From contig NZ_VAUV01000004.1 in NCBI RefSeq assembly GCF_005780165.1, positions 1-64,000 on the forward strand: a stretch of 64,000 bases of DNA. Reading direction: 5' to 3'. The DNA comes from Phragmitibacter flavus (GTDB taxonomy: Bacteria > Verrucomicrobiota > Verrucomicrobiia > Verrucomicrobiales > Verrucomicrobiaceae). Made by a program: the position numbers and the translations under genes. Within the stretch, counting starts at the first letter, position 1, and the number at the start of each line of letters is the position of its first letter. Positions 1 through 64,000 of this stretch are shown here, piece after piece. The notes under the pieces were generated by a model. That model searched no databases. It was not told where the DNA came from and saw only the letters and a program-made list of their open reading frames with translations.

Positions 1-124
1 TTTCGTCTCGTATTTCTCTCCACACGACTTCGCAGCCGTGCAGTTACACTCGACTACCATCAAGGAGCATCGACCTCGAAGACCTGGACTTTCACTGGTT
101 GGTTTCATGTTTTCATATGCGAAC

Positions 125-242
125 GGAGTGCGCCGCTCTGCGGCGCTTTGGATTGTCACTGTGCCCCCGACAACACGCCTCTCTGCCAATCGATCCACCC
201 AGTTCCGCCGCGCAAAAAAAGCGGTGCAGAGCCCCGCACTCC
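125..242. repeat. Long imperfect palindrome (hairpin element)
   Basis: The outer arms, 125-148 and 219-242, are inverted repeats of 24 bp that differ at about 4 positions. Both read GGAGTGCG...GCTCTGC...CGCTT outward to inward. The loop contains a second partial pairing (TTGGATTG against CAATCGATCC). The element ends 18 nt beyond the stop codon of the minus-strand epimerase gene, so it could form in that mRNA's 3' end. A half-copy sharing AAAGCGG...CCGCACTCC lies at 30804-30828. There is no U-tract, so it is not a canonical terminator. Bases 1-124 show nothing I can support. Confidence 0.6.
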
Positions 243-260
243 AAAAACTTGCGCCGTTCC

Positions 261-1238
261 TCAAAACGACGCCACCGTTTCCTGAAGACCTTCTCGCAGC
301 GCGTGTTCGGGAGTAAATCCCAGCACGTCACGCGCCCTGGCGACATCCGCACATGAATGCCGGATGTCTCCCGCGCGGAAATCGCGATGGATCACCTCCT
401 TGACCACTTTGCCCGTCTGCTCCTCAACCAGCGACTTCAACACCGCAAACAACTCAATCAAACTGGTCGCATTGCCCAAGCCCACATTAAAAACTGATCC
501 AAAAGCCCGTTCATCGTCAATCAACGCCGCCAGCAACAATGCCTGTGCCACATCGCGGACGAAACAAAAATCCCGCGTGTTCCCTCCATCCCCGTTGATG
601 AACACCTCACGCCCCGCCTTCATCGCGTCCACCCATTGGGGAATCACCGCCGCATAAGCACCATTGGGATCCTGACGCGGACCAAACACGTTAAAAAACC
701 TCAGTCCCACCACCTTCATGCCATAGCAATTCGACAGCACCTGCGCATCGATCTCGTTCATCCGCTTGCTGGCGGCGTAGGGACTCAAACAACGACCAAT
801 GCTCTCCTCCTTTTTGAAATCCAGCGAATCATCGCCATAGACCGCACTGCTGCTCGCATAACTTACCTGGACAACCCCCGCCTCTTTCGCTGCAAGAAAC
901 ACATTGAGCGTTCCCGTGGCATTGATGTCATGACACAAAGCCGGCTTGTCCAACGACAAAGGCACACTGCCCATGGCCGCGAGATGAATCACCCGCTCCA
1001 CCCCCGCCATCGCCGACGCCACCTGCTGCCTGTCCCGAATGTCCCCCGAAACCAACTCCGCATCCGATTTCAAATTCGCCTCTTTCCCCGTTGAAAAATC
1101 ATCAAAAACTCTCACCCGTTGGCCAACATCCAACAACTTTTCCACCACATGTGAACCAATAAAACCGGCTCCTCCGGTAACGAGCCATTGTTGGGGACGA
1201 GATACCAATACCTGCTGTTGAATCTGATAGGGGGTCAT
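261..1238 (-). CDS. UDP-N-acetylhexosamine C4-epimerase, WbpP-like (extended SDR)
   Basis: This is a 325-residue extended short-chain dehydrogenase that should interconvert UDP-GlcNAc and UDP-GalNAc, or the uronic-acid forms, in the cytoplasm. The glycine-rich NAD motif GGAGFIG is at residues 22-28 and the catalytic triad is in SSS 129-131 with YAASK 154-158. Long stretches resemble Pseudomonas WbpP from memory: GSVP, FNVFGxRQDPNGAYAAVIP, INGDG, and a short N-terminal leader before the Rossmann motif. I chose the ATG at 1238 because the longer frame would begin with TTG at 1247. It lies 28 bp downstream of an AlgD-like gene on the same strand, so the pair probably supplies precursors for a surface polysaccharide. 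Substrate specificity is inferred only. Confidence 0.85.
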   Translation of the reverse strand: MTPYQIQQQVLVSRPQQWLVTGGAGFIGSHVVEKLLDVGQRVRVFDDFSTGKEANLKSDAELVSGDIRDRQQVASAMAGVERVIHLAAMGSVPLSLDKPALCHDINATGTLNVFLAAKEAGVVQVSYASSSAVYGDDSLDFKKEESIGRCLSPYAASKRMNEIDAQVLSNCYGMKVVGLRFFNVFGPRQDPNGAYAAVIPQWVDAMKAGREVFINGDGGNTRDFCFVRDVAQALLLAALIDDERAFGSVFNVGLGNATSLIELFAVLKSLVEEQTGKVVKEVIHRDFRAGDIRHSCADVARARDVLGFTPEHALREGLQETVASF

Positions 1239-1266
1239 AACAAACAATCACTGAATCAATAAAGGC

Positions 1267-2568
1267 TTACCAACAAGCACCCTCATACTGCCACGGAAGG
1301 AGCTTTAGCTCATTCCATCCGTTCACATCCACCACATGCTGATCCGCCCTCGCGGCCGAGGCCAGTTCATCCGTGCGCGCGCATCGCTGGGATGCCACAA
1401 TTACATCGCAACGCGACAACACCTCACGCGGACTCTCGCACATCAGCTCCGTTAAATGCGGCATCCTCCTTTGAATCTCACTCGCATTGGCACCGATCAA
1501 CCTGGCCAAATTGAGCTGTGGATCATAGATGCTCAACTCGCACCCGTTCGCCAGCAATGCCTCCGCCACCGCCACCATCGGACTGCCACGCAAATCGTCC
1601 GTATCCGCCTTGAACGCCAGACCCAACAATCCGATCCGCGTTTTCCCCTTTCCAAGAATCAACTTCACCAATGCCTCCAGATGCGCCCGGTTGGTCGCCA
1701 GAGTATGACCAAGCAAAGGCAGTTCCACCCCAATCCCATCCGCAAAAGCATTCAGCGCGCTCACATCCTTCGGCAGGCACGACCCGCCAAAAGGCGTCCC
1801 CGGTCGCATGTAATACTTCGAGATGTTCAGCTTCGTGTCCGCACACACCACCTCCATCACGGTCTGCCCGTCCTCACCCAACTGCTTGCAAAGCCGGCCA
1901 ATTTCATTCGCAAACCCCACCTTCACCGCATGGAAATAATTGCACGCATACTTGATCATCTCCGCCGCCCGCCATCTCAACGCCGCCGGTTTGCCGCCCA
2001 GCAATTGTCGGGCCACGCCATCCGCTGGCGCAAGGCCATCAAACGTCCCGATCACCGCCAATGACGGATCACGGAAATCCTGAACCGCCGTCCCCTCACG
2101 CAAAAACTCCGGGCAATAATAAATCTTCACGCGCCCGCTCAAGCGCAGTTCCTCAAAAAACTCCGCCACCATCAACCCCGTGCTCCCAGGCAACATCGTG
2201 CTGCGAAAAATCAACACATGCTCCTTGCCGCTCGTCTTCAACGCTTCAGCGATCTGCCCGGAGACATGACGCACATAATCCAGATTCAACTCTCCCGAAG
2301 GCAATGAAGGCGTCCCCACACAAACAATCGACACCTGCGTCTCCGCCACTGCCGCCACCGCATCGGTCGTCGCCCGCAAAGCCCCATCCCTGACCGCCTT
2401 GGCAAGCAATTGATCCAATCCCGGCTCCACTATCGGCGAACGTCCCAGATTGAACGCCTCGATCTTTTCCTTTTGCACATCCACTCCGATCACTTCGTGA
2501 CCCGCCTCAGCAAGGCACGCCGACGTGACAGCTCCCACATATCCAAGGCCAAAAACACTTACTTTCAT
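1267..2568 (-). CDS. algD: GDP-mannose 6-dehydrogenase (AlgD-like)
   Basis: At 433 residues it almost matches Pseudomonas AlgD (436). AlgD performs the NAD-dependent double oxidation of GDP-mannose to GDP-mannuronate. The N-terminus carries the Rossmann motif FGLGYVGAV (6-14) followed by GHEVIGVDV and GKSPIVEPGL-like sequence (GRSPIVEPGL, 42-51), both AlgD hallmarks. The nucleophile cysteine is C264 in GGSCLPKDV, preceded by KYYMRPG as in AlgD. The C-terminus ends in GACW where AlgD ends in GICW. UDP-glucose 6-dehydrogenases share the fold but not this tail, so I favour GDP-mannose as substrate, although UDP-sugars cannot be excluded. It is directly upstream of the WbpP-like epimerase and probably co-transcribed. 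No alginate polymerase is visible in the window. Confidence 0.83.
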   Translation of the reverse strand: MKVSVFGLGYVGAVTSACLAEAGHEVIGVDVQKEKIEAFNLGRSPIVEPGLDQLLAKAVRDGALRATTDAVAAVAETQVSIVCVGTPSLPSGELNLDYVRHVSGQIAEALKTSGKEHVLIFRSTMLPGSTGLMVAEFFEELRLSGRVKIYYCPEFLREGTAVQDFRDPSLAVIGTFDGLAPADGVARQLLGGKPAALRWRAAEMIKYACNYFHAVKVGFANEIGRLCKQLGEDGQTVMEVVCADTKLNISKYYMRPGTPFGGSCLPKDVSALNAFADGIGVELPLLGHTLATNRAHLEALVKLILGKGKTRIGLLGLAFKADTDDLRGSPMVAVAEALLANGCELSIYDPQLNLARLIGANASEIQRRMPHLTELMCESPREVLSRCDVIVASQRCARTDELASAARADQHVVDVNGWNELKLLPWQYEGACW

Positions 2569-2657
2569 GATCCACTACACTCGTCGAAAATTTCTCCACA
2601 GCCGTTAAACACTCGCCCTCCATTACGCAACCATAGAATCATACAATCCTGTAGCAT

Positions 2658-3587
2658 TTATTGCGGTTGCCCCATCTCCTTTTCACGCCAAAGCCGCATC
2701 TCCCCAATCCTGATCCGCCCTTCATTCTCACCCGGCCGAAAGAAGCACACCAACTGCTCCACCTCATTCAAAACCGCCTCATCATTTTCAGCAAACCTCA
2801 TCATCAATCGATTTGTCCCTGGCTGCAATTCCACCTCTCCGTTGATGCGCCCACCATTCCTGCCATCAATGCGCAAACCCATCTTCACCGCCGCATCACC
2901 CTTCCCCATCCACTCATACTCCGCTTCGATCCCGGCATAGTCAGACCAGTCCCCACCAAATCCCGGTCGGCGCAAACTCGACCACTTTCCTGCAACCAAC
3001 TCCAGCACCAAATCATCGCCATCTCCCCGAACCACCCCATCCACCTCGCGCTGCCACAGACCCACCGGCCCCTGCCCACCCTGCGAACCTATCACCGGCA
3101 ATAACTCCCGTTGAGCCGTCTCCAATTGAACCCGCTCCACCAATGGCCACCAGGCCGGAACCGAGGTCATCAGCGCCAAAGGCAACACCCAGCCGCCCCA
3201 ACTTCGCCTCGCATAAGTCAACGCTCCGCCCAACGCCCCCAATCCATTGACGAACACATCGTGACCATCAAAGGTTCTCCCCGTAAACAACTGCAACATC
3301 TCCGCCCCCGCCCCTGCCACCGCCACCAGCAACACCGCCTCCATCAGACTTCCCCAACTCACCTTTCGGCGCTGCCAGCTTAACCAGCCCAGCGCCACTC
3401 CCGCCGCCACCGGCCAGTGCAACACATTCAACCACAAAGCCTTCCCCCCTTCACGCCAGTCTCCAGGCAAAGGCATCACGCACAATCCCAACACCACCGC
3501 CCCCAACGCCAGCCACAGCCACGACACAACTCGCCGACCCCTGAGTCCTGAATTGCCAGTCGGTCTATGCTTCGAAGAATCTCCCAT
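2658..3587 (-). CDS. VanZ-like membrane protein with extracytoplasmic C-terminal domain
   Basis: About 309 residues. The N-terminal part (residues ~20-150) has four or five hydrophobic helices. It contains LNVLHWPVAAGVALG and the VanZ-type signature EMLQLFTGRTFDGHDVFVNGLG, in which E, Q, G and the D-N pair are typical. Residues ~170-309 look like a soluble beta-rich domain with alternating W/Y and charged residues, resembling carbohydrate-binding folds found beside exported glycan genes. I chose the ATG at 3587 because the longer frame would overlap the divergent aldehyde dehydrogenase gene and has low-complexity, uncharacteristic sequence. It is the first gene before algD on this strand, which suggests a link to polysaccharide assembly or surface anchoring. 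VanZ function outside teicoplanin resistance is poorly known. Confidence 0.7.
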   Translation of the reverse strand: MGDSSKHRPTGNSGLRGRRVVSWLWLALGAVVLGLCVMPLPGDWREGGKALWLNVLHWPVAAGVALGWLSWQRRKVSWGSLMEAVLLVAVAGAGAEMLQLFTGRTFDGHDVFVNGLGALGGALTYARRSWGGWVLPLALMTSVPAWWPLVERVQLETAQRELLPVIGSQGGQGPVGLWQREVDGVVRGDGDDLVLELVAGKWSSLRRPGFGGDWSDYAGIEAEYEWMGKGDAAVKMGLRIDGRNGGRINGEVELQPGTNRLMMRFAENDEAVLNEVEQLVCFFRPGENEGRIRIGEMRLWREKEMGQPQ

Positions 3588-3697
3588 GGGATGATGCCAA
3601 CCTACCCCCCCACCCTCCAAGCGCAACCCATCCCTCGCAAAGCATTCTCCCCTCGCGATCAACCCCGCGCAAACCCTCCCTTCCCAACGTTTTCTTA

Positions 3698-5161
3698 ATG
3701 GTTCCCATGAAAAAACTCCACGCCCCTCATCTTCTCCGTTCCGAATGCTACATCGACGGCTCATGGCAGCAGTCCGACTCAGGCTCGACCATCGCCGTCA
3801 CCAATCCCTCTACCCAATCGCTCATCGGTCATGTTCCCTCCATGGAAAAAGCCGAAGCCAACCGCGCCATCGAAGCCGCCTACCGCGCCCTCCCATCCTG
3901 GCGCGACACTCCGGCTCAAGATCGCGCCACCATCCTGCGCCGCTGGTTCAACCTCATCATCGGGCACCAGGATGATCTCGCCAGCATCATGACCGCCGAA
4001 CAAGGCAAACCCCTCGCTGAATCCAAGACCGAAATCACCTACGCCGCCTCCTTCATCGAATGGTTCGCCGAACAGGCCAAACGCACCTACGGCGACACCA
4101 TCCCCTCCAAAAGCAAAGGCAGCCGACTCATCACCATCAAACAACCCGTCGGTGTCTGCGCCGCCATCACCCCGTGGAACTTCCCCGCTGCCATGATCAC
4201 CCGCAAAGCCGGTGCCGCCCTCGCCGCCGGATGCACCATGGTCGTCAAACCCGCCAGCCAAACTCCGCTCTCCGCGCTCGCTCTTGCCGTGCTCGCCGAA
4301 GAGGCTGGTGTTCCCGACGGCGTCCTCTCCGTCATCACCGGCGACTCTTCTGAGATCGGCAAAGCCTTCACCTCCAGCCAACTCGTCCGAAAACTCACCT
4401 TCACCGGCTCCACCAAAACCGGCGCCGCCCTCATGCGCGACTGTGCCAACACCATAAAAAAAGTTTCGCTCGAACTCGGCGGCAACGCCCCCTTTATTGT
4501 TTTTGATGATGCCGACCTCGAAGCCGCTGCCGAGGGCGTCATCCAATCAAAATTCCGCAACACCGGCCAGACCTGCGTGTGCGCCAACCGCATCTTCATC
4601 CACGACACCATCTACGAAAAATTCACCCACCTACTCGCCGCCAAAATCGCTGAACTGAAAGTCGGCGACGGCTTCGAACCCGACATCACCCAAGGCCCCC
4701 TCATCAACATCGAGGCTGTAGAAAAAGTCGAATCCCTCCTCGCCGACGCTACTTCCAAAGGAGCCACGATTGCCGTCGGCGGCCGTCGCCATGCCAAAGG
4801 CGGCACCTTCTTCGAACCCACCCTGCTCACCGAAGCCACCTCCGACATGCAACTCGCGCAGGACGAAATCTTCGGCCCCGTCGCCCCCCTCTTCCGTTTT
4901 CAAAACGAAGCCGAAGTCATCGCCATGGCCAACGACACCGAATACGGCCTTGCCGCCTATTTCTACAGTCGCGACATCGGCCGCATCTGGCGCACCGCCG
5001 AAGCCCTCGAATGCGGCATGGTCGGCATCAACACCGGCATCATCTCCACCGAAACCGCCCCCTTTGGCGGCATCAAACAATCCGGCATTGGTCGCGAAGG
5101 TTCACACGAAGGCATCGAAGAATATTTAGAAAGCAAATACCTCAACCTCTCCGGCCTGTAA
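3698..5161 (+). CDS. gabD: NAD(P)-dependent succinate-semialdehyde dehydrogenase family protein
   Basis: A 487-residue aldehyde dehydrogenase of the GabD type, oxidising succinate semialdehyde to succinate in GABA and related catabolism. Visible motifs are TPWNFP (158-163) in the cofactor site, FTGST (235-239), the general base E259 in LELGG, and the nucleophile C293 in NTGQTCVCANR. The second cysteine two residues on (C295) matches GabD enzymes, where this pair can form a redox-regulated disulfide. Two in-frame ATGs exist. The one at 3707 (MKKLH) fits the family N-terminus better, and neither has a strong ribosome binding site. It is divergent from the VanZ gene, and no GABA transaminase is nearby, so the physiological substrate is unsettled. 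Confidence 0.85.
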   Translation: MVPMKKLHAPHLLRSECYIDGSWQQSDSGSTIAVTNPSTQSLIGHVPSMEKAEANRAIEAAYRALPSWRDTPAQDRATILRRWFNLIIGHQDDLASIMTAEQGKPLAESKTEITYAASFIEWFAEQAKRTYGDTIPSKSKGSRLITIKQPVGVCAAITPWNFPAAMITRKAGAALAAGCTMVVKPASQTPLSALALAVLAEEAGVPDGVLSVITGDSSEIGKAFTSSQLVRKLTFTGSTKTGAALMRDCANTIKKVSLELGGNAPFIVFDDADLEAAAEGVIQSKFRNTGQTCVCANRIFIHDTIYEKFTHLLAAKIAELKVGDGFEPDITQGPLINIEAVEKVESLLADATSKGATIAVGGRRHAKGGTFFEPTLLTEATSDMQLAQDEIFGPVAPLFRFQNEAEVIAMANDTEYGLAAYFYSRDIGRIWRTAEALECGMVGINTGIISTETAPFGGIKQSGIGREGSHEGIEEYLESKYLNLSGL

Positions 5162-5269
5162 CTCTCAACCGTAACAGACGACTTAAGTCGCTCCATACCA
5201 AGCGAAATTGTTTGGCAAATCTCCGCCCCATCTTCAACCCGATCCAATCCGTAATGCTAACAAGCCATT

Positions 5270-5929
5270 TTATAGGTTCGGATTGCTATGGAAGCCGATT
5301 CCTTCAAACATTACGTTGCTCCACTTTTCCTTCTCGGCCATTTGACGAATTCGGTCGCTCACAAAAAGCTTGGTCGTGCCACAAACCATCGTTCGCGGAT
5401 GCTCTGAAACAAGGTCACGTCCGCTCCAGGTATCCTTGCGATAAATAAACGGTCTTGGTGGCCATGGCTTGGGATATGGCCGGAGGATCGGTTTCCCGTC
5501 AACATTGATGGGAACGTTCATGGCTCTCCAGTCCGGAACCAATTCTGGCGGCGCCTCTAACACAAAATAACGAGGTGCGTCGGCAAGCTTGGCCCTGCAG
5601 CCCGCAATGCTCTCAATCGGAAATTCGGTAATATCGAGAATCTCAACACCTTCTCTCTCCAGCGCCGAAATGACTCGCTCACTAACAAACTGGCTCACAT
5701 AGCCCCCTCCATTCATCAAAAAGTCGGGCCACTTACTCCCAAAGTCTCCAATATGTATCCCCGGCTTGAAGCCACTGATTCGAGTGAATTCTTCATGCCT
5801 TTCCCGCGCGATCTCGGGGATAAATGTCTTTCGGTCGGGTAACGGCGTGTAACCACTCGCGTATGCAAAGCGCCTGCCGTCCGTTTCAGCGGACATGCGA
5901 AACAGATTGGGAAGATTGCAAGTCATCAT
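5270..5929 (-). CDS. Hypothetical protein, possible Imm11/Imm43-type (DUF1629-like) immunity protein
   Basis: 219 residues, no signal peptide and no membrane segment. The middle has YVSQFVSERVISALEREGVE and the C-terminal part has TKLFVSDRIRQMAEKEKW followed by a short aromatic end. This 'F-V/I-S-(E/D)-R-(I/V)' helix pattern recalls DUF1629/Imm11 or Imm43 immunity proteins, but I cannot confirm that without a profile search. I chose the ATG at 5929 because GGGGT lies just upstream; the longer frame starts with GTG. The gene is AT-richer than its neighbours and stands alone, which fits an acquired orphan immunity gene. No toxin gene is adjacent. The 205 bp upstream (5945-6150) show no gene. 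Confidence 0.55.
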   Translation of the reverse strand: MMTCNLPNLFRMSAETDGRRFAYASGYTPLPDRKTFIPEIARERHEEFTRISGFKPGIHIGDFGSKWPDFLMNGGGYVSQFVSERVISALEREGVEILDITEFPIESIAGCRAKLADAPRYFVLEAPPELVPDWRAMNVPINVDGKPILRPYPKPWPPRPFIYRKDTWSGRDLVSEHPRTMVCGTTKLFVSDRIRQMAEKEKWSNVMFEGIGFHSNPNL

Positions 5930-6150
5930 GTTACCCCATAGCACGCCAATCCATGGTTATGAAGGTTAACATTGTCCTGTCCCATCCACATTTGAAGACA
6001 TTTCTAATGCGGCCTCGTCCAGCTTCCCACAATAAAAACGGATTTGGCATCACGATTTCAAGCACCCAGCGAGAGCCTTTGCGCACCCTCCACAAACTCT
6101 TTCCCACCCCTCGTAAACTCTCTCGCTGGTCCGTCGCTTCTCACCCCACC

Positions 6151-6843
6151 TCAGCAAGCCGCCCCACCGGCATCATCCACGCCGTAATACTTCTCGCCGA
6201 TCACAATCTTTGGCCGGCCATTCTTCACCCGCCATTGATTGCTGTCGCGCAGGGAGAAAATGCACCCGCAATACTCCTGCATGTAAAACTGCTCGCGTTT
6301 GGAAATCTCCAACATCCTCGCCGCGCCGCCGCCTTTGCGCCAGTTGAAGGTCCAGTAGCTGACCCCCTCATACTTCGCCGCCGCCCGCTCCCCGCAGCCA
6401 TTGATCTGCGCCATGTTTTTCCAACGCGAAATTCCCAGGCAACTGGTGATCACCGGAAACCCATGCTCATGCGCATACAACGCCGTGCGCTCAAACCGCA
6501 TGTCAAAACACATCGTGCAACGCGCCCCCTTCTCCGGCTCCCACTCCATCCCTTTGGCCCGCTTGAACCAGTTGTCGGAATCATAATCCGCATCCACAAA
6601 CTCGATCCCGTGCTTCTCGGCAAAGCGGATATTCTCCTGTTTGCGTAAATCATACTCCTGCCGCGGATGGATGTTCGGATTGTAAAAATAGATCGTCATC
6701 TCCACCCCGGATGCATGGATCGCCTCCATCACCTCCCCCGAACACGGCGCACAACAGGAATGCAGCAGCACCTTTTTCGCCCCATTGGGAGGGGTCAAAA
6801 CTGGGCGCTCAATTTGAGTCGTGACTGGGGCCGCATCGGACAT
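6151..6843 (-). CDS. queH: Epoxyqueuosine reductase QueH
   Basis: 230 residues, of which the first ~22 are a non-conserved leader. It catalyses the last step of queuosine synthesis in tRNA, reduction of epoxyqueuosine, with iron-sulfur chemistry. The metal ligands are visible as C30/C31/C34 in HSCCAPCS, C108/C111 in CTMC, and C191/C193 in EYCGC. The family sequences [16 protein letters not shown] and [10 protein letters not shown] are also present. It is the QueH (DUF208) type, not the cobalamin-dependent QueG type. It reads away from the + strand lipoprotein gene at 6937, and no other queuosine genes are in the window. Confidence 0.92.
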
Positions 6844-6936
6844 TCCCCATCCATACCTCCAATCTCCCTCCGAATCAAGCCTCCACCACAGTTGCCAAAC
6901 CTGCCCATCTGCCTTTCAATCATCCCATTCCCTGCG

Positions 6937-8457
6937 ATGCGCTCCACGCTCCCCTTTCTCCTTTTTGCCCTTTTCCTGTCGACCGCCTGTCAGTCGACCA
7001 CGGAAAAAGCCGACCGCCCATCCCATCGACAGCAGGCCGCACTCGCCCAGTGGCTCAAACGCGCCGCTCATGCCGATCGCCGCAACGACGACGAAGCCCT
7101 CCGACGCGCCACCGCCAAAGTCGCCGAACTGTGGCGCGAAAATCCCTCCGCCCCCACCGGCAGCTTCAAGCTTGAAGTCGACTCCGGCCCGCACAAAACC
7201 GCCCATCCCTATTATTTCCAACACTATCGACCCGCCGACACCAGCAGCGTCAGCGGCATGAACACCCGTTACACCCGCGACGGCATTGGAACGCCACTCA
7301 TAGGAATTCGCACCTTCGCCGAGGACGACCCTCTGGCCCAATACCATCCCGAAGAAGGCATCGAACGCGCCGTCACCGCCGTCCTCGATTTCCCCCAACC
7401 CCATCAGGCCAAACTCACCTTCTACGATCCAGGAAAAACTCTGAAAGTTTCAGGCCAGCCGCTCGCCGCCGACTTCACTGCCCCCCTCAGCAATGCTCTT
7501 GGCGATCCCGGTCGCATGCGTCGACTTGGCCTCATCGGCCTCCTTCGTTCCGACAACCCCAACCTCAAAGCCGGCTTCCTTCTCACTCAACCCTACGATC
7601 CCCAGAAAACCCCGCTCATCCTCGTCCACGGCCTCCTCTCCAACCAGAGCGCCTGGCGCAACGTCGCCAACGACCTCATCGCCGACCCAAAAATCCGCGC
7701 CCGATATCAGATCTGGTTCTACCACTACCCCACCGGCAACCCCGTCCTCCTCTCAGCCGAAGTTTTCCGTCGCAACCTCAATCAGCTCCGCCGCGACCTC
7801 AACCCCAGTCAGCATGATCCCGCCATGCGCCACAGCGTGGTCATTGCCCACAGCATGGGCGGACTGCTCAGCAAAACGCTCATCACCACCACCGACGACA
7901 AACTCTGGAAACGCGCCTTCACCATCAGCACCGAAGAGCTGCGTCTCGATGCCAAAAACCGCCAATTGCTCGTCGACAGCTTCCAGTGGAAAGCCCGGCC
8001 CGACGTCAAACGCATCATCTATGTCGCCGTTCCCCATCGCGGCAGCACCCTCGCCACCAGCTTCCCTGCCCGGCTCATCCAACGGCTCATCCGCCTTCCC
8101 GAAACCCTCCTCAGCGTTACCGCTGACCTCATCGCATTGGATGCCGATGCCCTCACTGAAGAAGCCCTTCAAACCGTCGAAAGCCTGAGCCTCAGCAGCA
8201 TCCACAACCTCTCCCCAAACGATCCCCTCCTCCATTCTCTCAACGAACTTGAAACCGCCCCTTGGGTTCGCCGCCACAGCATCATCGGCAATCGCGGCCG
8301 CAAAGGCCCCCTTGAGAAAAGCAGCGATGGCGTCGTCCCCTACACCAGTAGTCACCTCGAAGGCGTCGATTCCGAAGTCATTGTCCCCGGTGACCACGGT
8401 GCCTACAAAACCCCCGAAGCCCTCGCCGAAATCATGCGTATCCTCCAACTCCCCTGA
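6937..8457 (+). CDS. Lipoprotein alpha/beta hydrolase (putative lipase/esterase)
   Basis: 506 residues from the ATG at 6937. The N-terminus is a lipoprotein signal with lipobox LSTAC (acceptor Cys at 18), so the enzyme is probably tethered to a membrane facing the periplasm. The hydrolase fold starts near residue 225 with LILVHGLLS (oxyanion-hole region, His231-Gly232). The nucleophile elbow is AHSMGG with Ser306. A C-terminal VPGDHGAY segment offers a plausible catalytic histidine, with aspartates nearby. Residues ~25-220 are a beta-rich N-terminal domain I do not recognise. A longer frame from 6667 overlaps queH and would bury the signal peptide. The substrate is unknown. The PIG-L gene follows 47 bp downstream on the same strand. 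Confidence 0.8.
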   Translation: MRSTLPFLLFALFLSTACQSTTEKADRPSHRQQAALAQWLKRAAHADRRNDDEALRRATAKVAELWRENPSAPTGSFKLEVDSGPHKTAHPYYFQHYRPADTSSVSGMNTRYTRDGIGTPLIGIRTFAEDDPLAQYHPEEGIERAVTAVLDFPQPHQAKLTFYDPGKTLKVSGQPLAADFTAPLSNALGDPGRMRRLGLIGLLRSDNPNLKAGFLLTQPYDPQKTPLILVHGLLSNQSAWRNVANDLIADPKIRARYQIWFYHYPTGNPVLLSAEVFRRNLNQLRRDLNPSQHDPAMRHSVVIAHSMGGLLSKTLITTTDDKLWKRAFTISTEELRLDAKNRQLLVDSFQWKARPDVKRIIYVAVPHRGSTLATSFPARLIQRLIRLPETLLSVTADLIALDADALTEEALQTVESLSLSSIHNLSPNDPLLHSLNELETAPWVRRHSIIGNRGRKGPLEKSSDGVVPYTSSHLEGVDSEVIVPGDHGAYKTPEALAEIMRILQLP

Positions 8458-8468
8458 CGCATTTTATC

Positions 8469-8494
8469 TATCCTTTAGCCCTTATCCTTTAGCC
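8469..8494 (+). repeat. Short direct repeat TATCCTTTAGCC x2
   Basis: The 12-mer TATCCTTTAGCC occurs at 8469-8480 and again at 8483-8494, two nucleotides apart, in the 47 bp between the hydrolase and the PIG-L gene. It could be a protein-binding site or simple slippage. No function is visible. Confidence 0.4.
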
Positions 8495-8504
8495 TTTCTT
8501 TTTC

Positions 8505-9356
8505 ATGCTCTTCCGCCATTCCCACGCCGACCTTTTCGTCCCCGATCAATGCGACCCCGCCCAAGCCTTCGCCCGCGTCACCCACCTCGGCATCGTCAGC
8601 CATCAGGACGACCTCGAAATCGCCGCCTACCACGGCATCACCGAATGTTTCCGCCGCAACGACCAATGGTTCGGCGGTGTCGTCGTCACCAACGGCTCGG
8701 GCAGTCCCCGCAAAGGTGCCTACAGCCATTACACCGATGAAGAAATGCAGGACGTTCGCAAACAGGAACAGCGCAAAGCCGCCTTCGTTGGAGAATACAG
8801 CGTCATGGTTCAACTGGGGTATCCCAGCGAAGACGTCAAACACACCCGCCACGACGACGTCTCCTCCGACCTCCTCAAAATCCTCCAACTCTGCCAGCCC
8901 CGCTTCGTCTATCTTCACAATCCCGCCGACCGACACGACACTCACGTCGCCACCTTCCTGCGTTGTCTTGAAGCCCTTCGCCAGCTTCCCAAACAAGCGC
9001 GTCCGCAAAAAGTCTACGGCTGCGAAGTCTGGCGCAAACTCGACTGGCTGCTCGCCCAGGACAAAGAGATGCTGTGGGTCGATCAATACCCTCATCTCAT
9101 CGGTGCCCTGCTCGCCGTTTTCGATTCCCAAATCAGTGGCGGCAAACGTTACGACCTTGCCGAAGAAGGCCTGCGTCGCGCCAACGCCACTTACTTCGAC
9201 TCCCACACCACCGACAACACCAACGCCCTCACCTACGCCATGGATCTCACCCCGCTGATCCAGGACGACACCCTCGATCCCGAAACCTACACCACCGCCT
9301 ACATCGACCGCCTCAAGGACGACGTCCAGCAACGCCTGCGCCGCTTTCAACCGTGA
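8505..9356 (+). CDS. PIG-L/LmbE family deacetylase
   Basis: 283 residues. PIG-L enzymes are zinc-dependent N-deacetylases of GlcNAc-type substrates. The first metal motif is SHQDDLE at residues 32-38 (His33, Asp35, Asp36). Most family members have AHPDDxE, so Gln34 replaces the usual proline. The second site is DRHDTHVA (His144, His147). NGSGSPRKG and YTDEEMQDVRKQEQRKAA correspond to the conserved region between them. There is no signal peptide, so it is cytoplasmic. The stop codon lies inside the first arm of the hairpin array at 9353-9533. The precise substrate is unknown; mycothiol-type or glycan-precursor deacetylation would be typical. Confidence 0.85.
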   Translation: MLFRHSHADLFVPDQCDPAQAFARVTHLGIVSHQDDLEIAAYHGITECFRRNDQWFGGVVVTNGSGSPRKGAYSHYTDEEMQDVRKQEQRKAAFVGEYSVMVQLGYPSEDVKHTRHDDVSSDLLKILQLCQPRFVYLHNPADRHDTHVATFLRCLEALRQLPKQARPQKVYGCEVWRKLDWLLAQDKEMLWVDQYPHLIGALLAVFDSQISGGKRYDLAEEGLRRANATYFDSHTTDNTNALTYAMDLTPLIQDDTLDPETYTTAYIDRLKDDVQQRLRRFQP

Positions 9357-9533
9357 CACAGGCTTGCAGCCTGTGGGTGCGACAGGCATTTCGCCTGTGC
9401 GACTGGAAGGTTCGGCTCGGAGCCGTAACACAGACTTCCAGTCTGTGCTTTCAGAAAGTCCTCCGCCCAAATAAGCCCCCACACCGGGCAGGTTGCAAAC
9501 CTGCCCCACCCACAGGCTGCAAGCCTGTGTCAC
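9353..9533. repeat. Hairpin array bounded by 27-bp perfect inverted repeats
   Basis: The ends 9353-9379 and 9507-9533 are perfect 27-bp inverted repeats. Inside and including the ends are six short palindromes: 9357-9375 (CACAGGCT-TGC-AGCCTGTG), 9382-9398 (ACAGGC...GCCTGT), 9413-9425 (CGGCTC-G-GAGCCG), 9429-9447 (CACAGACT-TCC-AGTCTGTG), 9486-9506 (GGGCAGGTT-GCA-AACCTGCCC) and 9511-9529 (CACAGGCT-GCA-AGCCTGTG). It fills the gap between two convergent genes and starts inside the PIG-L stop codon. It has no U-tract and no spacer regularity, so it is neither a CRISPR nor a simple terminator. It could act as a bidirectional 3'-end structure or a REP-like mobile palindrome. Confidence 0.85.
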
Positions 9534-9543
9534 CTCCCTACAC

Positions 9544-10410
9544 CTACTGGTTCTTCTCTCCCCAGGCCTTCACGAACTCGATGCACTTCTTAATGTCGCC
9601 GACATTGTCCTCCCACTTGTTTTCATACTCGACCGACACGTTGCCATCAAAACCCTGTGCCTTCAGTTCCGCAAGCATCGCAGGCACATCGCAAATCCCC
9701 TCGCCATAAATCTGATCCTTCGCCTGTCTGCCGATCTCCGTGCGATCCTTCAAGTGGGTGCTGATGATCCGACCTTTCAAAATTTTCAAGCAGTCCAAAG
9801 GCACCAATCCACTCGTCGCCCAATGTCCGGTATCGCCACAGGCACCCAAACGCGGATCACGATCCTTCACCAGGCTCAACACGAAATTGGGATCCCACAA
9901 TTGATAGGCCCGGTCCAAACGTTTGGCATGCTGATGATACCCCGCCTTGATGTCATACTCCTTCACCATCTTTTCGATGATATCGACATTCTTCACGTCT
10001 TCCGTCGTCACCGCATAAAGCCCCAGCTTCTTCGCAAACTCAAAAATTTGCTTCCACTCCGCTTCATCCTTGCCGCCCACCACCCCGTAGTTGACCGCTT
10101 TCACGCCGTGTTTGGTCAGCTTTGCCTGAAGCTCCGCGAAATCTTCGTCGCTCATGGTGTGATGCAACTTTTTGTCCGGCTTCTCCACGCTCAGCTTTTG
10201 TCCTGGATAAAACTCAATCACCTTCGCCCCCGCCTCCGCCGCCTTCTCCACCGCCTCAAACGCCGTGAACTTGTTGAACGAATAAGCCTGCGGCCCGACC
10301 GCAAAGCCTCCTTGCTTCACCTCCTCGGGAATCTGATTGGCTGCAAAAAGACCGCCAGCCGCCAGAACGGCCGCCGCAAAAAACGAAAGGAAACGGGTGC
10401 ATGTTTTCAT
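9544..10410 (-). CDS. Exported sugar phosphate isomerase/epimerase-like TIM barrel
   Basis: 288 residues. The ATG at 10410 gives a signal peptide (MKTCTRFLSFFAAAVLAAGGLFA), and the 12 extra codons upstream would spoil it. The body is an AP-endonuclease-2 / xylose-isomerase-like barrel: GPQAYSFNKFTAFEAVEKAAEAG at the start, GYHQHAKRL with a metal-type histidine, GACGDTGHWATSG near residue 200, ISTHLKDR, and a terminal SVEYE...W pattern. Such exported barrels are abundant in Planctomycetota and Verrucomicrobiota and are usually assigned to periplasmic sugar processing, but the substrate is unknown. It converges with the PIG-L gene across the hairpin array. Confidence 0.82.
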   Translation of the reverse strand: MKTCTRFLSFFAAAVLAAGGLFAANQIPEEVKQGGFAVGPQAYSFNKFTAFEAVEKAAEAGAKVIEFYPGQKLSVEKPDKKLHHTMSDEDFAELQAKLTKHGVKAVNYGVVGGKDEAEWKQIFEFAKKLGLYAVTTEDVKNVDIIEKMVKEYDIKAGYHQHAKRLDRAYQLWDPNFVLSLVKDRDPRLGACGDTGHWATSGLVPLDCLKILKGRIISTHLKDRTEIGRQAKDQIYGEGICDVPAMLAELKAQGFDGNVSVEYENKWEDNVGDIKKCIEFVKAWGEKNQ

Positions 10411-10477
10411 CAGCCCCAGTCCAGCTTGCAGCGACTCCGATGTCAAGACGCAGTTGAATGGAAAACCCGATCAGCCC

Positions 10478-11596
10478 TCAGGAAATTTCAATGTCATTCC
10501 CTGGACTAACATTGCGTTTCTTACGACGCGGCATGTGCTCTTCCTCGAGTATCCGATCGTCCATCAACGGTTTCGTGCCCGCTTCAAATTTCGGTTCCTC
10601 CTCAGTGAACGGTTGCTGTCCGCGATAGGTCTTCAGACGCTCACTCAATTCCTGCTCCAGCTTCGCCACGTCTTCAGGCGACATCTCCTTGTTGCTGGTC
10701 TTCTCTTTTTCAAAAGCCAAAATCGCCTTGGTCTGGGTCTGCACCGCCTCGCCATAGTTGCCACTGCGCGCCAGTGCGGCGGCCAGGGTATCAATCACCT
10801 GGTAATCCTCCTCCTTCAAATCTGCCAGAGAACTGCGTGCAAAATCCACCGCACTGTCGCCGTCATGAAAATTGTCATCGGGACAAACCGAAAGGAACCA
10901 CGCCAGGTCATTGCGGGCCATGGGATCATCCGAACGCGCCGCCCGCCGATACCAGGCCTCCGCCCTTCGGTAGTCCAACGGCACCCCTTTCCCGATGTAA
11001 TACATGTAAGCCAGACGAGTCATCGCACGCACCAGACCACCTTGGGCCGACTTCAAATACCAGTTCGCCGCCTCCTTCGTGTCTTTCTCAATCCCCGTCC
11101 CCGTTTCCAGCTTCCAACCATATAGCGCCTGCGCAGGAGCAAAATCCTGATGAGCCGCGCGGGCCAGCCACTTGGACGCCTCTTTCGAATCCTGCGCCAC
11201 TCCACGACCCCGCTCAAAACATTCCGACACATTCTGCTGCGCCAGCGGATAACCATACTCAGCCGCCCTCAAATACCACTCATAGGCCTTCTTCTCATCC
11301 TTGGCCAAACCCGCCCCGGTTTCATAAAGCGTTCCCAACGCATTCATCGAAGGCAAATGCTGCTGGGCCGCCCCTTTCTGCAACCACTCCGCCGCCTTCT
11401 TCTCATCCTTTTCCAGACCCTCTCCCCCCAACAGGCGAATGCCCAGCTCAAATTGCGCATCGGGGTTTCCCCGTTCCGCCATCTGCTCCAATATCGCGGG
11501 GTTCACCGGCTCGTCCCGCACTTGAGCCCTCATATCGAAGGCCATCGACAAGCTGAAGATGACCATAGCCAAGATCACCCGGGGAAATGTGTTCAT
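10478..11596 (-). CDS. SEL1-like repeat protein, exported
   Basis: 372 residues from the ATG at 11596, which gives a signal peptide (MNTFPRVILAMVIFSLSMAFDMRA). Residues ~35-260 form about six SEL1 repeats (~36 residues each) with the consensus A-x-x-x-L-G-x-x-Y-x-x-G-x-G-x-x-x-D-x-x-x-A-x-x-W. Examples are NALGTLYETGAGLAKDEKKA and RLAYMYYIGKGVPLDYRRAE. The C-terminal third is charged and low in complexity (RLKTYRGQQPFTEEEPKFEAG) and ends in a basic patch, PRRKKRN. SEL1 proteins are scaffolds for protein interaction, and nothing here names the partner. The 174 bp to the upstream peptidase gene hold no gene. Confidence 0.85.
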   Translation of the reverse strand: MNTFPRVILAMVIFSLSMAFDMRAQVRDEPVNPAILEQMAERGNPDAQFELGIRLLGGEGLEKDEKKAAEWLQKGAAQQHLPSMNALGTLYETGAGLAKDEKKAYEWYLRAAEYGYPLAQQNVSECFERGRGVAQDSKEASKWLARAAHQDFAPAQALYGWKLETGTGIEKDTKEAANWYLKSAQGGLVRAMTRLAYMYYIGKGVPLDYRRAEAWYRRAARSDDPMARNDLAWFLSVCPDDNFHDGDSAVDFARSSLADLKEEDYQVIDTLAAALARSGNYGEAVQTQTKAILAFEKEKTSNKEMSPEDVAKLEQELSERLKTYRGQQPFTEEEPKFEAGTKPLMDDRILEEEHMPRRKKRNVSPGNDIEIS

Positions 11597-11770
11597 GAGC
11601 GGAAATATAGAGTGAACCATCAAATCGGCAACTGCGTGCATGCGCCGCGCTGCGGAGGCAAGACCCATCGCCCTACTGTCGCAATTGGACCTCCTTGCAA
11701 AGATACGCATACGCCATGCCAGCAGGTTGCCAAGCATTTACGCATTGACCAAGGATTAGCCATCCGTTCT

Positions 11771-13915
11771 TCAAGCCAGCAACGGTGTCAGCAATCCCGC
11801 CCGGGCAAGAAGCGCATTCGGATCTGGATCGCGACCCATGAAATCATGAAACAGCTTGGCTGGATCATCACTGTTGCCACGACTGAGGATGCTGTCGCGC
11901 AATGCACGCCCCACCTCTGGATTCAACACGCCCTCCTCCTGGAATCGCGTAAACGCATCCGCATCAAGCACCTCAGCCCATTTGTAGCTGTAGTAGCTGG
12001 CCGCGTAACCTGTCGGATTCGAGAACAAATGGCTGAACCGCCGCGCCATCGTAGGAGCCTCGGTTCCGGTCGGAAACATGTAGTCTGCCAGAATCTTGCG
12101 TGCGAGCTGATCCAGATCGGTGTTCTCGTCCGTTGCATGATGCATGTGCAGTTCCAGATCCAGCTTGCCGAAGCTCAACTGCCTCATGATCGCCACCGCG
12201 CCCATGTAGTTGCGCGCCGCCGTCATTTTTTTGAACAACCCATCCGGAATCGGCGAGCCCGTTTCGTGATGTTTGGCAAAAAAGTCCAGGCTCTCACGCT
12301 CCCAACAAAAGTTCTCCATCAGCTGGCTCGGCAGTTCCACAAAATCCCATGCGACATTCACACCGTTCAAACTGGGGATCTCCACATTGCCCAACAACTG
12401 GTGCAGCAAATGACCGAACTCGTGGAAAATCGTGCACACCTCGTCGTGCGTCAGAAGCGCCACCTTGCCATCCACCGGCGGCGTCATGTTCCCACAAATC
12501 AAACCCAGATGCGGCTGCCGATCCCGATCACCCGACGGAGGCGCGCCCCCCTTCAAATAATTCATCCACGCTCCACCGCGTTTGCTGTCACGAGGGTGCC
12601 AGTCCGCATAAAAACTGCCCACATGCACGCCCTCCGCGTTGCGCATTTCATAAAATTTCACTTCGGGATGCCAGGTTTCCACCACGCCGCCGTCTTGGGC
12701 ACTGACGCCGCTTCCATCACCTTCAGGAGCATCAGCATCAGCACCATCGATACAAACGGTCTGACGTTCCTTGATGCGAATATCAAACAAACGCTCAGCG
12801 ATCCGAAACATCCCACTCAGCACCCCATCCACCGGGAAATACGGACGCAACTGCTCCTCATCAAAATCATACAGCTCACGACGCCTTTTTTCACTCCAGT
12901 AAGCCACCTCCCAAGGCTCCAGCAATCGCACCGCCGCCCCTTCCTTGTCCGCCACATACTCCTGCAACGCGATTACTTCCCGACGAAACGCTTCGCTCAC
13001 CTTGGCATGCAGGTTGTGCGTAAAATCCAAAGCATTCTGCCCCGACTTTGCCATGCGTCGTTCCAGCACGTAATCAGCAAAATTCTTTTTGCCCAACAAT
13101 TGCGCCTTCTCATTCCGAAGCTTTAAAATCTGCCAGATCAAAGCCGTGTTGTCATAGTTTCCCCCGCGTCCAATCGTTCCGCTGCCTTCCCACACCTGCT
13201 TGCGGATCGCCGCATCCTCGAGATGCTCCATCACCGGAATTAGCGAAGGTGCCTTCAATGTGAAGCGATACACCGGCTGCTCCTCCGTTCCCAAACCCTT
13301 CGCCGCTGCATCCGCCCGGGCGGCATCCACCGCACTCGCTGGCAGCCCTGCAAGTTTTGCAGGATCATCAATGATCAATTCCCAAGCATTGGTCGAATCC
13401 AACACATTCTCGGAATATTTCTGCGTCGCCTGTGACAGCTCGGCCTCAATCTCTTCAAGCCGCTGCTTTTTTGCCACTGGCAGTTCCGCGCCGTGTTGAC
13501 GGAAATAGGCTAGCGCTTCATCCACACAACGACGTCGCACCCCCGTCAAATCACGCGCCTGATCGGTTTTGCTATAGGTCAAAAGCAGATCCCACAAGTG
13601 CTCATTCAGCGGAATCTTTGCAAAAAATGAACTCACCAACGGAAGCATTTTGTTGTGTGCCTCACGAATTTCCGGCGAGTTGCAAACCGCATCAAGATGC
13701 GTCACCAATCCCCAAGCTTCGTTCAATTCTTTCAAAGCGTCCTCATACGCCAGCATCACCCGTTCAAATGTCAGCCTCCCGCGATCCTGACTGATCAGGG
13801 CATCAATGGCCTGCTCTGCCCTCAGAAGCGAAGCGGAAATATCCGACTCGATGCAGGCAGGATTTAAAGTGGACCATCGAACGTGAAACGACTGGGCAAG
13901 AAAGGGAGCGGACAT
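11771..13915 (-). CDS. M3 family zinc metallopeptidase (oligopeptidase A type)
   Basis: 714 residues. The zinc motif HEFGH is at about 498-502 (HEFGHLLHQLL), with the third ligand expected in the following helix. Family signatures include ERRMAKS, the metal-adjacent GNMTPPVDGKVALLTHDEV, and YSYKWAEVLDADAF near the C-terminus. OpdA/PrlC-type enzymes are cytoplasmic and degrade oligopeptides, including cleaved signal peptides. I chose the ATG at 13915 (MSAPFLAQSFHVRW), since the extra 12 codons upstream do not look like family sequence. It stands alone between the SEL1 gene and the small His-rich lipoprotein gene. The 133 bp upstream contain no recognised feature. Confidence 0.88.
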   Translation of the reverse strand: MSAPFLAQSFHVRWSTLNPACIESDISASLLRAEQAIDALISQDRGRLTFERVMLAYEDALKELNEAWGLVTHLDAVCNSPEIREAHNKMLPLVSSFFAKIPLNEHLWDLLLTYSKTDQARDLTGVRRRCVDEALAYFRQHGAELPVAKKQRLEEIEAELSQATQKYSENVLDSTNAWELIIDDPAKLAGLPASAVDAARADAAAKGLGTEEQPVYRFTLKAPSLIPVMEHLEDAAIRKQVWEGSGTIGRGGNYDNTALIWQILKLRNEKAQLLGKKNFADYVLERRMAKSGQNALDFTHNLHAKVSEAFRREVIALQEYVADKEGAAVRLLEPWEVAYWSEKRRRELYDFDEEQLRPYFPVDGVLSGMFRIAERLFDIRIKERQTVCIDGADADAPEGDGSGVSAQDGGVVETWHPEVKFYEMRNAEGVHVGSFYADWHPRDSKRGGAWMNYLKGGAPPSGDRDRQPHLGLICGNMTPPVDGKVALLTHDEVCTIFHEFGHLLHQLLGNVEIPSLNGVNVAWDFVELPSQLMENFCWERESLDFFAKHHETGSPIPDGLFKKMTAARNYMGAVAIMRQLSFGKLDLELHMHHATDENTDLDQLARKILADYMFPTGTEAPTMARRFSHLFSNPTGYAASYYSYKWAEVLDADAFTRFQEEGVLNPEVGRALRDSILSRGNSDDPAKLFHDFMGRDPDPNALLARAGLLTPLLA

Positions 13916-14048
13916 GGGATAATGAATGGGCAAACATGGCGTGTCGAACACGAGTTTGCCAGCCTAATTTGTCAGGTTACGCATGCCCGTGACCAAACAG
14001 ATGAAATTTCAATGAACTCATCCGTTGGCCCAAGACTGCCGTCCCTGA

Positions 14049-14273
14049 TCAATGCCATTTGCGATCACGACGCTGGCTATGACCAGAACCATGACCACGG
14101 TCATGATCACCACGACGATGATCATTTCGGTCATACCGGGAATGACTGCGGTCGCGATCATGATCACGGCCATAACCATGACCAGGCCCATGACCACGGT
14201 GGGGAAGATGATGATAACAACCACTCGTCAAGAGCGTGGTTCCGATGACAGCCAAAAGCATGAAGAGTTTCAT
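14049..14273 (-). CDS. Small His/Arg/Asp-rich lipoprotein
   Basis: 74 residues. The N-terminus MKLFMLLAVIGTTLLTSGC is a textbook lipoprotein signal with lipobox LTSGC (Cys19). The mature part is almost entirely His, Arg, Asp, Gly and Ser, with HGPGHGYGRDHDRDRSHS-type repeats. This composition could bind divalent metals or polyanions, but no family is recognised. It is transcribed away from the DUF2851 gene. A second His-rich exported protein lies on the other side of that gene. The repeated CATGACC/GATCATG codon pattern makes both strands open, but only this strand has a signal peptide. Confidence 0.65.
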   Translation of the reverse strand: MKLFMLLAVIGTTLLTSGCYHHLPHRGHGPGHGYGRDHDRDRSHSRYDRNDHRRGDHDRGHGSGHSQRRDRKWH

Positions 14274-14301
14274 AATGAGTAAGTTCCGATGAAATCGCCC
14301 C

Positions 14302-14322
14302 TGACAGCCAATCCGGCTGTCA
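14302..14322. other. 8-bp hairpin in a divergent intergenic region
   Basis: TGACAGCC-AATCC-GGCTGTCA is a perfect 8-bp stem with a 5-nt loop, between the His-rich lipoprotein gene and the DUF2851 gene. There is no U-tract on either side. It may be an operator for either divergent promoter or a chance palindrome. Confidence 0.35.
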
Positions 14323-14380
14323 CCTGTTCAGGCGCACAAGATTGCTTGAGCTTCTTTTGCTCTTCGCTATGATGGTATCC

Positions 14381-15775
14381 ATGCCATACCCCCTTGCGGC
14401 ACGATACACCCAATTTCTCGACGCCGTCTTCGGTGGACTTGCAGAACCTACCTCCCCTTCATGGCCAGGTGCCTTCTCTGAACTCGACCTTCAAAGCTTG
14501 TGGTTTTCGGGCGAGTTCGGCCATTCGTTTCTCACCACCTGCGGCCAGCAGGTCACCATCCGCGACTTCGGCATCTGGAACCACTCTGCCGGACCTGACT
14601 TTATTCAAACCTGCGTCCAGATCGGCGACAAAACATGGCGTGGTGCCATTGAACTCGATCCCGATGCACGCGATTGGGAACGTCACGGCCATGGGTCCAA
14701 TGCCGATTACAACCACGTCGTCCTCCACCTGTTCACGCAAACTCCCTTGGCGAGGTTTTACACGCGCAACAGCGAGCATCGCGAGATCGTGCAGGTCCAT
14801 CTTCAACCTGAAATGCTCGCGGCCAATGCGGTTCCCCGACGACAGGCCGAAGCGCATCTCGGACGATGTTTTACACCGCTCGCCTCCATGCAGGACGCCA
14901 AGATTCACAGTCTGATCGAAGCCGCAGCCGAACATCGACTGGAGAGAAAATCCGCACGGCTCCAAACTCTCATCGCCATTCATGGTCGGGATCAGGCCAT
15001 CTATCAAACTCTCGCCGCCATTCTCGGCTATCGTCCGAATCAACGTGCTTTCACCATCCTCGCCCAGCGACTCCCGCTCAAACTTTTGCTCAAGAAACCA
15101 AGGAATGAACGAGAATCCCTGTTGTTTGGAGTGGCCGGTCACCTCGAACCCATCAAGGACGAGGACACCAGCCCTGACACCCGCCTCTATCTGAAAACGT
15201 TATGGTCGGAATGGTGGAAACGCCGCCACGCCTTTCTCACCTGGTTGGAACCTGCCACCCTGCCGCCATGGCAAAACACCTCCTCGCGACCAGGCAACCA
15301 TCCTCAACGGCGGCTGGGCGCGCTCGTCAGCATCCTCGGCTCTTGGAGGCCCATCACTGCACCGCTCCGAAACCGTGAATGGGATCTGAAAAAATTTTGC
15401 GATGCCCTTGCATCACTCGATCATCCCTACTGGAGCCACCACTACACCCTGCTTTCCAAGCCCATTGTCAGACCTATGGCATTGCTTGGAAAAACGCGAA
15501 TCCGCGAAATCCTCGCCAATCTCGTTTACCCCTTGTTGATTCCTGATCAACCCGAACTCGGGGACGAATACCTGCAACTCAGCGCCGCACTCGACAATCA
15601 CAAAGTGCGTCGTGCCGCCCTGCGGCTGTTCGGCAACGACCCCCGATCCGCAGCTTTCCAAAAACGTCTGCATCAACAACAAGGCCTTCTGCAATTGTAT
15701 GAAGACTTTTGCCTTGAAGATCATTCGGCGTGCTCCGAATGCCCATTCCCTGAACGGTTGCGCGAGTGGAGTTGA
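14381..15775 (+). CDS. DUF2851 family protein
   Basis: About 464 residues. The family pattern is clear: LDLQSLWFSGEFG, then a V-T-I-R-D-F-G-I-W-N-H-S-A-G-P-D-F stretch, then WRGAIELDPDARDWERHGHGSNADYNHVVLHLF. The acidic/His cluster (E..D..DW..H.H) looks like a nuclease-type metal site, but no activity is established that I know of. The C-terminal half is helical and ends with two cysteines in SACSECPFPERL. Starts at 14369, 14372 and 14381 are all possible, without a good ribosome binding site. I chose the last because the family begins close to RYTQFLDAVFGG. A longer frame from 14342 needs TTG. Confidence 0.8.
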   Translation: MPYPLAARYTQFLDAVFGGLAEPTSPSWPGAFSELDLQSLWFSGEFGHSFLTTCGQQVTIRDFGIWNHSAGPDFIQTCVQIGDKTWRGAIELDPDARDWERHGHGSNADYNHVVLHLFTQTPLARFYTRNSEHREIVQVHLQPEMLAANAVPRRQAEAHLGRCFTPLASMQDAKIHSLIEAAAEHRLERKSARLQTLIAIHGRDQAIYQTLAAILGYRPNQRAFTILAQRLPLKLLLKKPRNERESLLFGVAGHLEPIKDEDTSPDTRLYLKTLWSEWWKRRHAFLTWLEPATLPPWQNTSSRPGNHPQRRLGALVSILGSWRPITAPLRNREWDLKKFCDALASLDHPYWSHHYTLLSKPIVRPMALLGKTRIREILANLVYPLLIPDQPELGDEYLQLSAALDNHKVRRAALRLFGNDPRSAAFQKRLHQQQGLLQLYEDFCLEDHSACSECPFPERLREWS

Positions 15776-15894
15776 CCTCCTGAAACTGGCTCCCAAAAAA
15801 ATTCTTGAATAAGCCGCAAGGGGCTTCGTCGAAGAAAACAGCTGCGGCCAACTGGCCTTCAGCCGCCAATCAAAGAATTCAACCGCCAATCCAT

Positions 15895-16185
15895 ATGAAA
15901 TACATCCTTGCCATCCTCGCCCTGCTTTTTGTCGCCGCCACCTCGCCGCTCGAAGCCCGCGACCATCATCGTCGCGACCGCCATCATGACCATGATCGTG
16001 GACATCATCATCACCGCGATCACCATCGCAGCCACTATCGTGGCCATGACTACGGCCACAGCTCCCATCACCGCCACCACTACCCAAGCCGCGGTCCAAG
16101 CTATCGTTGCCATGGCGGATTCATGGTCTGGCTACCTGGGTTCGGATACGTCTTCAGAAGCTCACATCATCACCACTGCGATTGA
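15895..16185 (+). CDS. Small His-rich exported protein
   Basis: 96 residues. MKYILAILALLFVAATSPLEA is a signal peptide, presumably cleaved after LEA. The mature region is dominated by His, Arg and Asp (RDHHRRDRHHDHDRGHHHH and similar). It ends in a conserved-looking hydrophobic cap, GGFMVWLPGFGYVFRSS, then HHHHCD. Likely roles are metal binding or envelope stress buffering, but no family is recognised. I chose the ATG at 15895 over 15805 because only this start gives the signal peptide. A strong intrinsic terminator follows 31 bp downstream, supporting transcription of this strand. Confidence 0.7.
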   Translation: MKYILAILALLFVAATSPLEARDHHRRDRHHDHDRGHHHHRDHHRSHYRGHDYGHSSHHRHHYPSRGPSYRCHGGFMVWLPGFGYVFRSSHHHHCD

Positions 16186-16215
16186 TCATCGCATGGCATT
16201 CAACGAACAATTTTC

Positions 16216-16250
16216 AAGCTGCTGGTCGAACCAGCAGCTTTTTTGTTTGT
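16216..16250 (+). terminator. Rho-independent terminator
   Basis: A perfect 10-bp stem, AAGCTGCTGG / CCAGCAGCTT, with loop TCGAA is followed by TTTTGTTTGT. It ends the transcript of the His-rich gene on the + strand, just before the convergent rnd gene's 3' end. Confidence 0.92.
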
Positions 16251-16273
16251 TTCAATATCAGGTCGAGACTGGC

Positions 16274-17395
16274 TCAAGCCGCCTGCCGGGTTGGCTGAAC
16301 CAGCTCCAGCGCATCGCCAAGCACTTCAATCTGCCAGCGCATCAATCGCTCCTGCGGCGAAGCCTGGTTCAACACCAGATCCTCCATCACCGCACGCGAA
16401 CCCAACAACGAAGGTTCAAGTCCCAGCGCATTGGCCTTCGCATCGCGTGCCCTGCACAGATTGTCAATGCGGGTGCGCTCTTCATCCGTGCAACGCCGTT
16501 GCAATTTCTTGGGACGCTCCGGCCAGGTTTGTGGATCGCTGTTTTTTACCCCGTTCAATATTTCCTCGAACGAAGTGCGCCAGCGACCACGCCAGCGATT
16601 GGGGATGTTGACCCTCCCCTGCTGCTCCCAGTCAGCCGCCATGGTGAGCATCTGCTGGTTGTTCAAAATACGGAACGGCGGCACATCGCGCTCGCTTGCC
16701 ATGCCCTCACGCCAGCGCCACATTTCGCGGAGCAAGGCGAGTCCCGCAGGTCGAAATTTGCCAGCCCCTGAAATGCGCCAGGCCTCCTCGCGATCTCGCA
16801 CCTGCCGCGCCAGCACGTCCGAACGAAGCGTTTCGCAACTTTCTTCAAACCATTCCACCCTTCCCGCCGCGCGGAGTTCGTCCATCAATCGCGATGACAA
16901 CTCTGGGAGATACCGAACATCGTCGACTGCGTAAGCCTGCATTTTTTCCGACAGCGGTCGCTGACTCCAATCTTCCTTCTGCGAACTTTTGCACAGCGTC
17001 ACTCCTGTGTAATGCAGCACCAATGCCGCCAGACCAAAAGCCCGATGCCCGGCCAGTCGGGATGCAATTTGGGTGTCAAAAAATCTTGGGGGGGTCCACT
17101 CGTAGGATCGTTTCAACAAGGTCAAATCATAGTCCGCCCCGTGCAACCAAAGATCGCACTTCTCCAGCAACGACAGCAGCGGTCTCATGTCGGCAATCGC
17201 CAGGGGATCGATCAAGGCAAACCGGTTGCCAATGGCCAGCTGAAACAAACACAGCTTCTCCTGGTAATGATGCAGACTGTCCGCCTCAGTATCGATGAAG
17301 GCCGGAATCACCGTTCCGTCCGGCGGAGACGCCGCATCGCAAAACTCGCGCAGTTCGGCGTCCGTGCTGATCCAACTAAAGTCTTTTTCGCTCAC
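16274..17395 (-). CDS. rnd: Ribonuclease D-like 3'-5' exoribonuclease with HRDC-type region
   Basis: 373 residues. The DEDDy exonuclease motifs are visible: Exo I FIDTEADS (Asp35, Glu37), Exo II HGADYDLTLL, and Exo III YAVDDVRYLPEL, where Tyr and Asp complete the site. Residues ~205-290 look like the HRDC helices (AGLALLREMWRWREGMASERDVPPFRILNNQQML). The enzyme trims 3' ends of stable RNA precursors in the cytoplasm. It lies 36 bp downstream of rho on the same strand, so coaE-rho-rnd may form one unit. The terminator on the opposite strand sits just past its stop codon. Confidence 0.9.
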   Translation of the reverse strand: MSEKDFSWISTDAELREFCDAASPPDGTVIPAFIDTEADSLHHYQEKLCLFQLAIGNRFALIDPLAIADMRPLLSLLEKCDLWLHGADYDLTLLKRSYEWTPPRFFDTQIASRLAGHRAFGLAALVLHYTGVTLCKSSQKEDWSQRPLSEKMQAYAVDDVRYLPELSSRLMDELRAAGRVEWFEESCETLRSDVLARQVRDREEAWRISGAGKFRPAGLALLREMWRWREGMASERDVPPFRILNNQQMLTMAADWEQQGRVNIPNRWRGRWRTSFEEILNGVKNSDPQTWPERPKKLQRRCTDEERTRIDNLCRARDAKANALGLEPSLLGSRAVMEDLVLNQASPQERLMRWQIEVLGDALELVQPTRQAA

Positions 17396-17431
17396 GATGG
17401 AAAAATGGCAGGCTCAACCTCATTCATGAAT

Positions 17432-18943
17432 TCAACGCAATCCCGAGAGCAACAGTTCGGCATTGCTTCCGCTGCGCTCGATGTTCTTCAGCAAAAATTC
17501 GATGGCTTCGTAAGCGGGCACACTGGCCAGTTGCTTGCGGATCACCGCCACCCGTTTCATTTCTTCAGGATGATAAAGCAGATCATCGCGACGGGTGCCT
17601 GACTTCAAAACATGGATCGCAGGATAGATGCGACGCTCTGCGATCTCACGATCAAGGCTCACCTCCATGTTGCCCGTGCCCTTGAACTCTTCAAAAATTA
17701 ATTCGTCCATCCGGCTCTCGGTATCCACCAAAGCCGTTGCCACAATCGTCAAACTGCCGCCCTCATCCACCTTGCGCGCTGCCCCAAAAAATTTCTTCGG
17801 CTTCATCAACGCTTTTGAGTCCATCCCGCCGGACATCGTGCGACCCTTGCCGCCCTGAAGCGCATTGTATCCCCGTGACAAACGGGTGATGCTATCGAGC
17901 AAGATCACCACATCCTTGCCCATTTCCACCAGCCGCTTGGCCCTTTCGAGAACAAGCTCAGCAACCTGCGAATGGCGCTTCGGACTCTCGTCAAAGGTGG
18001 AACTGTAAATCTCCGTGGCCACGGTGTCTTCAAAATCTGTCACCTCCTCAGGCCTTTCATCCAACAACAGGATGATGAGATTCACCTCCTTGTGATTGGT
18101 GATGATGGAGCGTGCCACATCTTTCAACAACATGGTCTTGCCACTGCGCGGCGAGGCCACGATCAACGCACGCTGGCCTTTGCCGAGCGGGGCGACCAGA
18201 TCCATCACACGGGAACTCACCGAAGCCTCCTTGGGAGTTTCGAGAATCAACCGCTGCGAGGGAAACGTCGCCGTCAATTTTTCGAAATCGGCCGTTGGCT
18301 GCCAATCATCGGCAGGCACCCCTTCAATTTCCAGGATACGATCCATCGCTAAAAACTTCTCCTTCTCGCGCGGCGTTTTCAGCGTCACTTTCACCTTCTG
18401 ACCCGCACGGATCTGAAATTTTTTGATGGCAAACACCGGGATGAACACATCTTCCGGCAGCGGGGTGAAATTGTAGGCCGGATAACGCAAAAGCCCGAAA
18501 GTGTCCTGCTGCAACTCGACAAATCCCTCGGCCTCAATGCTGGTGCCATGTTGAAGCATCCACGAAAGCAGCTCGCAGATCAGTTGATGTTTGGTGCGAC
18601 TGCCATTGACCCGCCAGCCAAGTTCCGCTGCCAGCACCTGTAGTGAACCCAACGAACGAGTCTGCAGCTCATTTACCGATGACATCTCAGGAAATGGCGG
18701 TTTAACCTTCGGTTCAGGTTCCCCCATTTCGGGGGCAACCGCCGCCGCCGCATCGTTGCCAATTTCAGCTGATCTGTTTTCGGACAGAGGTTCAGCCACT
18801 TCATTTTCTCCCGGGCTTGCGCCAGTATTGGAGACAGTGGCCGGATCGAGTTGGTCGTTGATGTTTGCCGTGGTGTCAGGGACGAGTTCGGTGGCCGACG
18901 TATCAGACGTCACGGCCTCGGTTCCAGTGGATTCAATGTGCAT
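17432..18943 (-). CDS. rho: Transcription termination factor Rho
   Basis: 503 residues, longer than E. coli Rho (419) because of an acidic, disordered N-terminal extension (residues 1-~90). The Rho-N helical region follows ([10 protein letters not shown]), then the cold-shock-like RNA-binding region around [12 protein letters not shown]. The ATPase core has the P-loop SPRSGKT (264-270), Walker [17 protein letters not shown], and the Q/R-loop region [35 protein letters not shown]. Compared with the E. coli P-loop PPKAGKT, positions equivalent to P179, K181 and A182 are S, R and S. Its first 34 bp overlap the end of coaE, which suggests translational coupling. The ATG at 18943 is the only sensible start. 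Confidence 0.95.
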
Positions 18944-19551
18944 GTCGGGGAATTAACTTGATGAAGGATCAGTTGAGCCTGTCGTAGCAGAAGGTCGGTA
19001 TCGCCCTCGTTCCAGACAACCCTGCCAGCTAGTTCGAGCTTGCTGGCAAGTGGTAGTTGCGCATCAAGGATGCGCTCCACATCAACGGAAGTGAGCCCCC
19101 GTTTTTCCATCATGCGCTGTCGCTGCACGGCGGGGCTGACCGCCACCAAAATGACCAGATCAGCCGGAAACTCCCTGCCAGTCTCGTAGAATAGCGGGAT
19201 TTCCGCAATCAAAAGTTGCGTTTTTCCATCGCCAGAAAGCCTCTCCCGCAACTCTGTCAACCGCTCAAATGCCAGCGGATGAAGCAGATTCTCCAGCACC
19301 TTCCGGTCCTCGGCATGATTGAACACCCTCTGACGCAGGGCCACCCGGTCCACTTTTCCACTGGTGGCGTTCACCACCATTTCTCCGAAAAGTTGCACCA
19401 GTTCCTTTTTTACGGACGATTCTTCGAAGAGAGCATGCACGGTCTCATCACTCGAATAGAAGGCGATCTTTTCCGGCTGCAACGACTGCAGCATTTTACA
19501 AAATGACGATTTCCCTGAGGCGGCTCCTCCGGTGATGACCCAGGTCTTCAT
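18910..19551 (-). CDS. coaE: Dephospho-CoA kinase
   Basis: 213 residues, the usual size. It phosphorylates dephospho-CoA in the last step of coenzyme A synthesis. The P-loop GGAASGKS is at residues 8-15, directly after MKTWVIT. The family core includes SSDETVHALFE (the substrate-binding Asp region), VDRVALRQRVF, LHPLAFERL, and IPLFYETG. The C-terminus is degenerate over the last ~15 residues, where the frame overlaps the rho start by 34 bp. I chose the ATG at 19551; the 12 upstream codons have no family similarity. Confidence 0.92.
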   Translation of the reverse strand: MKTWVITGGAASGKSSFCKMLQSLQPEKIAFYSSDETVHALFEESSVKKELVQLFGEMVVNATSGKVDRVALRQRVFNHAEDRKVLENLLHPLAFERLTELRERLSGDGKTQLLIAEIPLFYETGREFPADLVILVAVSPAVQRQRMMEKRGLTSVDVERILDAQLPLASKLELAGRVVWNEGDTDLLLRQAQLILHQVNSPTCTLNPLEPRP

Positions 19552-19626
19552 CGTGCTACTAGAAGGCGCTGCCCGGACTGTGCGCAACCACTAAATCGAC
19601 AACGAGACTTCGAACTGCCCCCGCCA

Positions 19627-19666
19627 AAACAAAAAATGAAAGCGAACCCCGCAGGATTCGCTTTCA
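19627..19666 (-). terminator. Rho-independent terminator of the pilus-like operon
   Basis: Read on the minus strand, TGAAAGCGAA ... TTCGCTTTCA forms a 10-bp stem with a 10-nt loop, followed by TTTTTTGTTTT. It sits about 45 bp past the stop of the secretin gene and closes that operon. Confidence 0.92.
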
Positions 19667-19710
19667 CAGTTAAGTCTAAAGGTTGTAGAAGCCCGAGGCC
19701 AAAATCAGCA

Positions 19711-22194
19711 TCAAGGATTCACCGCAGGGAGAAGTCCTGGACCGCCGTCCATGGAGACTGGAGCAGGTCCAATCGGAGCGGTGGTGTCAGGAGCTTTCTG
19801 ACGGAACACTGGCTGGCCAGATGGATCGATCAGTTTTGCGGTAACGAAGATCATCAAGTTGCGTTTGAAGTGGTCTTCAGCTTTCGACTGGAACAAACGA
19901 CCAAGGATCGGGATGTCACCAAGAAGAGGCACTTTGTCTTCCACATCTTGCACGTCTTCGCGGATCAGACCGCCGATGGCGACCGTCTGGTTGTCCCAGA
20001 TGGTGACGGAGGTGGTCACTTTCCGGGTGGAGAAGATGGGCTGCTCAATGCGGTTTTCCGTAAGAGTGATGGTGGTAGGGTTGCCAAGGGCATCAGATGC
20101 ACCTGTCTGAATCGGACTGCCGTAGTTGATGAATCCTTCGAATTCGGTGACTTCAGGAGCGAGGTTGAGGTCGATCGTGTAGCCATCTGGGCCGAGCACA
20201 GGATCCACTTCCATCCGCACACCCACGGGACGCATGTCGAATGCGGTTGGGGTGGTAGGAGTGACCGGGAAGGAGCCCGCACTGCCACCGCCAAGGATGT
20301 CGCCACCAACACCAGAGGTCGCACCAATGGTCTGAGGAATTTGCGGTGGATCGAACTCGGTTGGATAGATGAATTCGCGAATCACTTCAATCACCGCACG
20401 CTGACCGGAGCGGCAGGTGACACTAGGCGCACTCATCAAGTCCACCCCTTTTTTCTGGCTCAGCGCCCGGATGACCAACTGGAATTGTGGGTCAGTGAAC
20501 ACACCAGCAAGGGAGAACACGCCGGGGGCGATGGCGGAAGCAACGCTTTGGGCCTGCAGCAAACCATCGATCGAATCCGGAGTAAGAGCGATCGAACCGC
20601 TGCGGTTGCCCGCTGTTACCGGGTTTTGACCAATCACCGTGCCACCGTTGGCAAACGGAAAGTCGGTCTGGCTGACGGACCCATTGGCCGAGTTCCCTGA
20701 CACACCGCCACCACCAAAGGTGCGGGCGGAGCCGCCGATGTTGAACTGGCCAAGCAACCAATCAAAACCAAGCTCGTCGGTGTTTTTCTGAGTCACTTCC
20801 ACAAACTTGGTGGTGATGTAGATCTGCTGGGGAACCTTCTTGCGAAGGCTGTCAACAAAAGCTTCAATCGCATCAAGGTTGGGCTGGGTGTTGCGAACAA
20901 TGAGCTGCGAGGTCGAAGACACGAAGTTGGCGGAGGCTCCCTCTGGGAACTGGATGCCACTGGCGGTCAACACATCCAAGGCGGTGCCTCGTCCAGCGAT
21001 GGCAGCGCCGCCGCCACCTCCGGCTGGAGCAAATGGATCTGCGGGGGCTGCCGCAGCGGGGTCTCCACCAGCGGAGCTGTTGAGGAAATCCGGTGGAACA
21101 AGGAAGGTGCGGGTATACTGTTCGTCACCAACTTCAGAAAGTGGGACCACCACCACGGCGAATTTCTCCACCTTGTATTTCATGTTGGCCAGTTCGGTGA
21201 TGTAGCGAAGCGCTTCATCCATGGGAACTTCCTTCAGGTCGAGGCTGATCGTTGCGGTCGAAGGGGCGGCACCCTGACGGAGAATCAAGTTCACCCCTTT
21301 TTTGGTGGGATCACGCTCTTCAGTATCAAAATCGCGGCTCTTGATGCGCAGGAATTCAATGGCTTCATCGATGCTGGCTCCCGAGAAGTTCACGTTCGGG
21401 AAGATAATGTTGCGCATTTTCTGACTGTAATAAGCGGAATCATCGATGGTGCTGCCATAAGCGTCACCTGGATCCTGAATGATGGCCGTGGGAACCTGAT
21501 CTTCCCAAGCCTTGTTCACATCGTTCAACATCGCGGCACGACGCTGGTCGCGAGCGGTGTCAAAGTAGTTTTGACGCTTCAATTCCACCTGCTCCATGCC
21601 ACGACGGGCGGCGCTGTTGTATTTATCGATACGCAGCACCCCTTGAAAGGTGGTGTTGGCATTGTCATAATCGCCAAGGTTCATGTAGCTGTAGGCCATC
21701 TGCAACAGACGGGTCACTTCGCTGACATTGGCGGCGTGCTCAGGCGTGAGCGCTGGCTCGTAACGCTCTGGATCATCAAGGTGCTCAAGCAAGGTTTTGG
21801 CATCTTCACACTCTTCATGACGGGCAATGGCTTCGTTCAGCAACGCGCGGGCATCAGCATAACGGCCATTTTCGGCACGTTCACGGGCCAGGCAGACGGC
21901 GGCAGCGCAAAAGCGATGATTGACCTGCTCACGCAACTCAGCGGTCATTGGAGCATCGGGAAGCAAATCCAGCGCGGTTTTGAATTCGTTAAGGGCACCT
22001 TCACAGTCCCCATCAGCCATCAACTTGTCTCCACGTTCGATGGCGCCCTGCGCTTCCTGCACACGCGCCATGCGGCGTGCCATTTCACGTTCGGCTGCGC
22101 CGGACGTCGACCCGCCAGGACCGCCGTAGCTTCCCGCCTGGGCGGAAGTGGCAACGATCGCTGCAGTGAGGATAAGTAACGCGGAGTGTTTCAT
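19711..22194 (-). CDS. Type IV pilus-like secretin, Amuc_1098 family
   Basis: 827 residues. The N-terminal signal peptide is MKHSALLILTAAIVATSAQA. Residues ~30-230 are TPR-like helices with paired cysteines (DCEGALNEF, RFCAAAVCLA, HEECEDA). A short secretin N-domain follows (ISLDLKEVPMDEALRYITELANMKY). The C-terminal secretin core contains a PQQIYITTKFVEV region, GVDLMSAPSVTCRSGQRAVIEV, and VTTSVTIWDNQTVAIGGLIREDV...PLLGDIPILGRLFQ. It should form the outer-membrane channel of the pilus-like machine. It is the last gene of the five-gene operon and is followed by a terminator. The match to Akkermansia Amuc_1098 rests on architecture, gene order and family pattern recalled from memory. Confidence 0.92.
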   Translation of the reverse strand: MKHSALLILTAAIVATSAQAGSYGGPGGSTSGAAEREMARRMARVQEAQGAIERGDKLMADGDCEGALNEFKTALDLLPDAPMTAELREQVNHRFCAAAVCLARERAENGRYADARALLNEAIARHEECEDAKTLLEHLDDPERYEPALTPEHAANVSEVTRLLQMAYSYMNLGDYDNANTTFQGVLRIDKYNSAARRGMEQVELKRQNYFDTARDQRRAAMLNDVNKAWEDQVPTAIIQDPGDAYGSTIDDSAYYSQKMRNIIFPNVNFSGASIDEAIEFLRIKSRDFDTEERDPTKKGVNLILRQGAAPSTATISLDLKEVPMDEALRYITELANMKYKVEKFAVVVVPLSEVGDEQYTRTFLVPPDFLNSSAGGDPAAAAPADPFAPAGGGGGAAIAGRGTALDVLTASGIQFPEGASANFVSSTSQLIVRNTQPNLDAIEAFVDSLRKKVPQQIYITTKFVEVTQKNTDELGFDWLLGQFNIGGSARTFGGGGVSGNSANGSVSQTDFPFANGGTVIGQNPVTAGNRSGSIALTPDSIDGLLQAQSVASAIAPGVFSLAGVFTDPQFQLVIRALSQKKGVDLMSAPSVTCRSGQRAVIEVIREFIYPTEFDPPQIPQTIGATSGVGGDILGGGSAGSFPVTPTTPTAFDMRPVGVRMEVDPVLGPDGYTIDLNLAPEVTEFEGFINYGSPIQTGASDALGNPTTITLTENRIEQPIFSTRKVTTSVTIWDNQTVAIGGLIREDVQDVEDKVPLLGDIPILGRLFQSKAEDHFKRNLMIFVTAKLIDPSGQPVFRQKAPDTTAPIGPAPVSMDGGPGLLPAVNP

Positions 22195-22342
22195 GGGTTT
22201 ATGTCTGTTGATGCGTAAGGTCATGAGAGAGGTTGAGAGCGAGGGAGTAATGAGGAATTTCGGCGGAGTGACAAACGTTATTCAAAGGAGAGGGTATTTG
22301 GCGAGAACAAAATCATCAAATGCCGGATATTTTGAGAGTTGA

Positions 22343-23302
22343 CTAGCCTTTTTTGATTTCAATGGCGGCTCCAAGCTCTCCAGCGGCATTCACCGGGGCG
22401 ATCTTGGCGTCGTCTTCATTGACTTCAATCAGCTTGTAGGTGGTCGCATCGAAGCCCGGAATGCGGAACAGTCCGTCTTTGGGAACCGTGAGGTTGGAGA
22501 TCACTTTCAGACGAAACTCCAGTTCTGCACTGTAGTCTGCAATGTTGTTCTCCACGTCCTTCACCAGAACCACTTCGTTGTTGCGAACGTTGTCTTTGAC
22601 CGTGAGTTCGGACACATCGCGTTCGCCAATTTTTGGATCGGGCACCACTTTGCGCTCCAACTTCACCACCGTGAATCGATTGTCCGAGCCAAAGCTCTCA
22701 CCAGGACCGCCTGCAAACCAGTTCTTGCGTTTCAGATCATCGGGTGTCGCGATTTGATAAGGGCTGGAAGATGACTTCAGGATCACACGGTAGTCCTTGG
22801 CCAGACGATTCACCATAAACAACTTGTTGGTGATCGGCGGATGTTTGCTGGCATCGACCGGGCTGGTTTTTCCTTCGAATTCTTCCAGGTTGGTGAAGCC
22901 ATCGTTGTCCGAGTCCAGATCCGCCACATTGGGATGTTGATAAGGCAGGCCGTTTTCACGCAGGAAACTGTTGGTCAATGGCGGGCGAATCTGAGGCTCC
23001 TCGAGGAACAGGTCAAAAAGCTGATCTTCCTTCAGAACCAGAAGAACGGACTTGTTGAGTGGGACAGGCTTCTCACGTCGAACCGGGGCAATCCACGGCT
23101 TGGTGGGGGTCACCGCACTGGCGATGGCGGACTGAACCTGCTCAATGGGGATCTCCCCAAAGTCTTTCTTGGGCACCACCTTCTCCGTTTGAACGGTGGA
23201 GCCAAAATCCAGGCTTTTGTAAATCATCCATCCACTGCCACCGAGCGCCGCGAGCGCGACGATGGTGAGGATGACTTTTTCGTAGTTGCTTTTGTCCTTC
23301 AT
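22343..23302 (-). CDS. Pilus-like system inner-membrane protein, Amuc_1099 family
   Basis: 319 residues. One N-terminal membrane anchor (VILTIVALAALGGSGWMIYKSL, ~10-31) has a short basic cytoplasmic tail, so the rest is periplasmic. Most of the protein is a beta-rich region with charged segments. A calcium-binding-like stretch, VADLDSDNDGFTNLEEFEGKTSP (~127-150), resembles a thrombospondin-type-3/EF-hand-like loop. The ending is VNAAGELGAAIEIKKG. Position and topology fit a PilP-like connector between the inner-membrane complex and the secretin. It lies between the Amuc_1100-like gene (52 bp upstream) and the secretin gene (148 bp downstream). Confidence 0.85.
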   Translation of the reverse strand: MKDKSNYEKVILTIVALAALGGSGWMIYKSLDFGSTVQTEKVVPKKDFGEIPIEQVQSAIASAVTPTKPWIAPVRREKPVPLNKSVLLVLKEDQLFDLFLEEPQIRPPLTNSFLRENGLPYQHPNVADLDSDNDGFTNLEEFEGKTSPVDASKHPPITNKLFMVNRLAKDYRVILKSSSSPYQIATPDDLKRKNWFAGGPGESFGSDNRFTVVKLERKVVPDPKIGERDVSELTVKDNVRNNEVVLVKDVENNIADYSAELEFRLKVISNLTVPKDGLFRIPGFDATTYKLIEVNEDDAKIAPVNAAGELGAAIEIKKG

Positions 23303-23354
23303 GGATCAATAAAAATCAGCGATGTTTCAGTAGAGATAGAAATAGGATCGACCC

Positions 23355-24440
23355 TCAAAGAGCCACGGCAGCCGTGGTGGCCTGCTCTTCGGCAGCAGCC
23401 TCAACTGCAGCGGGACGGAAACGAATGTAGTCAATCTCAAGATAGACTTTCAGCATCTCAGCACCCATCACCGTGACGGCATCAGGAGGAAGCGGGGTGG
23501 GAGGAACAATGACCCTGGCTGCGCCCGATGCGGATGGGGTGGCCGCTGCCGCGGAAGCCGTTGTTCCGTCTGCGTTAACTCCACCGTCTCCGCCAGTGCT
23601 CCCGGAGCGGGCCTGACTGCGGATGGTTTCCTTCAGCGGACTCTCAGTCTGCTCGTTTTCGACGCGCAACAAACGAACCACCACAAAATGTGGCATTTTC
23701 GCTGGATCGCTCAACGAGTTAAGCACCGCCTGGAATGGCGCCTGGTCAGCTGTAAGAAACACTTTCACGGTGTAACGATCCAGAACCGGTTCCGCAGCTG
23801 TCTCTTCGCTGATGAGTGCTTTCTTTCCACCGCGACGGCTGGCGCTGTTTCGTCTCGCCGGTGCCGCTGGTTCAGGCTTCGGCGCAGGTGCAGCCTTCTC
23901 ATTCGGAAGCGGAGCGCGCTCAAAACCATCGAGCGACTGCACCCCAGAGTCCACCAAGGCGGTGACCAGCTTTTCCATCACATCCAAATGCAACCCAAGC
24001 TCCGCCGCCACATCCGCCGAGCGTGGCAACGATCCGGTGTATTCTTCAAAGCCCAGCGCAAAGTCTTCGGGCAGGGTCATGTTGCCGGTGGCACTGCCGC
24101 GGACGGCGTTCACCCGTTCTTTCAGGCGGGCCTGAAACTCGGTTTCCGAAAGCGGTTTGATGGCCTGCTGAACGGCTGGATTCAGCAACGCAGAACGCAA
24201 CAAATTGACCTGTTCAGCATACTCGGTGACGCGCTGCTCCTTTTCTGCCGCATTGGCGGCATCTGGATAGAGCTTCTGCGATTCAAGAGCTTTGATTTTC
24301 GCAGTAGTTGTCTCCCATTCCTCGCGTTTGGCGGTATAACCCGAATAGGACATAAACAGCCAAGCACCCAAAGCGATGGCTCCGACAATCATGACACCGA
24401 AAACGGCGGCAAGACTTTTGTTCTCTTTGATCCAGTTCAT
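23355..24440 (-). CDS. Pilus-like protein, Amuc_1100 family
   Basis: 361 residues. One N-terminal membrane segment (LAAVFGVMIVGAIALGAWLF, ~10-29) is followed by a coiled-coil stretch (KREEWETTTAKIKALESQK) and an alternating helix/sheet body of PilO type. Two Ala/Pro/Gly-rich linkers interrupt it, at ~195-225 and ~295-325. The end, EMLKVYLEIDYIRFRPA, parallels the FVQVSLNLVHFNQPKA end I recall for Akkermansia Amuc_1100. That protein is the one studied for host TLR2 signalling. This gene is a divergent relative whose own role is probably structural. Its ATG overlaps the stop of the PilM-like gene by one base, so translation is coupled. Confidence 0.88.
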   Translation of the reverse strand: MNWIKENKSLAAVFGVMIVGAIALGAWLFMSYSGYTAKREEWETTTAKIKALESQKLYPDAANAAEKEQRVTEYAEQVNLLRSALLNPAVQQAIKPLSETEFQARLKERVNAVRGSATGNMTLPEDFALGFEEYTGSLPRSADVAAELGLHLDVMEKLVTALVDSGVQSLDGFERAPLPNEKAAPAPKPEPAAPARRNSASRRGGKKALISEETAAEPVLDRYTVKVFLTADQAPFQAVLNSLSDPAKMPHFVVVRLLRVENEQTESPLKETIRSQARSGSTGGDGGVNADGTTASAAAATPSASGAARVIVPPTPLPPDAVTVMGAEMLKVYLEIDYIRFRPAAVEAAAEEQATTAAVAL

Positions 24441-26203
24441 TATTTCTCGAATTTCATTCCGTTAACCAGTGGCAGGCGAAACTTGAACTGGTAGGCATAC
24501 CGTTCGTCGTCGATGCCAGAGTCCACATCTGGCTTCTCTTCAGCCGTCACGGCTCCAAACAACTTGTCGTCCTTCTTCAAGGCTTCGTAATACTTGTAAA
24601 CCACCTGCTGTCCGCCTTCGTCATTCTTGCGATAGAGACCTTGGAAGCGCAGCGCATAAGCCACCGCCGGTGGTGCGCCCGGGGCTGTGGTTGTCGCAGG
24701 AGGTGTTGGCGGCTTGGGTGCGGCCACCGGTGTGGTGCCTGCGGTGGACGTGAGGGCTGGGGTAATCGAACTGCCGTTTTTCAACACCTCCAATTGGGTA
24801 AGCCAGACGAAGTCGGTTTCAAACTGATTGTTCAAAACGGCGAGAAGGCCTTTCCAGTAACCACGGTCATTGATGGCCTGCTCGAGCTGGCCGCTCTGAC
24901 CACGCAGCAACTGCAACTGCTTGTCCCAATCCTTGATGGTATCGTCATCGCGTTGAAGGTTGGCCTGAAGGGAGCGGCTTTCCACCAGTTTGCCTTCGAC
25001 CACACTTGCTGCGTGGGAGAAGTAGAACCCGGCCAGTCCCAAAAGCGCAAACAGGCAGACCGTCGCGAGAATCAAGAATGGCATGCGCTTCGCTGAATCG
25101 CGGGCGGCAGCCACGCTGTCAGGCAACAATTCGACCTCAACGGGACAAGCGCCGGCGTGGCGCAGTCCAAGGCCCACCAACTCCATCATGGCAGGCGATT
25201 GCGCATCGGCCACTTGTTGCGACACTCCGCGATCAAGCGTCACACCGCGCAACGGATTAAGAACCTCGACGGGCAGGTTGAATTTCTCCTGGAAAAAGTC
25301 GACCGCCAACGGTGTCTGGGCACCTCCGCCGCACAGGAAAAAACGACGGGGAGGACTGCCGCCTTGCTGACTGCGGTAATAGTTCACCGTCCGGACGATC
25401 TCGCCATGCAAACGGGTCATGGTGTTGCGCATGATTTTCGACATGGCCTCAACCACCTCGTCGTCATTCGGTTCGTAAGCCCCACCTGGCGCCACGTAAC
25501 CACGCGCACGTTTTTGATCTTCCGCCTCGGCAAAGTTCATGCCCAGCTCCTTGCCGACGTTGCCGGTCACCGTGCTGCCACCCACCAGGATGTTGCGGGT
25601 GAAAACACGCTCGCCTTCCACAAAAATCAGGTTGGTCGAACGGGCACCCAAATCGATGATCAGGGAGGTCTCATCGACATCAGGATAAGTGTAGCGGAAC
25701 GCATTGAACACCGCCAATGGCGCGAGGTCCACGGCGGCTACTTTGATGCCGACCGATTCGACCTGATCGTTGATGTCATTGAGGGCATCCGCCTTGATGG
25801 CCACCAGCGCCACTTCGCGCTCCATGCTGTCTTTTGACCCAATAAACTCATAATCCCAGATCACCTCATTGATCGGGAATGGCACGTTTTGACGCGCCTC
25901 AAACTCGACAATTTGATCCGCCTTGTCTTCATCGAACGGCGGGAGCTTCACAAAACGCGTGAAGACCACATGACCGGCGATGGCATAATAAACGGTCTTG
26001 CCCTTCAGCTTGAGCTTTTCCGAAAGCTCGACCAGCGCCACACGGAGCTGCGGCAAACGGGTCGCTTCGGCGCTGGGGTCACCGTGCATTTCGGTGACTT
26101 CAAAAGCCTTCAAAATGAGCTCCCCATTGCGCCCCTTGTTGAAAACCGCTGCGCTGACACGCTGCGATCCGAGATTTAGAACTGCAAAACTGCTATCCGC
26201 CAT
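24440..26203 (-). CDS. PilM-PilN-like fusion, Amuc_1101 family
   Basis: 587 residues. Residues 1-~350 are an actin-like ATPase of PilM type: FAVLNLGSQRVSAAVF, LIIDLGARSTNLIFVEGE, and FLCGGGAQTPLAVDFFQ for the phosphate and adenosine loops. A single membrane helix follows (MPFLILATVCLFALLGLAGFYFS, ~374-396), then a PilN-like periplasmic coiled coil (LVESRSLQANLQRDDDTIKDWDKQLQLLRGQ) and a small alpha/beta domain. A Pro/Ala/Thr-rich linker (~495-525) splits the C-terminal part. It therefore spans the membrane in one chain where classical type IV pilus systems use separate PilM and PilN. It is the second gene of the operon. Confidence 0.9.
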   Translation of the reverse strand: MADSSFAVLNLGSQRVSAAVFNKGRNGELILKAFEVTEMHGDPSAEATRLPQLRVALVELSEKLKLKGKTVYYAIAGHVVFTRFVKLPPFDEDKADQIVEFEARQNVPFPINEVIWDYEFIGSKDSMEREVALVAIKADALNDINDQVESVGIKVAAVDLAPLAVFNAFRYTYPDVDETSLIIDLGARSTNLIFVEGERVFTRNILVGGSTVTGNVGKELGMNFAEAEDQKRARGYVAPGGAYEPNDDEVVEAMSKIMRNTMTRLHGEIVRTVNYYRSQQGGSPPRRFFLCGGGAQTPLAVDFFQEKFNLPVEVLNPLRGVTLDRGVSQQVADAQSPAMMELVGLGLRHAGACPVEVELLPDSVAAARDSAKRMPFLILATVCLFALLGLAGFYFSHAASVVEGKLVESRSLQANLQRDDDTIKDWDKQLQLLRGQSGQLEQAINDRGYWKGLLAVLNNQFETDFVWLTQLEVLKNGSSITPALTSTAGTTPVAAPKPPTPPATTTAPGAPPAVAYALRFQGLYRKNDEGGQQVVYKYYEALKKDDKLFGAVTAEEKPDVDSGIDDERYAYQFKFRLPLVNGMKFEK

Positions 26204-26288
26204 GATGATTTAGATGATCCAATTAGTCGACTTCCACCCACGCCACGTCTTCATCCCGAAAACGCGGCCTGCTTGAGGTTGTTTTAAA

Positions 26289-26912
26289 TTACTCGGCTGC
26301 CTCCAGATCGTAATCGCCCCACAGAGTGGCGAACGGAGTTTTTGGTTTTGCCAAAACGACGTCGCTCACCACAGAGAATTTCTCGATTTCCGCCCACCAG
26401 CGGGTGTTGCCCATGGAGGAATAAAAGCCCGCCACCGCACCACCGCGATAAATTTCCACGCCAACCGCCTTCACGTCAGCTGTGCTGAAATTGGTTTTCT
26501 CCAGCACCCGGGTGAGGGCGGAAGGAGCCACGAATGCCAACGCATGCTGCTCTTCCTTCTCCACCACGTTGTTGTAGGTGATGTTGGCTGTCAGCACCAC
26601 GTTCTTGCCGTCAGCGGAAGTTTTGTTCAAACCGATGAAATAACGGAACTCCAAACTCTCGATCACCGGGCTCTTGTCGTCTTCTTTCGGAGCTTTTTTC
26701 GCTTCAAAGTCCACGTCGATCTCAAGCCAAACTTTGGGTTTCCAGCGTTTGTCGACCACGTTCTGCACGTTGAACTGGGGCGTGTTCTGAGCCTGCACCT
26801 TCACCCCTTTCACCGCCACCCTCACTTCCGTTGAAGCTTCCTGAGCATGAACAGGTGAGAGCGACATGGCAATCAATCCGACCGCGCTGAATAAAAGTGA
26901 CAAAGGCTTCAT
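26289..26912 (-). CDS. Exported pilus-like protein, Amuc_1102 family
   Basis: 207 residues. The signal peptide MKPLSLLFSAVGLIAMSLSPVHA is followed by a beta-sandwich-like body. Its sequences are VRVAVKGVKVQAQNTPQFNVQN, WLEIDVDFEAK, IESLEFRYFIGLN and GVEIYRGGAVAGFYSS. It ends with a short acidic tail. It is the first gene of the five-gene operon, 122 bp after the UDP-glucuronate decarboxylase gene and its terminator. The promoter must lie in 26913-27034. It is probably a periplasmic or secreted subunit of the pilus-like system. Family assignment rests mainly on context plus size and signal peptide. Confidence 0.85.
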   Translation of the reverse strand: MKPLSLLFSAVGLIAMSLSPVHAQEASTEVRVAVKGVKVQAQNTPQFNVQNVVDKRWKPKVWLEIDVDFEAKKAPKEDDKSPVIESLEFRYFIGLNKTSADGKNVVLTANITYNNVVEKEEQHALAFVAPSALTRVLEKTNFSTADVKAVGVEIYRGGAVAGFYSSMGNTRWWAEIEKFSVVSDVVLAKPKTPFATLWGDYDLEAAE

Positions 26913-26950
26913 ATTTCGAGTGTTAAAAAAAATCGTGCTGATGGCAACTC

Positions 26951-26986
26951 AAAAACCAGCCGCAGTGACAATGAGTGCCTGCGGCT
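26951..26986 (-). terminator. Rho-independent terminator upstream of the pilus-like operon
   Basis: On the minus strand AGCCGCAG ... CTGCGGCT forms an 8-bp stem followed by GGTTTTTG. It ends the transcript of the decarboxylase gene and isolates the Amuc_1102-like promoter region. Confidence 0.85.
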
Positions 26987-27034
26987 AATTTAAACTGCCG
27001 ATTCCCAAGTTTTAGCAGTGTCGGCGCTCAAACA

Positions 27035-27988
27035 TCAAGCGTTGAGTGCAAGAAAGTTTTTAAAATACGCCACTGTATTTACAATGCCTTCTTCAAATGG
27101 CACTTTTGGCTCCCAACCGAGCGTTTTTCTCGCCAAAGTGATGTCTGGCTGCCGCACTTTGGGATCATCCTCGGGCAATGGACGAAATTCGATTTCCGAT
27201 TCGCTGCCGGTAATTTCCAAAATTCTTTGGGCGAATTCCAGCACCGTCATCTCACGTGGATTGCCGATATTCACCGGCTCATGATAGTCGCCCTGCGACA
27301 GCCGGTAGATGCCGTCGATCAGATCGCTGACATAACAAAAGCTGCGAGTTTGCGAGCCATCGCCCTGCACCGTCAGCGGCCTGCCCTGCAATGCCTGACC
27401 AATGAATGCCGGCACCACACGGCCATCGTCCAGTCGCATGCGCGGGCCATAGGTATTAAAAATGCGCACGATCTTCGTGTCCAGCTTGTGAAAACGATGA
27501 TAGCCCATCGTCATCGCTTCGGCAAAACGCTTCGCTTCATCGTAAACTCCGCGCGGCCCCACCGGATTGACATTTCCCCAATAGGTCTCCTTCTGCGGGT
27601 GCTCGAGCGGATCGCCATAACACTCGCTGGTCGAGGCGATCAAAAAGGTCGCCCCTTTTTCCTTCGCCAACCCCAGCGTGTTGTGAGTGCCCAGGGACCC
27701 CACCTTCAGGGTCTGAATCGGTTTCTCCAAATAATCGATCGGACTCGCCGGTGACGCGAAGTGAAACACCAGATCCACCGCGCCCGGAATGTAGATGAAC
27801 TTGGTGACGTCGTGTTTGATGAATTCGTAATCCTGATTGCCCGCCAGATGCTCAATGTTGCGCACGTTTCCGGTGAGCAGATTGTCCATCCCAATCACCT
27901 TGTAGTCTCTCGCCAGCAAATAATCGGTCAGGTGGGAACCAAGGAACCCGGCAGCACCGGTGACGACAGCAGTTTTTTTATGACTCAT
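27035..27988 (-). CDS. UDP-glucuronate decarboxylase (UDP-xylose synthase) family
   Basis: 317 residues. It should convert UDP-glucuronate to UDP-xylose with bound NAD in the cytoplasm. The NAD motif is GAAGFLG (11-17), the catalytic residues are in STSE 119-122 and YDEAK 149-153, and the near-invariant UXS sequence [20 protein letters not shown] is intact. [11 protein letters not shown] and [10 protein letters not shown] also match. I chose the ATG at 27988 because the longer frame begins with TTG. With the WbpP-like and AlgD-like genes at the left edge it expands the nucleotide-sugar supply for surface glycans, although it is far from them. An intrinsic terminator follows. Confidence 0.9.
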
Positions 27989-28064
27989 AGGGGACAAGAT
28001 TAGGAACCCAGTCCAAAGCGGGGAAGACGCCCCGGCGCAAGTGAAATTTGTCGACTCCTGCCTG

Positions 28065-28535
28065 TCACAGCGCCTTCAGCAACAACGAAGCGTGATCCTC
28101 AGGCTTTACCTTTTCCCACACCGCCGCCACCAAACCATCCACTCCAATCAGAAAGGTGCTGCGCTCCATGCCCATGTATCGTTTCCCATACATGCTTTTT
28201 TCCACCCAAACGCCGTAAGCCTCCGCGATGGCGCGATTTTCATCAGCGATCAAAGGAAACGGCAGCTCAAACTTTTGGATAAACTTCTCATGCGACTTCA
28301 CCGGGTCCGTGCTGATGCCGAACACATGAGCCTTCGCAGCGATATCGCCCCAGACATCCCGCAATCCGCAAGCCTGCGTCGTGCAGCCCGGCGTCGCGTC
28401 CTTCGGGTAAAAATACAACACCACCGGCTTGCCGCGCAATTCGCTCAAAGTTACCGAATCCCCTGCCCCATATCCACCGCCAACGACCACTGCCGTAAAA
28501 TCAGGGGCCACAGATCCAACTTCCGGTTTGCTCAT
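28065..28535 (-). CDS. bcp: Thiol peroxidase / peroxiredoxin of the Bcp (PrxQ) type
   Basis: 156 residues, the usual length. It reduces hydroperoxides using thioredoxin-type donors. The peroxidatic cysteine is C51 and the resolving cysteine C56 in [14 protein letters not shown], which is the atypical 2-Cys Bcp arrangement. [11 protein letters not shown] and the Arg in the later strand complete the site. I chose the ATG at 28535 (MSKPEVG). A 24-codon upstream extension lacks family similarity. The divergent pgsA gene starts 119 bp away. Confidence 0.93.
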
Positions 28536-28653
28536 GCCGTGCCTTCGCGCTTGAGCCCCACATTTGCAAGCAATCCCCACCGAACTCTCCAACTTGCGCC
28601 CTTGCACGTAACATTTGCAACTCGCCAGCCTTGCCGTTAAGTAGCCGGTTCAC

Positions 28654-29235
28654 GTGACGCTCGCCAACAAGATCACTCTCAGCCGCATTCTGCTCATTCC
28701 AGTCTTCGTTTGGCTCGCCGTTGAATACACGCGTGGCACCACCAGCAAAGGCAGCAACGAGGCCCTGCGCTATTACGCCACCGCCGTTTTCGCGGTCGCC
28801 GCCGTCAGCGACGCCCTGGACGGCTGGGTCGCCCGACGCTTCAATCAGCAAAGCAAACTCGGCGTCATCCTTGATCCCCTCGCCGACAAACTCCTCGTCC
28901 TCTCCGCCGTCGGCGTCCTCGCCTTCTCCGGCTGGCCGGTCACCATCCCCCTCTGGTTCGCCGTCATCATCTTCGCCCGCGAAATCTTCTCGACCATCGG
29001 CGCTTTTGTCATCAACCACTTCGCCGGCAAGGTTACCATCGTGCCCCACTGGACCGGCAAAGTCTCCACCTTCTTCGCTTTCGTCACCATCAGCCTTGCG
29101 CTGTTGTGTCACGCCCCCCTTCTCCCCTGGGTCGCTGCTCCTGCCGCGTTCTTCGCCTGCGCCTCGGGAGCCGTCTACACCCTTCAAGCAGCTCATCAAA
29201 TCCAAGCCGCCGGTCATGGAAATCCAGAACACTAA
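28654..29235 (+). CDS. pgsA: CDP-diacylglycerol-glycerol-3-phosphate 3-phosphatidyltransferase
   Basis: 193 residues with about five membrane helices. It makes phosphatidylglycerol phosphate in the inner membrane. The CDP-alcohol phosphatidyltransferase signature is complete: Asp53, Asp56-Gly57, Ala60-Arg61, Gly70, Asp74 and Asp78 within VSDALDGWVARRF...LGVILDPLADK. The start is GTG at 28654, giving MTLANKITLSRI, the standard N-terminus. The gene overlaps der by 20 bp, so the two are almost certainly co-transcribed. Confidence 0.92.
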   Translation: MTLANKITLSRILLIPVFVWLAVEYTRGTTSKGSNEALRYYATAVFAVAAVSDALDGWVARRFNQQSKLGVILDPLADKLLVLSAVGVLAFSGWPVTIPLWFAVIIFAREIFSTIGAFVINHFAGKVTIVPHWTGKVSTFFAFVTISLALLCHAPLLPWVAAPAAFFACASGAVYTLQAAHQIQAAGHGNPEH

Positions 29236-30748
29236 AATCGTCGCCATCGTCGGACGCCCCAACGTCGGCAAATCCGCCCTCTTCAACCGCCTCGCCGGGA
29301 AGAACATCGCCATCGTGCACGACCGCCCCGGCGTCACCCGCGACCGATTGATCGCCTCCTGCCGCAAAGCCGAACCTCCGTTCGACATCATGGACACCGG
29401 CGGGATCGGCGAAACCATCGAAGACGACTTCAACCTCCAGGTCAAAGCCGAGGCCACCCTCGCCCTCGACGTCGCCGACGTCATCCTCTTCGTCGTCGAT
29501 GGCTTCCAAGGCGTTACGCCCGTCGACCTCGAACTCGCCAAAACCCTGCGCCAGTCCACCAAACCGCTCATCCTCGTGGTGAACAAAATGGACTCCGAAA
29601 AACGCAAACAGCACGGCAGCGAATTCAGCAAACTCGGCTTCAAGGAAATCCACGAAACCAGCGCCGCCCACGGCCACGGCATCACGGAACTCATTGCCAC
29701 CGTCGGCAAACACCTCAATTCCGTCCCCGCCAAGGCCACCCGCCCTCCCCGCACCGCCACCGCGCCACCGCTCAAACTCGCCATCATCGGACGACCCAAC
29801 GCCGGCAAATCCTCCCTCGTCAACGCCCTCATCGGGGACCAGCGCACCATCGTCAGCGACATCGCCGGCACCACACGCGACTCCATTGACATCCCCTACG
29901 AACACGACGGCAAAGCATACACCCTCATCGACACCGCCGGCCTCCGCAGAAAGGCAAAAATCCACGACGCCGTCGAAACCTTCAGCGCCCAGCAGGCCAC
30001 CCGCAGCATCAAACGCGCCGACCTCTGCGTGCTGCTCGTCGACGCCAGCGGCATGACCATGCAGGACCGCAAAGTCGCCCAGATTGTCGTCGAACTGCAA
30101 AAACCCTGCATCATCGTCCTCAACAAATTCGACCTCTACCACCCCGGCGCCAAGCTCAAGGACCGCAAAGAAGAGCTGCTCGAAACCGCCCGGCGCGAGT
30201 TCTTCTTCATGCCCCACGCGCCGATGATCCCCATCTCCGCCAAGGAAGGCCAATACCTCGACAAGATCTTCAACGCCGTCGAACGCGTCCACCACGGAGC
30301 CCAAAATCCTCCCGGCACCGGTGCCCTCAACCGCATTCTGCACAAGGTCATCGACACCTCCCCCGCCGCCCTTGGCCGCACCGGCAAATCCTTCAATCTC
30401 CTCTACGCCTCCTTCATCAAGGAAGACAATCCGGCACCGATCCCCGTTCCGCACATTGTGCTTTTCGCCAATCGAGTCGACAAACTTCAAGACAGTTTCC
30501 TTCGTCACCTCGAAAGCGTCCTGCGCAAAACCTGGCCCGCCGAAGGCATCCCGATGCGTTGGAGCATCCGCGGCAAAGGCAAAAAGAAGGATCTGGAAAC
30601 CATGCCCGCCAAAAGATCCCGAAAGGACATCACTGGCGAAGAGCCACCACCGAAAATGATGGTCGACCGCCGCGAAGCCCGTCGCAAACATGCCGCATCG
30701 GACCGGCCAGGCCGACCCGACTATCGCAAAAACCGCAAGCCTAGATAA
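29216..30748 (+). CDS. der: Ribosome assembly GTPase Der (EngA)
   Basis: 510 residues with two tandem GTPase domains. The first has the P-loop GRPNVGKS (13-20), DTGG, and NKMD. The second has GRPNAGKS near 191-198, DTAG, and NKFD. A KH-like domain follows (ALNRILHKVIDTSPAA, LLYASFIKEDNPAPIPVPHIVLFAN). Der acts in maturation of the 50S subunit. The last ~60 residues are a basic tail (KGKKKDLETMPAKRSRKD ... RPDYRKNRKPR), longer than in E. coli Der and probably binding rRNA. The ATG at 29216 lies inside the end of pgsA. Confidence 0.94.
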   Translation: MEIQNTKIVAIVGRPNVGKSALFNRLAGKNIAIVHDRPGVTRDRLIASCRKAEPPFDIMDTGGIGETIEDDFNLQVKAEATLALDVADVILFVVDGFQGVTPVDLELAKTLRQSTKPLILVVNKMDSEKRKQHGSEFSKLGFKEIHETSAAHGHGITELIATVGKHLNSVPAKATRPPRTATAPPLKLAIIGRPNAGKSSLVNALIGDQRTIVSDIAGTTRDSIDIPYEHDGKAYTLIDTAGLRRKAKIHDAVETFSAQQATRSIKRADLCVLLVDASGMTMQDRKVAQIVVELQKPCIIVLNKFDLYHPGAKLKDRKEELLETARREFFFMPHAPMIPISAKEGQYLDKIFNAVERVHHGAQNPPGTGALNRILHKVIDTSPAALGRTGKSFNLLYASFIKEDNPAPIPVPHIVLFANRVDKLQDSFLRHLESVLRKTWPAEGIPMRWSIRGKGKKKDLETMPAKRSRKDITGEEPPPKMMVDRREARRKHAASDRPGRPDYRKNRKPR

Positions 30749-30803
30749 CTAATGGATTCTTGGAGGTGCCTGGTTGCAATGACGTGACAGCCTGCCCAAC
30801 TCA

Positions 30804-30828
30804 AAAGCGGCGAAAATCGCCGCACTCC
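30804..30828. repeat. Hairpin / half-copy of the 125-242 repeat
   Basis: GCGGCGA-AAA-TCGCCGC (30807-30823) is a perfect 7-bp stem. With its flanks it reads AAAGCGG...CCGCACTCCAAA, the same border as the right arm of the element at 125-242. It lies 58 bp after der and has no U-tract. Confidence 0.5.
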
Positions 30829-30895
30829 AAATCCCCTCAAAACGATAGATTTTCCTAGGGACGGGCGTATCTTCCTTGTCCCTTTGGACACTTTC

Positions 30896-33517
30896 ATGCT
30901 CATCCCTCGTCCACACTCCATCCTCCTTGCCCTCGCCATCCTTGCTGTGGTGCCTTTGGTCCATGCCACCCCCGAGATCGCCCTTAAACAACGCGGCGCG
31001 GAAATTTACAAGCAAATGTGCATCTCCTGCCATGGCGATCAAGGTCAGGGCGTTTCCGGCAAATACGACGAACCCATCCACGGCACCCGCACCCTCGACT
31101 CCCTCGCCAAACGCATCGACCGCACCATGCCCGAGGACGATCCCGATCTCCTCGACGAAGAAGGTGCCCGCGCCGTCGCCGCCTACATCTACGACGCCTT
31201 TTACTCTCCCTCCGCCCAGGCACGCAACAACCCCGAGCGCCAGTCCCTCTCCCGCCTCACCGTTGCCCAATACCAAAACTCCGTTCTCGACATCTTCAGC
31301 CGCTTCCGTGGTGGCAACGACCGACCCAAACCCGAAGAACGCGGACTCAAAGCCCGCTACAAAGTCGTCAAAGGCATGGGACGCGATGGCGGATTCGATC
31401 GCATCGACTCCAAAATCGACTTCAACTTCGGCAACTCCACACCTGATCCCGAAAAACTCAATGGCGAAGGATTCTCCATCAGTTGGAACGGAGCCCTGCT
31501 CGCGCCCGAAACCGGTCACTACGAGTTCATCCTCAAATCCGAAAACGGCATCAGCCTGTGGTTGAACTCCAATCGCGAGCCCACCATTGATGGTGCCATC
31601 GCCAGCGGCGAAACCGTCCGTGAAGAGAAGAAAACGGTCTTCCTCATTGGCGGTCGCTCCTACCCCATCCGCGTCGAATACCTCAGCTACAAACAACCCA
31701 AATCGTCCGTCCAGCTCATGTGGAAAACGCCACACGGCGTGCAGGAGGTCATCCCGGCCCACTATTTCTACAAAAACTCCGGTGCCGAACGCATGGTCGT
31801 CACCACCACCTTCCCAGCCGACGACCGCAGCGACGGCTACGAGCGTGGCACCACCATTTCCAAAGAATGGGATCGCGCCACCACCAACGCCGCCATTGAA
31901 GTGGTTACCCACGTCGAAAAATACCTCGACTGGCTCGCAGGCACCAAAGCCGACCAGCCGGATCGTGTCGACAAGCTCAAAAAATTCGCCCACGCCTTTG
32001 CCGAAGCCGCCTTCCGCCGACCGCTCAGCGACGAACAGAAAAAAATCTTCGTCGACCTCCAGTTTGAAGGCGCCCCCACCCCTGAGATCGCCGTCAAGCG
32101 CGTGGTCCTGCTCTCCCTCAAATCGCCCCGTTTCCTTTATCCTGACCTCAAACTCAACAACAGCGACAAGCCCGACGGCTACGACATCGCCACCCGTCTC
32201 GCGCTCGCCATGTGGGATTCTGTTCCCGACACCAACCTCCTCAAAATGGCCGCTGAAGGCAAGCTCACCGATCCCCGTCAGGTCGCCGCGCAGGCCAGCC
32301 GCATGCTCGACGATCCCCGGTCCAAAAACAAACTCCATGGCTTCTTCCACCACTGGCTCGAGCTCGAACGCGCCGAACTGGCCAACAAAGACGCCAAACT
32401 CTTCCCTGGATTCGACAACACCATGCTCGCCGCCCTGCGCGAATCGCTGCTCACCTTCATTGACCAAACCGTCTGGAGCGACCAGTCCGACTACCGTCAA
32501 CTCATCAACGCCGACTACCTGATGCTCGACGAGCGCCTCGCCCGATATTACGGCAAGAACGACCTGAAAGGCGGCGAATACCAACGCGTTTCCTTCGATC
32601 CCAACCAGCGCGCCGGCATCATCACCCATCCCTATTTGCTCGCCTCCTTCGCCTACAACAAAACCACCTCCCCCATCCATCGTGGCGTTTTCCTTACCCG
32701 CAACATTGTCGGCATGACCCTTAAGTCTCCTCCCATCGCCGTCGCTTTTGAAGACTCCAAGTTCGACCCCACCCTCACCATGCGTGAGAAAGTCATCGAG
32801 CTGACCAAGGACACCTCCTGCATGGGTTGTCACTCCTCGATCAACCCCCTCGGCTTCGCCCTGGAAAACTTCGATGCCGTCGGACGCTGGCGCACCCAGG
32901 ACAACAACAAACCCGTCGACCCCACCGGCGAATTTGACACTGAAGACGGCAAGACCCTCAAGCTCAAAGGTCCCCGGGACATCGCCGTCTACGCCGCCAA
33001 CAGCCCCGCCGCCCACCGCGCTTTCATCCGCCAACTCTTCCATCACTTCAACAAACAACCCGCCGGAGCCTATGGACAGGACACCGTCGAGTTCCTCCGT
33101 CAGACTTTTTCTGACCAGACATTCAACATCAAAAAACTCATCGCCAACGCCGTCTTCATCCACGCCAGCCAGGGACTTCCCGAAGCCCGCCAGGTGATCG
33201 CCCAATCCAAACCCGCACAACCGAAGCCAACCGATCCTCAACCGAAACCCACGGCAGCAGCCGCAGCACCAACGAAACCCGCCACACCTGCTCCTACACC
33301 ACCACCAGCCGCCACCCCACAAAAAAATCCGTCCGAAAAACCCCAGAAACCGCCTGTTGTTGTTACCAAGGCCGATCCTCCCAAATCCCCGCCACCGCCT
33401 CAAACTCAGACTCAACCGCCAGCTTCCAAACCGCCTGAACCTGCCAAACCTCAGGCCACACCAACTCCAGCGCCTGCTCCTGCTCCCACCCCTTCGACCA
33501 CACCTGCCAAGCCATGA
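30896..33517 (+). CDS. Exported cytochrome c / PA14 / DUF1592-type multidomain protein
   Basis: 873 residues from the ATG at 30896. The domains in order are: signal peptide, a cytochrome c domain with CISCH heme motif at 42-46, a DUF1587-like region ([26 protein letters not shown]), a PA14-like sheet ([28 protein letters not shown]), then DUF1595, DUF1592, DUF1588 and DUF1585 regions ([19 protein letters not shown]-type sequence, [57 protein letters not shown]). A second CxxCH (CMGCH) lies in the C-terminal part. The final ~90 residues are Pro/Thr/Ala/Lys-rich, which is unusual. The stop overlaps the start of the DUF1552 gene (ATGA), the standard partner. Function is unestablished; periplasmic oxidation of glycans is often suggested. 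Confidence 0.85.
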
Positions 33518-34851
33518 TCAAGCTCACGTCCATGTCCAAGTCCCTAAACCGCCGCCAGTTCCTTCGCGACCTTGGAGTCTCCGCCGCCGCCTTCCCCTTC
33601 CTGGCCGGACTTCCCAGCCTCACCGGTGCCCCGCTTCCCCAGCGTCGTCAGCGCTTGATCATCGTCTTCTCGCCCAATGGCACCCTGCCCAACGACTTCT
33701 GGCCCAACCAGTTCGGCGAAAACTTTGATCTCAAACCGATCCTCAAACCCCTTGAGGCTTACAAAAACAAGATGCTCCTGCTCAAGGGCATCCACAACAA
33801 GATCCGCGGCGACGGCGACCAGCACATGCGCGGCATGTCCTGCCTCCTTACCGCCAGCGAACTGATGCCCGGCAACATCCAAGGTGGCTCCGACAACCCC
33901 GCCGGCTGGGCCAGCTCCATCTCCATCGACCAGGAAATCAAAAACTACCTGCAAGGCCGACCCGACACCAAAACCCGCTTTGGCTCCATCGAATTCGGCG
34001 TTGCCGTCCCCAACCGCGCCGATCCCTGGACCCGCATGTCCTATACCGGTGCCAACCAGCCCGTCGCTCCCATTGATGATCCTTACCAAATGTTCTCCAA
34101 GCTGTATGGTCAGATGAAGGACAAGGACAGCCTCGTCAGCATTCTCGATGACGTCAGCGCCGACCTCAAACGCGTCTCTGCCAAACTCAGCGAGCGCGAC
34201 CGGGCCATGCTCGACGAGCACCTGACCCTCGTCCGCAACCTCGAGAAGGAACTGCAAACCCCAGTCGACCAAAACCTCAGCCATCCGATGCCCGATCTCG
34301 ATCCCGGCATCGAACTGGTTAATGACAACACCCCCGAGATCAGCCACATGCAGATCGATCTCCTCGTCAACGCCCTCTCCAACGACATGACCCGTGTCGC
34401 CACGCTGCAATACATGCGCAGTGTTGGCCAGGCCCAGATGCGCTGGCTCGGCGTGGAAGAAGGACACCACGGCCTCTCCCACGATCCCGACGACAACAAG
34501 GACTCCTACGACAAGCTGATGAAGATCAATACCTGGTTCGCCGGTGAAGTCGCTTATTTGGCCAAACGTCTCAGCGAAACCAAAGAACCGACCGGCGAAG
34601 GTTCCATGCTCGACAACACCCTCATTGTCTGGACCAACGAACTCGGCAAAGGCAACAGCCACACCCTGGAGAACATCCCTATCGTCATGATCGGCGGTGG
34701 CGCCGGATTCAAAATGGGCCGCGCCCTCGACCTCGGCCAGACCCCGCACAACCGCCTCTGGCTCACCCTTGCCCACGCCATGGGTCACCGCGATCTGAAA
34801 ACCTTCGGCAAGGTCGAACTCAACGAAGGCGGCATTCTCCCCCTCGCCTAA
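33514..34851 (+). CDS. DUF1552 family Tat-exported protein
   Basis: 445 residues. The N-terminus has a Tat-type signal, [23 protein letters not shown], so it is exported folded. The body has the sulfatase/alkaline-phosphatase-like layout of DUF1552: [69 protein letters not shown]. It always pairs with a DUF1592 protein, and the 4-bp ATGA overlap here couples their translation. The true start could be at 33532 ([10 protein letters not shown]). An intrinsic terminator lies 30 bp past the stop. Confidence 0.87.
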
Positions 34852-34877
34852 TCGACAACCTCCATCTCAAAGACCAA

Positions 34878-35267
34878 TCACGGCTCCTTTAATCGGGAGC
34901 CGTTTTTCATGTATTCATCAAAATCCTTGTGGGTCATCATCAATCCAAACACATGCACCTTCTCCATACCCAGCGATCTAATCTCCTGATATTTGTGCAA
35001 ATACAAAGCCTGACTCAGCCTTTGAATACTCCCCGGCCTCTCCATCAAAACGTTAAACTCAATATCATCACCCCCGGATACTCGAAGTCTCAGCCCAAGT
35101 AATCCATCCCCAGACGCCCGGTGCACCTGCTGCACCACAAAAATAAATCCCTCCGGCACCTGGTAGCCACGGCTGATCTCCACCGTCTTCGGAACAATGT
35201 CCGCCTGCACCTGTGTGACTGTCAGACAAATCGAAAACAGTAAACCAAATAGAATCGCGGATTTCAT
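34878..35267 (-). CDS. Small exported hypothetical protein
   Basis: 129 residues from the ATG at 35267. It starts with a signal peptide, MKSAILFGLLFSICLTVTQVQA. The mature part is mixed alpha/beta (YQVPEGFIFVVQQVHRASGDG, LRLRVSGGDDIEFNVLMERP, LHKYQEIRSLGMEKVHVFGLMMTHKDFDEYMK). No family is recognised. A longer frame to 35447 would hide the signal peptide behind 60 codons. It converges on the DUF1552 gene and shares its 3' end with that operon's terminator. Confidence 0.65.
   Translation of the reverse strand: MKSAILFGLLFSICLTVTQVQADIVPKTVEISRGYQVPEGFIFVVQQVHRASGDGLLGLRLRVSGGDDIEFNVLMERPGSIQRLSQALYLHKYQEIRSLGMEKVHVFGLMMTHKDFDEYMKNGSRLKEP
34881..34907 (+). terminator. Rho-independent terminator inside the 3' end of the convergent gene
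   Basis: CGGCTCC / GGAGCCG (34881-34887 with 34896-34902) is followed by TTTTT on the + strand. It terminates the DUF1592-DUF1552 operon, yet the same bases encode the last residues (SRLKEP) of the minus-strand gene at 34878-35267. Confidence 0.85.
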
Positions 35268-35355
35268 AACGATCGAGTCAACATCCTTCAAGTAGGCTTG
35301 GCAATAGACAAACGGCGAATGGCCGGCCCATCCCGGGCCTTTCATCCATCCAACA

Positions 35356-35386
35356 AGGCTCGGGACGAGCCTTCTACTTTTTTCAT
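35356..35386 (+). terminator. Terminator-shaped hairpin in the lysS leader
   Basis: AAGGCTCG-GGA-CGAGCCTT (35356-35374) is a perfect 8-bp stem followed by CTACTTTTTTC on the + strand. The preceding + strand operon already has its own terminator at 34881-34907. This one lies 91 bp before the lysS start, so it may be an attenuator in the lysS leader. Confidence 0.6.
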
Positions 35387-35476
35387 TCCTGCTGGCAAAA
35401 AAGCGGGATCGGGTATAAAGGACTTCCCCCGTCGTCAAGGCGGGCATGCAATCGCATGGAATAGAATCCCAATCTC

Positions 35477-36940
35477 ATGGAAGCACCCGAGCAAACCGAA
35501 TCCGAACTGCTGCAAAACCGCCGCGAGAAGTTGAACGCGTTGCAGGCCCAAGGCGTGAATGCCTTTGGCGGTCGTTACGACATCACCCATCAGCCCGGTG
35601 CCCTGCGAAAGGATTTTGCCGTGGAGCTCGAAGTCAAGGTGGCCGGTCGCATGACGGCACGACGCATCATGGGCAAGGCCGCGTTTTTCGATCTGTCGGA
35701 TTTCACCGGTCGCATCCAGGTTTACGTGAACAAGAAAGAGATCGGCGATGAAGCCTTCGCGCAATTGACCGAGTTGCTCGACATTGGCGACTGGGTGGGC
35801 GTTGAAGGCAAAACGTTCTTCACCAAAACCGAAGAACCCTCCGTCCACGCTTCGTCGTTGACCGTGCTCGGAAAATCGCTGCGCCCCCTCCCCGACAAGT
35901 GGCACGGCGTGACCGATCGCGAAATCAAATATCGTCAGCGCTATTTGGATTTGATCAGCAACGAAAAGAGCCGCGAATTGTTCGTGACGCGCAGTCTGAT
36001 GGTGGCGGAGATCCGTCGCTTTTTGCAGGAGCGCGGCTTTCTCGAAGTGGAAACGCCGATGATGCAGGACGTGCCAGGCGGAGCCGCCGCCCGGCCGTTT
36101 GAAACGGACTTCCATGCGTTGAACCAGAAAATGTATCTGCGCATCGCTCCAGAGTTGTTCCTGAAACGTCTTTTGGTGGGCGGCTTCACCAAAGTGTTTG
36201 AGCTGAACCGTAACTTCCGCAACGAAGGACTCAGTCGTCGCCACAATCCCGAGTTCACCATGCTGGAAGCCTATTGGGCGTTCAGCGACTTTGAACAAAT
36301 GGCGGATATGGTCGAGACCCTGGTCTGCCATCTGGCCGAGAAGTTCTGTGGTGGATTGATCATTGAACACAAAGATGATGAAGGCGAAGTAACGCGCACC
36401 ATCGATCTCACGCGTCCATGGAAACGCGCCCCGTTCAAGGATCTCGTGCGTGGTGTGGCCGGTGACGACTGGTTCGATAAAACCACCGAACAGAAAAAGC
36501 TTCACGCCCGTGAGATCGGCGTCGAAGTGAGCGAACACATGGCGGACCACGAAGTCTCGCAACAGGTGTTTGAAAAGCTGATTGAAGAGAAGAGTTTTAA
36601 TCCGGTCTTCGTCACCCATGTGCCGAAAGAGCTGGTGCCGCTGGCGAAGGAAAATGCCGTGGATGGGACAGTGGTCGATGTCTATGAGCTAATCATCAAC
36701 GGCCAGGAAATCTCACCGGGTTACAGCGAGTTGAACGATCCCATCGTGCAACGCGAGCGGCTTGAGCATCAGGCCGGGGAGGAGACCCAAAAGCTGGATG
36801 AAGAGTTTTTGTTGGCGCTCGACTACGGCATGCCTCCCGCAGGTGGCATCGGCATCGGCATCGACCGTCTGGTGATGATGCTGACCGGCGCCGAAAGCAT
36901 CCGCGACGTCATCCTGTTCCCGCAGTTGAAGAAGAAGTAG
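35477..36940 (+). CDS. lysS: Lysyl-tRNA synthetase, class II
   Basis: 487 residues. It charges tRNA-Lys. An N-terminal OB-fold anticodon-binding domain (~55-150: KVAGRMTARRIMGKAAFFDLSD) precedes the class II core. Motif 1 lies around RSLMVAEIRRFLQERGFLEVETPMM. Motif 2 is FRNEGLSRRHNPEFTMLEAY. Motif 3 is GGIGIGIDRLVMMLT near the C-terminus. The ATG at 35477 gives a normal N-terminus. A long palindrome begins 3 nt after the stop codon, and a terminator-like hairpin lies in the leader. Confidence 0.96.
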   Translation: MEAPEQTESELLQNRREKLNALQAQGVNAFGGRYDITHQPGALRKDFAVELEVKVAGRMTARRIMGKAAFFDLSDFTGRIQVYVNKKEIGDEAFAQLTELLDIGDWVGVEGKTFFTKTEEPSVHASSLTVLGKSLRPLPDKWHGVTDREIKYRQRYLDLISNEKSRELFVTRSLMVAEIRRFLQERGFLEVETPMMQDVPGGAAARPFETDFHALNQKMYLRIAPELFLKRLLVGGFTKVFELNRNFRNEGLSRRHNPEFTMLEAYWAFSDFEQMADMVETLVCHLAEKFCGGLIIEHKDDEGEVTRTIDLTRPWKRAPFKDLVRGVAGDDWFDKTTEQKKLHAREIGVEVSEHMADHEVSQQVFEKLIEEKSFNPVFVTHVPKELVPLAKENAVDGTVVDVYELIINGQEISPGYSELNDPIVQRERLEHQAGEETQKLDEEFLLALDYGMPPAGGIGIGIDRLVMMLTGAESIRDVILFPQLKKK

Positions 36941-36942
36941 TT

Positions 36943-37119
36943 GGGAGCATACGGATCGCTTCGCGGCTACGCAGCTTGCGTGTCGTTCTGCGCGTCTCGC
37001 GTAGAACCCGAGCGTTTGTGTGCGACTCTGACGGTTGAAGCGTGCAATTTTTGTGCGCTTGAATGGCTATCTGGTTCCCGGCAAGATGCCGAGAACGACA
37101 CGCGACCACGTAGGCTCCC
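36943..37119. repeat. 177-bp imperfect palindrome (long hairpin element)
   Basis: The ends GGGAGC (36943-36948) and GCTCCC (37114-37119) and the core 12-mers GCGTGTCGTTCT (36978-36989) and AGAACGACACGC (37092-37103) are inverted repeats. CTACG/CGTAG and GAACC/GGTTC pair between them. The apex is a 10-bp stem with wobbles (37038-37047 with 37051-37060, loop TTT). It starts 3 nt after the lysS stop codon and fills the gap to the convergent HTTM gene. It could be a mobile palindrome or a structured RNA 3' end. No U-tract is present. Confidence 0.7.
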
Positions 37120-37130
37120 CTCCCCCGCCT

Positions 37131-38087
37131 CTAACTTTGAGCCAGGGGACTCTTGCGCATGTTCAGCGCTTTCCTCACCAGCCACACGGTCCAGAACGGA
37201 ATGTTAACGGCATAGATCCACATCATGGATTCGTGCTGTTGGAAACTGAGGCGCATGGTCAGCGTGATGATGAAATGCATGCCGATCACAAACAAGCCGG
37301 TCCAAAACGACCAGGCACGCCCGAAGAGCAAAGCGATAGCACCAAGCTCGGCAATGAGGCCGGGGGTGTAACACATCATGCTGAACCAGGGGTTGTGAAT
37401 GGCGAAGTCGTTGAGTTTGTCCGCCAGGTTGGGAGGATTGGAGACCAGCGCGTTATGAAAATGCTGCATCTTGATCTTCTCAAATTGCAGGGGCATGTAT
37501 TGCGAGTTCCAGATCCATTTGCCTTCGCTGATGATGAGTTTGGTGAGCCCGCACAAAACATAGTTGGCCGCAATGACCTGAAGGGTGACGCGGGTGGTGA
37601 AGCTGTGCAGCAGGCTGGGACCGACGGCAAAGTTGGTCAGCCGCCTTGGATTGCCGATCACCCACACCCACGAAGCCAGCGCCTGGGCCAACAGCAGCAG
37701 GGTCATCATTTGGTAATAATGACTGAACGAGCCAAGCGAGTTTTGCAGGGTGCAGGGAATCAGGTAACAAACAAACAGCGCGGTTGAAGCGACAGGGAAG
37801 GCAAAACCGCTCACGTAAAGAAAGCAGGCGGCGATCATGGTGAGCCGGATGGCGCTGTAGGCATCGGGTTGAAGCGCCCAGGTAAGGTCGACCCATCTGG
37901 CGATGCCGTTCGGAAACGTGAGTGGTTCATCCGCATGCGGGAGTCGACCCAAAGCAGGGAACCGGGTGTAGAGCAGCCAGGCGAATCCGATCCGCATGCA
38001 AAGCGTTTCCCACCAGGCGAAGTGGATGTGCGGCACGATGTTGAACCGAGATGGAGCGGGTGTGGAGGAATCAATTTCAGTTTTCAT
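37131..38087 (-). CDS. HTTM-type multi-pass membrane protein
   Basis: 318 residues with about seven hydrophobic helices. The arrangement fits the HTTM (horizontally transferred transmembrane) domain shared with vitamin-K gamma-carboxylase: WWETLCMRIGFAWLLYTRFP at the start, LIPCTLQNSLGSFSHYYQMM, NYVLCGLTKLIISEGKWIW, and GLIAELGAIALLFGRAWSFWTGLFVIGMHFIITLTMRLSF. Nothing shows a carboxylase active site with certainty. The start ATG overlaps the stop of the upstream gene (ATGA), and the upstream protein looks like its dedicated partner. The function is unknown. Confidence 0.75.
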   Translation of the reverse strand: MKTEIDSSTPAPSRFNIVPHIHFAWWETLCMRIGFAWLLYTRFPALGRLPHADEPLTFPNGIARWVDLTWALQPDAYSAIRLTMIAACFLYVSGFAFPVASTALFVCYLIPCTLQNSLGSFSHYYQMMTLLLLAQALASWVWVIGNPRRLTNFAVGPSLLHSFTTRVTLQVIAANYVLCGLTKLIISEGKWIWNSQYMPLQFEKIKMQHFHNALVSNPPNLADKLNDFAIHNPWFSMMCYTPGLIAELGAIALLFGRAWSFWTGLFVIGMHFIITLTMRLSFQQHESMMWIYAVNIPFWTVWLVRKALNMRKSPLAQS

Positions 38088-38686
38088 TCGTTGCCCTCCT
38101 CTTGATTTTCGTCATCGGCACTCGGTGGAGGTGGCGGGGGCGGAAGGGAACCTTCAGGAGCATGGGGCATGTTGGAAAGATCGATGAGGGCACCTTCAAA
38201 ACGATCGCGGCGGATCTCATTGTTCTCGCCGTAGGAGAGCACCACCCGGACCAGACGCATTTTGCCGTAGTCGGTCTGCAATGATTTGGTGAGCCGCTGG
38301 GCGAGTCGTTCCGTCATCAGGACGGCTGCGTTTGCGACGGACTGCTGCTCAAACACCGGGCGCATGGCGCGGGTCTGGTCGGTCTTTCGCAATTCGGCAT
38401 ATTCGCGTTTGCGCTCGCTGTTGAACTGACGTTTGAGGCGCGCGGAGGTTTCGCGGAAGAGAAAGGCGGGAATGGGATCGCCCTTCTGATCCTCAAAATA
38501 CACGTAGTCGACGTTCTGGGCGAAGTCGCCATACATCGGCCAGTGGGAGAAAGGAAAATTCTCCTTGGCTAAATGGCCGATGATCATGCTGAACACGAAC
38601 CATGGCCAGTATTTTAACAAATAGAGCACCCCGTCGACGGGACGCTTGATCCATGGAGATTGGAGGGTGGCTTGAAGGGCGGACAA
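38084..38686 (-). CDS. Membrane-anchored partner of the HTTM protein (hypothetical)
   Basis: About 200 residues. One membrane helix, VLYLLKYWPWFVFSMIIGHL (~20-39), is followed by KENFPFSHWPMYGDF, a motif often seen next to HTTM genes. A charged helical region (LKRQFNSERKREYAELRKTDQTR) and a Pro-rich tail (PPPPPPPSADDENQEEG) complete it. The start is uncertain: the frame opens with TTG at 38686 and the first internal ATG is only at residue ~36. It overlaps the HTTM gene by 4 bp and is divergent from the SGNH lipoprotein gene. Confidence 0.65.
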   Translation of the reverse strand: MSALQATLQSPWIKRPVDGVLYLLKYWPWFVFSMIIGHLAKENFPFSHWPMYGDFAQNVDYVYFEDQKGDPIPAFLFRETSARLKRQFNSERKREYAELRKTDQTRAMRPVFEQQSVANAAVLMTERLAQRLTKSLQTDYGKMRLVRVVLSYGENNEIRRDRFEGALIDLSNMPHAPEGSLPPPPPPPSADDENQEEGNE

Positions 38687-38864
38687 TGCGAGGGTGGTTG
38701 GGTGAAAGTGCGGTTGACAAAATGAGGCGCAGGCTGGGCGAAAGGCAAATGCGGCGTGAGTTAATTGTGAACGAATTGTAGCGGGGTCAACCCTAATTTA
38801 AATGAGGGCAGATTCCAGTTGCGAGGCGGACGGGCTGGTTTTTTGTGCGTATTCCCTCTCTCAC

Positions 38865-40268
38865 ATGTTTCGCTTCCCCAATTCATTTTTTTACGCTGTC
38901 GGTTTGATGGTGGTCGCGATGTTGACCTCCTGCGACGGGGACACGAAACCGAAGCAGGAGAAAGGGCAAGAGCCACCGGTGGAGGAACTGTATGGCGGAG
39001 TCGCCAAGGTGGAGGCGGTGCGCATCGCTGCCTCCAAAGGCCGCACAGCGGAGGACATCGCTCCGTATGATGAAGCGTTGGCGTGGCATGAGTATGACGT
39101 GAAAAAGGTGTTGGGTGGCAAGCTCGAAGGACAGCGCATCCGGGTCGCTCACTGGTCGGTGGTGCGGGGAAAAACCATTCTTCAGGACACGACCATCGGC
39201 CAGCAGGTGGAGATGACCATCAAACCTTTCGATGAAAAGGTGGGAAGCGTCGAGGATGTCGCGGTGGATGATGAGCTGGACATTCTTGCTGAAGAACCCC
39301 CAAGATATCTCGACCTCAAGGTGGTGGCGGAAGGCGGGCAGACGCCGGAAGCTCTGCGATATGACTACGGAGGGCATTTTTCCAATCAGATGCAGCTCTA
39401 CTGGAAGCTGCGCCCGCAATTGCGGCTGGTGGTTTTGGGCAATTCCCACGCTTCGCGCGGCATCATCACCAGCGAAATGCTGGATGACAAAAACAAAACG
39501 TTTCCTGAAGCACTCAACATGGCGGCGGGAGGCGCCGATGGATATTTGCAGTGCCTGATCGCCAAAGAATACGTCACTCCCCTGCCGAAATTGGAGACGA
39601 TCGTCTGGATGGTGAGCGCCCGGACCTTCAACAAAGCCCGCCGCTCGAACCACCGGAATGAGATTTTTCAGGCCAGTCCGGCCTATGACTATGATCGCAA
39701 ACACTGGCAGGAACTTTGGCCTGCCCCGGAAAATCCGGCCGGCGTCAAGGTCAACGAATTGGAGGAACTGAAGTTGGTCGGCGCCGACGTGTGGGGTTGG
39801 ACCGGGCATGACCGCATGGCGCGCAACCCGGGCACGCTGGAAGAACAGGAGCCCGCCCTGCGCAAAGCCCTGACCCCGGTGCGGTATGAGTTTGATGAGG
39901 TGTTGTGGGAGCAGTTCGCGCAGATCTTGAAGGGCTTCACGGACAAGGGCGTGCGGGTATTTTTGGTGGTGTCCCCCATTCACCCCTTAAGCCAGGACAC
40001 CCCGGCGGCCGATCCAGATGGCAGTTCCCGCGAAGGATTGAAGAACACCGTGTCGAGACTGGAAGACCTGGAAAAGGGCAATCCGATGATCTGGTTTCAC
40101 GATACCAACCGTCGTGGCGCGCATCATTTTACCCACGAGCAGTTTTATGATGCGGACCACCTCAACAAGGTGGGGGCGACCCAGTTCACGGCTTGGATGA
40201 AAGACTGGATTCAGCGGGTGGAAAAACTCGGGCCGAGGCCGCCGGTCACTCCCGCTCAATCTCCCTGA
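38865..40268 (+). CDS. Lipoprotein with SGNH-like hydrolase domain
   Basis: 467 residues. The N-terminus MFRFPNSFFYAVGLMVVAMLTSC is a lipoprotein signal (lipobox MLTSC). A small beta domain (~45-145) precedes an SGNH/AlgX-like region: VLGNSHASRGI for block I (nucleophile Ser in GNSH), NMAAGGADGYLQ for a Gly/Asn block, and YDADHLNKVGA for the terminal Asp-x-x-His. Such lipoproteins are often acyltransferases or esterases on surface glycans. The substrate is unknown. Its 3' end overlaps the convergent beta-helix gene by 13 bp. Confidence 0.68.
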   Translation: MFRFPNSFFYAVGLMVVAMLTSCDGDTKPKQEKGQEPPVEELYGGVAKVEAVRIAASKGRTAEDIAPYDEALAWHEYDVKKVLGGKLEGQRIRVAHWSVVRGKTILQDTTIGQQVEMTIKPFDEKVGSVEDVAVDDELDILAEEPPRYLDLKVVAEGGQTPEALRYDYGGHFSNQMQLYWKLRPQLRLVVLGNSHASRGIITSEMLDDKNKTFPEALNMAAGGADGYLQCLIAKEYVTPLPKLETIVWMVSARTFNKARRSNHRNEIFQASPAYDYDRKHWQELWPAPENPAGVKVNELEELKLVGADVWGWTGHDRMARNPGTLEEQEPALRKALTPVRYEFDEVLWEQFAQILKGFTDKGVRVFLVVSPIHPLSQDTPAADPDGSSREGLKNTVSRLEDLEKGNPMIWFHDTNRRGAHHFTHEQFYDADHLNKVGATQFTAWMKDWIQRVEKLGPRPPVTPAQSP

Positions 40269-41566
40269 GGCAGTTCGGTATTGGAGATCCCCTGGGTGCC
40301 GGGGTGAAAGAGATTGTTGGAAAAACGCAATCCGCGCGGGGTGTTTTCTCCGCCCGCGATGATGACGGTGTATTGGTATCGCGGTTTGCCGATGGCATGA
40401 ACCAGATTGCCCTGGATGATGACGTCGGTAAGCGGTGGATCATCGGGCTGCTGACCGGTGTCGAACTTGAACGGTGAACGCTCCTCGCCCCAGATCCAGC
40501 TCGCGTCGCCGTGCCCAAAATCGGAGATGATGTTGTTCGCGATGATGGACCCGCCATCGAAATTCCCGGCGTTGGAACCTGCTCCGGGCATCAAGCCGAT
40601 GGCCCAGAGACTGTTGCGGGTGAATTGATTGCCGGTGATCAGCACATTGCGGGAGCCGTGCATGGCCTTCATGCCGATAAACGCGTTGGTGACGACGTTG
40701 TTGGACACGATGACATGATCGCTATGCAGGTCAATTCCCTGAGCGGCATTCTCCACATGATTGCCGATGATGCGGGTGAAATCACTGCTGGTCGGCGAGG
40801 TCACAATGATCGCCGATCCCTGCTGCCAGGCATCGGTGTATTCCGCATCCCAGGTTTGCTGATTTGTCACTCCCCCCTTCACCGCGTTCTTCTTCACGAA
40901 CTTTCCGAGTTGGTGTTTCTCCTTGATCTCCGGAGTCGGAACAAGGTGATCTTCGATCACGCGATTGCCTTCGATCAGGGTTCCGACGCTGTATTCCACA
41001 CTGATGCCGGTGCCATCGGTGCAGTTGAAAGCGTAACCCCAATCCTTGCTCCCAGTGCGATCATCGATGGACAGCCTCATGTAGTTGCGCACCAGACAAC
41101 GACTGATCCGGCTGTCGTTGCATTCGCGCAGCTTGATGGCGGAAGAGCGCGTTTGATTGTCGATGATCCGCAAATTCTCCAGCACCAGACCTTTGCATTG
41201 AATGGCGACAATGGCCTCGTGATCCGTCACGGCCTGGTCCTTGGAACGTGCCAGGGTGAGATCGCGGATTTCAACGTCTTCGCTGTTGCGGATCTCGATG
41301 ATGGGTTGATCAGCGCGTTGCTGAATGATGCGGCCCGGACCGTAGAGGCCTGAACGGGTGCCACGGATGACGATTTTTTCGGTGATGATGTGATCGCCAG
41401 CGGGAACGAAAAGTCTTTTCTCGGGATTCGCATTCAGCGCTTCCTGGATGTTCGGATAGGTGGCCACCGACTGTTCGTTTTCAGCAAAGACCAGGGTGCC
41501 GATGCCAAGCACGAGCACGACGAATCCAGATTGCAGCCTGCGGATTGTGGGATGGCGCGACATCAT
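40256..41566 (-). CDS. Exported right-handed parallel beta-helix protein
   Basis: 436 residues. A signal peptide (~1-28, ending VFAEN) is followed by ~15 beta-helix coils of ~22-25 residues with N-N/N-x-(I/V) patterns: VEIRDLTLARS, LVLENLRIIDNQ, VIVSNNVVTNAF, VLITGNQFTRN, SIIANNIISDFG. This is a pectate-lyase-like fold with NosD/carbohydrate-binding repeats. No catalytic triad of a named polysaccharide lyase family is obvious, so it may be a glycan-binding or glycan-degrading protein. The next gene on this strand is the hydantoinase gene 57 bp upstream. Confidence 0.78.
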   Translation of the reverse strand: MMSRHPTIRRLQSGFVVLVLGIGTLVFAENEQSVATYPNIQEALNANPEKRLFVPAGDHIITEKIVIRGTRSGLYGPGRIIQQRADQPIIEIRNSEDVEIRDLTLARSKDQAVTDHEAIVAIQCKGLVLENLRIIDNQTRSSAIKLRECNDSRISRCLVRNYMRLSIDDRTGSKDWGYAFNCTDGTGISVEYSVGTLIEGNRVIEDHLVPTPEIKEKHQLGKFVKKNAVKGGVTNQQTWDAEYTDAWQQGSAIIVTSPTSSDFTRIIGNHVENAAQGIDLHSDHVIVSNNVVTNAFIGMKAMHGSRNVLITGNQFTRNSLWAIGLMPGAGSNAGNFDGGSIIANNIISDFGHGDASWIWGEERSPFKFDTGQQPDDPPLTDVIIQGNLVHAIGKPRYQYTVIIAGGENTPRGLRFSNNLFHPGTQGISNTELPQGD

Positions 41567-41623
41567 TGGCAGTGAAACGACTCCTGCCGGTCACCTCTTG
41601 CCTGATAATCAAAGATCGGATCG

Positions 41624-43003
41624 TCAGCTCCGGGTGGGTCGTTTGAGGAATTCACCACGCGTCGGATTGCCGACGAACTTGCCATTTTTCACCGCGACCT
41701 GACCACGCACGGTGACAGTGTCGGATCGGCCATGAAGCGGCCAGCCTTCAAAAGCGCTGTAGTCGACGTTCATGTGCTGGGTTTTGGCGGAGATGGTGCC
41801 GGAATGGTTGGGATCAAAGATGACAAGATCAGCGTCGGCTCCGGGTTGGATGCAACCTTTCCTCGGAAAGAGTCCGAAAAGTTTGGCGATGTTGGTGCTG
41901 GCGATGGCGACCATGGTGTGGAGGTCGATGCGACCCGATTTAACGCCGTGGGTGTAGAGAAGATGGATGCGTTCTTCGAGGGAAGGAATGCCGTTGGGGA
42001 TTTTCGTGAAGTCGTTCTCGCCCATGTGTTTTTGATCGGCAAAATCGAAGGGCGCGTGGTCGGTGGCGACGGATTGAATGAGTCCGTCGCGCAGACCGTT
42101 CCAGAGGATGTCCTGGTTGGTTTTGTCGCGAAGCGGCGGCGACATGACGTATTTCGCGCCTTCGAAGTCGGGGAGTTCCGCGTAGGTTTTGTCGAGGACA
42201 AGGTATTGGATGAGGGTTTCGACGGAGACCTTCACACCACGCTGCCGGGCAGCGATGGCATTGGCCAGGGCTTCTTTGCAACTGAGGTGGACAATGTAGG
42301 TTTCGGCTCCGGTGAGTTCGGCGAAGGTCAGGAGGTGGTGAACCCCTTCGGCTTCGACGATCGGCGGACGGCTTTCGTGGTGCTGGCCGGGATCGGTGAG
42401 TCCGGCGGCGAGGAGCTCCTTGCAGCGCTCGGTAACGAGGGTTTCGTTCTCGCAATGGGCGGTGACGATGACGCCGAGTTCGGCGGCAAGCTTAAGGGTG
42501 CGGTAAAGTTCGGTGTCGTCGATGCCAAAAGCACCTTTGTAGGCCAGAAAGATTTTGAACGAACTGATGCCTGCAGCGACGATTTCGCGCAGTTGGGCTT
42601 CGGTTTGGTCTTCGAATTTGGTGACGCCCATGTGAAAAGTGAAGTCGCAGGCGGAACGTCCTTCGGCCTGCGCGAGCCAGGTGTGGAACCCTTCGAGGGT
42701 GTCATCGCTGCGGGCGGGACAGGCCATTTCGATGAGGGTGGTGGTGCCACCGAGCAGAGCCGCCTGGCTGGCGGTTTCGTAGGTGTCCTTGGCGTAGGTG
42801 CCCATGAAGGGCAGGTAGATATGAACGTGTGGATCGATGAAACCGGGGAAGATGTATTTGCCGGTGGCGTCGATGACTTCAGTGCCTGGCGGTGCCTCGA
42901 TGTTGCGGTCGATTCGCGTGACGGTGTCACCTTCGCAGTAGATGTCGGCGATGTAACGGGAGTCGGCGGTGATGATTTCGCCATTTTTGATGAGGAGAGA
43001 CAT
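41624..43003 (-). CDS. hydA: Dihydropyrimidinase / D-hydantoinase
   Basis: 459 residues. It opens the ring of dihydropyrimidines or hydantoins in pyrimidine catabolism. The binuclear zinc site is complete: DPHVH (His59, His61), the carboxylated lysine K150 in SSFKIFLAYKG, HCEN (His183), VHLSC, and ATDHAPF (Asp). Tyr155 (AYKG) is the substrate-binding tyrosine of the family. The ATG at 43003 gives the standard MSLLIKNGEIITAD. No beta-ureidopropionase or dehydrogenase gene is adjacent. The upstream region carries a terminator-like hairpin that points the other way. Confidence 0.92.
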   Translation of the reverse strand: MSLLIKNGEIITADSRYIADIYCEGDTVTRIDRNIEAPPGTEVIDATGKYIFPGFIDPHVHIYLPFMGTYAKDTYETASQAALLGGTTTLIEMACPARSDDTLEGFHTWLAQAEGRSACDFTFHMGVTKFEDQTEAQLREIVAAGISSFKIFLAYKGAFGIDDTELYRTLKLAAELGVIVTAHCENETLVTERCKELLAAGLTDPGQHHESRPPIVEAEGVHHLLTFAELTGAETYIVHLSCKEALANAIAARQRGVKVSVETLIQYLVLDKTYAELPDFEGAKYVMSPPLRDKTNQDILWNGLRDGLIQSVATDHAPFDFADQKHMGENDFTKIPNGIPSLEERIHLLYTHGVKSGRIDLHTMVAIASTNIAKLFGLFPRKGCIQPGADADLVIFDPNHSGTISAKTQHMNVDYSAFEGWPLHGRSDTVTVRGQVAVKNGKFVGNPTRGEFLKRPTRS

Positions 43004-43129
43004 GGAGCGGATGGAAAAGAAAGGTTTAAAGTCAGAGGGGCAGATTTCGTGCCGTCCAAGGGTTGAGTCGATTCACCGTGATCAAAATGAAATGGTTGCA
43101 CAAGATGGGGTCAAGAACACTGTGAGTTT

Positions 43130-43152
43130 GCCCGTTCAGCGGGCGTTTTTTT
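43130..43152 (+). terminator. Terminator-shaped hairpin directly before a start codon
   Basis: GCCCG-TTCAG-CGGGC (43130-43144), then G and seven T, ends exactly before the ATG at 43153. A 12-codon frame (43087-43125, ATG to TGA, MKWLHKMGSRTL) ends 4 nt before the stem. Shape and position suggest attenuation of the beta-helix gene, or else a misplaced start. Confidence 0.6.
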
Positions 43153-45894
43153 ATGATGCGGTTTTCTCAAAAATTTTCCAAGTGGGTTTTCGTGATTTTG
43201 TCAGCGGGCATGGGTTCGTTGGGTGCAGCGGAGATTGTGCTGTCTGTCGATGGAGACATCAAAACACCGGAGGCAGCGAGAGACGCGGCGCGGGCGGCGA
43301 CGAAGCCGGTGAAGGTGATCGTGCAGGGCGGACGCTATGAAATGACCGGTCCCTTGGTATTGGGTGCGGATGATTCTGGAGTGACCTGGGAGGCGGCAGC
43401 AGATGCAAAGCCGGTGTTCTCAGGGGGGAAGAAGATCGGTGGATGGACCAAGGTGGAGGGCACGGAAAATCTGTGGAAAACGGAGGTGCCTGAAGTGCGC
43501 GATGGAAAATGGTATTTCCAGCAGTTGTGGGTGAATGACCAGCGGGCCACCCGGGCGCGCACGCCGAATGCGGGGAAGGGATTTTTGCACATGCGGTCCC
43601 AGGCTTCTTCGGAGATTTTTCCAGCGGAAAAGCCGGGGGATGAGAAGTGGGATCTGGCGCTGAAGTATTCAAGTTTTGTGACGGATCGCGAAACGATGGA
43701 TCTCTTAAAACAGGTGAAGGACGAGGAGTTGAGCGATGTGAGCATCACCATTCCGCACACCTGGGACGTGCATCATTACCGGGTCAGCAAGATCGACCTC
43801 GGAGCCCAGGCGGTGTTGATGAAGGGTCCAAAAATTCGTGAGTTGCTGACTTATGAGCCTGATGGTCGATTTTTTGTGGAGAACTATCGCGCGGCGTTGG
43901 ATGTGCCGGGCGAATGGTTCATGAATCGCAAGGGGGAACTTTTTTATCTGGCGTTGCCTGGCGAAGACATGGCGAAGGCGGAGGTGGTGGCACCGGTCGC
44001 GGAGATGTTGGTGAAAGCAGCGGGAGTGAAGGATCTGACGTTCAAGGGGATCGCTTTTGAGCATCAACAATGGGTGATGGGACCGGATGGATTCGGCATC
44101 AGTCAGGCAGCCCAAACGATGGGCGCAGCGCTGGAGTTTGATGATTCGGAGCGGATCACCTTTGATCAATGCGAGATCTCGCATGTGGCGGGTTACGCAT
44201 TGTGGTTTCATCAAGGATGCCGCGAGGCGTTGGTGCAGCATTGCCACATCCACGACTTGGGGGCGGGTGGCGTGCGCATGGGGGCAACGAGCAAGGGCGC
44301 GCAAAATCCGACCAGTTTTGTGACTTTGGACAACAACATCATCCAACATGGGGGACGCATGTTTCCCGATGCGGTGGGGGTGTTTATTGGCCATAGCTCG
44401 GACAACCGGGTGACGCACAATGACATCGGCGATTTTTATTACACGGGGATTAGTGCGGGATGGCACTGGGGTTATGGCGAAACGGTTTCTCATCGTAACT
44501 TGATGGAGAACAATCATATCCACCACTTAGGCTGGGGATTTACCAGTGACATGGGCGGATTTTATGGATTGGGCGCGGCGTTTGGGACGGTGGTTCGGGG
44601 GAATCACATTCACCATGTGTCGAGTTATCGTTATGGCGGCTGGGGGTTGTATACCGACGAGGGCAGCGCTGGCGTGGTGATGGAAAACAATCTGGTGCAT
44701 GACACTAGCGAGAGTTTGTTTCATCAGCACTACGGTTATTACAACACGGTGAGGAACAACATCCTGGCGTTCGGTGGCAAGGCACAGTTGCAGCGGAGCC
44801 GCAATGAGGCGCGATTAAGTTTCATCGTGGAACGCAACATCATCGTGTGGGACCCGACCAAGAGCGAGTTGTTGCACGCTGCCAAATATAACTGGGATTT
44901 TGTCGAGTTGGAAAAGCGCAACAAGGGTGAACCGGCGCAGAGTTACATCATGCGCAATAACTTGTATTGGCCGGTGACGGGCAAGATGCCGGAATTGTTG
45001 GCGAAGACATGGACTTGGGATGAATGGCGCAAGACCGGGCGCGATGCAGGATCGGTTGTGGCTGATCCGCTGTTTGAAAACATCGAGAAGCGCGACTTCC
45101 GTCTGAAGGAAGGCAGTCCTGCTTCGAAGATTGGATTCAAGCCTTGGGATCTGACGGTGGCCGGGGTGCGCAACGATGGTCCGCGTGGCAAGGAATGGCG
45201 GGCAAAGGCTTTGAAGGGAGCCCAGTATCCGAATTGGGAGGTCGAGGCCAAACCCTGGCCGTCGCCGCCTTATGAAGTGAAACTGGAGACGTTTGAGTAT
45301 CGCAGCAAGCTGCCTCCCAGTTTGTTGAAGCAGAGGACGCATGTGGAGGACAAGGGAGATGCGATTGTGGTGACGGACGAAGCGGCATCGCCCATCGCGT
45401 TGCCCGAAGGTGCGCCGGGCGGCAAAGCGAAACGGAGTTTGAAGCTACAAGATGCCGAGGGACTAACCCAGAGTTACAACCCCCATTATCAACTGATGCC
45501 GGAATATGAGGCCGGAACCGTAACCTGGAGCTTCGATGTGATGGCAAAAGAAGATGCGCCGTGGTATGCGGAAATGCGTTCGCCAACGGAAGGCCCCGAT
45601 TACAAAGTAGGCCCCAGACTATCCTGGAAAAACGGCAAACTCATGGCCGGATTGGGAGACAAGTTGAAGGTGCTTGATTTGCCCGCAGGAAAGTGGGCAC
45701 GGATCGAAACCACGGCGGTCTTGGGTTCGGGTAAATGGGATTTGGTGGTGACCGCCGAAGACGGAACCAAGGTGATCCACGAAGGGTTGGCTGCCCAAGA
45801 GGGTTGGGCCGTGGCCAATGTGGTTTTGTGGAGTTCAATGGGGACGACGAATACGGCGGTGTATTTGGACAATTTGAGGTTGTTCAGAAAATAG
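43153..45894 (+). CDS. Large exported right-handed parallel beta-helix protein (possible glycoside hydrolase)
   Basis: 913 residues with a signal peptide (MMRFSQKFSKWVFVILSAGMGSLGAAE). Residues ~25-330 are a leading domain with ARDAARAATKPVKVIVQGGRYEM and GEWFMNRKGELFYLALPGED. That layout, followed by beta-helix coils, recalls GH141-like glycan hydrolases. The beta-helix (~290-600) shows coils such as FDQCEISHVAGYALWFH, VTHNDIGDFYYTGISAG, ENNHIHHLGWG and RGNHIHHVSSYRYGG, with Asp/Glu-His clusters typical of active faces. A C-terminal beta-sandwich (~720-913, WSFDVMAKEDAPWYAEM...NTAVYLDNLRLF) may bind carbohydrate. The terminator-shaped hairpin abuts the ATG. It converges with the kinase gene 12 bp away. 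Confidence 0.78.
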   Translation: MMRFSQKFSKWVFVILSAGMGSLGAAEIVLSVDGDIKTPEAARDAARAATKPVKVIVQGGRYEMTGPLVLGADDSGVTWEAAADAKPVFSGGKKIGGWTKVEGTENLWKTEVPEVRDGKWYFQQLWVNDQRATRARTPNAGKGFLHMRSQASSEIFPAEKPGDEKWDLALKYSSFVTDRETMDLLKQVKDEELSDVSITIPHTWDVHHYRVSKIDLGAQAVLMKGPKIRELLTYEPDGRFFVENYRAALDVPGEWFMNRKGELFYLALPGEDMAKAEVVAPVAEMLVKAAGVKDLTFKGIAFEHQQWVMGPDGFGISQAAQTMGAALEFDDSERITFDQCEISHVAGYALWFHQGCREALVQHCHIHDLGAGGVRMGATSKGAQNPTSFVTLDNNIIQHGGRMFPDAVGVFIGHSSDNRVTHNDIGDFYYTGISAGWHWGYGETVSHRNLMENNHIHHLGWGFTSDMGGFYGLGAAFGTVVRGNHIHHVSSYRYGGWGLYTDEGSAGVVMENNLVHDTSESLFHQHYGYYNTVRNNILAFGGKAQLQRSRNEARLSFIVERNIIVWDPTKSELLHAAKYNWDFVELEKRNKGEPAQSYIMRNNLYWPVTGKMPELLAKTWTWDEWRKTGRDAGSVVADPLFENIEKRDFRLKEGSPASKIGFKPWDLTVAGVRNDGPRGKEWRAKALKGAQYPNWEVEAKPWPSPPYEVKLETFEYRSKLPPSLLKQRTHVEDKGDAIVVTDEAASPIALPEGAPGGKAKRSLKLQDAEGLTQSYNPHYQLMPEYEAGTVTWSFDVMAKEDAPWYAEMRSPTEGPDYKVGPRLSWKNGKLMAGLGDKLKVLDLPAGKWARIETTAVLGSGKWDLVVTAEDGTKVIHEGLAAQEGWAVANVVLWSSMGTTNTAVYLDNLRLFRK

Positions 45895-45906
45895 CAACGC
45901 CAATAC

Positions 45907-48669
45907 TTAGTCCACCGGCCAGTCAATTCCTATCGAGTGGAGTTGACTGGTCATTTCTTTGAGATCCCAGAGGATGATGGAACCATCTTCGAGCTGCATG
46001 CCGAGGACGGGCTGTTTTTTGTCGAACGTGATGGCGGTGTAGTGCGTGCCTGGTTGCGGGGCGGGCGTGGCGAGTTGGGCAAGCAGGTGTCCATCGCGGA
46101 CCCGGTAGATCATCGCCCCGGTTTGATTGAGGACGGCGAGGAGTTTGCTATCGGGCGACCAGGCTCCGAGGGAGGCGGGTTCATGGTTGTCGATATTGCG
46201 CAAGGGGCGGCCGCTGGCGATGTCCCAGAGGGTGGTGTTGCGCCGGGAAACGGTGGCGAGGGTGCGACCATCCGGGGAGATGGTGAGCGAACTGGCGTGT
46301 TCATCGACGGGAAGGTCGTAGAGGGGCGCGGGCGTGGGCTTGAGGGTCCAGAGCCTGACGCCGGGTTTTTGAAAACTGCTGGTGGCGGCGTGGGTGCCAT
46401 CGTTGGTGAGAGCGATGGAGTAGGGATTTTTTTGGGGGAGGTTGAGCATGCGGGGTTTCGGTCCCGTCTGCGAAAGAACAAAGCGGTGTTGGGGGCTTTC
46501 GAGAAGAGCGAGCAGGGGTGGGTTTGTCGGGGTGGCGGAGAAGAGCACTTTGCCGATGTATTGTTGTTGGGTCAGGTCAACGGGCGGGGTTTGGCGGGAT
46601 CGAAGTTGATCGAAGTTGAGGGAACGCAAGCCGGAGTTCCACCCGCAGGTTTGCAGGCCGGTGGCGGTGAGTTGAGCACCGAGCCATTCGGTGCCGGTTT
46701 TGGGGACGAGCAGTTGCGAGCTGCTTTGCTGAAAGTCCCAGAGATGGGCGCCTTGTTCGGTGATCCACACGACGAGTCCACGTTCAGCATCGAGATCGAT
46801 GGTGGGAAAGGTTTCGCGTCGACCGGAAGGGCTGTCGCTGAAGAGCAACCGCACGCCGGTGGGAAAGGTGACTTTGGCGTGCCTTGAGGTGCCGTCGGCA
46901 TTTTTCCAAGTGAGACCCTGGCCGTCGCTGTCCCAGGTGAGGGTTTGACCGGCGGGGATGTAGAAGTCGCCCATGACGAGATCCTGACGGCGTTCGAGGT
47001 CCCAAAGATGCAGGGAACCTTCGTCGGTGAGGCAGGCGATGTGCCGTTCTTGAGGATGCCAGGTGAAGCTTTGGGTAGCGCTGTCGCGTCCGCGGACGTG
47101 GGGCTGGAGGAAGGTTTGACCGGCCTCCCAGAGATAGGTGTTTTTGGCGGAACAGCCGAGCGCGAGTCGGTCGCCGGAGGGGTTCCATTGGAGGGCGGTG
47201 GCGCGATCTTGCAGTTCGAGGGTGGCTTCGAGTTGGCCGTCCTGATTGAAGATTTGCACGCGTCGGGACTGATCGCTGACGACGGCTTTGCGATGGCTGG
47301 CGGGTGAGGTGTGACTTTTCGCCGGGGAGGACAGGGTATACGCGGCGCTGTTATGGGCGGGCAGGGGGCCATCGACGGTAAGATCGGCAAGGGCAAAAGC
47401 GCGGAGGACCAGCGAGCGAAGGGTTTCTCCTGGATGGGATTGCCATTCTTCGCGCAACAAGCTGAGGGCCTCCCGACGGTTGCCTGCGCGACGGGTGTCG
47501 AGAAGCAGGCGGATGTGGTCGAGACGTTCGAGGTGGCGGCGTTGGGTGGAGAGTTGATGTTCGGCGGTGGTGCGGATCTGCCGGGCTTGTTCGAATTGTT
47601 GTTGGGAAACGAGGATGAAACTGAGGGAAATGATGACGGCGAGCGCCGTGGTGAGGATGAGGGCGGTGGCGAGCGGGTTGCGTCGGATGAGGCGGCTGAG
47701 TCGGGTAAGCGGGGTGAGGCGGCGGACGCTGACACTGCGGCCTTGAAGCCAGGCGTTGAGGTCTTGTTCGAGCGCGGCGGCGGTGGGGTAGCGATCGGCG
47801 GGTTCGGGTTCGAGGCATTTGCGGGTGATCCGCCAGAGGTCGAGGGAGATGCCGCGACGGGTGAGGGGTTCGGCTTTGCCCAACTGAGCAAGTTCGAGGG
47901 TGGTGGTGAGGGTATCGCTTTTGAAAGGTGGTTCGCCCGCGAGGAGATGGTAGAGGATGGCACCAAGGGAAAAGATGTCGGCGGCGGCGGAGGGGGCGCG
48001 GCCTTGGGCGACTTCAGGAGCGGAGTAGCCGGGGGTGCCCAGGGCGGCGAGGGAGCGGCTGAAGTTGGGGTTGCGATCGTCGGCGCGAGCAAGACCAAAA
48101 TCGCCTAGCATGGGGACGTTTTTTTCGTCGAGAAGAATGTTCTGAGGTTTGAGATCGCGATGGAGGATGCCGTGGTCGTGAGCGTATTGGACGGCGGAAC
48201 TGATAGTGAGCAGTATCTGCGCAGCTTCCCGGGGTTCGAGGGCACCGGATTGCTGGAGGAGGTCGGCAAGGGTGCCACCTTCCGCGAGCTTCATGGCAAA
48301 CCAAGGTTGCTCGGGATCGTCGCCCACTTCGTAGATGGGAAGGATGCCGGGATGGTCTAGCAGAGAGAGCAGGCGGGCTTCCTGGGCGAAACGTTTGATA
48401 AGGGACGCGCGCTGACTGCCACTGCTGACGGAGGGGATTTTCAGAGCAACGGCACGGAGGGTGTTTTCATGGAAGGCCAGAAAGACTTCGCCCATGCCGC
48501 CTTCGCCGAGCGGTGAGTCGATGACATAGGGTCCGATACGATGTTGCCCGCTGAGGCTGGTGGCTTTGAGAAGACATGCAGCGCAGACGAGGCGGGGATG
48601 AGCCTGAGGAAGCGGTGTGCCACAACGAGAGCAGCAAACGCTTTGGGACGTTTGCCGGTCGGTGCTCAT
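45907..48669 (-). CDS. Membrane Ser/Thr protein kinase with zinc ribbon and WD40 repeats
   Basis: 920 residues. A short N-terminal zinc ribbon (C13-x2-C16 ... C29-x2-C32) precedes the kinase domain: G-loop LGEGGMGEV (54-62), VALK with Lys77, HRDLKPQN (170-177), DFG (190-192), and a GTPGYSAPE activation segment. One membrane helix (PLATALILTTALAVIISLSFILV, ~334-356) follows, then WD40-like repeats in the outer part (ATLELQDRATALQWNPSGDRLALGCS, GSLHLWDLER, TLTISPDGRTLATVSRRNTTLWDIASG). It lies immediately downstream of an ECF sigma gene with a 4-bp ATGA overlap. The pair is a typical one-operon signalling unit in this phylum. Confidence 0.9.
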   Translation of the reverse strand: MSTDRQTSQSVCCSRCGTPLPQAHPRLVCAACLLKATSLSGQHRIGPYVIDSPLGEGGMGEVFLAFHENTLRAVALKIPSVSSGSQRASLIKRFAQEARLLSLLDHPGILPIYEVGDDPEQPWFAMKLAEGGTLADLLQQSGALEPREAAQILLTISSAVQYAHDHGILHRDLKPQNILLDEKNVPMLGDFGLARADDRNPNFSRSLAALGTPGYSAPEVAQGRAPSAAADIFSLGAILYHLLAGEPPFKSDTLTTTLELAQLGKAEPLTRRGISLDLWRITRKCLEPEPADRYPTAAALEQDLNAWLQGRSVSVRRLTPLTRLSRLIRRNPLATALILTTALAVIISLSFILVSQQQFEQARQIRTTAEHQLSTQRRHLERLDHIRLLLDTRRAGNRREALSLLREEWQSHPGETLRSLVLRAFALADLTVDGPLPAHNSAAYTLSSPAKSHTSPASHRKAVVSDQSRRVQIFNQDGQLEATLELQDRATALQWNPSGDRLALGCSAKNTYLWEAGQTFLQPHVRGRDSATQSFTWHPQERHIACLTDEGSLHLWDLERRQDLVMGDFYIPAGQTLTWDSDGQGLTWKNADGTSRHAKVTFPTGVRLLFSDSPSGRRETFPTIDLDAERGLVVWITEQGAHLWDFQQSSSQLLVPKTGTEWLGAQLTATGLQTCGWNSGLRSLNFDQLRSRQTPPVDLTQQQYIGKVLFSATPTNPPLLALLESPQHRFVLSQTGPKPRMLNLPQKNPYSIALTNDGTHAATSSFQKPGVRLWTLKPTPAPLYDLPVDEHASSLTISPDGRTLATVSRRNTTLWDIASGRPLRNIDNHEPASLGAWSPDSKLLAVLNQTGAMIYRVRDGHLLAQLATPAPQPGTHYTAITFDKKQPVLGMQLEDGSIILWDLKEMTSQLHSIGIDWPVD

Positions 48670-49361
48670 GCGGAGGGACCTCCGAGGATTTCCGAGATGT
48701 AGACGAGTTCGGCCTCAAGTTCGACGTCGTTGGCAACGGTGCGTTGCACTTCCTCACGGAGTAGTTCACGAAAACGGCGGCGCATGCGGAAGACGCGGGT
48801 TTTGAGAGCAGTGACGGTGATGCCTAGTTGGGCTGCGATTTCGCGTTGGGGAACGGTGGCATCACCATTGACGAGCGCGGTGGTGAGATCGGCGTCGATC
48901 CCCTGTTGTTGGGTTTCTTTTTCAAGCCGGGTCATGCTGTGAGAAACCACGGTTTGCGCCCATTCGAGGTCAAACAACCGGGCGTGATCGGCATCGGGCG
49001 TGGCGTTTTCCTGATCCACTGCCTCAAGGGAAAGGGCGATCTTGCCGCCGCCGCGTTTTTTGGCGCTGGCTTTTCGATGCACTTTCTGGACGTGATGACG
49101 CAGGGCTCCGAGAAGGTAGGCGCGGAAGCGGCCCTGGCCTTCATCGGCGCGGTCGAGGGATCGGCTTTCGAAAAAGTTGAGAAAAAAATCCTGGGCGACA
49201 TCTTCTGCTTCGGTTTCAGAGATGCCCATACGCCGCAGGTAATCGCAGATGGGACGCCAGTAGAGCTGATAGAGCTCGCTGAGCGCCTCCCGCCTTGGCT
49301 CGGGAGCGGCTGAGGCGCTGCGAACCAGCGACCACCGGGTGGTAGCGAAGTGGGCGTTCAT
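48666..49361 (-). CDS. ECF-type RNA polymerase sigma factor linked to the kinase
   Basis: 231 residues from the ATG at 49361. Region 2 is clear (LYQLYWRPICDYLRRMGISETEAEDVAQDFFLNFF, ~32-66), and region 4 is near the C-terminus (VPQREIAAQLGITVTALKTRVFRMRRRFRELL, ~175-205). It is longer than typical ECF factors because of an extended linker with a KKRGGGKIALSLE loop. It should direct polymerase to a small regulon and probably responds to phosphorylation by the downstream kinase, as in known sigma/kinase pairs. That is inferred from the ATGA overlap alone. The 142 bp between it and the autotransporter gene show no gene. Confidence 0.88.
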   Translation of the reverse strand: MNAHFATTRWSLVRSASAAPEPRREALSELYQLYWRPICDYLRRMGISETEAEDVAQDFFLNFFESRSLDRADEGQGRFRAYLLGALRHHVQKVHRKASAKKRGGGKIALSLEAVDQENATPDADHARLFDLEWAQTVVSHSMTRLEKETQQQGIDADLTTALVNGDATVPQREIAAQLGITVTALKTRVFRMRRRFRELLREEVQRTVANDVELEAELVYISEILGGPSA

Positions 49362-49503
49362 GGACAAGTCGCGAAAATTTCCGTCGCTTGCTGCCTGGAC
49401 GCTTCACGACGGTCATTCTCTCTATGCCACCTGCACGAATAGGGAGCAACCTTGGATGTGTTAAGTCTTTCACGATGAGGCGTTTGAACACTTGTCCATG
49501 ATG

Positions 49504-52500
49504 TCAGAACTTGACGGTGGCGCTGATGCTCACGTTGTGGTTGGGGTCGTTGCGACCGAGATCGGCGTTGTAATAAAGATTGGCATAGAACCTTTGGCCG
49601 ATTTGTAATCCGAGGCCGGCTCCGATGAACAAGGCGTCTTTGTCGTCGCGTTCGCTTTCGTAAGTGAAGTCGGGGCCGTTGCCGCCATCAAGACTGGCAT
49701 TGAGGCTGTCGCCGTCGAGGAACTCATGCTGCCAGAAGGCGCGCAGTTCGGGGATGATCGCAACGCGGTCGGTGGCCTGGATGGTGTAGGCAACGCGGGC
49801 GCCGAGATGACTGCGTAGGCTGTCGGATTCGGGGTCGTTCATGCGCAAGTTGAGGCTGTCGGCTCCGCTTTCGATGAAGGAGTTGAGCGAGACTTTGCTG
49901 TATTGAAGACTGGCTTGCGGGCCGAAGGTCCAGTTGCCGCGACGGAAGTCGTAACCACCGCCGAGCAATGCAAAGAACTCGTGACCATCGGGTTCGCTGC
50001 TGGCGCTGCGGTTGAGCGTGGCGAACTGGATGGGGCGGTTGATGTCGTAGTCGACGGTGCCGATGCCGAGGGCGGTGTTGAGATAAAAATGGCCGATGTC
50101 GATGGTGGCGTAGGCACCGAAGAGGATGCGTTCGAGGTCGATCTCGCCGCCGTTGTCGTAGTCGCCCCAACCTTCGCTATAGCCGGCAAAGATGCCGAGG
50201 GCGAAATGGTCGGAGAGGGCGTAGTCGGCTCCGGCGATGAAGGTGCCAGATTCAAAATTTTCGCCGGGGGCGAGGGAGAGGCCGCCGCTGCTGAAGAGGC
50301 CACTGCCCTGGAACCAGGTGGACCATCGGTAGTCTTCGGAATCAGGTTGGATCTGGGGGGCGGAGATGGCTTTGACAGATTTGGGATTTTTTGCGCCATC
50401 CACCGTGGTGCTCATTCGTTGACCCAGCTGCGGCTGGGTGGCGCGTTGACCGAGACGGCGGGCACTGAGTTGTTGATGGAGCAGTTGACCCTGGCTGTGG
50501 GAAAGTTCGATGGCGGTGCTGAGGGCGGCGTCGTGGAAGCCGGGCATGATGGCTTCGAAGGCTTGCGGATATTGCTCTTCGCGCAGAAGATCGAGGGCAA
50601 GGGTGACGGCGCCGATGTCGCCGGACTCGATGCCGATCCAGTTATCAAGAGCAGCAGCGACGCGGGACTGATTGGGGGTTTCGGCAACCAAGGTATAACT
50701 CTTGGGAGCGACCAACAGAACGCCTACTTTCCCTAAGTTAAGAAAGCGACCGCGATTAACTTCAGGGTCGGGCATTTCGATCACATCGAACTTACCGGTG
50801 ATGTTACCAGCGCGAAGGAAAGGGATTTGATCGCCGTATTTGGCTTTGTATCCGAGGGAGGCGATTTCGAGGGTGCCATCAAGCACGGCGGTGCCGCTGA
50901 CCACGAGGACATCATGATTGTTGACGCTGCCAACTTCAATTTGCAACGCGCCACTTGGTAGCTGGGTGTAGTTGCCGAGGATGGTGAGCAGGCCGATGGA
51001 GTTGCCGGGAGCGACGGTGCCGCCGTTGAGCACGTTGCCGATGACGATGCCATTGCCCATCAAGGTGCCTCCGCCGAGGACATGCAGCAGCGGGGTTTGG
51101 AAGGTGCCATTGACGGCCAAAGCACCGCTGTGGATGTAACTGTTGCCGTTGACGACAAAGTTACTGCGGGCGTCTAACGTGCCGGATCCGAACTTATTGA
51201 ATTCACCGGGGACCAGGACGGTGCCGCCTTGAATGGTAGCCTTGCCGCCGGAGACGGTGAAGTTACCACTGGTGACGGTGAGGTTGTTATAGACCTGCAG
51301 GTTGGAGCCTGGATCGAAGTGAAGCGATTTGATAGTGTTGTTTTCGTCGAGTTCGCCGGTGCGCACCTGACCTTGCACAAAGAAGTCGGCAAAGGTGGGA
51401 ATGAACGCCGGGGCGCTGTTTTGTAGAAGAGGTCCCCAAGCTTGGGCGCTGAGGTTGGTGATGACAGCGCTTTCGGTGATTTCAAAGGCATATTGGATGG
51501 CGACGTTTGGGATGGCGAAGCCGCTGATGCCGGTGAAGTCGGCGTTGGTGAAGTTGCTGGTGCCGTTGTAGGTGAGTAGGGTGTATTGCTCGACAAGCGG
51601 AGTCATGCCGTCGAAGTCGAGAATAAAGGTGCCGCCGTCGCCGAGGTTGGTGAGGTTGTTGTCGATGTTGACCAGAGGGTCGCCGAGGAGGAGTCGGAGG
51701 CCGCCCTGGTTCCAGTCGAGGGAGTTGATGTTGAGGTTGCTGAGGGGCTGGATGAAACCTCCATCGATGGTGACAGGGCCGTTGCTGAGGGCGAGGAGGT
51801 TGTCGGTTTGCAGGATGCCGTTGCTGACAATGGTGCCGCCGGTGTAGGCGTTTTCGCTGTTGAGGAGAAGGGTTCCTTCGCCGAGTTTTTGCAGGGCGGC
51901 GGTGCCGCGCAAGGGAGCGGAAATGATGGCGGTGACGTCGGTGTCAACGGTGAAACGGGCACTGTTGAGGATTGGGTCGGCGGGGTTGAGAAAGATGCCG
52001 ATGTCGGTGGCGAGGTCGCCGCCGGTGATTTCGTAACCGTCGGTCATGAACTGCATCCCTTGGACGTAGATTTCGTCAGCGACCGTGACAATGCCGGCGG
52101 TGCCGGCGAACATGGCGGTGCCGTTTTGCCAGGAGCTGTTGGCCGTCGCGGGAGGATCGGGGAAGTTGGGATTGAAGTTGGTCCAGATGCCGTCGCCACC
52201 CTGGACGATGCCGTCGTCAGCAATGCCAGCGTCGCCATCCCAGAACTGGGCGATGTTGTCGGGTCCGGTGACGATCAGATTGACCTGGCCGCCGATGGCG
52301 GTGCTGAGCACGAGGTGATCGGCGTATTGGGCGGGCACGTTGGATGAGTCAATGATGGGGCCGTTGTTGGTGAGGGTTCCGCCGTAGTTGAACAGGCGGT
52401 AGGCACCTTGTTGAAAACCGATATAGGGATAGATTTGCAGGGTTCCGGCAAGGGTCATGTTGCCCCCGACATCGACAAGATCACTGGTTGCGCCTCCAAC

Positions 52501-54534
52501 CACTCCGATTTGTCCGAGCTCAAAGAGGGAAGTGGTGCCAGCAACCAACTCAAGATTGCCATTGATCTTCAGGGTTCCTTGGCCGTTTCCGATCAAGCCG
52601 ATGATGATCGACGCGCCGGGACTTAGCGTGGCGGCACTGCCGAAATTGACGTTGCCCCCAATGGTGCCATTGCCTCCCAATACGGAGTTAAAAGCGACAC
52701 TTGTGTCGCCGGTGGCGGCCGTTTGATCTCCACTGATGAGAAGAGTTCCGGCCAATACACCGGTTATTCCGGTGTAGGTGTTGTTACCATTCAATACCAA
52801 CATGCCAGGTCCTGTTTTTCCTAAGCCACTGGCTCCAGTAATTTCTGAGCTGACGAGAAAAAAATCTAAACCTGTGTTGAACTGGAAATTGTTCGGACTG
52901 CTAAGTGTGCCGCCAGTGATGAAAAAACCACCATTGCTTGTATCAACGATGCCTGAGGTCACTTCCAGGTTGTTGGAGACGGCAAGTCCGCTGTTAGGGG
53001 TGAACTGCAGTGAATTGATGATGTTGTTCTCGGCGGGGGTGCCAGTGGTGATGTTCATCCCGTCGACGAGGAAATCGGCAAAGGTCGGGATGTTTACGGG
53101 TGCGCTGTTTTGCAAGACAGGTCCGGTGGCAGTGGCACCATTGATGATGATCTGGAGGTTGTTGCTGTTGAGAAGGAAGTCGTAGTTGTAAGTGACGTTA
53201 GGAATGGTGTTGAAGAAGGTGGCGGTGAAGTCATCGCCGCTGTTGAAGTTGGTGCTGCCGAAATTGATGAGGGTGTAAGTCTGCAGGCTAAGTCCCTGGC
53301 TGTTGATGGAGAAGTTGCGGGGATCGGTGGTTCCCGAGTATTCAAACTGGTCGGCAATGTTGAAGATGGTGGTGGCCGGATTGAATTGAACGGTGCCGTT
53401 GAGCCATTGGAAGTCCTGAACGTTGAGGTTGGACTGGAGGTCGAGGGTGCTGCCGTTGCGAAGAACGACGGCATTGGAACCGATCGTGACGCCATCGTAG
53501 ACGCCGAGTGCCTGCACGTTGTTGGTGGAGAGCGTGCCGCCTTCGATGTAGGTGGTGCCGGTGTAGGTGTTGGCTGCGGTGAGGAGGAGCGTGCCGGTGC
53601 CTTCTTTGACCAGACTTCCAAAAGTGAAGGTGGGGGGAGGTCCCAGGAATGGGTTGATGGTGAAACCATCGCTGACGACGCCGCTGATGGTGGCGTTGGT
53701 GTTCTGGCTGCCGACTCGGAGTTCGCGATTGCCGAGTTGAATGTTTCCGGCGCCGGACAGGTGGCCGATGGTGACGCTGGTGGTATCGATGCGGCTGATG
53801 TCGAGGACGCCGCCCGCTTCATTGTAGAGCGTGGTGCCGGACGTGCCATTGGCATTTTGGGCAAAAAAGAGGCGCCCGCCGTTGGCATTTTGGAAGGTGG
53901 CACTGCTCGCGCTGGCGTTCCCGGTGAACTGCACGACTCCTCCACTTTGATTGAGGATGGTAGCAGTGGAGGCACTGCTGTTGTCGCTAAAAAAGAGATC
54001 GCTGCTTGAATGGAATAGATGGATCGTGGCGCTGCCGGCGTTGCTGTTGTTTTGGAAATACATGGTTCCAAAGTTGTCGATGTTGTAGGTAACGTTGGAT
54101 CCTGCACCAGCACTGTTGGTGAATCCGAGGGTGGCAGAGTTGTCATTGTCGCTGCCACGCACGTTGAAGGTCTGAAGGTTCGAACTGAGGTTCTGAACCC
54201 CGCTGCCTTCGATGACCAAAGTCGCAGAGTCGCCGCTGCCGCGCACCACAAGTCCATAAGGAATGGCGTTGGCCTGGAAGTTGATGGTGCCGACGCGAAT
54301 CAAGGTATCTTCGATGGTGACATCCGAATACAAGGCGGTGGGGCCGAAGTTGACGGTGGCACCGACACTGTTGGGAACGCCGCCGTTCCAGTTGTCGCCG
54401 TTGGTCCAGTTGTTGTCCTCAGCATCGTTGCGCCAGGTCGACTGCGCCAGAAGCTCGGCTGGTATCATCCAGAAGAGAAGACCCAGACTCAAAAATCCGG
54501 TTACAAGATGCGGGAGGATGGTTGTTTTTTTCAT
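49504..54534 (-). CDS. Giant autotransporter with PATR beta-strand repeats and C-terminal barrel
   Basis: 1,676 residues from the ATG at 54534. The signal peptide is MKKTTILPHLVTGFLSLGLLFWMIPAELLAQ. The passenger opens with WRNDAEDNNWTNGDNWNGGVP. It carries at least three autotransporter-associated strand repeats: GTLLLTAANTYTG (~310), GMLVLNGNNTYTG (~578) and GTLLLNSENAYTG (~890). Two ~160-residue segments are duplicates of each other (around 400-560 and 965-1120). The beta-barrel domain (~1400-1676) ends in NHNVSISATVKF with the usual terminal Phe. It is displayed on, or secreted through, the outer membrane. It is transcribed divergently from a LuxR-type regulator. Confidence 0.92.
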   Translation of the reverse strand: MKKTTILPHLVTGFLSLGLLFWMIPAELLAQSTWRNDAEDNNWTNGDNWNGGVPNSVGATVNFGPTALYSDVTIEDTLIRVGTINFQANAIPYGLVVRGSGDSATLVIEGSGVQNLSSNLQTFNVRGSDNDNSATLGFTNSAGAGSNVTYNIDNFGTMYFQNNSNAGSATIHLFHSSSDLFFSDNSSASTATILNQSGGVVQFTGNASASSATFQNANGGRLFFAQNANGTSGTTLYNEAGGVLDISRIDTTSVTIGHLSGAGNIQLGNRELRVGSQNTNATISGVVSDGFTINPFLGPPPTFTFGSLVKEGTGTLLLTAANTYTGTTYIEGGTLSTNNVQALGVYDGVTIGSNAVVLRNGSTLDLQSNLNVQDFQWLNGTVQFNPATTIFNIADQFEYSGTTDPRNFSINSQGLSLQTYTLINFGSTNFNSGDDFTATFFNTIPNVTYNYDFLLNSNNLQIIINGATATGPVLQNSAPVNIPTFADFLVDGMNITTGTPAENNIINSLQFTPNSGLAVSNNLEVTSGIVDTSNGGFFITGGTLSSPNNFQFNTGLDFFLVSSEITGASGLGKTGPGMLVLNGNNTYTGITGVLAGTLLISGDQTAATGDTSVAFNSVLGGNGTIGGNVNFGSAATLSPGASIIIGLIGNGQGTLKINGNLELVAGTTSLFELGQIGVVGGATSDLVDVGGNMTLAGTLQIYPYIGFQQGAYRLFNYGGTLTNNGPIIDSSNVPAQYADHLVLSTAIGGQVNLIVTGPDNIAQFWDGDAGIADDGIVQGGDGIWTNFNPNFPDPPATANSSWQNGTAMFAGTAGIVTVADEIYVQGMQFMTDGYEITGGDLATDIGIFLNPADPILNSARFTVDTDVTAIISAPLRGTAALQKLGEGTLLLNSENAYTGGTIVSNGILQTDNLLALSNGPVTIDGGFIQPLSNLNINSLDWNQGGLRLLLGDPLVNIDNNLTNLGDGGTFILDFDGMTPLVEQYTLLTYNGTSNFTNADFTGISGFAIPNVAIQYAFEITESAVITNLSAQAWGPLLQNSAPAFIPTFADFFVQGQVRTGELDENNTIKSLHFDPGSNLQVYNNLTVTSGNFTVSGGKATIQGGTVLVPGEFNKFGSGTLDARSNFVVNGNSYIHSGALAVNGTFQTPLLHVLGGGTLMGNGIVIGNVLNGGTVAPGNSIGLLTILGNYTQLPSGALQIEVGSVNNHDVLVVSGTAVLDGTLEIASLGYKAKYGDQIPFLRAGNITGKFDVIEMPDPEVNRGRFLNLGKVGVLLVAPKSYTLVAETPNQSRVAAALDNWIGIESGDIGAVTLALDLLREEQYPQAFEAIMPGFHDAALSTAIELSHSQGQLLHQQLSARRLGQRATQPQLGQRMSTTVDGAKNPKSVKAISAPQIQPDSEDYRWSTWFQGSGLFSSGGLSLAPGENFESGTFIAGADYALSDHFALGIFAGYSEGWGDYDNGGEIDLERILFGAYATIDIGHFYLNTALGIGTVDYDINRPIQFATLNRSASSEPDGHEFFALLGGGYDFRRGNWTFGPQASLQYSKVSLNSFIESGADSLNLRMNDPESDSLRSHLGARVAYTIQATDRVAIIPELRAFWQHEFLDGDSLNASLDGGNGPDFTYESERDDKDALFIGAGLGLQIGQRFYANLYYNADLGRNDPNHNVSISATVKF

Positions 54535-54810
54535 GGCAACGATGGGATGGTTGGAGGCGGTTGGTGTCGACGAAGTGGCACGGGCTGCCGGTTGTGTGGT
54601 GGAAGCTACGCACACAGCTTTCGAACGCGCTATATGCCGGTCGGCAGAGGCGCAGAACTTTTTCTGAGAAGGTCGGTAACTATGCCCTCGCTAAGGGAAA
54701 TAGCTGGTTGAACACGCCGTGTTTTGATTCTGCATCATCCCTCGTTTGGGCCGTCGACGGATGGATGGATGCGACGAGTGGAACTGCCTAACCGAAGGGA
54801 ACTAGCTGAG

Positions 54811-55548
54811 ATGAAAAGATTGAGACATCAAGACTTTGTGAAATTTAATTCTGCTGTGGCTGGGATGTATCAAACCGCATTCTCACAGGGGGCATTGCAC
54901 GCCATCGCCCATGCGCTGCCGGAACTGGTGGGAGCCGAGGTGGGCATTGTCTCCATGATCGACAAGACGGGCTTGTCACTTCAGATGAGTCAGGAGGAGG
55001 TTAGAAAGTCGATGCTCAGGTTTCCGATCGACCTGCTCCCGACTCATCCACGTCAGAGCAGGGATGACTTGCAAGGAAACGTGGTGATGATTTCTGATTT
55101 ACTCAGTCGCAAGGAGTGGCATCGCAGGGAATTGTATCAAGTCTCGCTCGATGTCCACGCGCTGGAGGAGGATATGGGCACCGATTTTCGGCTGAGGGAC
55201 GGAAGCATGGTCAACACCTGTGTCTTGCGCAAGCGCCGCACGTTTCGTGAGAGCGACCGGGATCTTTTCACCCTGCTGTTGCCTCACATGAAAGCGCTGC
55301 TGGAGTGGGATTGCCCCAAGTGCAAAGAGGCGAATCTAAACGGCTTGGGCCTGACGCGGAAGGAGCAGGAGGTGTTGCTGTGGGTCAGTGAAGGCAAGAC
55401 CAATGCGGAGGTGGGCCAGATTTTGGAGATCAGTTCAGGGACGGTGAAGATTCACCTGGAACGGATTTACAAAAAGCTGGGCGTGGAGAACCGGCATGGG
55501 GCGACACGCATGGCGCTGGAGAAGCTTCATCCGCGGCGATTTTGCTGA
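54811..55548 (+). CDS. LuxR-type HTH transcriptional regulator
   Basis: 245 residues from the ATG at 54811. The C-terminal HTH (~180-235) reads GLTRKEQEVLLWVSEGKTNAEVGQILEISSGTVKIHLERIYKKLGVENR, the canonical GerE/LuxR fold. Residues ~10-165 look like a GAF-type sensor (IAHALPELVGAEVGIVSMIDKTG; FRESDRDLFTLLLPHMKALL), with paired cysteines in WDCPKCKE before the HTH. The longer frame from 54724 adds 29 codons without similarity. It is divergent from the autotransporter, so the shared 276-bp region (54535-54810) likely holds both promoters. I could not define them. Confidence 0.85.
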   Translation: MKRLRHQDFVKFNSAVAGMYQTAFSQGALHAIAHALPELVGAEVGIVSMIDKTGLSLQMSQEEVRKSMLRFPIDLLPTHPRQSRDDLQGNVVMISDLLSRKEWHRRELYQVSLDVHALEEDMGTDFRLRDGSMVNTCVLRKRRTFRESDRDLFTLLLPHMKALLEWDCPKCKEANLNGLGLTRKEQEVLLWVSEGKTNAEVGQILEISSGTVKIHLERIYKKLGVENRHGATRMALEKLHPRRFC

Positions 55549-55563
55549 GGTCAGGTTGTTTAT

Positions 55564-57615
55564 TTATTGAGGAGCAAACTGCAGAAGTTTGCTGGTGGGG
55601 TCGGCAGCGTAAGTCACGTTAACGGCCGTCTTGTTGGAAAGAATAAGTTTGCCGTCCTTGTCGAATTGATGGACGCGACCGGCGTGGATGCGGGCCCAGC
55701 TCAGGATGGTGCCGTCGGCGGCGGTGGTGTAGATGTCGCGCCAGGGTTTGACGGTGGTGAGCATCTCGTTGGTGAAAGCGAAGGGCGTGGACGGGTCAAG
55801 GAAGTCGTAGAAGAGCAGGTTGCGAAGGAGCGCGAAATTGACCTGGCGCAGCTGGTAGCGTTCGCCACTGGCGAGCTTCTCGGGGGGGTAATGGAGTTGG
55901 TATTCGCCGTCGCGATTTTTGGCGAGGACAAGCATGTTGAGCGCGTGTTGAAGAGCCTGATTGAAGGGGGCGACGTTGGTGTCGGGGAGGTCGCGCATGA
56001 GCTTGCGGGCGTCGCGCTGATGGGTGATGTAGAGCTGCGGGTCGTCGGCGATTTTATTGATGGCGTCGCGGATTTGTTGAATGGCAGAGGGTTGGTTTGC
56101 AATGGGCTGGTCGAGGGCTTGCTGGACCTTGGTTTGCAGGTTTTGCTGGGCGGTGGCAGCTTGGGTGGCGAATGCGGGATCGCCTTGGAGTTTTCGCCAG
56201 GATGCCTGGAGGGGCGCGAGTTCGTCGGCGAGGGTTCCGAAATGGGTGATGAGGGTGGGGTTGAGCTGGTCGCGCAGAAGCTGGATGCTGATGTCGCTGT
56301 CTTTGCTGGCAAGCCGTCGGGCGAGGGCGAGCCAGCGCAGATCGGTGGTAGCGGGGAGGGCGAGGTCGGAATTGTTGGCTTGATAGCAGATCTCCTGAAG
56401 GCGGCCCGCGCTGTCGTAGAAGCGCTGTTCGTTGGGGAGCATGTAATAGGTGAGCATGGCGGGGGTGGACCAGGCGAATCCGTTGTGGACGAAGAGGCCG
56501 ATGTCGACGCGATGGGTTTGGAATCCAGGGCGGATTTCCCAGCCGGGATGCCATTGCACGCTGATTTTTGCTTCGCTGCCGTCGGCACTGGGTTCGATTT
56601 TGACCTTGTCGGGATCGCCTTGAAGAAGCGCCCAGCGGAACGTGAGTTTGCGTTTGAGGATGTCGGCGGATTGACCGGCACTGAGGGTGATTTCGCGGGT
56701 GAGGGCGCTGCCGCGGAAAGTTCGGGCGACGGCGAACGGGGTGGTGCCGAGCACTTCGCTTTGGATGGCGGGGATTTCGAAGAAGTCGCGGTTGGGTTTG
56801 GGCGTGGTTTCGCTGATGACGCGCAGAACAGCGAGCGGCGGGACGCGGGCCGGGGACATGTCATGGGCGAGGGTGATCATTTTGTCCTCGTTGATCTGGG
56901 TGCCATCGAACACGGGAGGATGGGCTTTGCCGGTGAAATAATCCTCTTCGATCTGCACGGTTTGATTGCTGCGCCGGAAGATGTTTTGAAGGGTGGGAAT
57001 GAGGAGTTTGTTGTTGATGAGCCCCTGCTGGGTTTCTTTGGGAAGGGCGGCGGCGGTGCTGAAGAAGGCCTGCATGAAGGGGAGGTCGGAGAAGGAGGAG
57101 CCTTGCGAGATGAGCACGAAGGGAATGTTGGTGGGGTAGAGGTCGCCCCAGCCGCCGCGACCGTTGTAGCCGGGGTCGTAATCCTGGTGTTCGGGATAGA
57201 AGTAGAGGTTGTTGTTGAGGTATTGGCTGGCGAGGAAGTTGAGGCCGTCTTTGTTGGACATGTAGAGCCGCGGGAGGGATCCGCCTTTGTCGGCGGGGGC
57301 GGACATGGAGCAGTTGCCGAGCACGGGTTCGCGTCGGATCATGTTGGCGGGGCCGACGTTTTTTTTCTGCGCCCATTCTTCTTCGGTGGGTTGGACGATG
57401 GTGAGTTGTGGATAGTTTTTGGCTTCAAAGATGGAGTGGCCGCCGTCGCGATTTTCGTAACTGAGGGCGTGGAGTCCGGCCGAGTCACCGTTGGCAAACC
57501 AGGTGTTGAGTTTTTGGCCGATGGCGTCAGTTCGGGTGGTGATTTGCGCGGTGACGTTGGTGGCGGCAACGACCAGGAAAAGGACGGAGAGGAAAAAAGA
57601 GAGGACGGCGCGCAT
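55564..57615 (-). CDS. Large exported protein of unknown function
   Basis: 683 residues from the ATG at 57615, which gives a signal peptide (MRAVLSFFLSVLFLVVAATNVTA). The mature chain has no repeat or family I recognise. It begins DAIGQKLNTWFANGDSAGLHALSYENRDGGHSIF and includes RLYMSNKDGLNFLASQYLNNNLYFYPEHQDYDPGYNGRGGWGDL and a long helical stretch around 490-580 (Gln/Ala-rich). The opposite strand has an open frame of almost the same length (55567-57684). I rejected it: it lacks a signal peptide, is Gly/Val/Glu-biased as shadow frames are, and would leave this secretory signal unexplained. It converges with the LuxR gene. Confidence 0.75.
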   Translation of the reverse strand: MRAVLSFFLSVLFLVVAATNVTAQITTRTDAIGQKLNTWFANGDSAGLHALSYENRDGGHSIFEAKNYPQLTIVQPTEEEWAQKKNVGPANMIRREPVLGNCSMSAPADKGGSLPRLYMSNKDGLNFLASQYLNNNLYFYPEHQDYDPGYNGRGGWGDLYPTNIPFVLISQGSSFSDLPFMQAFFSTAAALPKETQQGLINNKLLIPTLQNIFRRSNQTVQIEEDYFTGKAHPPVFDGTQINEDKMITLAHDMSPARVPPLAVLRVISETTPKPNRDFFEIPAIQSEVLGTTPFAVARTFRGSALTREITLSAGQSADILKRKLTFRWALLQGDPDKVKIEPSADGSEAKISVQWHPGWEIRPGFQTHRVDIGLFVHNGFAWSTPAMLTYYMLPNEQRFYDSAGRLQEICYQANNSDLALPATTDLRWLALARRLASKDSDISIQLLRDQLNPTLITHFGTLADELAPLQASWRKLQGDPAFATQAATAQQNLQTKVQQALDQPIANQPSAIQQIRDAINKIADDPQLYITHQRDARKLMRDLPDTNVAPFNQALQHALNMLVLAKNRDGEYQLHYPPEKLASGERYQLRQVNFALLRNLLFYDFLDPSTPFAFTNEMLTTVKPWRDIYTTAADGTILSWARIHAGRVHQFDKDGKLILSNKTAVNVTYAADPTSKLLQFAPQ

Positions 57616-57809
57616 GAGATTGGCGGGTCTGACGTTGGCAACGGGGAAGCGCCAGAATACTTGGTTGCGGGATGGGGTCAATGAAAGGGTAAGGGATCAG
57701 ACCGGAAGACGGCACCTTTGTTGCCATTTTCACAAGGGTTTGCTTGCGATGGCGGGAAACAACGGTAGACGCAGGGGAATTCGTTTAACGCTAGAGTTTT
57801 GTTTTTTCC

Positions 57810-58697
57810 ATGGCTATTCCTGTATTGATCAATCCCGCAGCCAACAGCACGAAGGCGGCGGGTCAGGTGGAACGTGTTCGAAGATTGTCGCCCGCAGCGG
57901 AGGTGTTGATGACGGAGGGCGTGGGTTCCGCGACGCGGATGGCGCTGGATTTGGCGCAGCAAGGGCATCGTCTGGTGGTGGCGGCCGGGGGCGATGGCAC
58001 GGTGAATGAAGTCATCAACGGCTTGGCGGCGTTCAATGCAAAGGAACCTGATGCGGAGAAGCAGGTGAAGATCGGCATTCTACCGGTCGGGACGATGAAC
58101 GTGATGGCTTTTGAGCTGGGACTGCCGGGGCGTGACCTGGAGGCTTGTTGGAAAGTCATTCAGGAGGGCAAGGTGCGTGAGGTGGATTTGTGGATGGCGA
58201 ATGACCAGTATTTTGCTCAACTTGCCGGGGTGGGTCTGGATGCGGAGATCGTGCAGCAGACGCCGTGGGAGATGAAGCGCAAGTTTGGTCCGTTGAGTTA
58301 TGTGATGACGGCGGCACGCGTGCTGGGTCAGGAGGCGCCTTTGTTGTCAGTGGAGATTGAGGGACGACCGCCGTTGTTTGGATCGATCGTTTTGGTGGGC
58401 AATGGCCGGCATTATGGGGGGCCGGTGCCGGTGTTTCGGCAGGCGAACAATGCCGATGGTTTGCTCGACATTGTGATTTTTCACAAACGCCGCCCGCTGG
58501 AGGTGTTTCAGTTTCTGAGCGCCATGGCGTTTGACGGGTATGAAGCTTGTGAAGACCTGGATTATTTGCAGGCGCGTGAGTTCCGGGTGCTATCGCAGCA
58601 GAAGCAAGAGGTGCCCTATGAGCTGGATGGAGAGCTGGGCAAAACGACGCCCGTAGTTTTCAAGCCGGCAGGGTTTCCGCTTCGGGTGGTGGTGTGA
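57810..58697 (+). CDS. Diacylglycerol kinase-family lipid kinase (YegS/DagK type)
   Basis: 295 residues. It phosphorylates a lipid alcohol. The nucleotide motif GGDGTVNEV is at 60-68, preceded by LVVAAG. LINPAANSTKAA (7-18) is the family N-terminus. GTMNVMAFELG is the substrate-loop region, and the last strands read VPYELDGELG with the typical Asp-Gly. It is cytoplasmic, acting at the membrane face. It is divergent from the large exported protein gene across 194 bp. Whether the substrate is diacylglycerol or another lipid cannot be told from sequence. Confidence 0.9.
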   Translation: MAIPVLINPAANSTKAAGQVERVRRLSPAAEVLMTEGVGSATRMALDLAQQGHRLVVAAGGDGTVNEVINGLAAFNAKEPDAEKQVKIGILPVGTMNVMAFELGLPGRDLEACWKVIQEGKVREVDLWMANDQYFAQLAGVGLDAEIVQQTPWEMKRKFGPLSYVMTAARVLGQEAPLLSVEIEGRPPLFGSIVLVGNGRHYGGPVPVFRQANNADGLLDIVIFHKRRPLEVFQFLSAMAFDGYEACEDLDYLQAREFRVLSQQKQEVPYELDGELGKTTPVVFKPAGFPLRVVV

Positions 58698-58698
58698 G

Positions 58699-59195
58699 TT
58701 AGGATGGATCGATGCGGTCTTCGCGCTCCAGGCGAAAGACGAAACAATCATCCTGTCCGAACTGGCGTCGCTCGACAAATTGGAAGCCGAAGCGTTCGTA
58801 AAAGCGATGGGCACGGGTGTTGTTGGCGAGAGGGTCAATGAGAATGGCAGTGACGGATGGGTCGGCGAAACAACGGGCGATGGCGGCGTTCATCATTTGG
58901 GTGCCATAACCTTGATTGAGATGGGTGGCTTCGCCGATCCAGATGTCGATGGCACGCAGGTTGGGCGCGGCATCGCCCCAGTAGTGCGAGTCTTCAAGAG
59001 CGGGGTCGATGATCTGGATGAAGCCAATCGGTTTGCCGTCGATCTCGGCGATGAGTTGTTCGCGCCAGGTGGGGTTGCGTTTCAATTCCGTTTCCCAGCC
59101 CCAGTCATCATGGGGATCGGCGTTGATGACATGGTCCTGGGTGTCCAGTGATTGAGCAGGTCGAGGTCAGCAATGGTGGCGGGTCGGAGATGCAT
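58699..59195 (-). pseudogene. GNAT acetyltransferase (AAC(6')-like) with an apparent frameshift
   Basis: The intact C-terminal part (MKRNPTWREQL... from 59085) has the acetyl-CoA motif HLNQGYGTQMMNAAIARCF, and NNTRAHRFYERFGFQF. The true N-terminus lies upstream in another frame: ATG at 59195 reads MHLRPATIADLDLLNHW, then the frame breaks. One missing base near 59144-59147 (CTGGACACC where the family needs CTGGGACACC) would restore WDTQDHVINADPHDDWGWETEL and join the parts exactly. It is either a real inactivating deletion or a sequencing error. With it restored, the protein is a 165-residue acetyltransferase resembling aminoglycoside 6'-N-acetyltransferases. The substrate is unknown. Confidence 0.8.
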
Positions 59196-59362
59196 GCCTT
59201 TTTATGGGAAGGATAGAACAACGCTGGAAAGTCTCGAAATTTTTCGATGCCCATTCAGTGTCATCGTTTGGGTTCATCAACCTATTCAACACACGGCGGA
59301 ACCCAAATGACGCTGCTCCCTTCATTCCCGCTGACCTTCAGCACAAGGTTGATCTTAAGGAC

Positions 59363-59848
59363 CTAGTGACTTATGGCGCGGCGGATTTGATCGAAGAAGT
59401 CGGAGTCGAGAGAATGGGGCAACAGCCAGGCAGCCACCATGCATCCAGAAGCGGTAACATATAACAGACCAATGATCCCCCATTTTTCAAACAAATGGTT
59501 GATGAGCAGGCGTGGTTTTGCGGAGGAATTGAAATGGACTTTTATGCGCTGGCCAACGGCAAAAGCCGGAGGCGACGACGCAAAAGTGCTACGCATCGTT
59601 TCCTCCGTTCCATCTGGAAGGGATACTTTGACCCACGCATAGACAGGATCTTCGTCTGAGGATTCAAGTTCGATCACCTCGCCTTCAACTACTTCTGATG
59701 TGCGCAAATGGAGGATTCTCGCACGATGTTTGTGGATAGCGATCACAAGGGTTGCGATGCCGATGATGGGCGAAAGGCGAAGACTCCACTCCATCAGGAC
59801 GGCCAACCAATTCAGGATCAGACCGATCCATTCAAACAAAAAGTCCAT
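59363..59848 (-). CDS. DUF3592-like membrane protein
   Basis: 161 residues. Two N-terminal hydrophobic stretches (~5-40) and one near the C-terminus (IIGLLYVTASGCMVAAWLLP) flank a small soluble domain: EVVEGEVIELESSDEDPVYAWVKVSLPDGTEETMRSTFASSPPAFAVGQRIKVHFN. That V-x-G-x-V/I ... FAVGQRIKVHF layout matches DUF3592. It probably sits in the inner membrane; its role is unknown. The ATG at 59848 gives MDFLFEWIGL. The 167 bp before it, up to the LysR stop, hold no gene. Confidence 0.7.
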   Translation of the reverse strand: MDFLFEWIGLILNWLAVLMEWSLRLSPIIGIATLVIAIHKHRARILHLRTSEVVEGEVIELESSDEDPVYAWVKVSLPDGTEETMRSTFASSPPAFAVGQRIKVHFNSSAKPRLLINHLFEKWGIIGLLYVTASGCMVAAWLLPHSLDSDFFDQIRRAISH

Positions 59849-60015
59849 GACATATTACTCAATCATGGAGCGCGCAATTTTGCACAGGTTTTCTTGGAAT
59901 CGGTATATAAAACGCCGGACAAATTGAAGCCCTGTTTAGTATTTGGCATTTGTCCATTTCTGCACATTTTTCCTGAACACCTTTTTTCCAGAGGAACCCG
60001 AAAGGAACCCCTATG

Positions 60016-60909
60016 CTACTGGCTTCGCGCTTCTTCTATCATCAAACGCGCAAACATCTCGGCGTGGGGTTTGGGTCGCAAGACAGGAAGACCAATCACC
60101 ACCGGGAAGCTGGCCAACTTCGGCGTAAATGGCATTACGACCAGTGTCTGCGGCAGGATACCGACGATGCCCTCGACTAAAATGGCGGCGGCATTTTGAG
60201 CTTCCAATTCGACGAAAAGAGTGGAAAAGCTATCGTTCACCAATGAAACAAATCGTGGCGTGATTCCAAAGGGTTTAAGCAGCTCACGGGCGCTCGTGAC
60301 ATATTCGGGAGAATTGTCCTTCGCCAGACCAATCAGTGGTAAACCATCCAGTCGCGCGACAGGGATTCGTTTCAGCTTCGCTAACGGGTGCCGCGCCGTC
60401 AGGACCAGCACCGGCTGCCAGCGATGTAGCTCGGTCCATTGAAATCCCGGAATCCCCTTCGCGACGGAAATTCGAGGAGTGATCACAAGGTCGAGCCGTC
60501 CCTCGCCAGCCATTTCATTGATCTCCCGCGATGACAGATCCGACAACTCGATGCGCACGCGTGGCGCGGCTGCCTGGAATTTTGCCAGCACAGTGGCAAT
60601 GATGCCCGTGGTGATCGAAGAGGAGTAGCCCACACGCAAAATCTCTTTGCCCGTTTCCCCACGCACACGGCGAACTGCGTCGTCCGCGCGAGCGAGCACT
60701 TCCCGCGCTTCTTCATAAAACAGCTCACCCGCTTCCGTGAGCTTTACCGAGTTGGATCCGCGCACAAGGAGGGTTACACCCAGTTCATCTTCGAGATCCT
60801 TCACCTGCCTGCTGAGCGGTGGTTGGGTGAGGTGCAGAATCTCCGCCGCACGATTGAACGATCCATGGGAAGCGACAGCGACAAAGTAGCGCAGGTGGCG
60901 AAGGTCCAT
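60016..60909 (-). CDS. LysR-family transcriptional regulator
   Basis: 297 residues from the ATG at 60909 (MDLRHLRYFVAVASHGSFNRAAEILHLTQPPLSRQVKDLEDELG, winged HTH 1-62). The effector domain starts at ~90 (ILRVGYSSSITTGIIATVLAKFQ) with RIELSDLSSREI and the second half LKPFGITPRFVSLVNDS. The longer frame to 61011 adds non-family sequence. It is divergent from an isochorismatase-family hydrolase 175 bp away, the classic arrangement for control of that gene. The effector is unknown. Confidence 0.92.
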   Translation of the reverse strand: MDLRHLRYFVAVASHGSFNRAAEILHLTQPPLSRQVKDLEDELGVTLLVRGSNSVKLTEAGELFYEEAREVLARADDAVRRVRGETGKEILRVGYSSSITTGIIATVLAKFQAAAPRVRIELSDLSSREINEMAGEGRLDLVITPRISVAKGIPGFQWTELHRWQPVLVLTARHPLAKLKRIPVARLDGLPLIGLAKDNSPEYVTSARELLKPFGITPRFVSLVNDSFSTLFVELEAQNAAAILVEGIVGILPQTLVVMPFTPKLASFPVVIGLPVLRPKPHAEMFARLMIEEARSQ

Positions 60910-61084
60910 GGGCAAAAGGTAGCTCAACCTAAAAGGATGAGCGAGCCAAGAAACAAGGCATTGGGCGGTTTCCCGTTGATGTCTTATCCTCAACCTGTGC
61001 ATCCGGAGCATCTAACTCGGGTGAGTATCCCACTGTCCGGAGGCACCCGAAATCACCACCCGCCATCCAAAAGGAAACACGATC

Positions 61085-61738
61085 ATGAATAACAACAAGA
61101 CCGGCATCAAAGCCCTCCTCCGCCCCGAAGACAGCATCCTTGTGTTGATCGATCATCAGCCCTACCAGTTCACCAACCTGAACAGCCACGAGCCGACCAT
61201 GATCATCAACAATGTCATTGGCCTCGCCAAGTCCGCGAAGGTTTTCGAAGTCCCCACCATTCTCACCACCGTGATTGAGGAGCGCGGCGGTTATCTCATC
61301 AAGGGACTGCAGGATGTTTTCCCCGAGCAAAAGCCGATTGACCGCACTTTCATCAACACCTGGGAAGATCCGAAGGTCACAGATCTGGTGAAGAAGAGCG
61401 GGCGCAAGCAGCTCGTTCTCGCCGCGCTGTGGACCGAGGTCTGCCTCGCGATGCCGGCGATCCAGGCGCTCGGCGAAGGCTACGACGTTTTTATTGTCAC
61501 CGACGCCTCGGGCGGCGTCAGCGCGGAAGCCCATGACATGGCCGTGCGCCGCATGGTTCAGGCCGGTGCGGTGCCGATCACATGGATGGCCGTGGCCGCT
61601 GAATGGCAGCGCGATTGGGCGCGCGAGAATACCGCCGCCGGACTTTCCAATGTCCTCCTTGAGCATGGCGGTGGCAGCGGGGTCGCCCTCGCCTGGGAAA
61701 TTCAGCTCCTGGCCAGCGCCCAACAGGCAAGCAAGTGA
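61085..61738 (+). CDS. YcaC-like isochorismatase-family hydrolase
   Basis: 217 residues. The catalytic Asp is D23 in LVLIDHQPYQFTN and the nucleophile Cys is C120 in LWTEVCLAMPAIQAL, as in the YcaC group. The rest of the fold (FINTWEDPKV, FIVTDASGGVSAEAHDMAVRRMVQAGAVPITWMA) also matches. YcaC proteins form octamers; their natural substrate is unknown. A good ribosome binding site (AAAGGAAA) precedes the ATG. It is divergent from the LysR gene and probably its target. Confidence 0.9.
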   Translation: MNNNKTGIKALLRPEDSILVLIDHQPYQFTNLNSHEPTMIINNVIGLAKSAKVFEVPTILTTVIEERGGYLIKGLQDVFPEQKPIDRTFINTWEDPKVTDLVKKSGRKQLVLAALWTEVCLAMPAIQALGEGYDVFIVTDASGGVSAEAHDMAVRRMVQAGAVPITWMAVAAEWQRDWARENTAAGLSNVLLEHGGGSGVALAWEIQLLASAQQASK

Positions 61739-62035
61739 ATTGAAGGGTCGATGGAATGGCGAACCCGGTTCACGAGCATCTGGCATCAAGAGTGATGGAG
61801 GCGAACCTAACTCGCGCCTTGTTCAGCGAACAGGACGTGGGTTGACGCCTTATCAATTCGCACACTCGTTCATGAGTCTGTTTCTGTGATTCAGGGCAAA
61901 ATACGAAGGGCATCTTTGCCTAACAAAGCTGTCACGCTTTTGCAAACTTCTCTGAATTCACTCCCCATTCCCTGAATCGTGGCCATGGCGCGGAGAAGTC
62001 CACGAACTTAAGCTGTTGAGGCGATCCCAAAAAAT
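61739..62035. other. Intergenic stretch without a recognised feature
   Basis: These ~300 bp after the isochorismatase-like gene show no convincing gene, hairpin or promoter. Short open frames exist on both strands but lack ribosome binding sites and family similarity. The region marks the transition to the AT-richer toxin/immunity island. Confidence 0.5.
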
Positions 62036-62197
62036 CAACGGTAGGGATGCGCTGTGTCGCGTCCCAAAATAAGTGGGCGGAGGAGGTGCGGAGCTTTGTA
62101 GTTTTGATGGGCATCGACCGTCGAAGGTCACTTCCGTCCCACCGCCTCCGTCCGTCCCCTGACAAATGGGAAACGACACAGCGCGTCCCTACCGTTG
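62036..62197. repeat. 162-bp imperfect palindrome (MITE-like element)
   Basis: The 31-bp ends 62036-62066 and 62167-62197 are inverted repeats with 3 mismatches; the outermost 24 bp differ at one position (CAACGGTAGGGA(T/C)GCGCTG...). Inner segments also pair partly (GGCGGAGGAGGTG against CACCGCCTCCGTCC). I saw no flanking target duplication. The toxin-remnant reading frame begins at its right end (62195). It encodes nothing I can support. Confidence 0.7.
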
Positions 62198-62239
62198 AAG
62201 GTGAAAGTGAGGATGATGTGGGCGGCAGGTGAAGATCGA

Positions 62240-62329
62240 CAAATTGTCAATTTTTTGCACACTGACGTCATTTTTCTCGTCATTTTTCTCCAAATTGTCA
62301 ATTTTTTGCACACTGACGTCATTTTTCTC
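62240..62329. repeat. Tandem 39-bp direct repeat (period 51)
   Basis: Identical 39-bp copies lie at 62240-62278 and 62291-62329, separated by 12 bp (GTCATTTTTCTC) that repeat the copy's own end. Each copy contains the palindrome TGACGTCA and, on the minus strand, TTGACA. In the + frame it encodes QIVNFLHTDVIFL twice. It replaces whatever preceded the toxin domain, so it may be an insertion scar, a promoter/operator duplication, or both. Confidence 0.85.
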
Positions 62330-62608
62330 ACGGTCAAGGTAGCAATCGATGGCGTCAAAGCTGATGGCACTCTAATTGAGGCCAAGGGAAGTTACACTGA
62401 CCAGTTCAAATACGGTTTCAAGAATGCAATGGACGGGCTAATCATCCAGGCTAGAAAGCAGATTATGGTAGCTGAATCAGCTGGCGTTAGGCTTGAATAT
62501 CATTGGAAGAATGCATCAGAAGCGGATTCTTTTAGAGAATTATTGATAGAGAATGGTATAGACCCTTCTAAGATTGACATCATTCACACGCCAGCGGAAT
62601 GGAAGTTT
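62330..62608 (+). pseudogene. Tox-REase-5-type toxin C-terminal remnant
   Basis: This ~93-residue stretch (VAIDGVKADGTLIEAKGSY..., then AMDGLIIQARKQIMVAESAGVRLEYHWKN, then LLIENGIDPSKIDIIHTPAE) matches, from memory, the restriction-endonuclease-fold toxin domain Tox-REase-5 of polymorphic toxins. A D...ExK-like metal site is visible (Asp in IDG, EAK). No delivery domain precedes it; the frame runs back into the repeats (62195), so it is a 5'-truncated remnant. It has no stop before the next gene and continues in frame into the immunity protein. Confidence 0.7.
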
Positions 62609-63283
62609 ATGTCTAATATTTACATCGGGGTCTATTGGGGTAGTCGCCTCGAAACCGACGAAGCTATCGCTGCTAAAATTAAAAATGTGTTAACTGGTGT
62701 GGCCAGTATTAACCCACGCATTCACCAGTGGTTTGAATTGGATACACACAAGGGTAAACCGCCAATTCCTCTTGCCGTCGATATCGAAAACCTTCAGCGT
62801 ATTTTACGTAAGAGGAGAGGAGGCAATGATTGCAAGGGTATCCAAGAAACGTTTAAATCAGATATTCAGTGGAATAAGAGCATCTCTGTTTCATTTGCTA
62901 TGGGTCATCATAATGTGAGCGCAGGTCCTAATTCATGTGTTGTCAAGGCAAACGGCCAACGTGAAATTGTCGAGCCTCTATCCATGGAAGGACTTTGGGA
63001 TGTTCTAAAATTATTAGTTGCTGTGATGTCGCCAGACGACGGTTTTGTTCAAGACCGGATATTCATTAATTCAATCGAGCATCTACGAAATAAACTTGCG
63101 TTTTTTGGATGGATTACATATAAGAAAGATATAGACTGCATCAAGCCACTACTGGGAAACGATCTCTCCCTGAGTGAGGGGAACTATCTTTTATTGGGTT
63201 GTGGACTTCCGCCCAAATCATGCGATGGGATGGATATTAATTTTCTGATGAAATTTCACGATGCCATGGCCCGTCGTGATTAG
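62609..63283 (+). CDS. Imm52-like immunity protein
   Basis: 224 residues from the ATG at 62609, which has a GGAAG ribosome binding site five bases upstream inside the toxin remnant. The sequence (MSNIYIGVYWGSRLETDEAIAAKI at the start; IQWNKSISVSFAMGHHN; VEPLSMEGLWDVLKLLVAVMSPDDGFVQ; FFGWITYKKDI) looks like Imm52, the immunity family I associate with Tox-REase-5 toxins. The region is AT-richer than the chromosome around it. The same frame is open back through the toxin remnant without a stop, so a fused product is possible. A second paralogue follows 92 bp later. Confidence 0.7.
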   Translation: MSNIYIGVYWGSRLETDEAIAAKIKNVLTGVASINPRIHQWFELDTHKGKPPIPLAVDIENLQRILRKRRGGNDCKGIQETFKSDIQWNKSISVSFAMGHHNVSAGPNSCVVKANGQREIVEPLSMEGLWDVLKLLVAVMSPDDGFVQDRIFINSIEHLRNKLAFFGWITYKKDIDCIKPLLGNDLSLSEGNYLLLGCGLPPKSCDGMDINFLMKFHDAMARRD

Positions 63284-63375
63284 ACACCGCCTCCAAGTTT
63301 CATTGAAAAAGTGATTGATTTGCCAGTTTCATAGTTTCAAAATTGATATCATGCATACATTTATAGAATAAACTG

Positions 63376-64000
63376 ATGGCTAATATCTACACAACAGTAG
63401 TATGGTCTGCAAGGATGGAGACAGACGAAGAAATTGCTCTGAGTGTAAGGAAGACATTTGATGGGCTATATCATCTTAACCATGATCTGGATAAATGGTT
63501 CTCAAAAGAACGCCCAAAGAAGGGAGAAAAAATTAAGCCTCGAAGCCTCGAAGTGGAGTTTTTGAAAGACATTATTTCGAAAGATCGCGCGGAACTTAAA
63601 TTCATAACTGAAGAATATGCAGAACCCCTTGAGAACCGCGGTGTCAATGTGGGTTTCAAATCAAATATTGACTGGCAAAAAAGTGTGGGCGTTAGCTTCA
63701 ACATGGGATACACACAAGGCGCTATCTGCAATTCATGCACCATTGACTCTAGAGGAGATAATCATATTGTTGAACCGCTAAACATGGAGCATTTGTTCGC
63801 CGTTCTAAAGTTGATGGTTGAGGTGTTAGGGCCGGATTACGGTTTTGTGCAGGGTTCTTCATTTCGGGATTCCATCAAGCCTAAACCCAACTTTAACATT
63901 AATTTTGGATGGCTTACTTATGTGAAAGACATTAATCGAGTTAAGCATTTGGTTGGTGATAACTTGTCGTTGCTCGATGAATACTATCTATCTTTAGGAC
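63376..64000 (+). CDS. Second Imm52-like immunity protein, partial (runs off the window)
   Basis: An open frame from the ATG at 63376 to the window end (208 codons, no stop) encodes MANIYTTVVWSARMETDEEIA..., then SNIDWQKSVGVSFNMGYTQG, then VEPLNMEHLFAVLKLMVEVLGPDYGFVQ and FGWLTYVKDINRVKHLVGDNLSL. It aligns along its length with the protein at 62609-63283. No toxin sits between them, so it is an orphan or duplicated immunity gene. It is AT-rich like its neighbour. The 3' end is missing. Confidence 0.75.
   Translation, partial: MANIYTTVVWSARMETDEEIALSVRKTFDGLYHLNHDLDKWFSKERPKKGEKIKPRSLEVEFLKDIISKDRAELKFITEEYAEPLENRGVNVGFKSNIDWQKSVGVSFNMGYTQGAICNSCTIDSRGDNHIVEPLNMEHLFAVLKLMVEVLGPDYGFVQGSSFRDSIKPKPNFNINFGWLTYVKDINRVKHLVGDNLSLLDEYYLSLG

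Follow-up and report, generated by a model that had tools for sequence, protein, structure and literature searches.

The 64-kb window, by which we mean the whole stretch of DNA analysed here, carries between a PIG-L family deacetylase gene and a convergent TIM-barrel gene an array of hairpins that an earlier note had described as six hairpins within perfect 27-bp inverted ends at 9353-9533. The coordinates, the ends and the convergent setting hold on re-examination, and six hairpins can indeed be drawn, one of which (at about 9413-9425) is short and was read by eye. The features of the locus are:

8505-9356 (+): PIG-L family deacetylase gene; its TGA stop (9354-9356) comes from the repeat head
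9353-9399 (+): unit A, 47 nt, with head GTGAC, hairpin 1, linker and hairpin 2
9357-9375: hairpin 1 of the plus-strand unit A, 8 bp, 3-nt loop
9382-9398: hairpin 2 of the plus-strand unit A, 6 bp, 5-nt loop
9400-9424 (no strand): spacer, with the short GC-rich hairpin at about 9413-9425
9425-9447 (+): partial unit B of a second subfamily, with head GTAAC and hairpin CACAGACT-TCC-AGTCTGTG, without the second hairpin
9429-9447: hairpin of unit B, 8 bp, CAGACT..AGTCTG
9487-9533 (-): unit A, inverted, with head GTGAC at 9533-9529
9511-9529: hairpin 1 of the inverted unit A, 8 bp
9486-9506: hairpin 2 of the inverted unit A, 9 bp, CAGGTT..AACCTG variant
9544-10446 (-): TIM-barrel gene (AP_endonuc_2, sugar-isomerase-like), convergent with PIG-L; start codon uncertain

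The array is composed of two inverted 47-nt two-hairpin units around a partial unit of the second subfamily, and in a full unit GTGA precedes an 8-bp stem closed by a 3-nt loop, after which come the linker GGTG.. and a further hairpin. The units at 9353-9399 and 9487-9533 lie in opposite orientation and form an inverted doublet (REPIN); the inverted repeat of the array ends, perfect over 27 bp between 9353-9379 (GTGACACAGGCTTGCAGCCTGTGGGTG) and 9507-9533, reaches 34 nt at 94% identity when extended. Folded as ssDNA, 9349-9537 reached -65.4 kcal/mol, compared with a mean of -29.5 (sd 3.4) over 200 shuffles (z -10.7), with an alternative pairing of 9401-9409 with 9435-9443 possible at the spacer. 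Perfect CAG..CTG hairpins with arms of 6-9 and loops of 3-6 number four in the whole window, and all of them fall within the array. A 352-aa ORF at 8475-9533 (-) begins in the repeat and runs antisense across PIG-L; repeat-born ORFs of this kind could be mis-annotated as proteins.

PIG-L matches came from 39 of the 57 genomes, own included, and 30 loci (own plus 29 relatives, with 1.5-kb flanks) were compared by reading about 257 nt behind each PIG-L stop and searching every locus in full for the core hairpin, at most two mismatches being allowed. Within these flanks the core hairpin was found at PIG-L in none of the 29 relatives and only the own locus has a copy; we therefore regard the copy as lineage-specific, and the structure as a property of the repeat family and not of the locus. 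Three genomes of one genus (G215, G394 and G400; PIG-L 86% identical) have other palindromes behind PIG-L. Because the sets searched hold no same-genus genome, the comparison contains no pair of filled and empty sites at the nucleotide level. The earlier note had taken the variant arms of the array for covariation within one locus and hence for a sign of selection for structure; the variants instead belong to repeat units from more than one subfamily, combined in a mosaic element. Selection for structure does hold, at the level of the mobile family, whose stems co-vary over 59 distinct units. That note had also staked its reading on other copies and on structure conserved in close relatives: other copies exist, whereas the structure is not conserved at this place.

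Copies, covariation and positions of the repeat

The repeat is a short dispersed palindrome, the core hairpin of which (at most one mismatch) occurs at 65 places in the own 5.9-Mb genome, against 0 for a reversed control pattern. Whole units number 71 in 329 kb of non-redundant own sequence, a set made up of the window and the own-genome stretches around repeats and RAYTs, and of these 58 are closer to type A and 13 to type B. The units were picked by likeness to two consensus strings, pairing not being used as a criterion; they comprise 59 distinct sequences, and one shuffle gave 0 units. Over the 71 units 96.6% of the base-pair cells (n = 1136) are Watson-Crick and 1.1% are G-T. Restricted to the 59 distinct rows, the Watson-Crick share is 0.960, compared with a maximum of 0.859 in 1000 permutations of the 3' letters, a comparison to be read as a guide and not as a probability because repeat copies share ancestry. 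Changes on both sides of a pair are frequent at 10/18 (GC 60, AT 10), 30/46 (AT 42, GC 18), 32/44 (AT 53, GC 17) and 34/42 (GC 52, AT 15), and one frequent exception to pairing is 8/20 (AT 64, GG 6).

Most copies are single two-hairpin units without an inverted partner. Since nearly all of the 59 distinct units have the head GTGA or GTAA, rather than GTAG or GT[AG]G, we call the family REP-like and not GTAG REP. Of 387 genomes of the phylum, 5, own included, contain the exact stem pattern, which makes the stem sequence lineage-specific although the build recurs. The phylum is probably Verrucomicrobiota, and kinship among the genomes suggests the order Verrucomicrobiales. Among 18 genomes searched for the stem ACAGGYT..ARCCTGT, it was counted 62 times in the own genome (G000), 39 times in G389, 38 in G390 and 11 in G402, and only 0-5 times in each of the other 14. 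A search of plasmids and phages gave no match. At loci L084 and L086, free RAYTs lie amid long arrays in which GGGATCA..TGATCCC and GGGACCA..TGGTCCC hairpins alternate.

Positions relative to genes were surveyed for 49 repeat clusters with a simple home-made gene caller. Thirty clusters lie between tandem genes, 9 between convergent and 0 between divergent genes, and a further 8 fall within called genes and 2 at contig edges, compared with 159 tandem, 35 convergent and 36 divergent gene pairs in the same sequence; at this background rate the chance that 0 of 39 intergenic clusters are divergent is about 0.001 by simple arithmetic. By these home-made calls, the convergent position of the window array is not special. 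The neighbouring gene ends inside the repeat head in 10 of the 49 clusters, 8 with TGA (GTGAC) and 2 with TAA (GTAAC), the PIG-L gene of the window among them, and a similar habit of supplying stop codons is described for GTAG REPs (PMC3733652). Each of five reading frames is stop-free in 46-56 of the 59 distinct units, the sixth frame in 1; for shuffled units the figure is about 34-38 per frame.

These positions bear on a reading in which the array is kept because it serves both convergent genes, as an intrinsic terminator working in both directions or by stabilising mRNA 3' ends, which would account for a strongly folding element at the 3' ends of both and for the lack of copies between divergent genes. 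We consider it unlikely: a scan gave one weak terminator-like site of 5 pairs within the array (9492-9478 on the minus strand; 0.4 sites in shuffles, sd 0.7) and none at its strong hairpins, no copy stands at the orthologous place in the 29 relatives, and tandem genes flank 30 of the 39 intergenic clusters. Stabilisation of RNA by the element could occur as a by-product.

A RAYT gene among the repeats and the origin of the element

The own genome has 13 Y1_Tnp matches, and among ten of its Y1_Tnp loci that were compared (L022-L031) only L022 is surrounded by the repeat, L031 having one divergent unit and the rest none. At L022 six repeat units (at 3878, 4015, 4040, 4183, 4964 and 6565) lie within about 2.7 kb around the RAYT gene C5:266169-266888, the product of which matches Y1_Tnp at 37.6 bits (cut-off 23) and carries the motifs of an HUH/Tyr protein (HUH, NHAH; Tyr, YIQQNP). 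The better of two NCBIfam families matched, NF047646 REP_Tyr_transpos, scored 69.9 bits (E 2e-19), below its cut-off of 80. A PDB sequence search with this RAYT gave nothing at E 0.001, and a search of genome contigs with a RAYT fragment gave one match, distant and in Bacteroidetes.

Given 65 copies, covarying stems and a RAYT among six units, we interpret 9353-9533 as a REPIN/BIME-type non-autonomous mobile element in which two REP-like units, heads outward, are inverted around a partial unit of the second subfamily, a reading to which we assign a probability of roughly 0.9. That it belongs to a RAYT-linked repeat family is well supported, and the REP-type element with RAYT that the earlier note had envisaged is thereby borne out; most likely the element was spread in trans by the RAYT of L022. 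We infer recognition, cutting and transposition along the following lines. A strand exposed as ssDNA would have its head and hairpin recognised by the RAYT, a predicted HUH/Tyr single-strand transposase, which would cut and rejoin the strand and deposit the repeat elsewhere; surviving copies would mostly be those behind stop codons or open in coding frame. The window copy would have landed against the PIG-L stop after the lineage parted from the sampled relatives, and its influence, if any, on the 3' ends of both convergent transcripts would be secondary.

Parallels exist in described systems. The REP of S. maltophilia, which is cut by its RAYT in vitro, has the same geometry as hairpin 1 with its head here (23 nt, 8-bp stem, 3-nt loop) (PMC8266576). 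GTAG REPs, REPINs and BIMEs with a RAYT (REPtrons) are likewise reported as high-copy short palindromes and inverted doublets with the RAYT among the repeats, lying just behind or supplying stop codons and in some cases in coding frames (PMC3733652, PMC8266576, PMC6006769), whereas here the head is GTGA or GTAA, each unit has two consecutive hairpins and the open RAYT frame extends into a NUDIX gene. REP subclasses without GT[AG]G are among those published (PMC6006769).

The perfect terminal inverted repeats and the dispersed copies would also suit a MITE or IS fragment mobilised through its 27-bp inverted ends by a transposase of the classical (DDE) kind. We regard this as very improbable, since the prevalence of single units means that the inverted ends are not the mobile unit, and a RAYT gene lies among the repeats. 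A structured non-coding RNA gene, which the covarying hairpins and stable fold would fit, is the least probable reading of all, as the 65 dispersed places vary in unit composition, the scan gave no promoter-like site, the low share of G-T pairs fits DNA better than RNA, and an Rfam search (501 bases, threshold 'evalue') returned nothing above the gathering score and one sub-threshold match, Pyrobac-1 (25 bits against 40, E 0.024).

The frame of the own RAYT is stop-free across two repeat pairs into the NUDIX gene, and such RAYT-NUDIX frames, of 501-565 aa, occur in the own genome, G390, G215, G394 and G400. In a relative without a RAYT at this place (L138) the NUDIX frame starts ..MITPDFPLCEIKDHDGW; the five RAYT-NUDIX frames keep FPLC (FELC in one) and have lost the ATG seen in L138, and the sequence preceding FPLC looks repeat-encoded. 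GTG codons of the repeat could serve as starts. Between loci L070 and L073 of genus g3 the RAYT part has a dN/dS of 0.126. At synonymous sites the RAYT part of L070, L072 and L073 has diverged much more than the NUDIX part, with 0.48 against 0.13 for the adjoining NUDIX part between L070 and L073.

Near the RAYT gene, 24 of 29 loci of relatives have at least one perfect hairpin of at least 7 bp, with other stems, in a listing made without chance control; such hairpins were sought and not found at L075, L082, L092, L093 and L097. The RAYT-flanking repeats of genus g3 share the two-hairpin build with a GTAG head, and three g3 genomes have the RAYT-NUDIX locus and only 2-5 stems ACAGGYT..ARCCTGT. 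G390 has the RAYT-NUDIX locus and G389, with its 39 stem copies, is without it, so the stem is not tied strictly to this one RAYT.

RAYTs in frame inside host genes

The own RAYT was matched in 48 of 57 genomes (own and 56 relatives), and a hand count among the 150 matches listed gave 22 open frames of at least 400 aa, 15 of them of at least 600 aa. Five of the 22 are RAYT-NUDIX frames, 11 have one host protein on both sides of the RAYT and 6 were not counted. A wider search took in 145 genomes of the phylum, 90 of which matched, and gave 10 frames of at least 600 aa among the matches listed. The nested RAYTs of the first and then of the wider search are:

carB, G430: profile 1-476, RAYT, 481-1058
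leuS, G390: profile to 360, RAYT, from 368
leuS, G393: profile to 362, RAYT, from 366
clpB, G414: profile 1-514, RAYT, 521-852
metH, G403: profile to 940, RAYT, from 940
metH, G422: profile to 1067, RAYT, from 1059
restriction R subunit (hsdR), G390: HSDR_N, RAYT, SNF2-type ATPase
glycosyltransferase, G196: RAYT nested
glycosyltransferase, own genome, L029 2042-4033 (+): frame of 664 aa, by alignment to G196
methylase, G417 and G430, one site: family match on the C side, N side from mutual alignment
alaS, G065 (wider search): RAYT between profile 373 and 379
alaS, G078 (wider search): contig end cuts the gene; profile resumes at 378 behind the RAYT
radical-SAM protein, G029 (wider search): B12-binding domain, RAYT, radical SAM
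methylase, G115 (wider search): C side by family match, N side by eye

Host profiles resume within a few positions behind the nested RAYTs in leuS (two genomes), alaS (two), carB, clpB and metH (two), the loci being L119, L124, L204, L207, L133, L121, L126 and L123. The glycosyltransferase gene of L029 lies just behind leuS and is flanked by another palindromic repeat (GACCGACGGAACGTCGGTGGTCC-like), and the RAYT of G196 sits at the same site. Frames of the first search were not counted as nested where no host gene was recognised (L129), where they lay outside the family-library comparison (L122, L130), where the family match covered the C-terminal side only (L127, L132) or where a contig end cuts the frame (L128, metH). 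The other six of the ten long frames in the wider search were set aside likewise: no host gene was recognised by eye in L202 and L203, the RAYT lies behind an almost complete host domain in L205 and L208, host sequence on both sides was not established in L206, and in L210 the RAYT follows a radical-SAM protein with its last domain matched only in part.

A search for further copies gave no second full leuS in either G390 or G393, nor another carB in G430 (assemblies 92-96% complete); the open frames and this lack of a second copy would imply that the nested RAYTs are translated as part of their hosts. Only G390 and G393 among the 57 genomes have leuS frames with a RAYT in the matches listed, which makes nesting in any one gene rare. 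The HxH and Tyr motifs are kept by all 21 RAYTs in host frames and equally by all 25 free RAYTs of the same alignment, the rows of which were chosen among good matches; for both reasons we dropped intact HUH motifs as special to nested RAYTs.

We tentatively suggest, at somewhat less than even odds and from sequence comparison, that RAYTs may persist in this phylum by nesting: lying in frame in loops of LeuRS, AlaRS, CarB, MetH and ClpB, proteins indispensable to the cell, with repeat flanks as stop-free peptide linkers, they would be made as a domain of a housekeeping enzyme and host selection would hold their frame open, while the repeat family of the window would be served by a RAYT fused through repeats to a NUDIX hydrolase. 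That nesting helps RAYTs to persist is a hypothesis of this analysis. Inteins, too, are enzyme frames nested in conserved host genes; the inserts here are instead joined by repeat-encoded linkers, and no intein domains appeared in the nested proteins among the matches listed. If true, nested RAYTs would be a kind of protein insertion other than inteins, and their being locked in frame in indispensable genes would give a directly testable reason for the persistence of what are described as single-copy, vertically inherited, domesticated transposases, a persistence still being modelled (PMC8049555). REPs of Opitutus terrae (Verrucomicrobia) and RPEs of Rickettsia are also palindromic repeats in frame within protein-coding genes, as described in PMC3733652, and most GTAG-20 repeats of O. 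terrae have the head GTGG; in those two systems the repeats alone are inserted and code for about 20-80 residues, whereas here whole RAYT genes with repeat flanks stand in host frames. In the open PMC literature we came across intragenic REPs and RPEs but no paper describing a complete RAYT gene set in frame in a housekeeping gene, which is weak evidence of absence. A 2018 family survey left out members of unexpected length, treating them as gene fusions or annotation errors (PMC6006769), and this may show why nested proteins were overlooked.

A tree of 46 RAYTs joins the glycosyltransferase pair (G000 and G196) as sisters with support 100/97 and the methylase pair (G417 and G430, of two families) with support 97/98, the pattern to be expected of nested copies that are inherited or travel with the host gene. 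Within G390, the copy in leuS and the one in hsdR are likewise sisters (99/86), which points to putative RAYT movement within one genome. The two leuS copies (G390 and G393) are not sisters in the best tree, and a single origin of the two insertions is not rejected by the AU test (one clade, p 0.256); for the metH pair the one-clade AU p is 0.245. In metH of G403 (L126, frame 3-3506), aa 36-417 seem to be an additional segment, about 380 aa long, that separates the two B12-binding parts and matches Zeta_toxin weakly (25.7 bits against 22.3).
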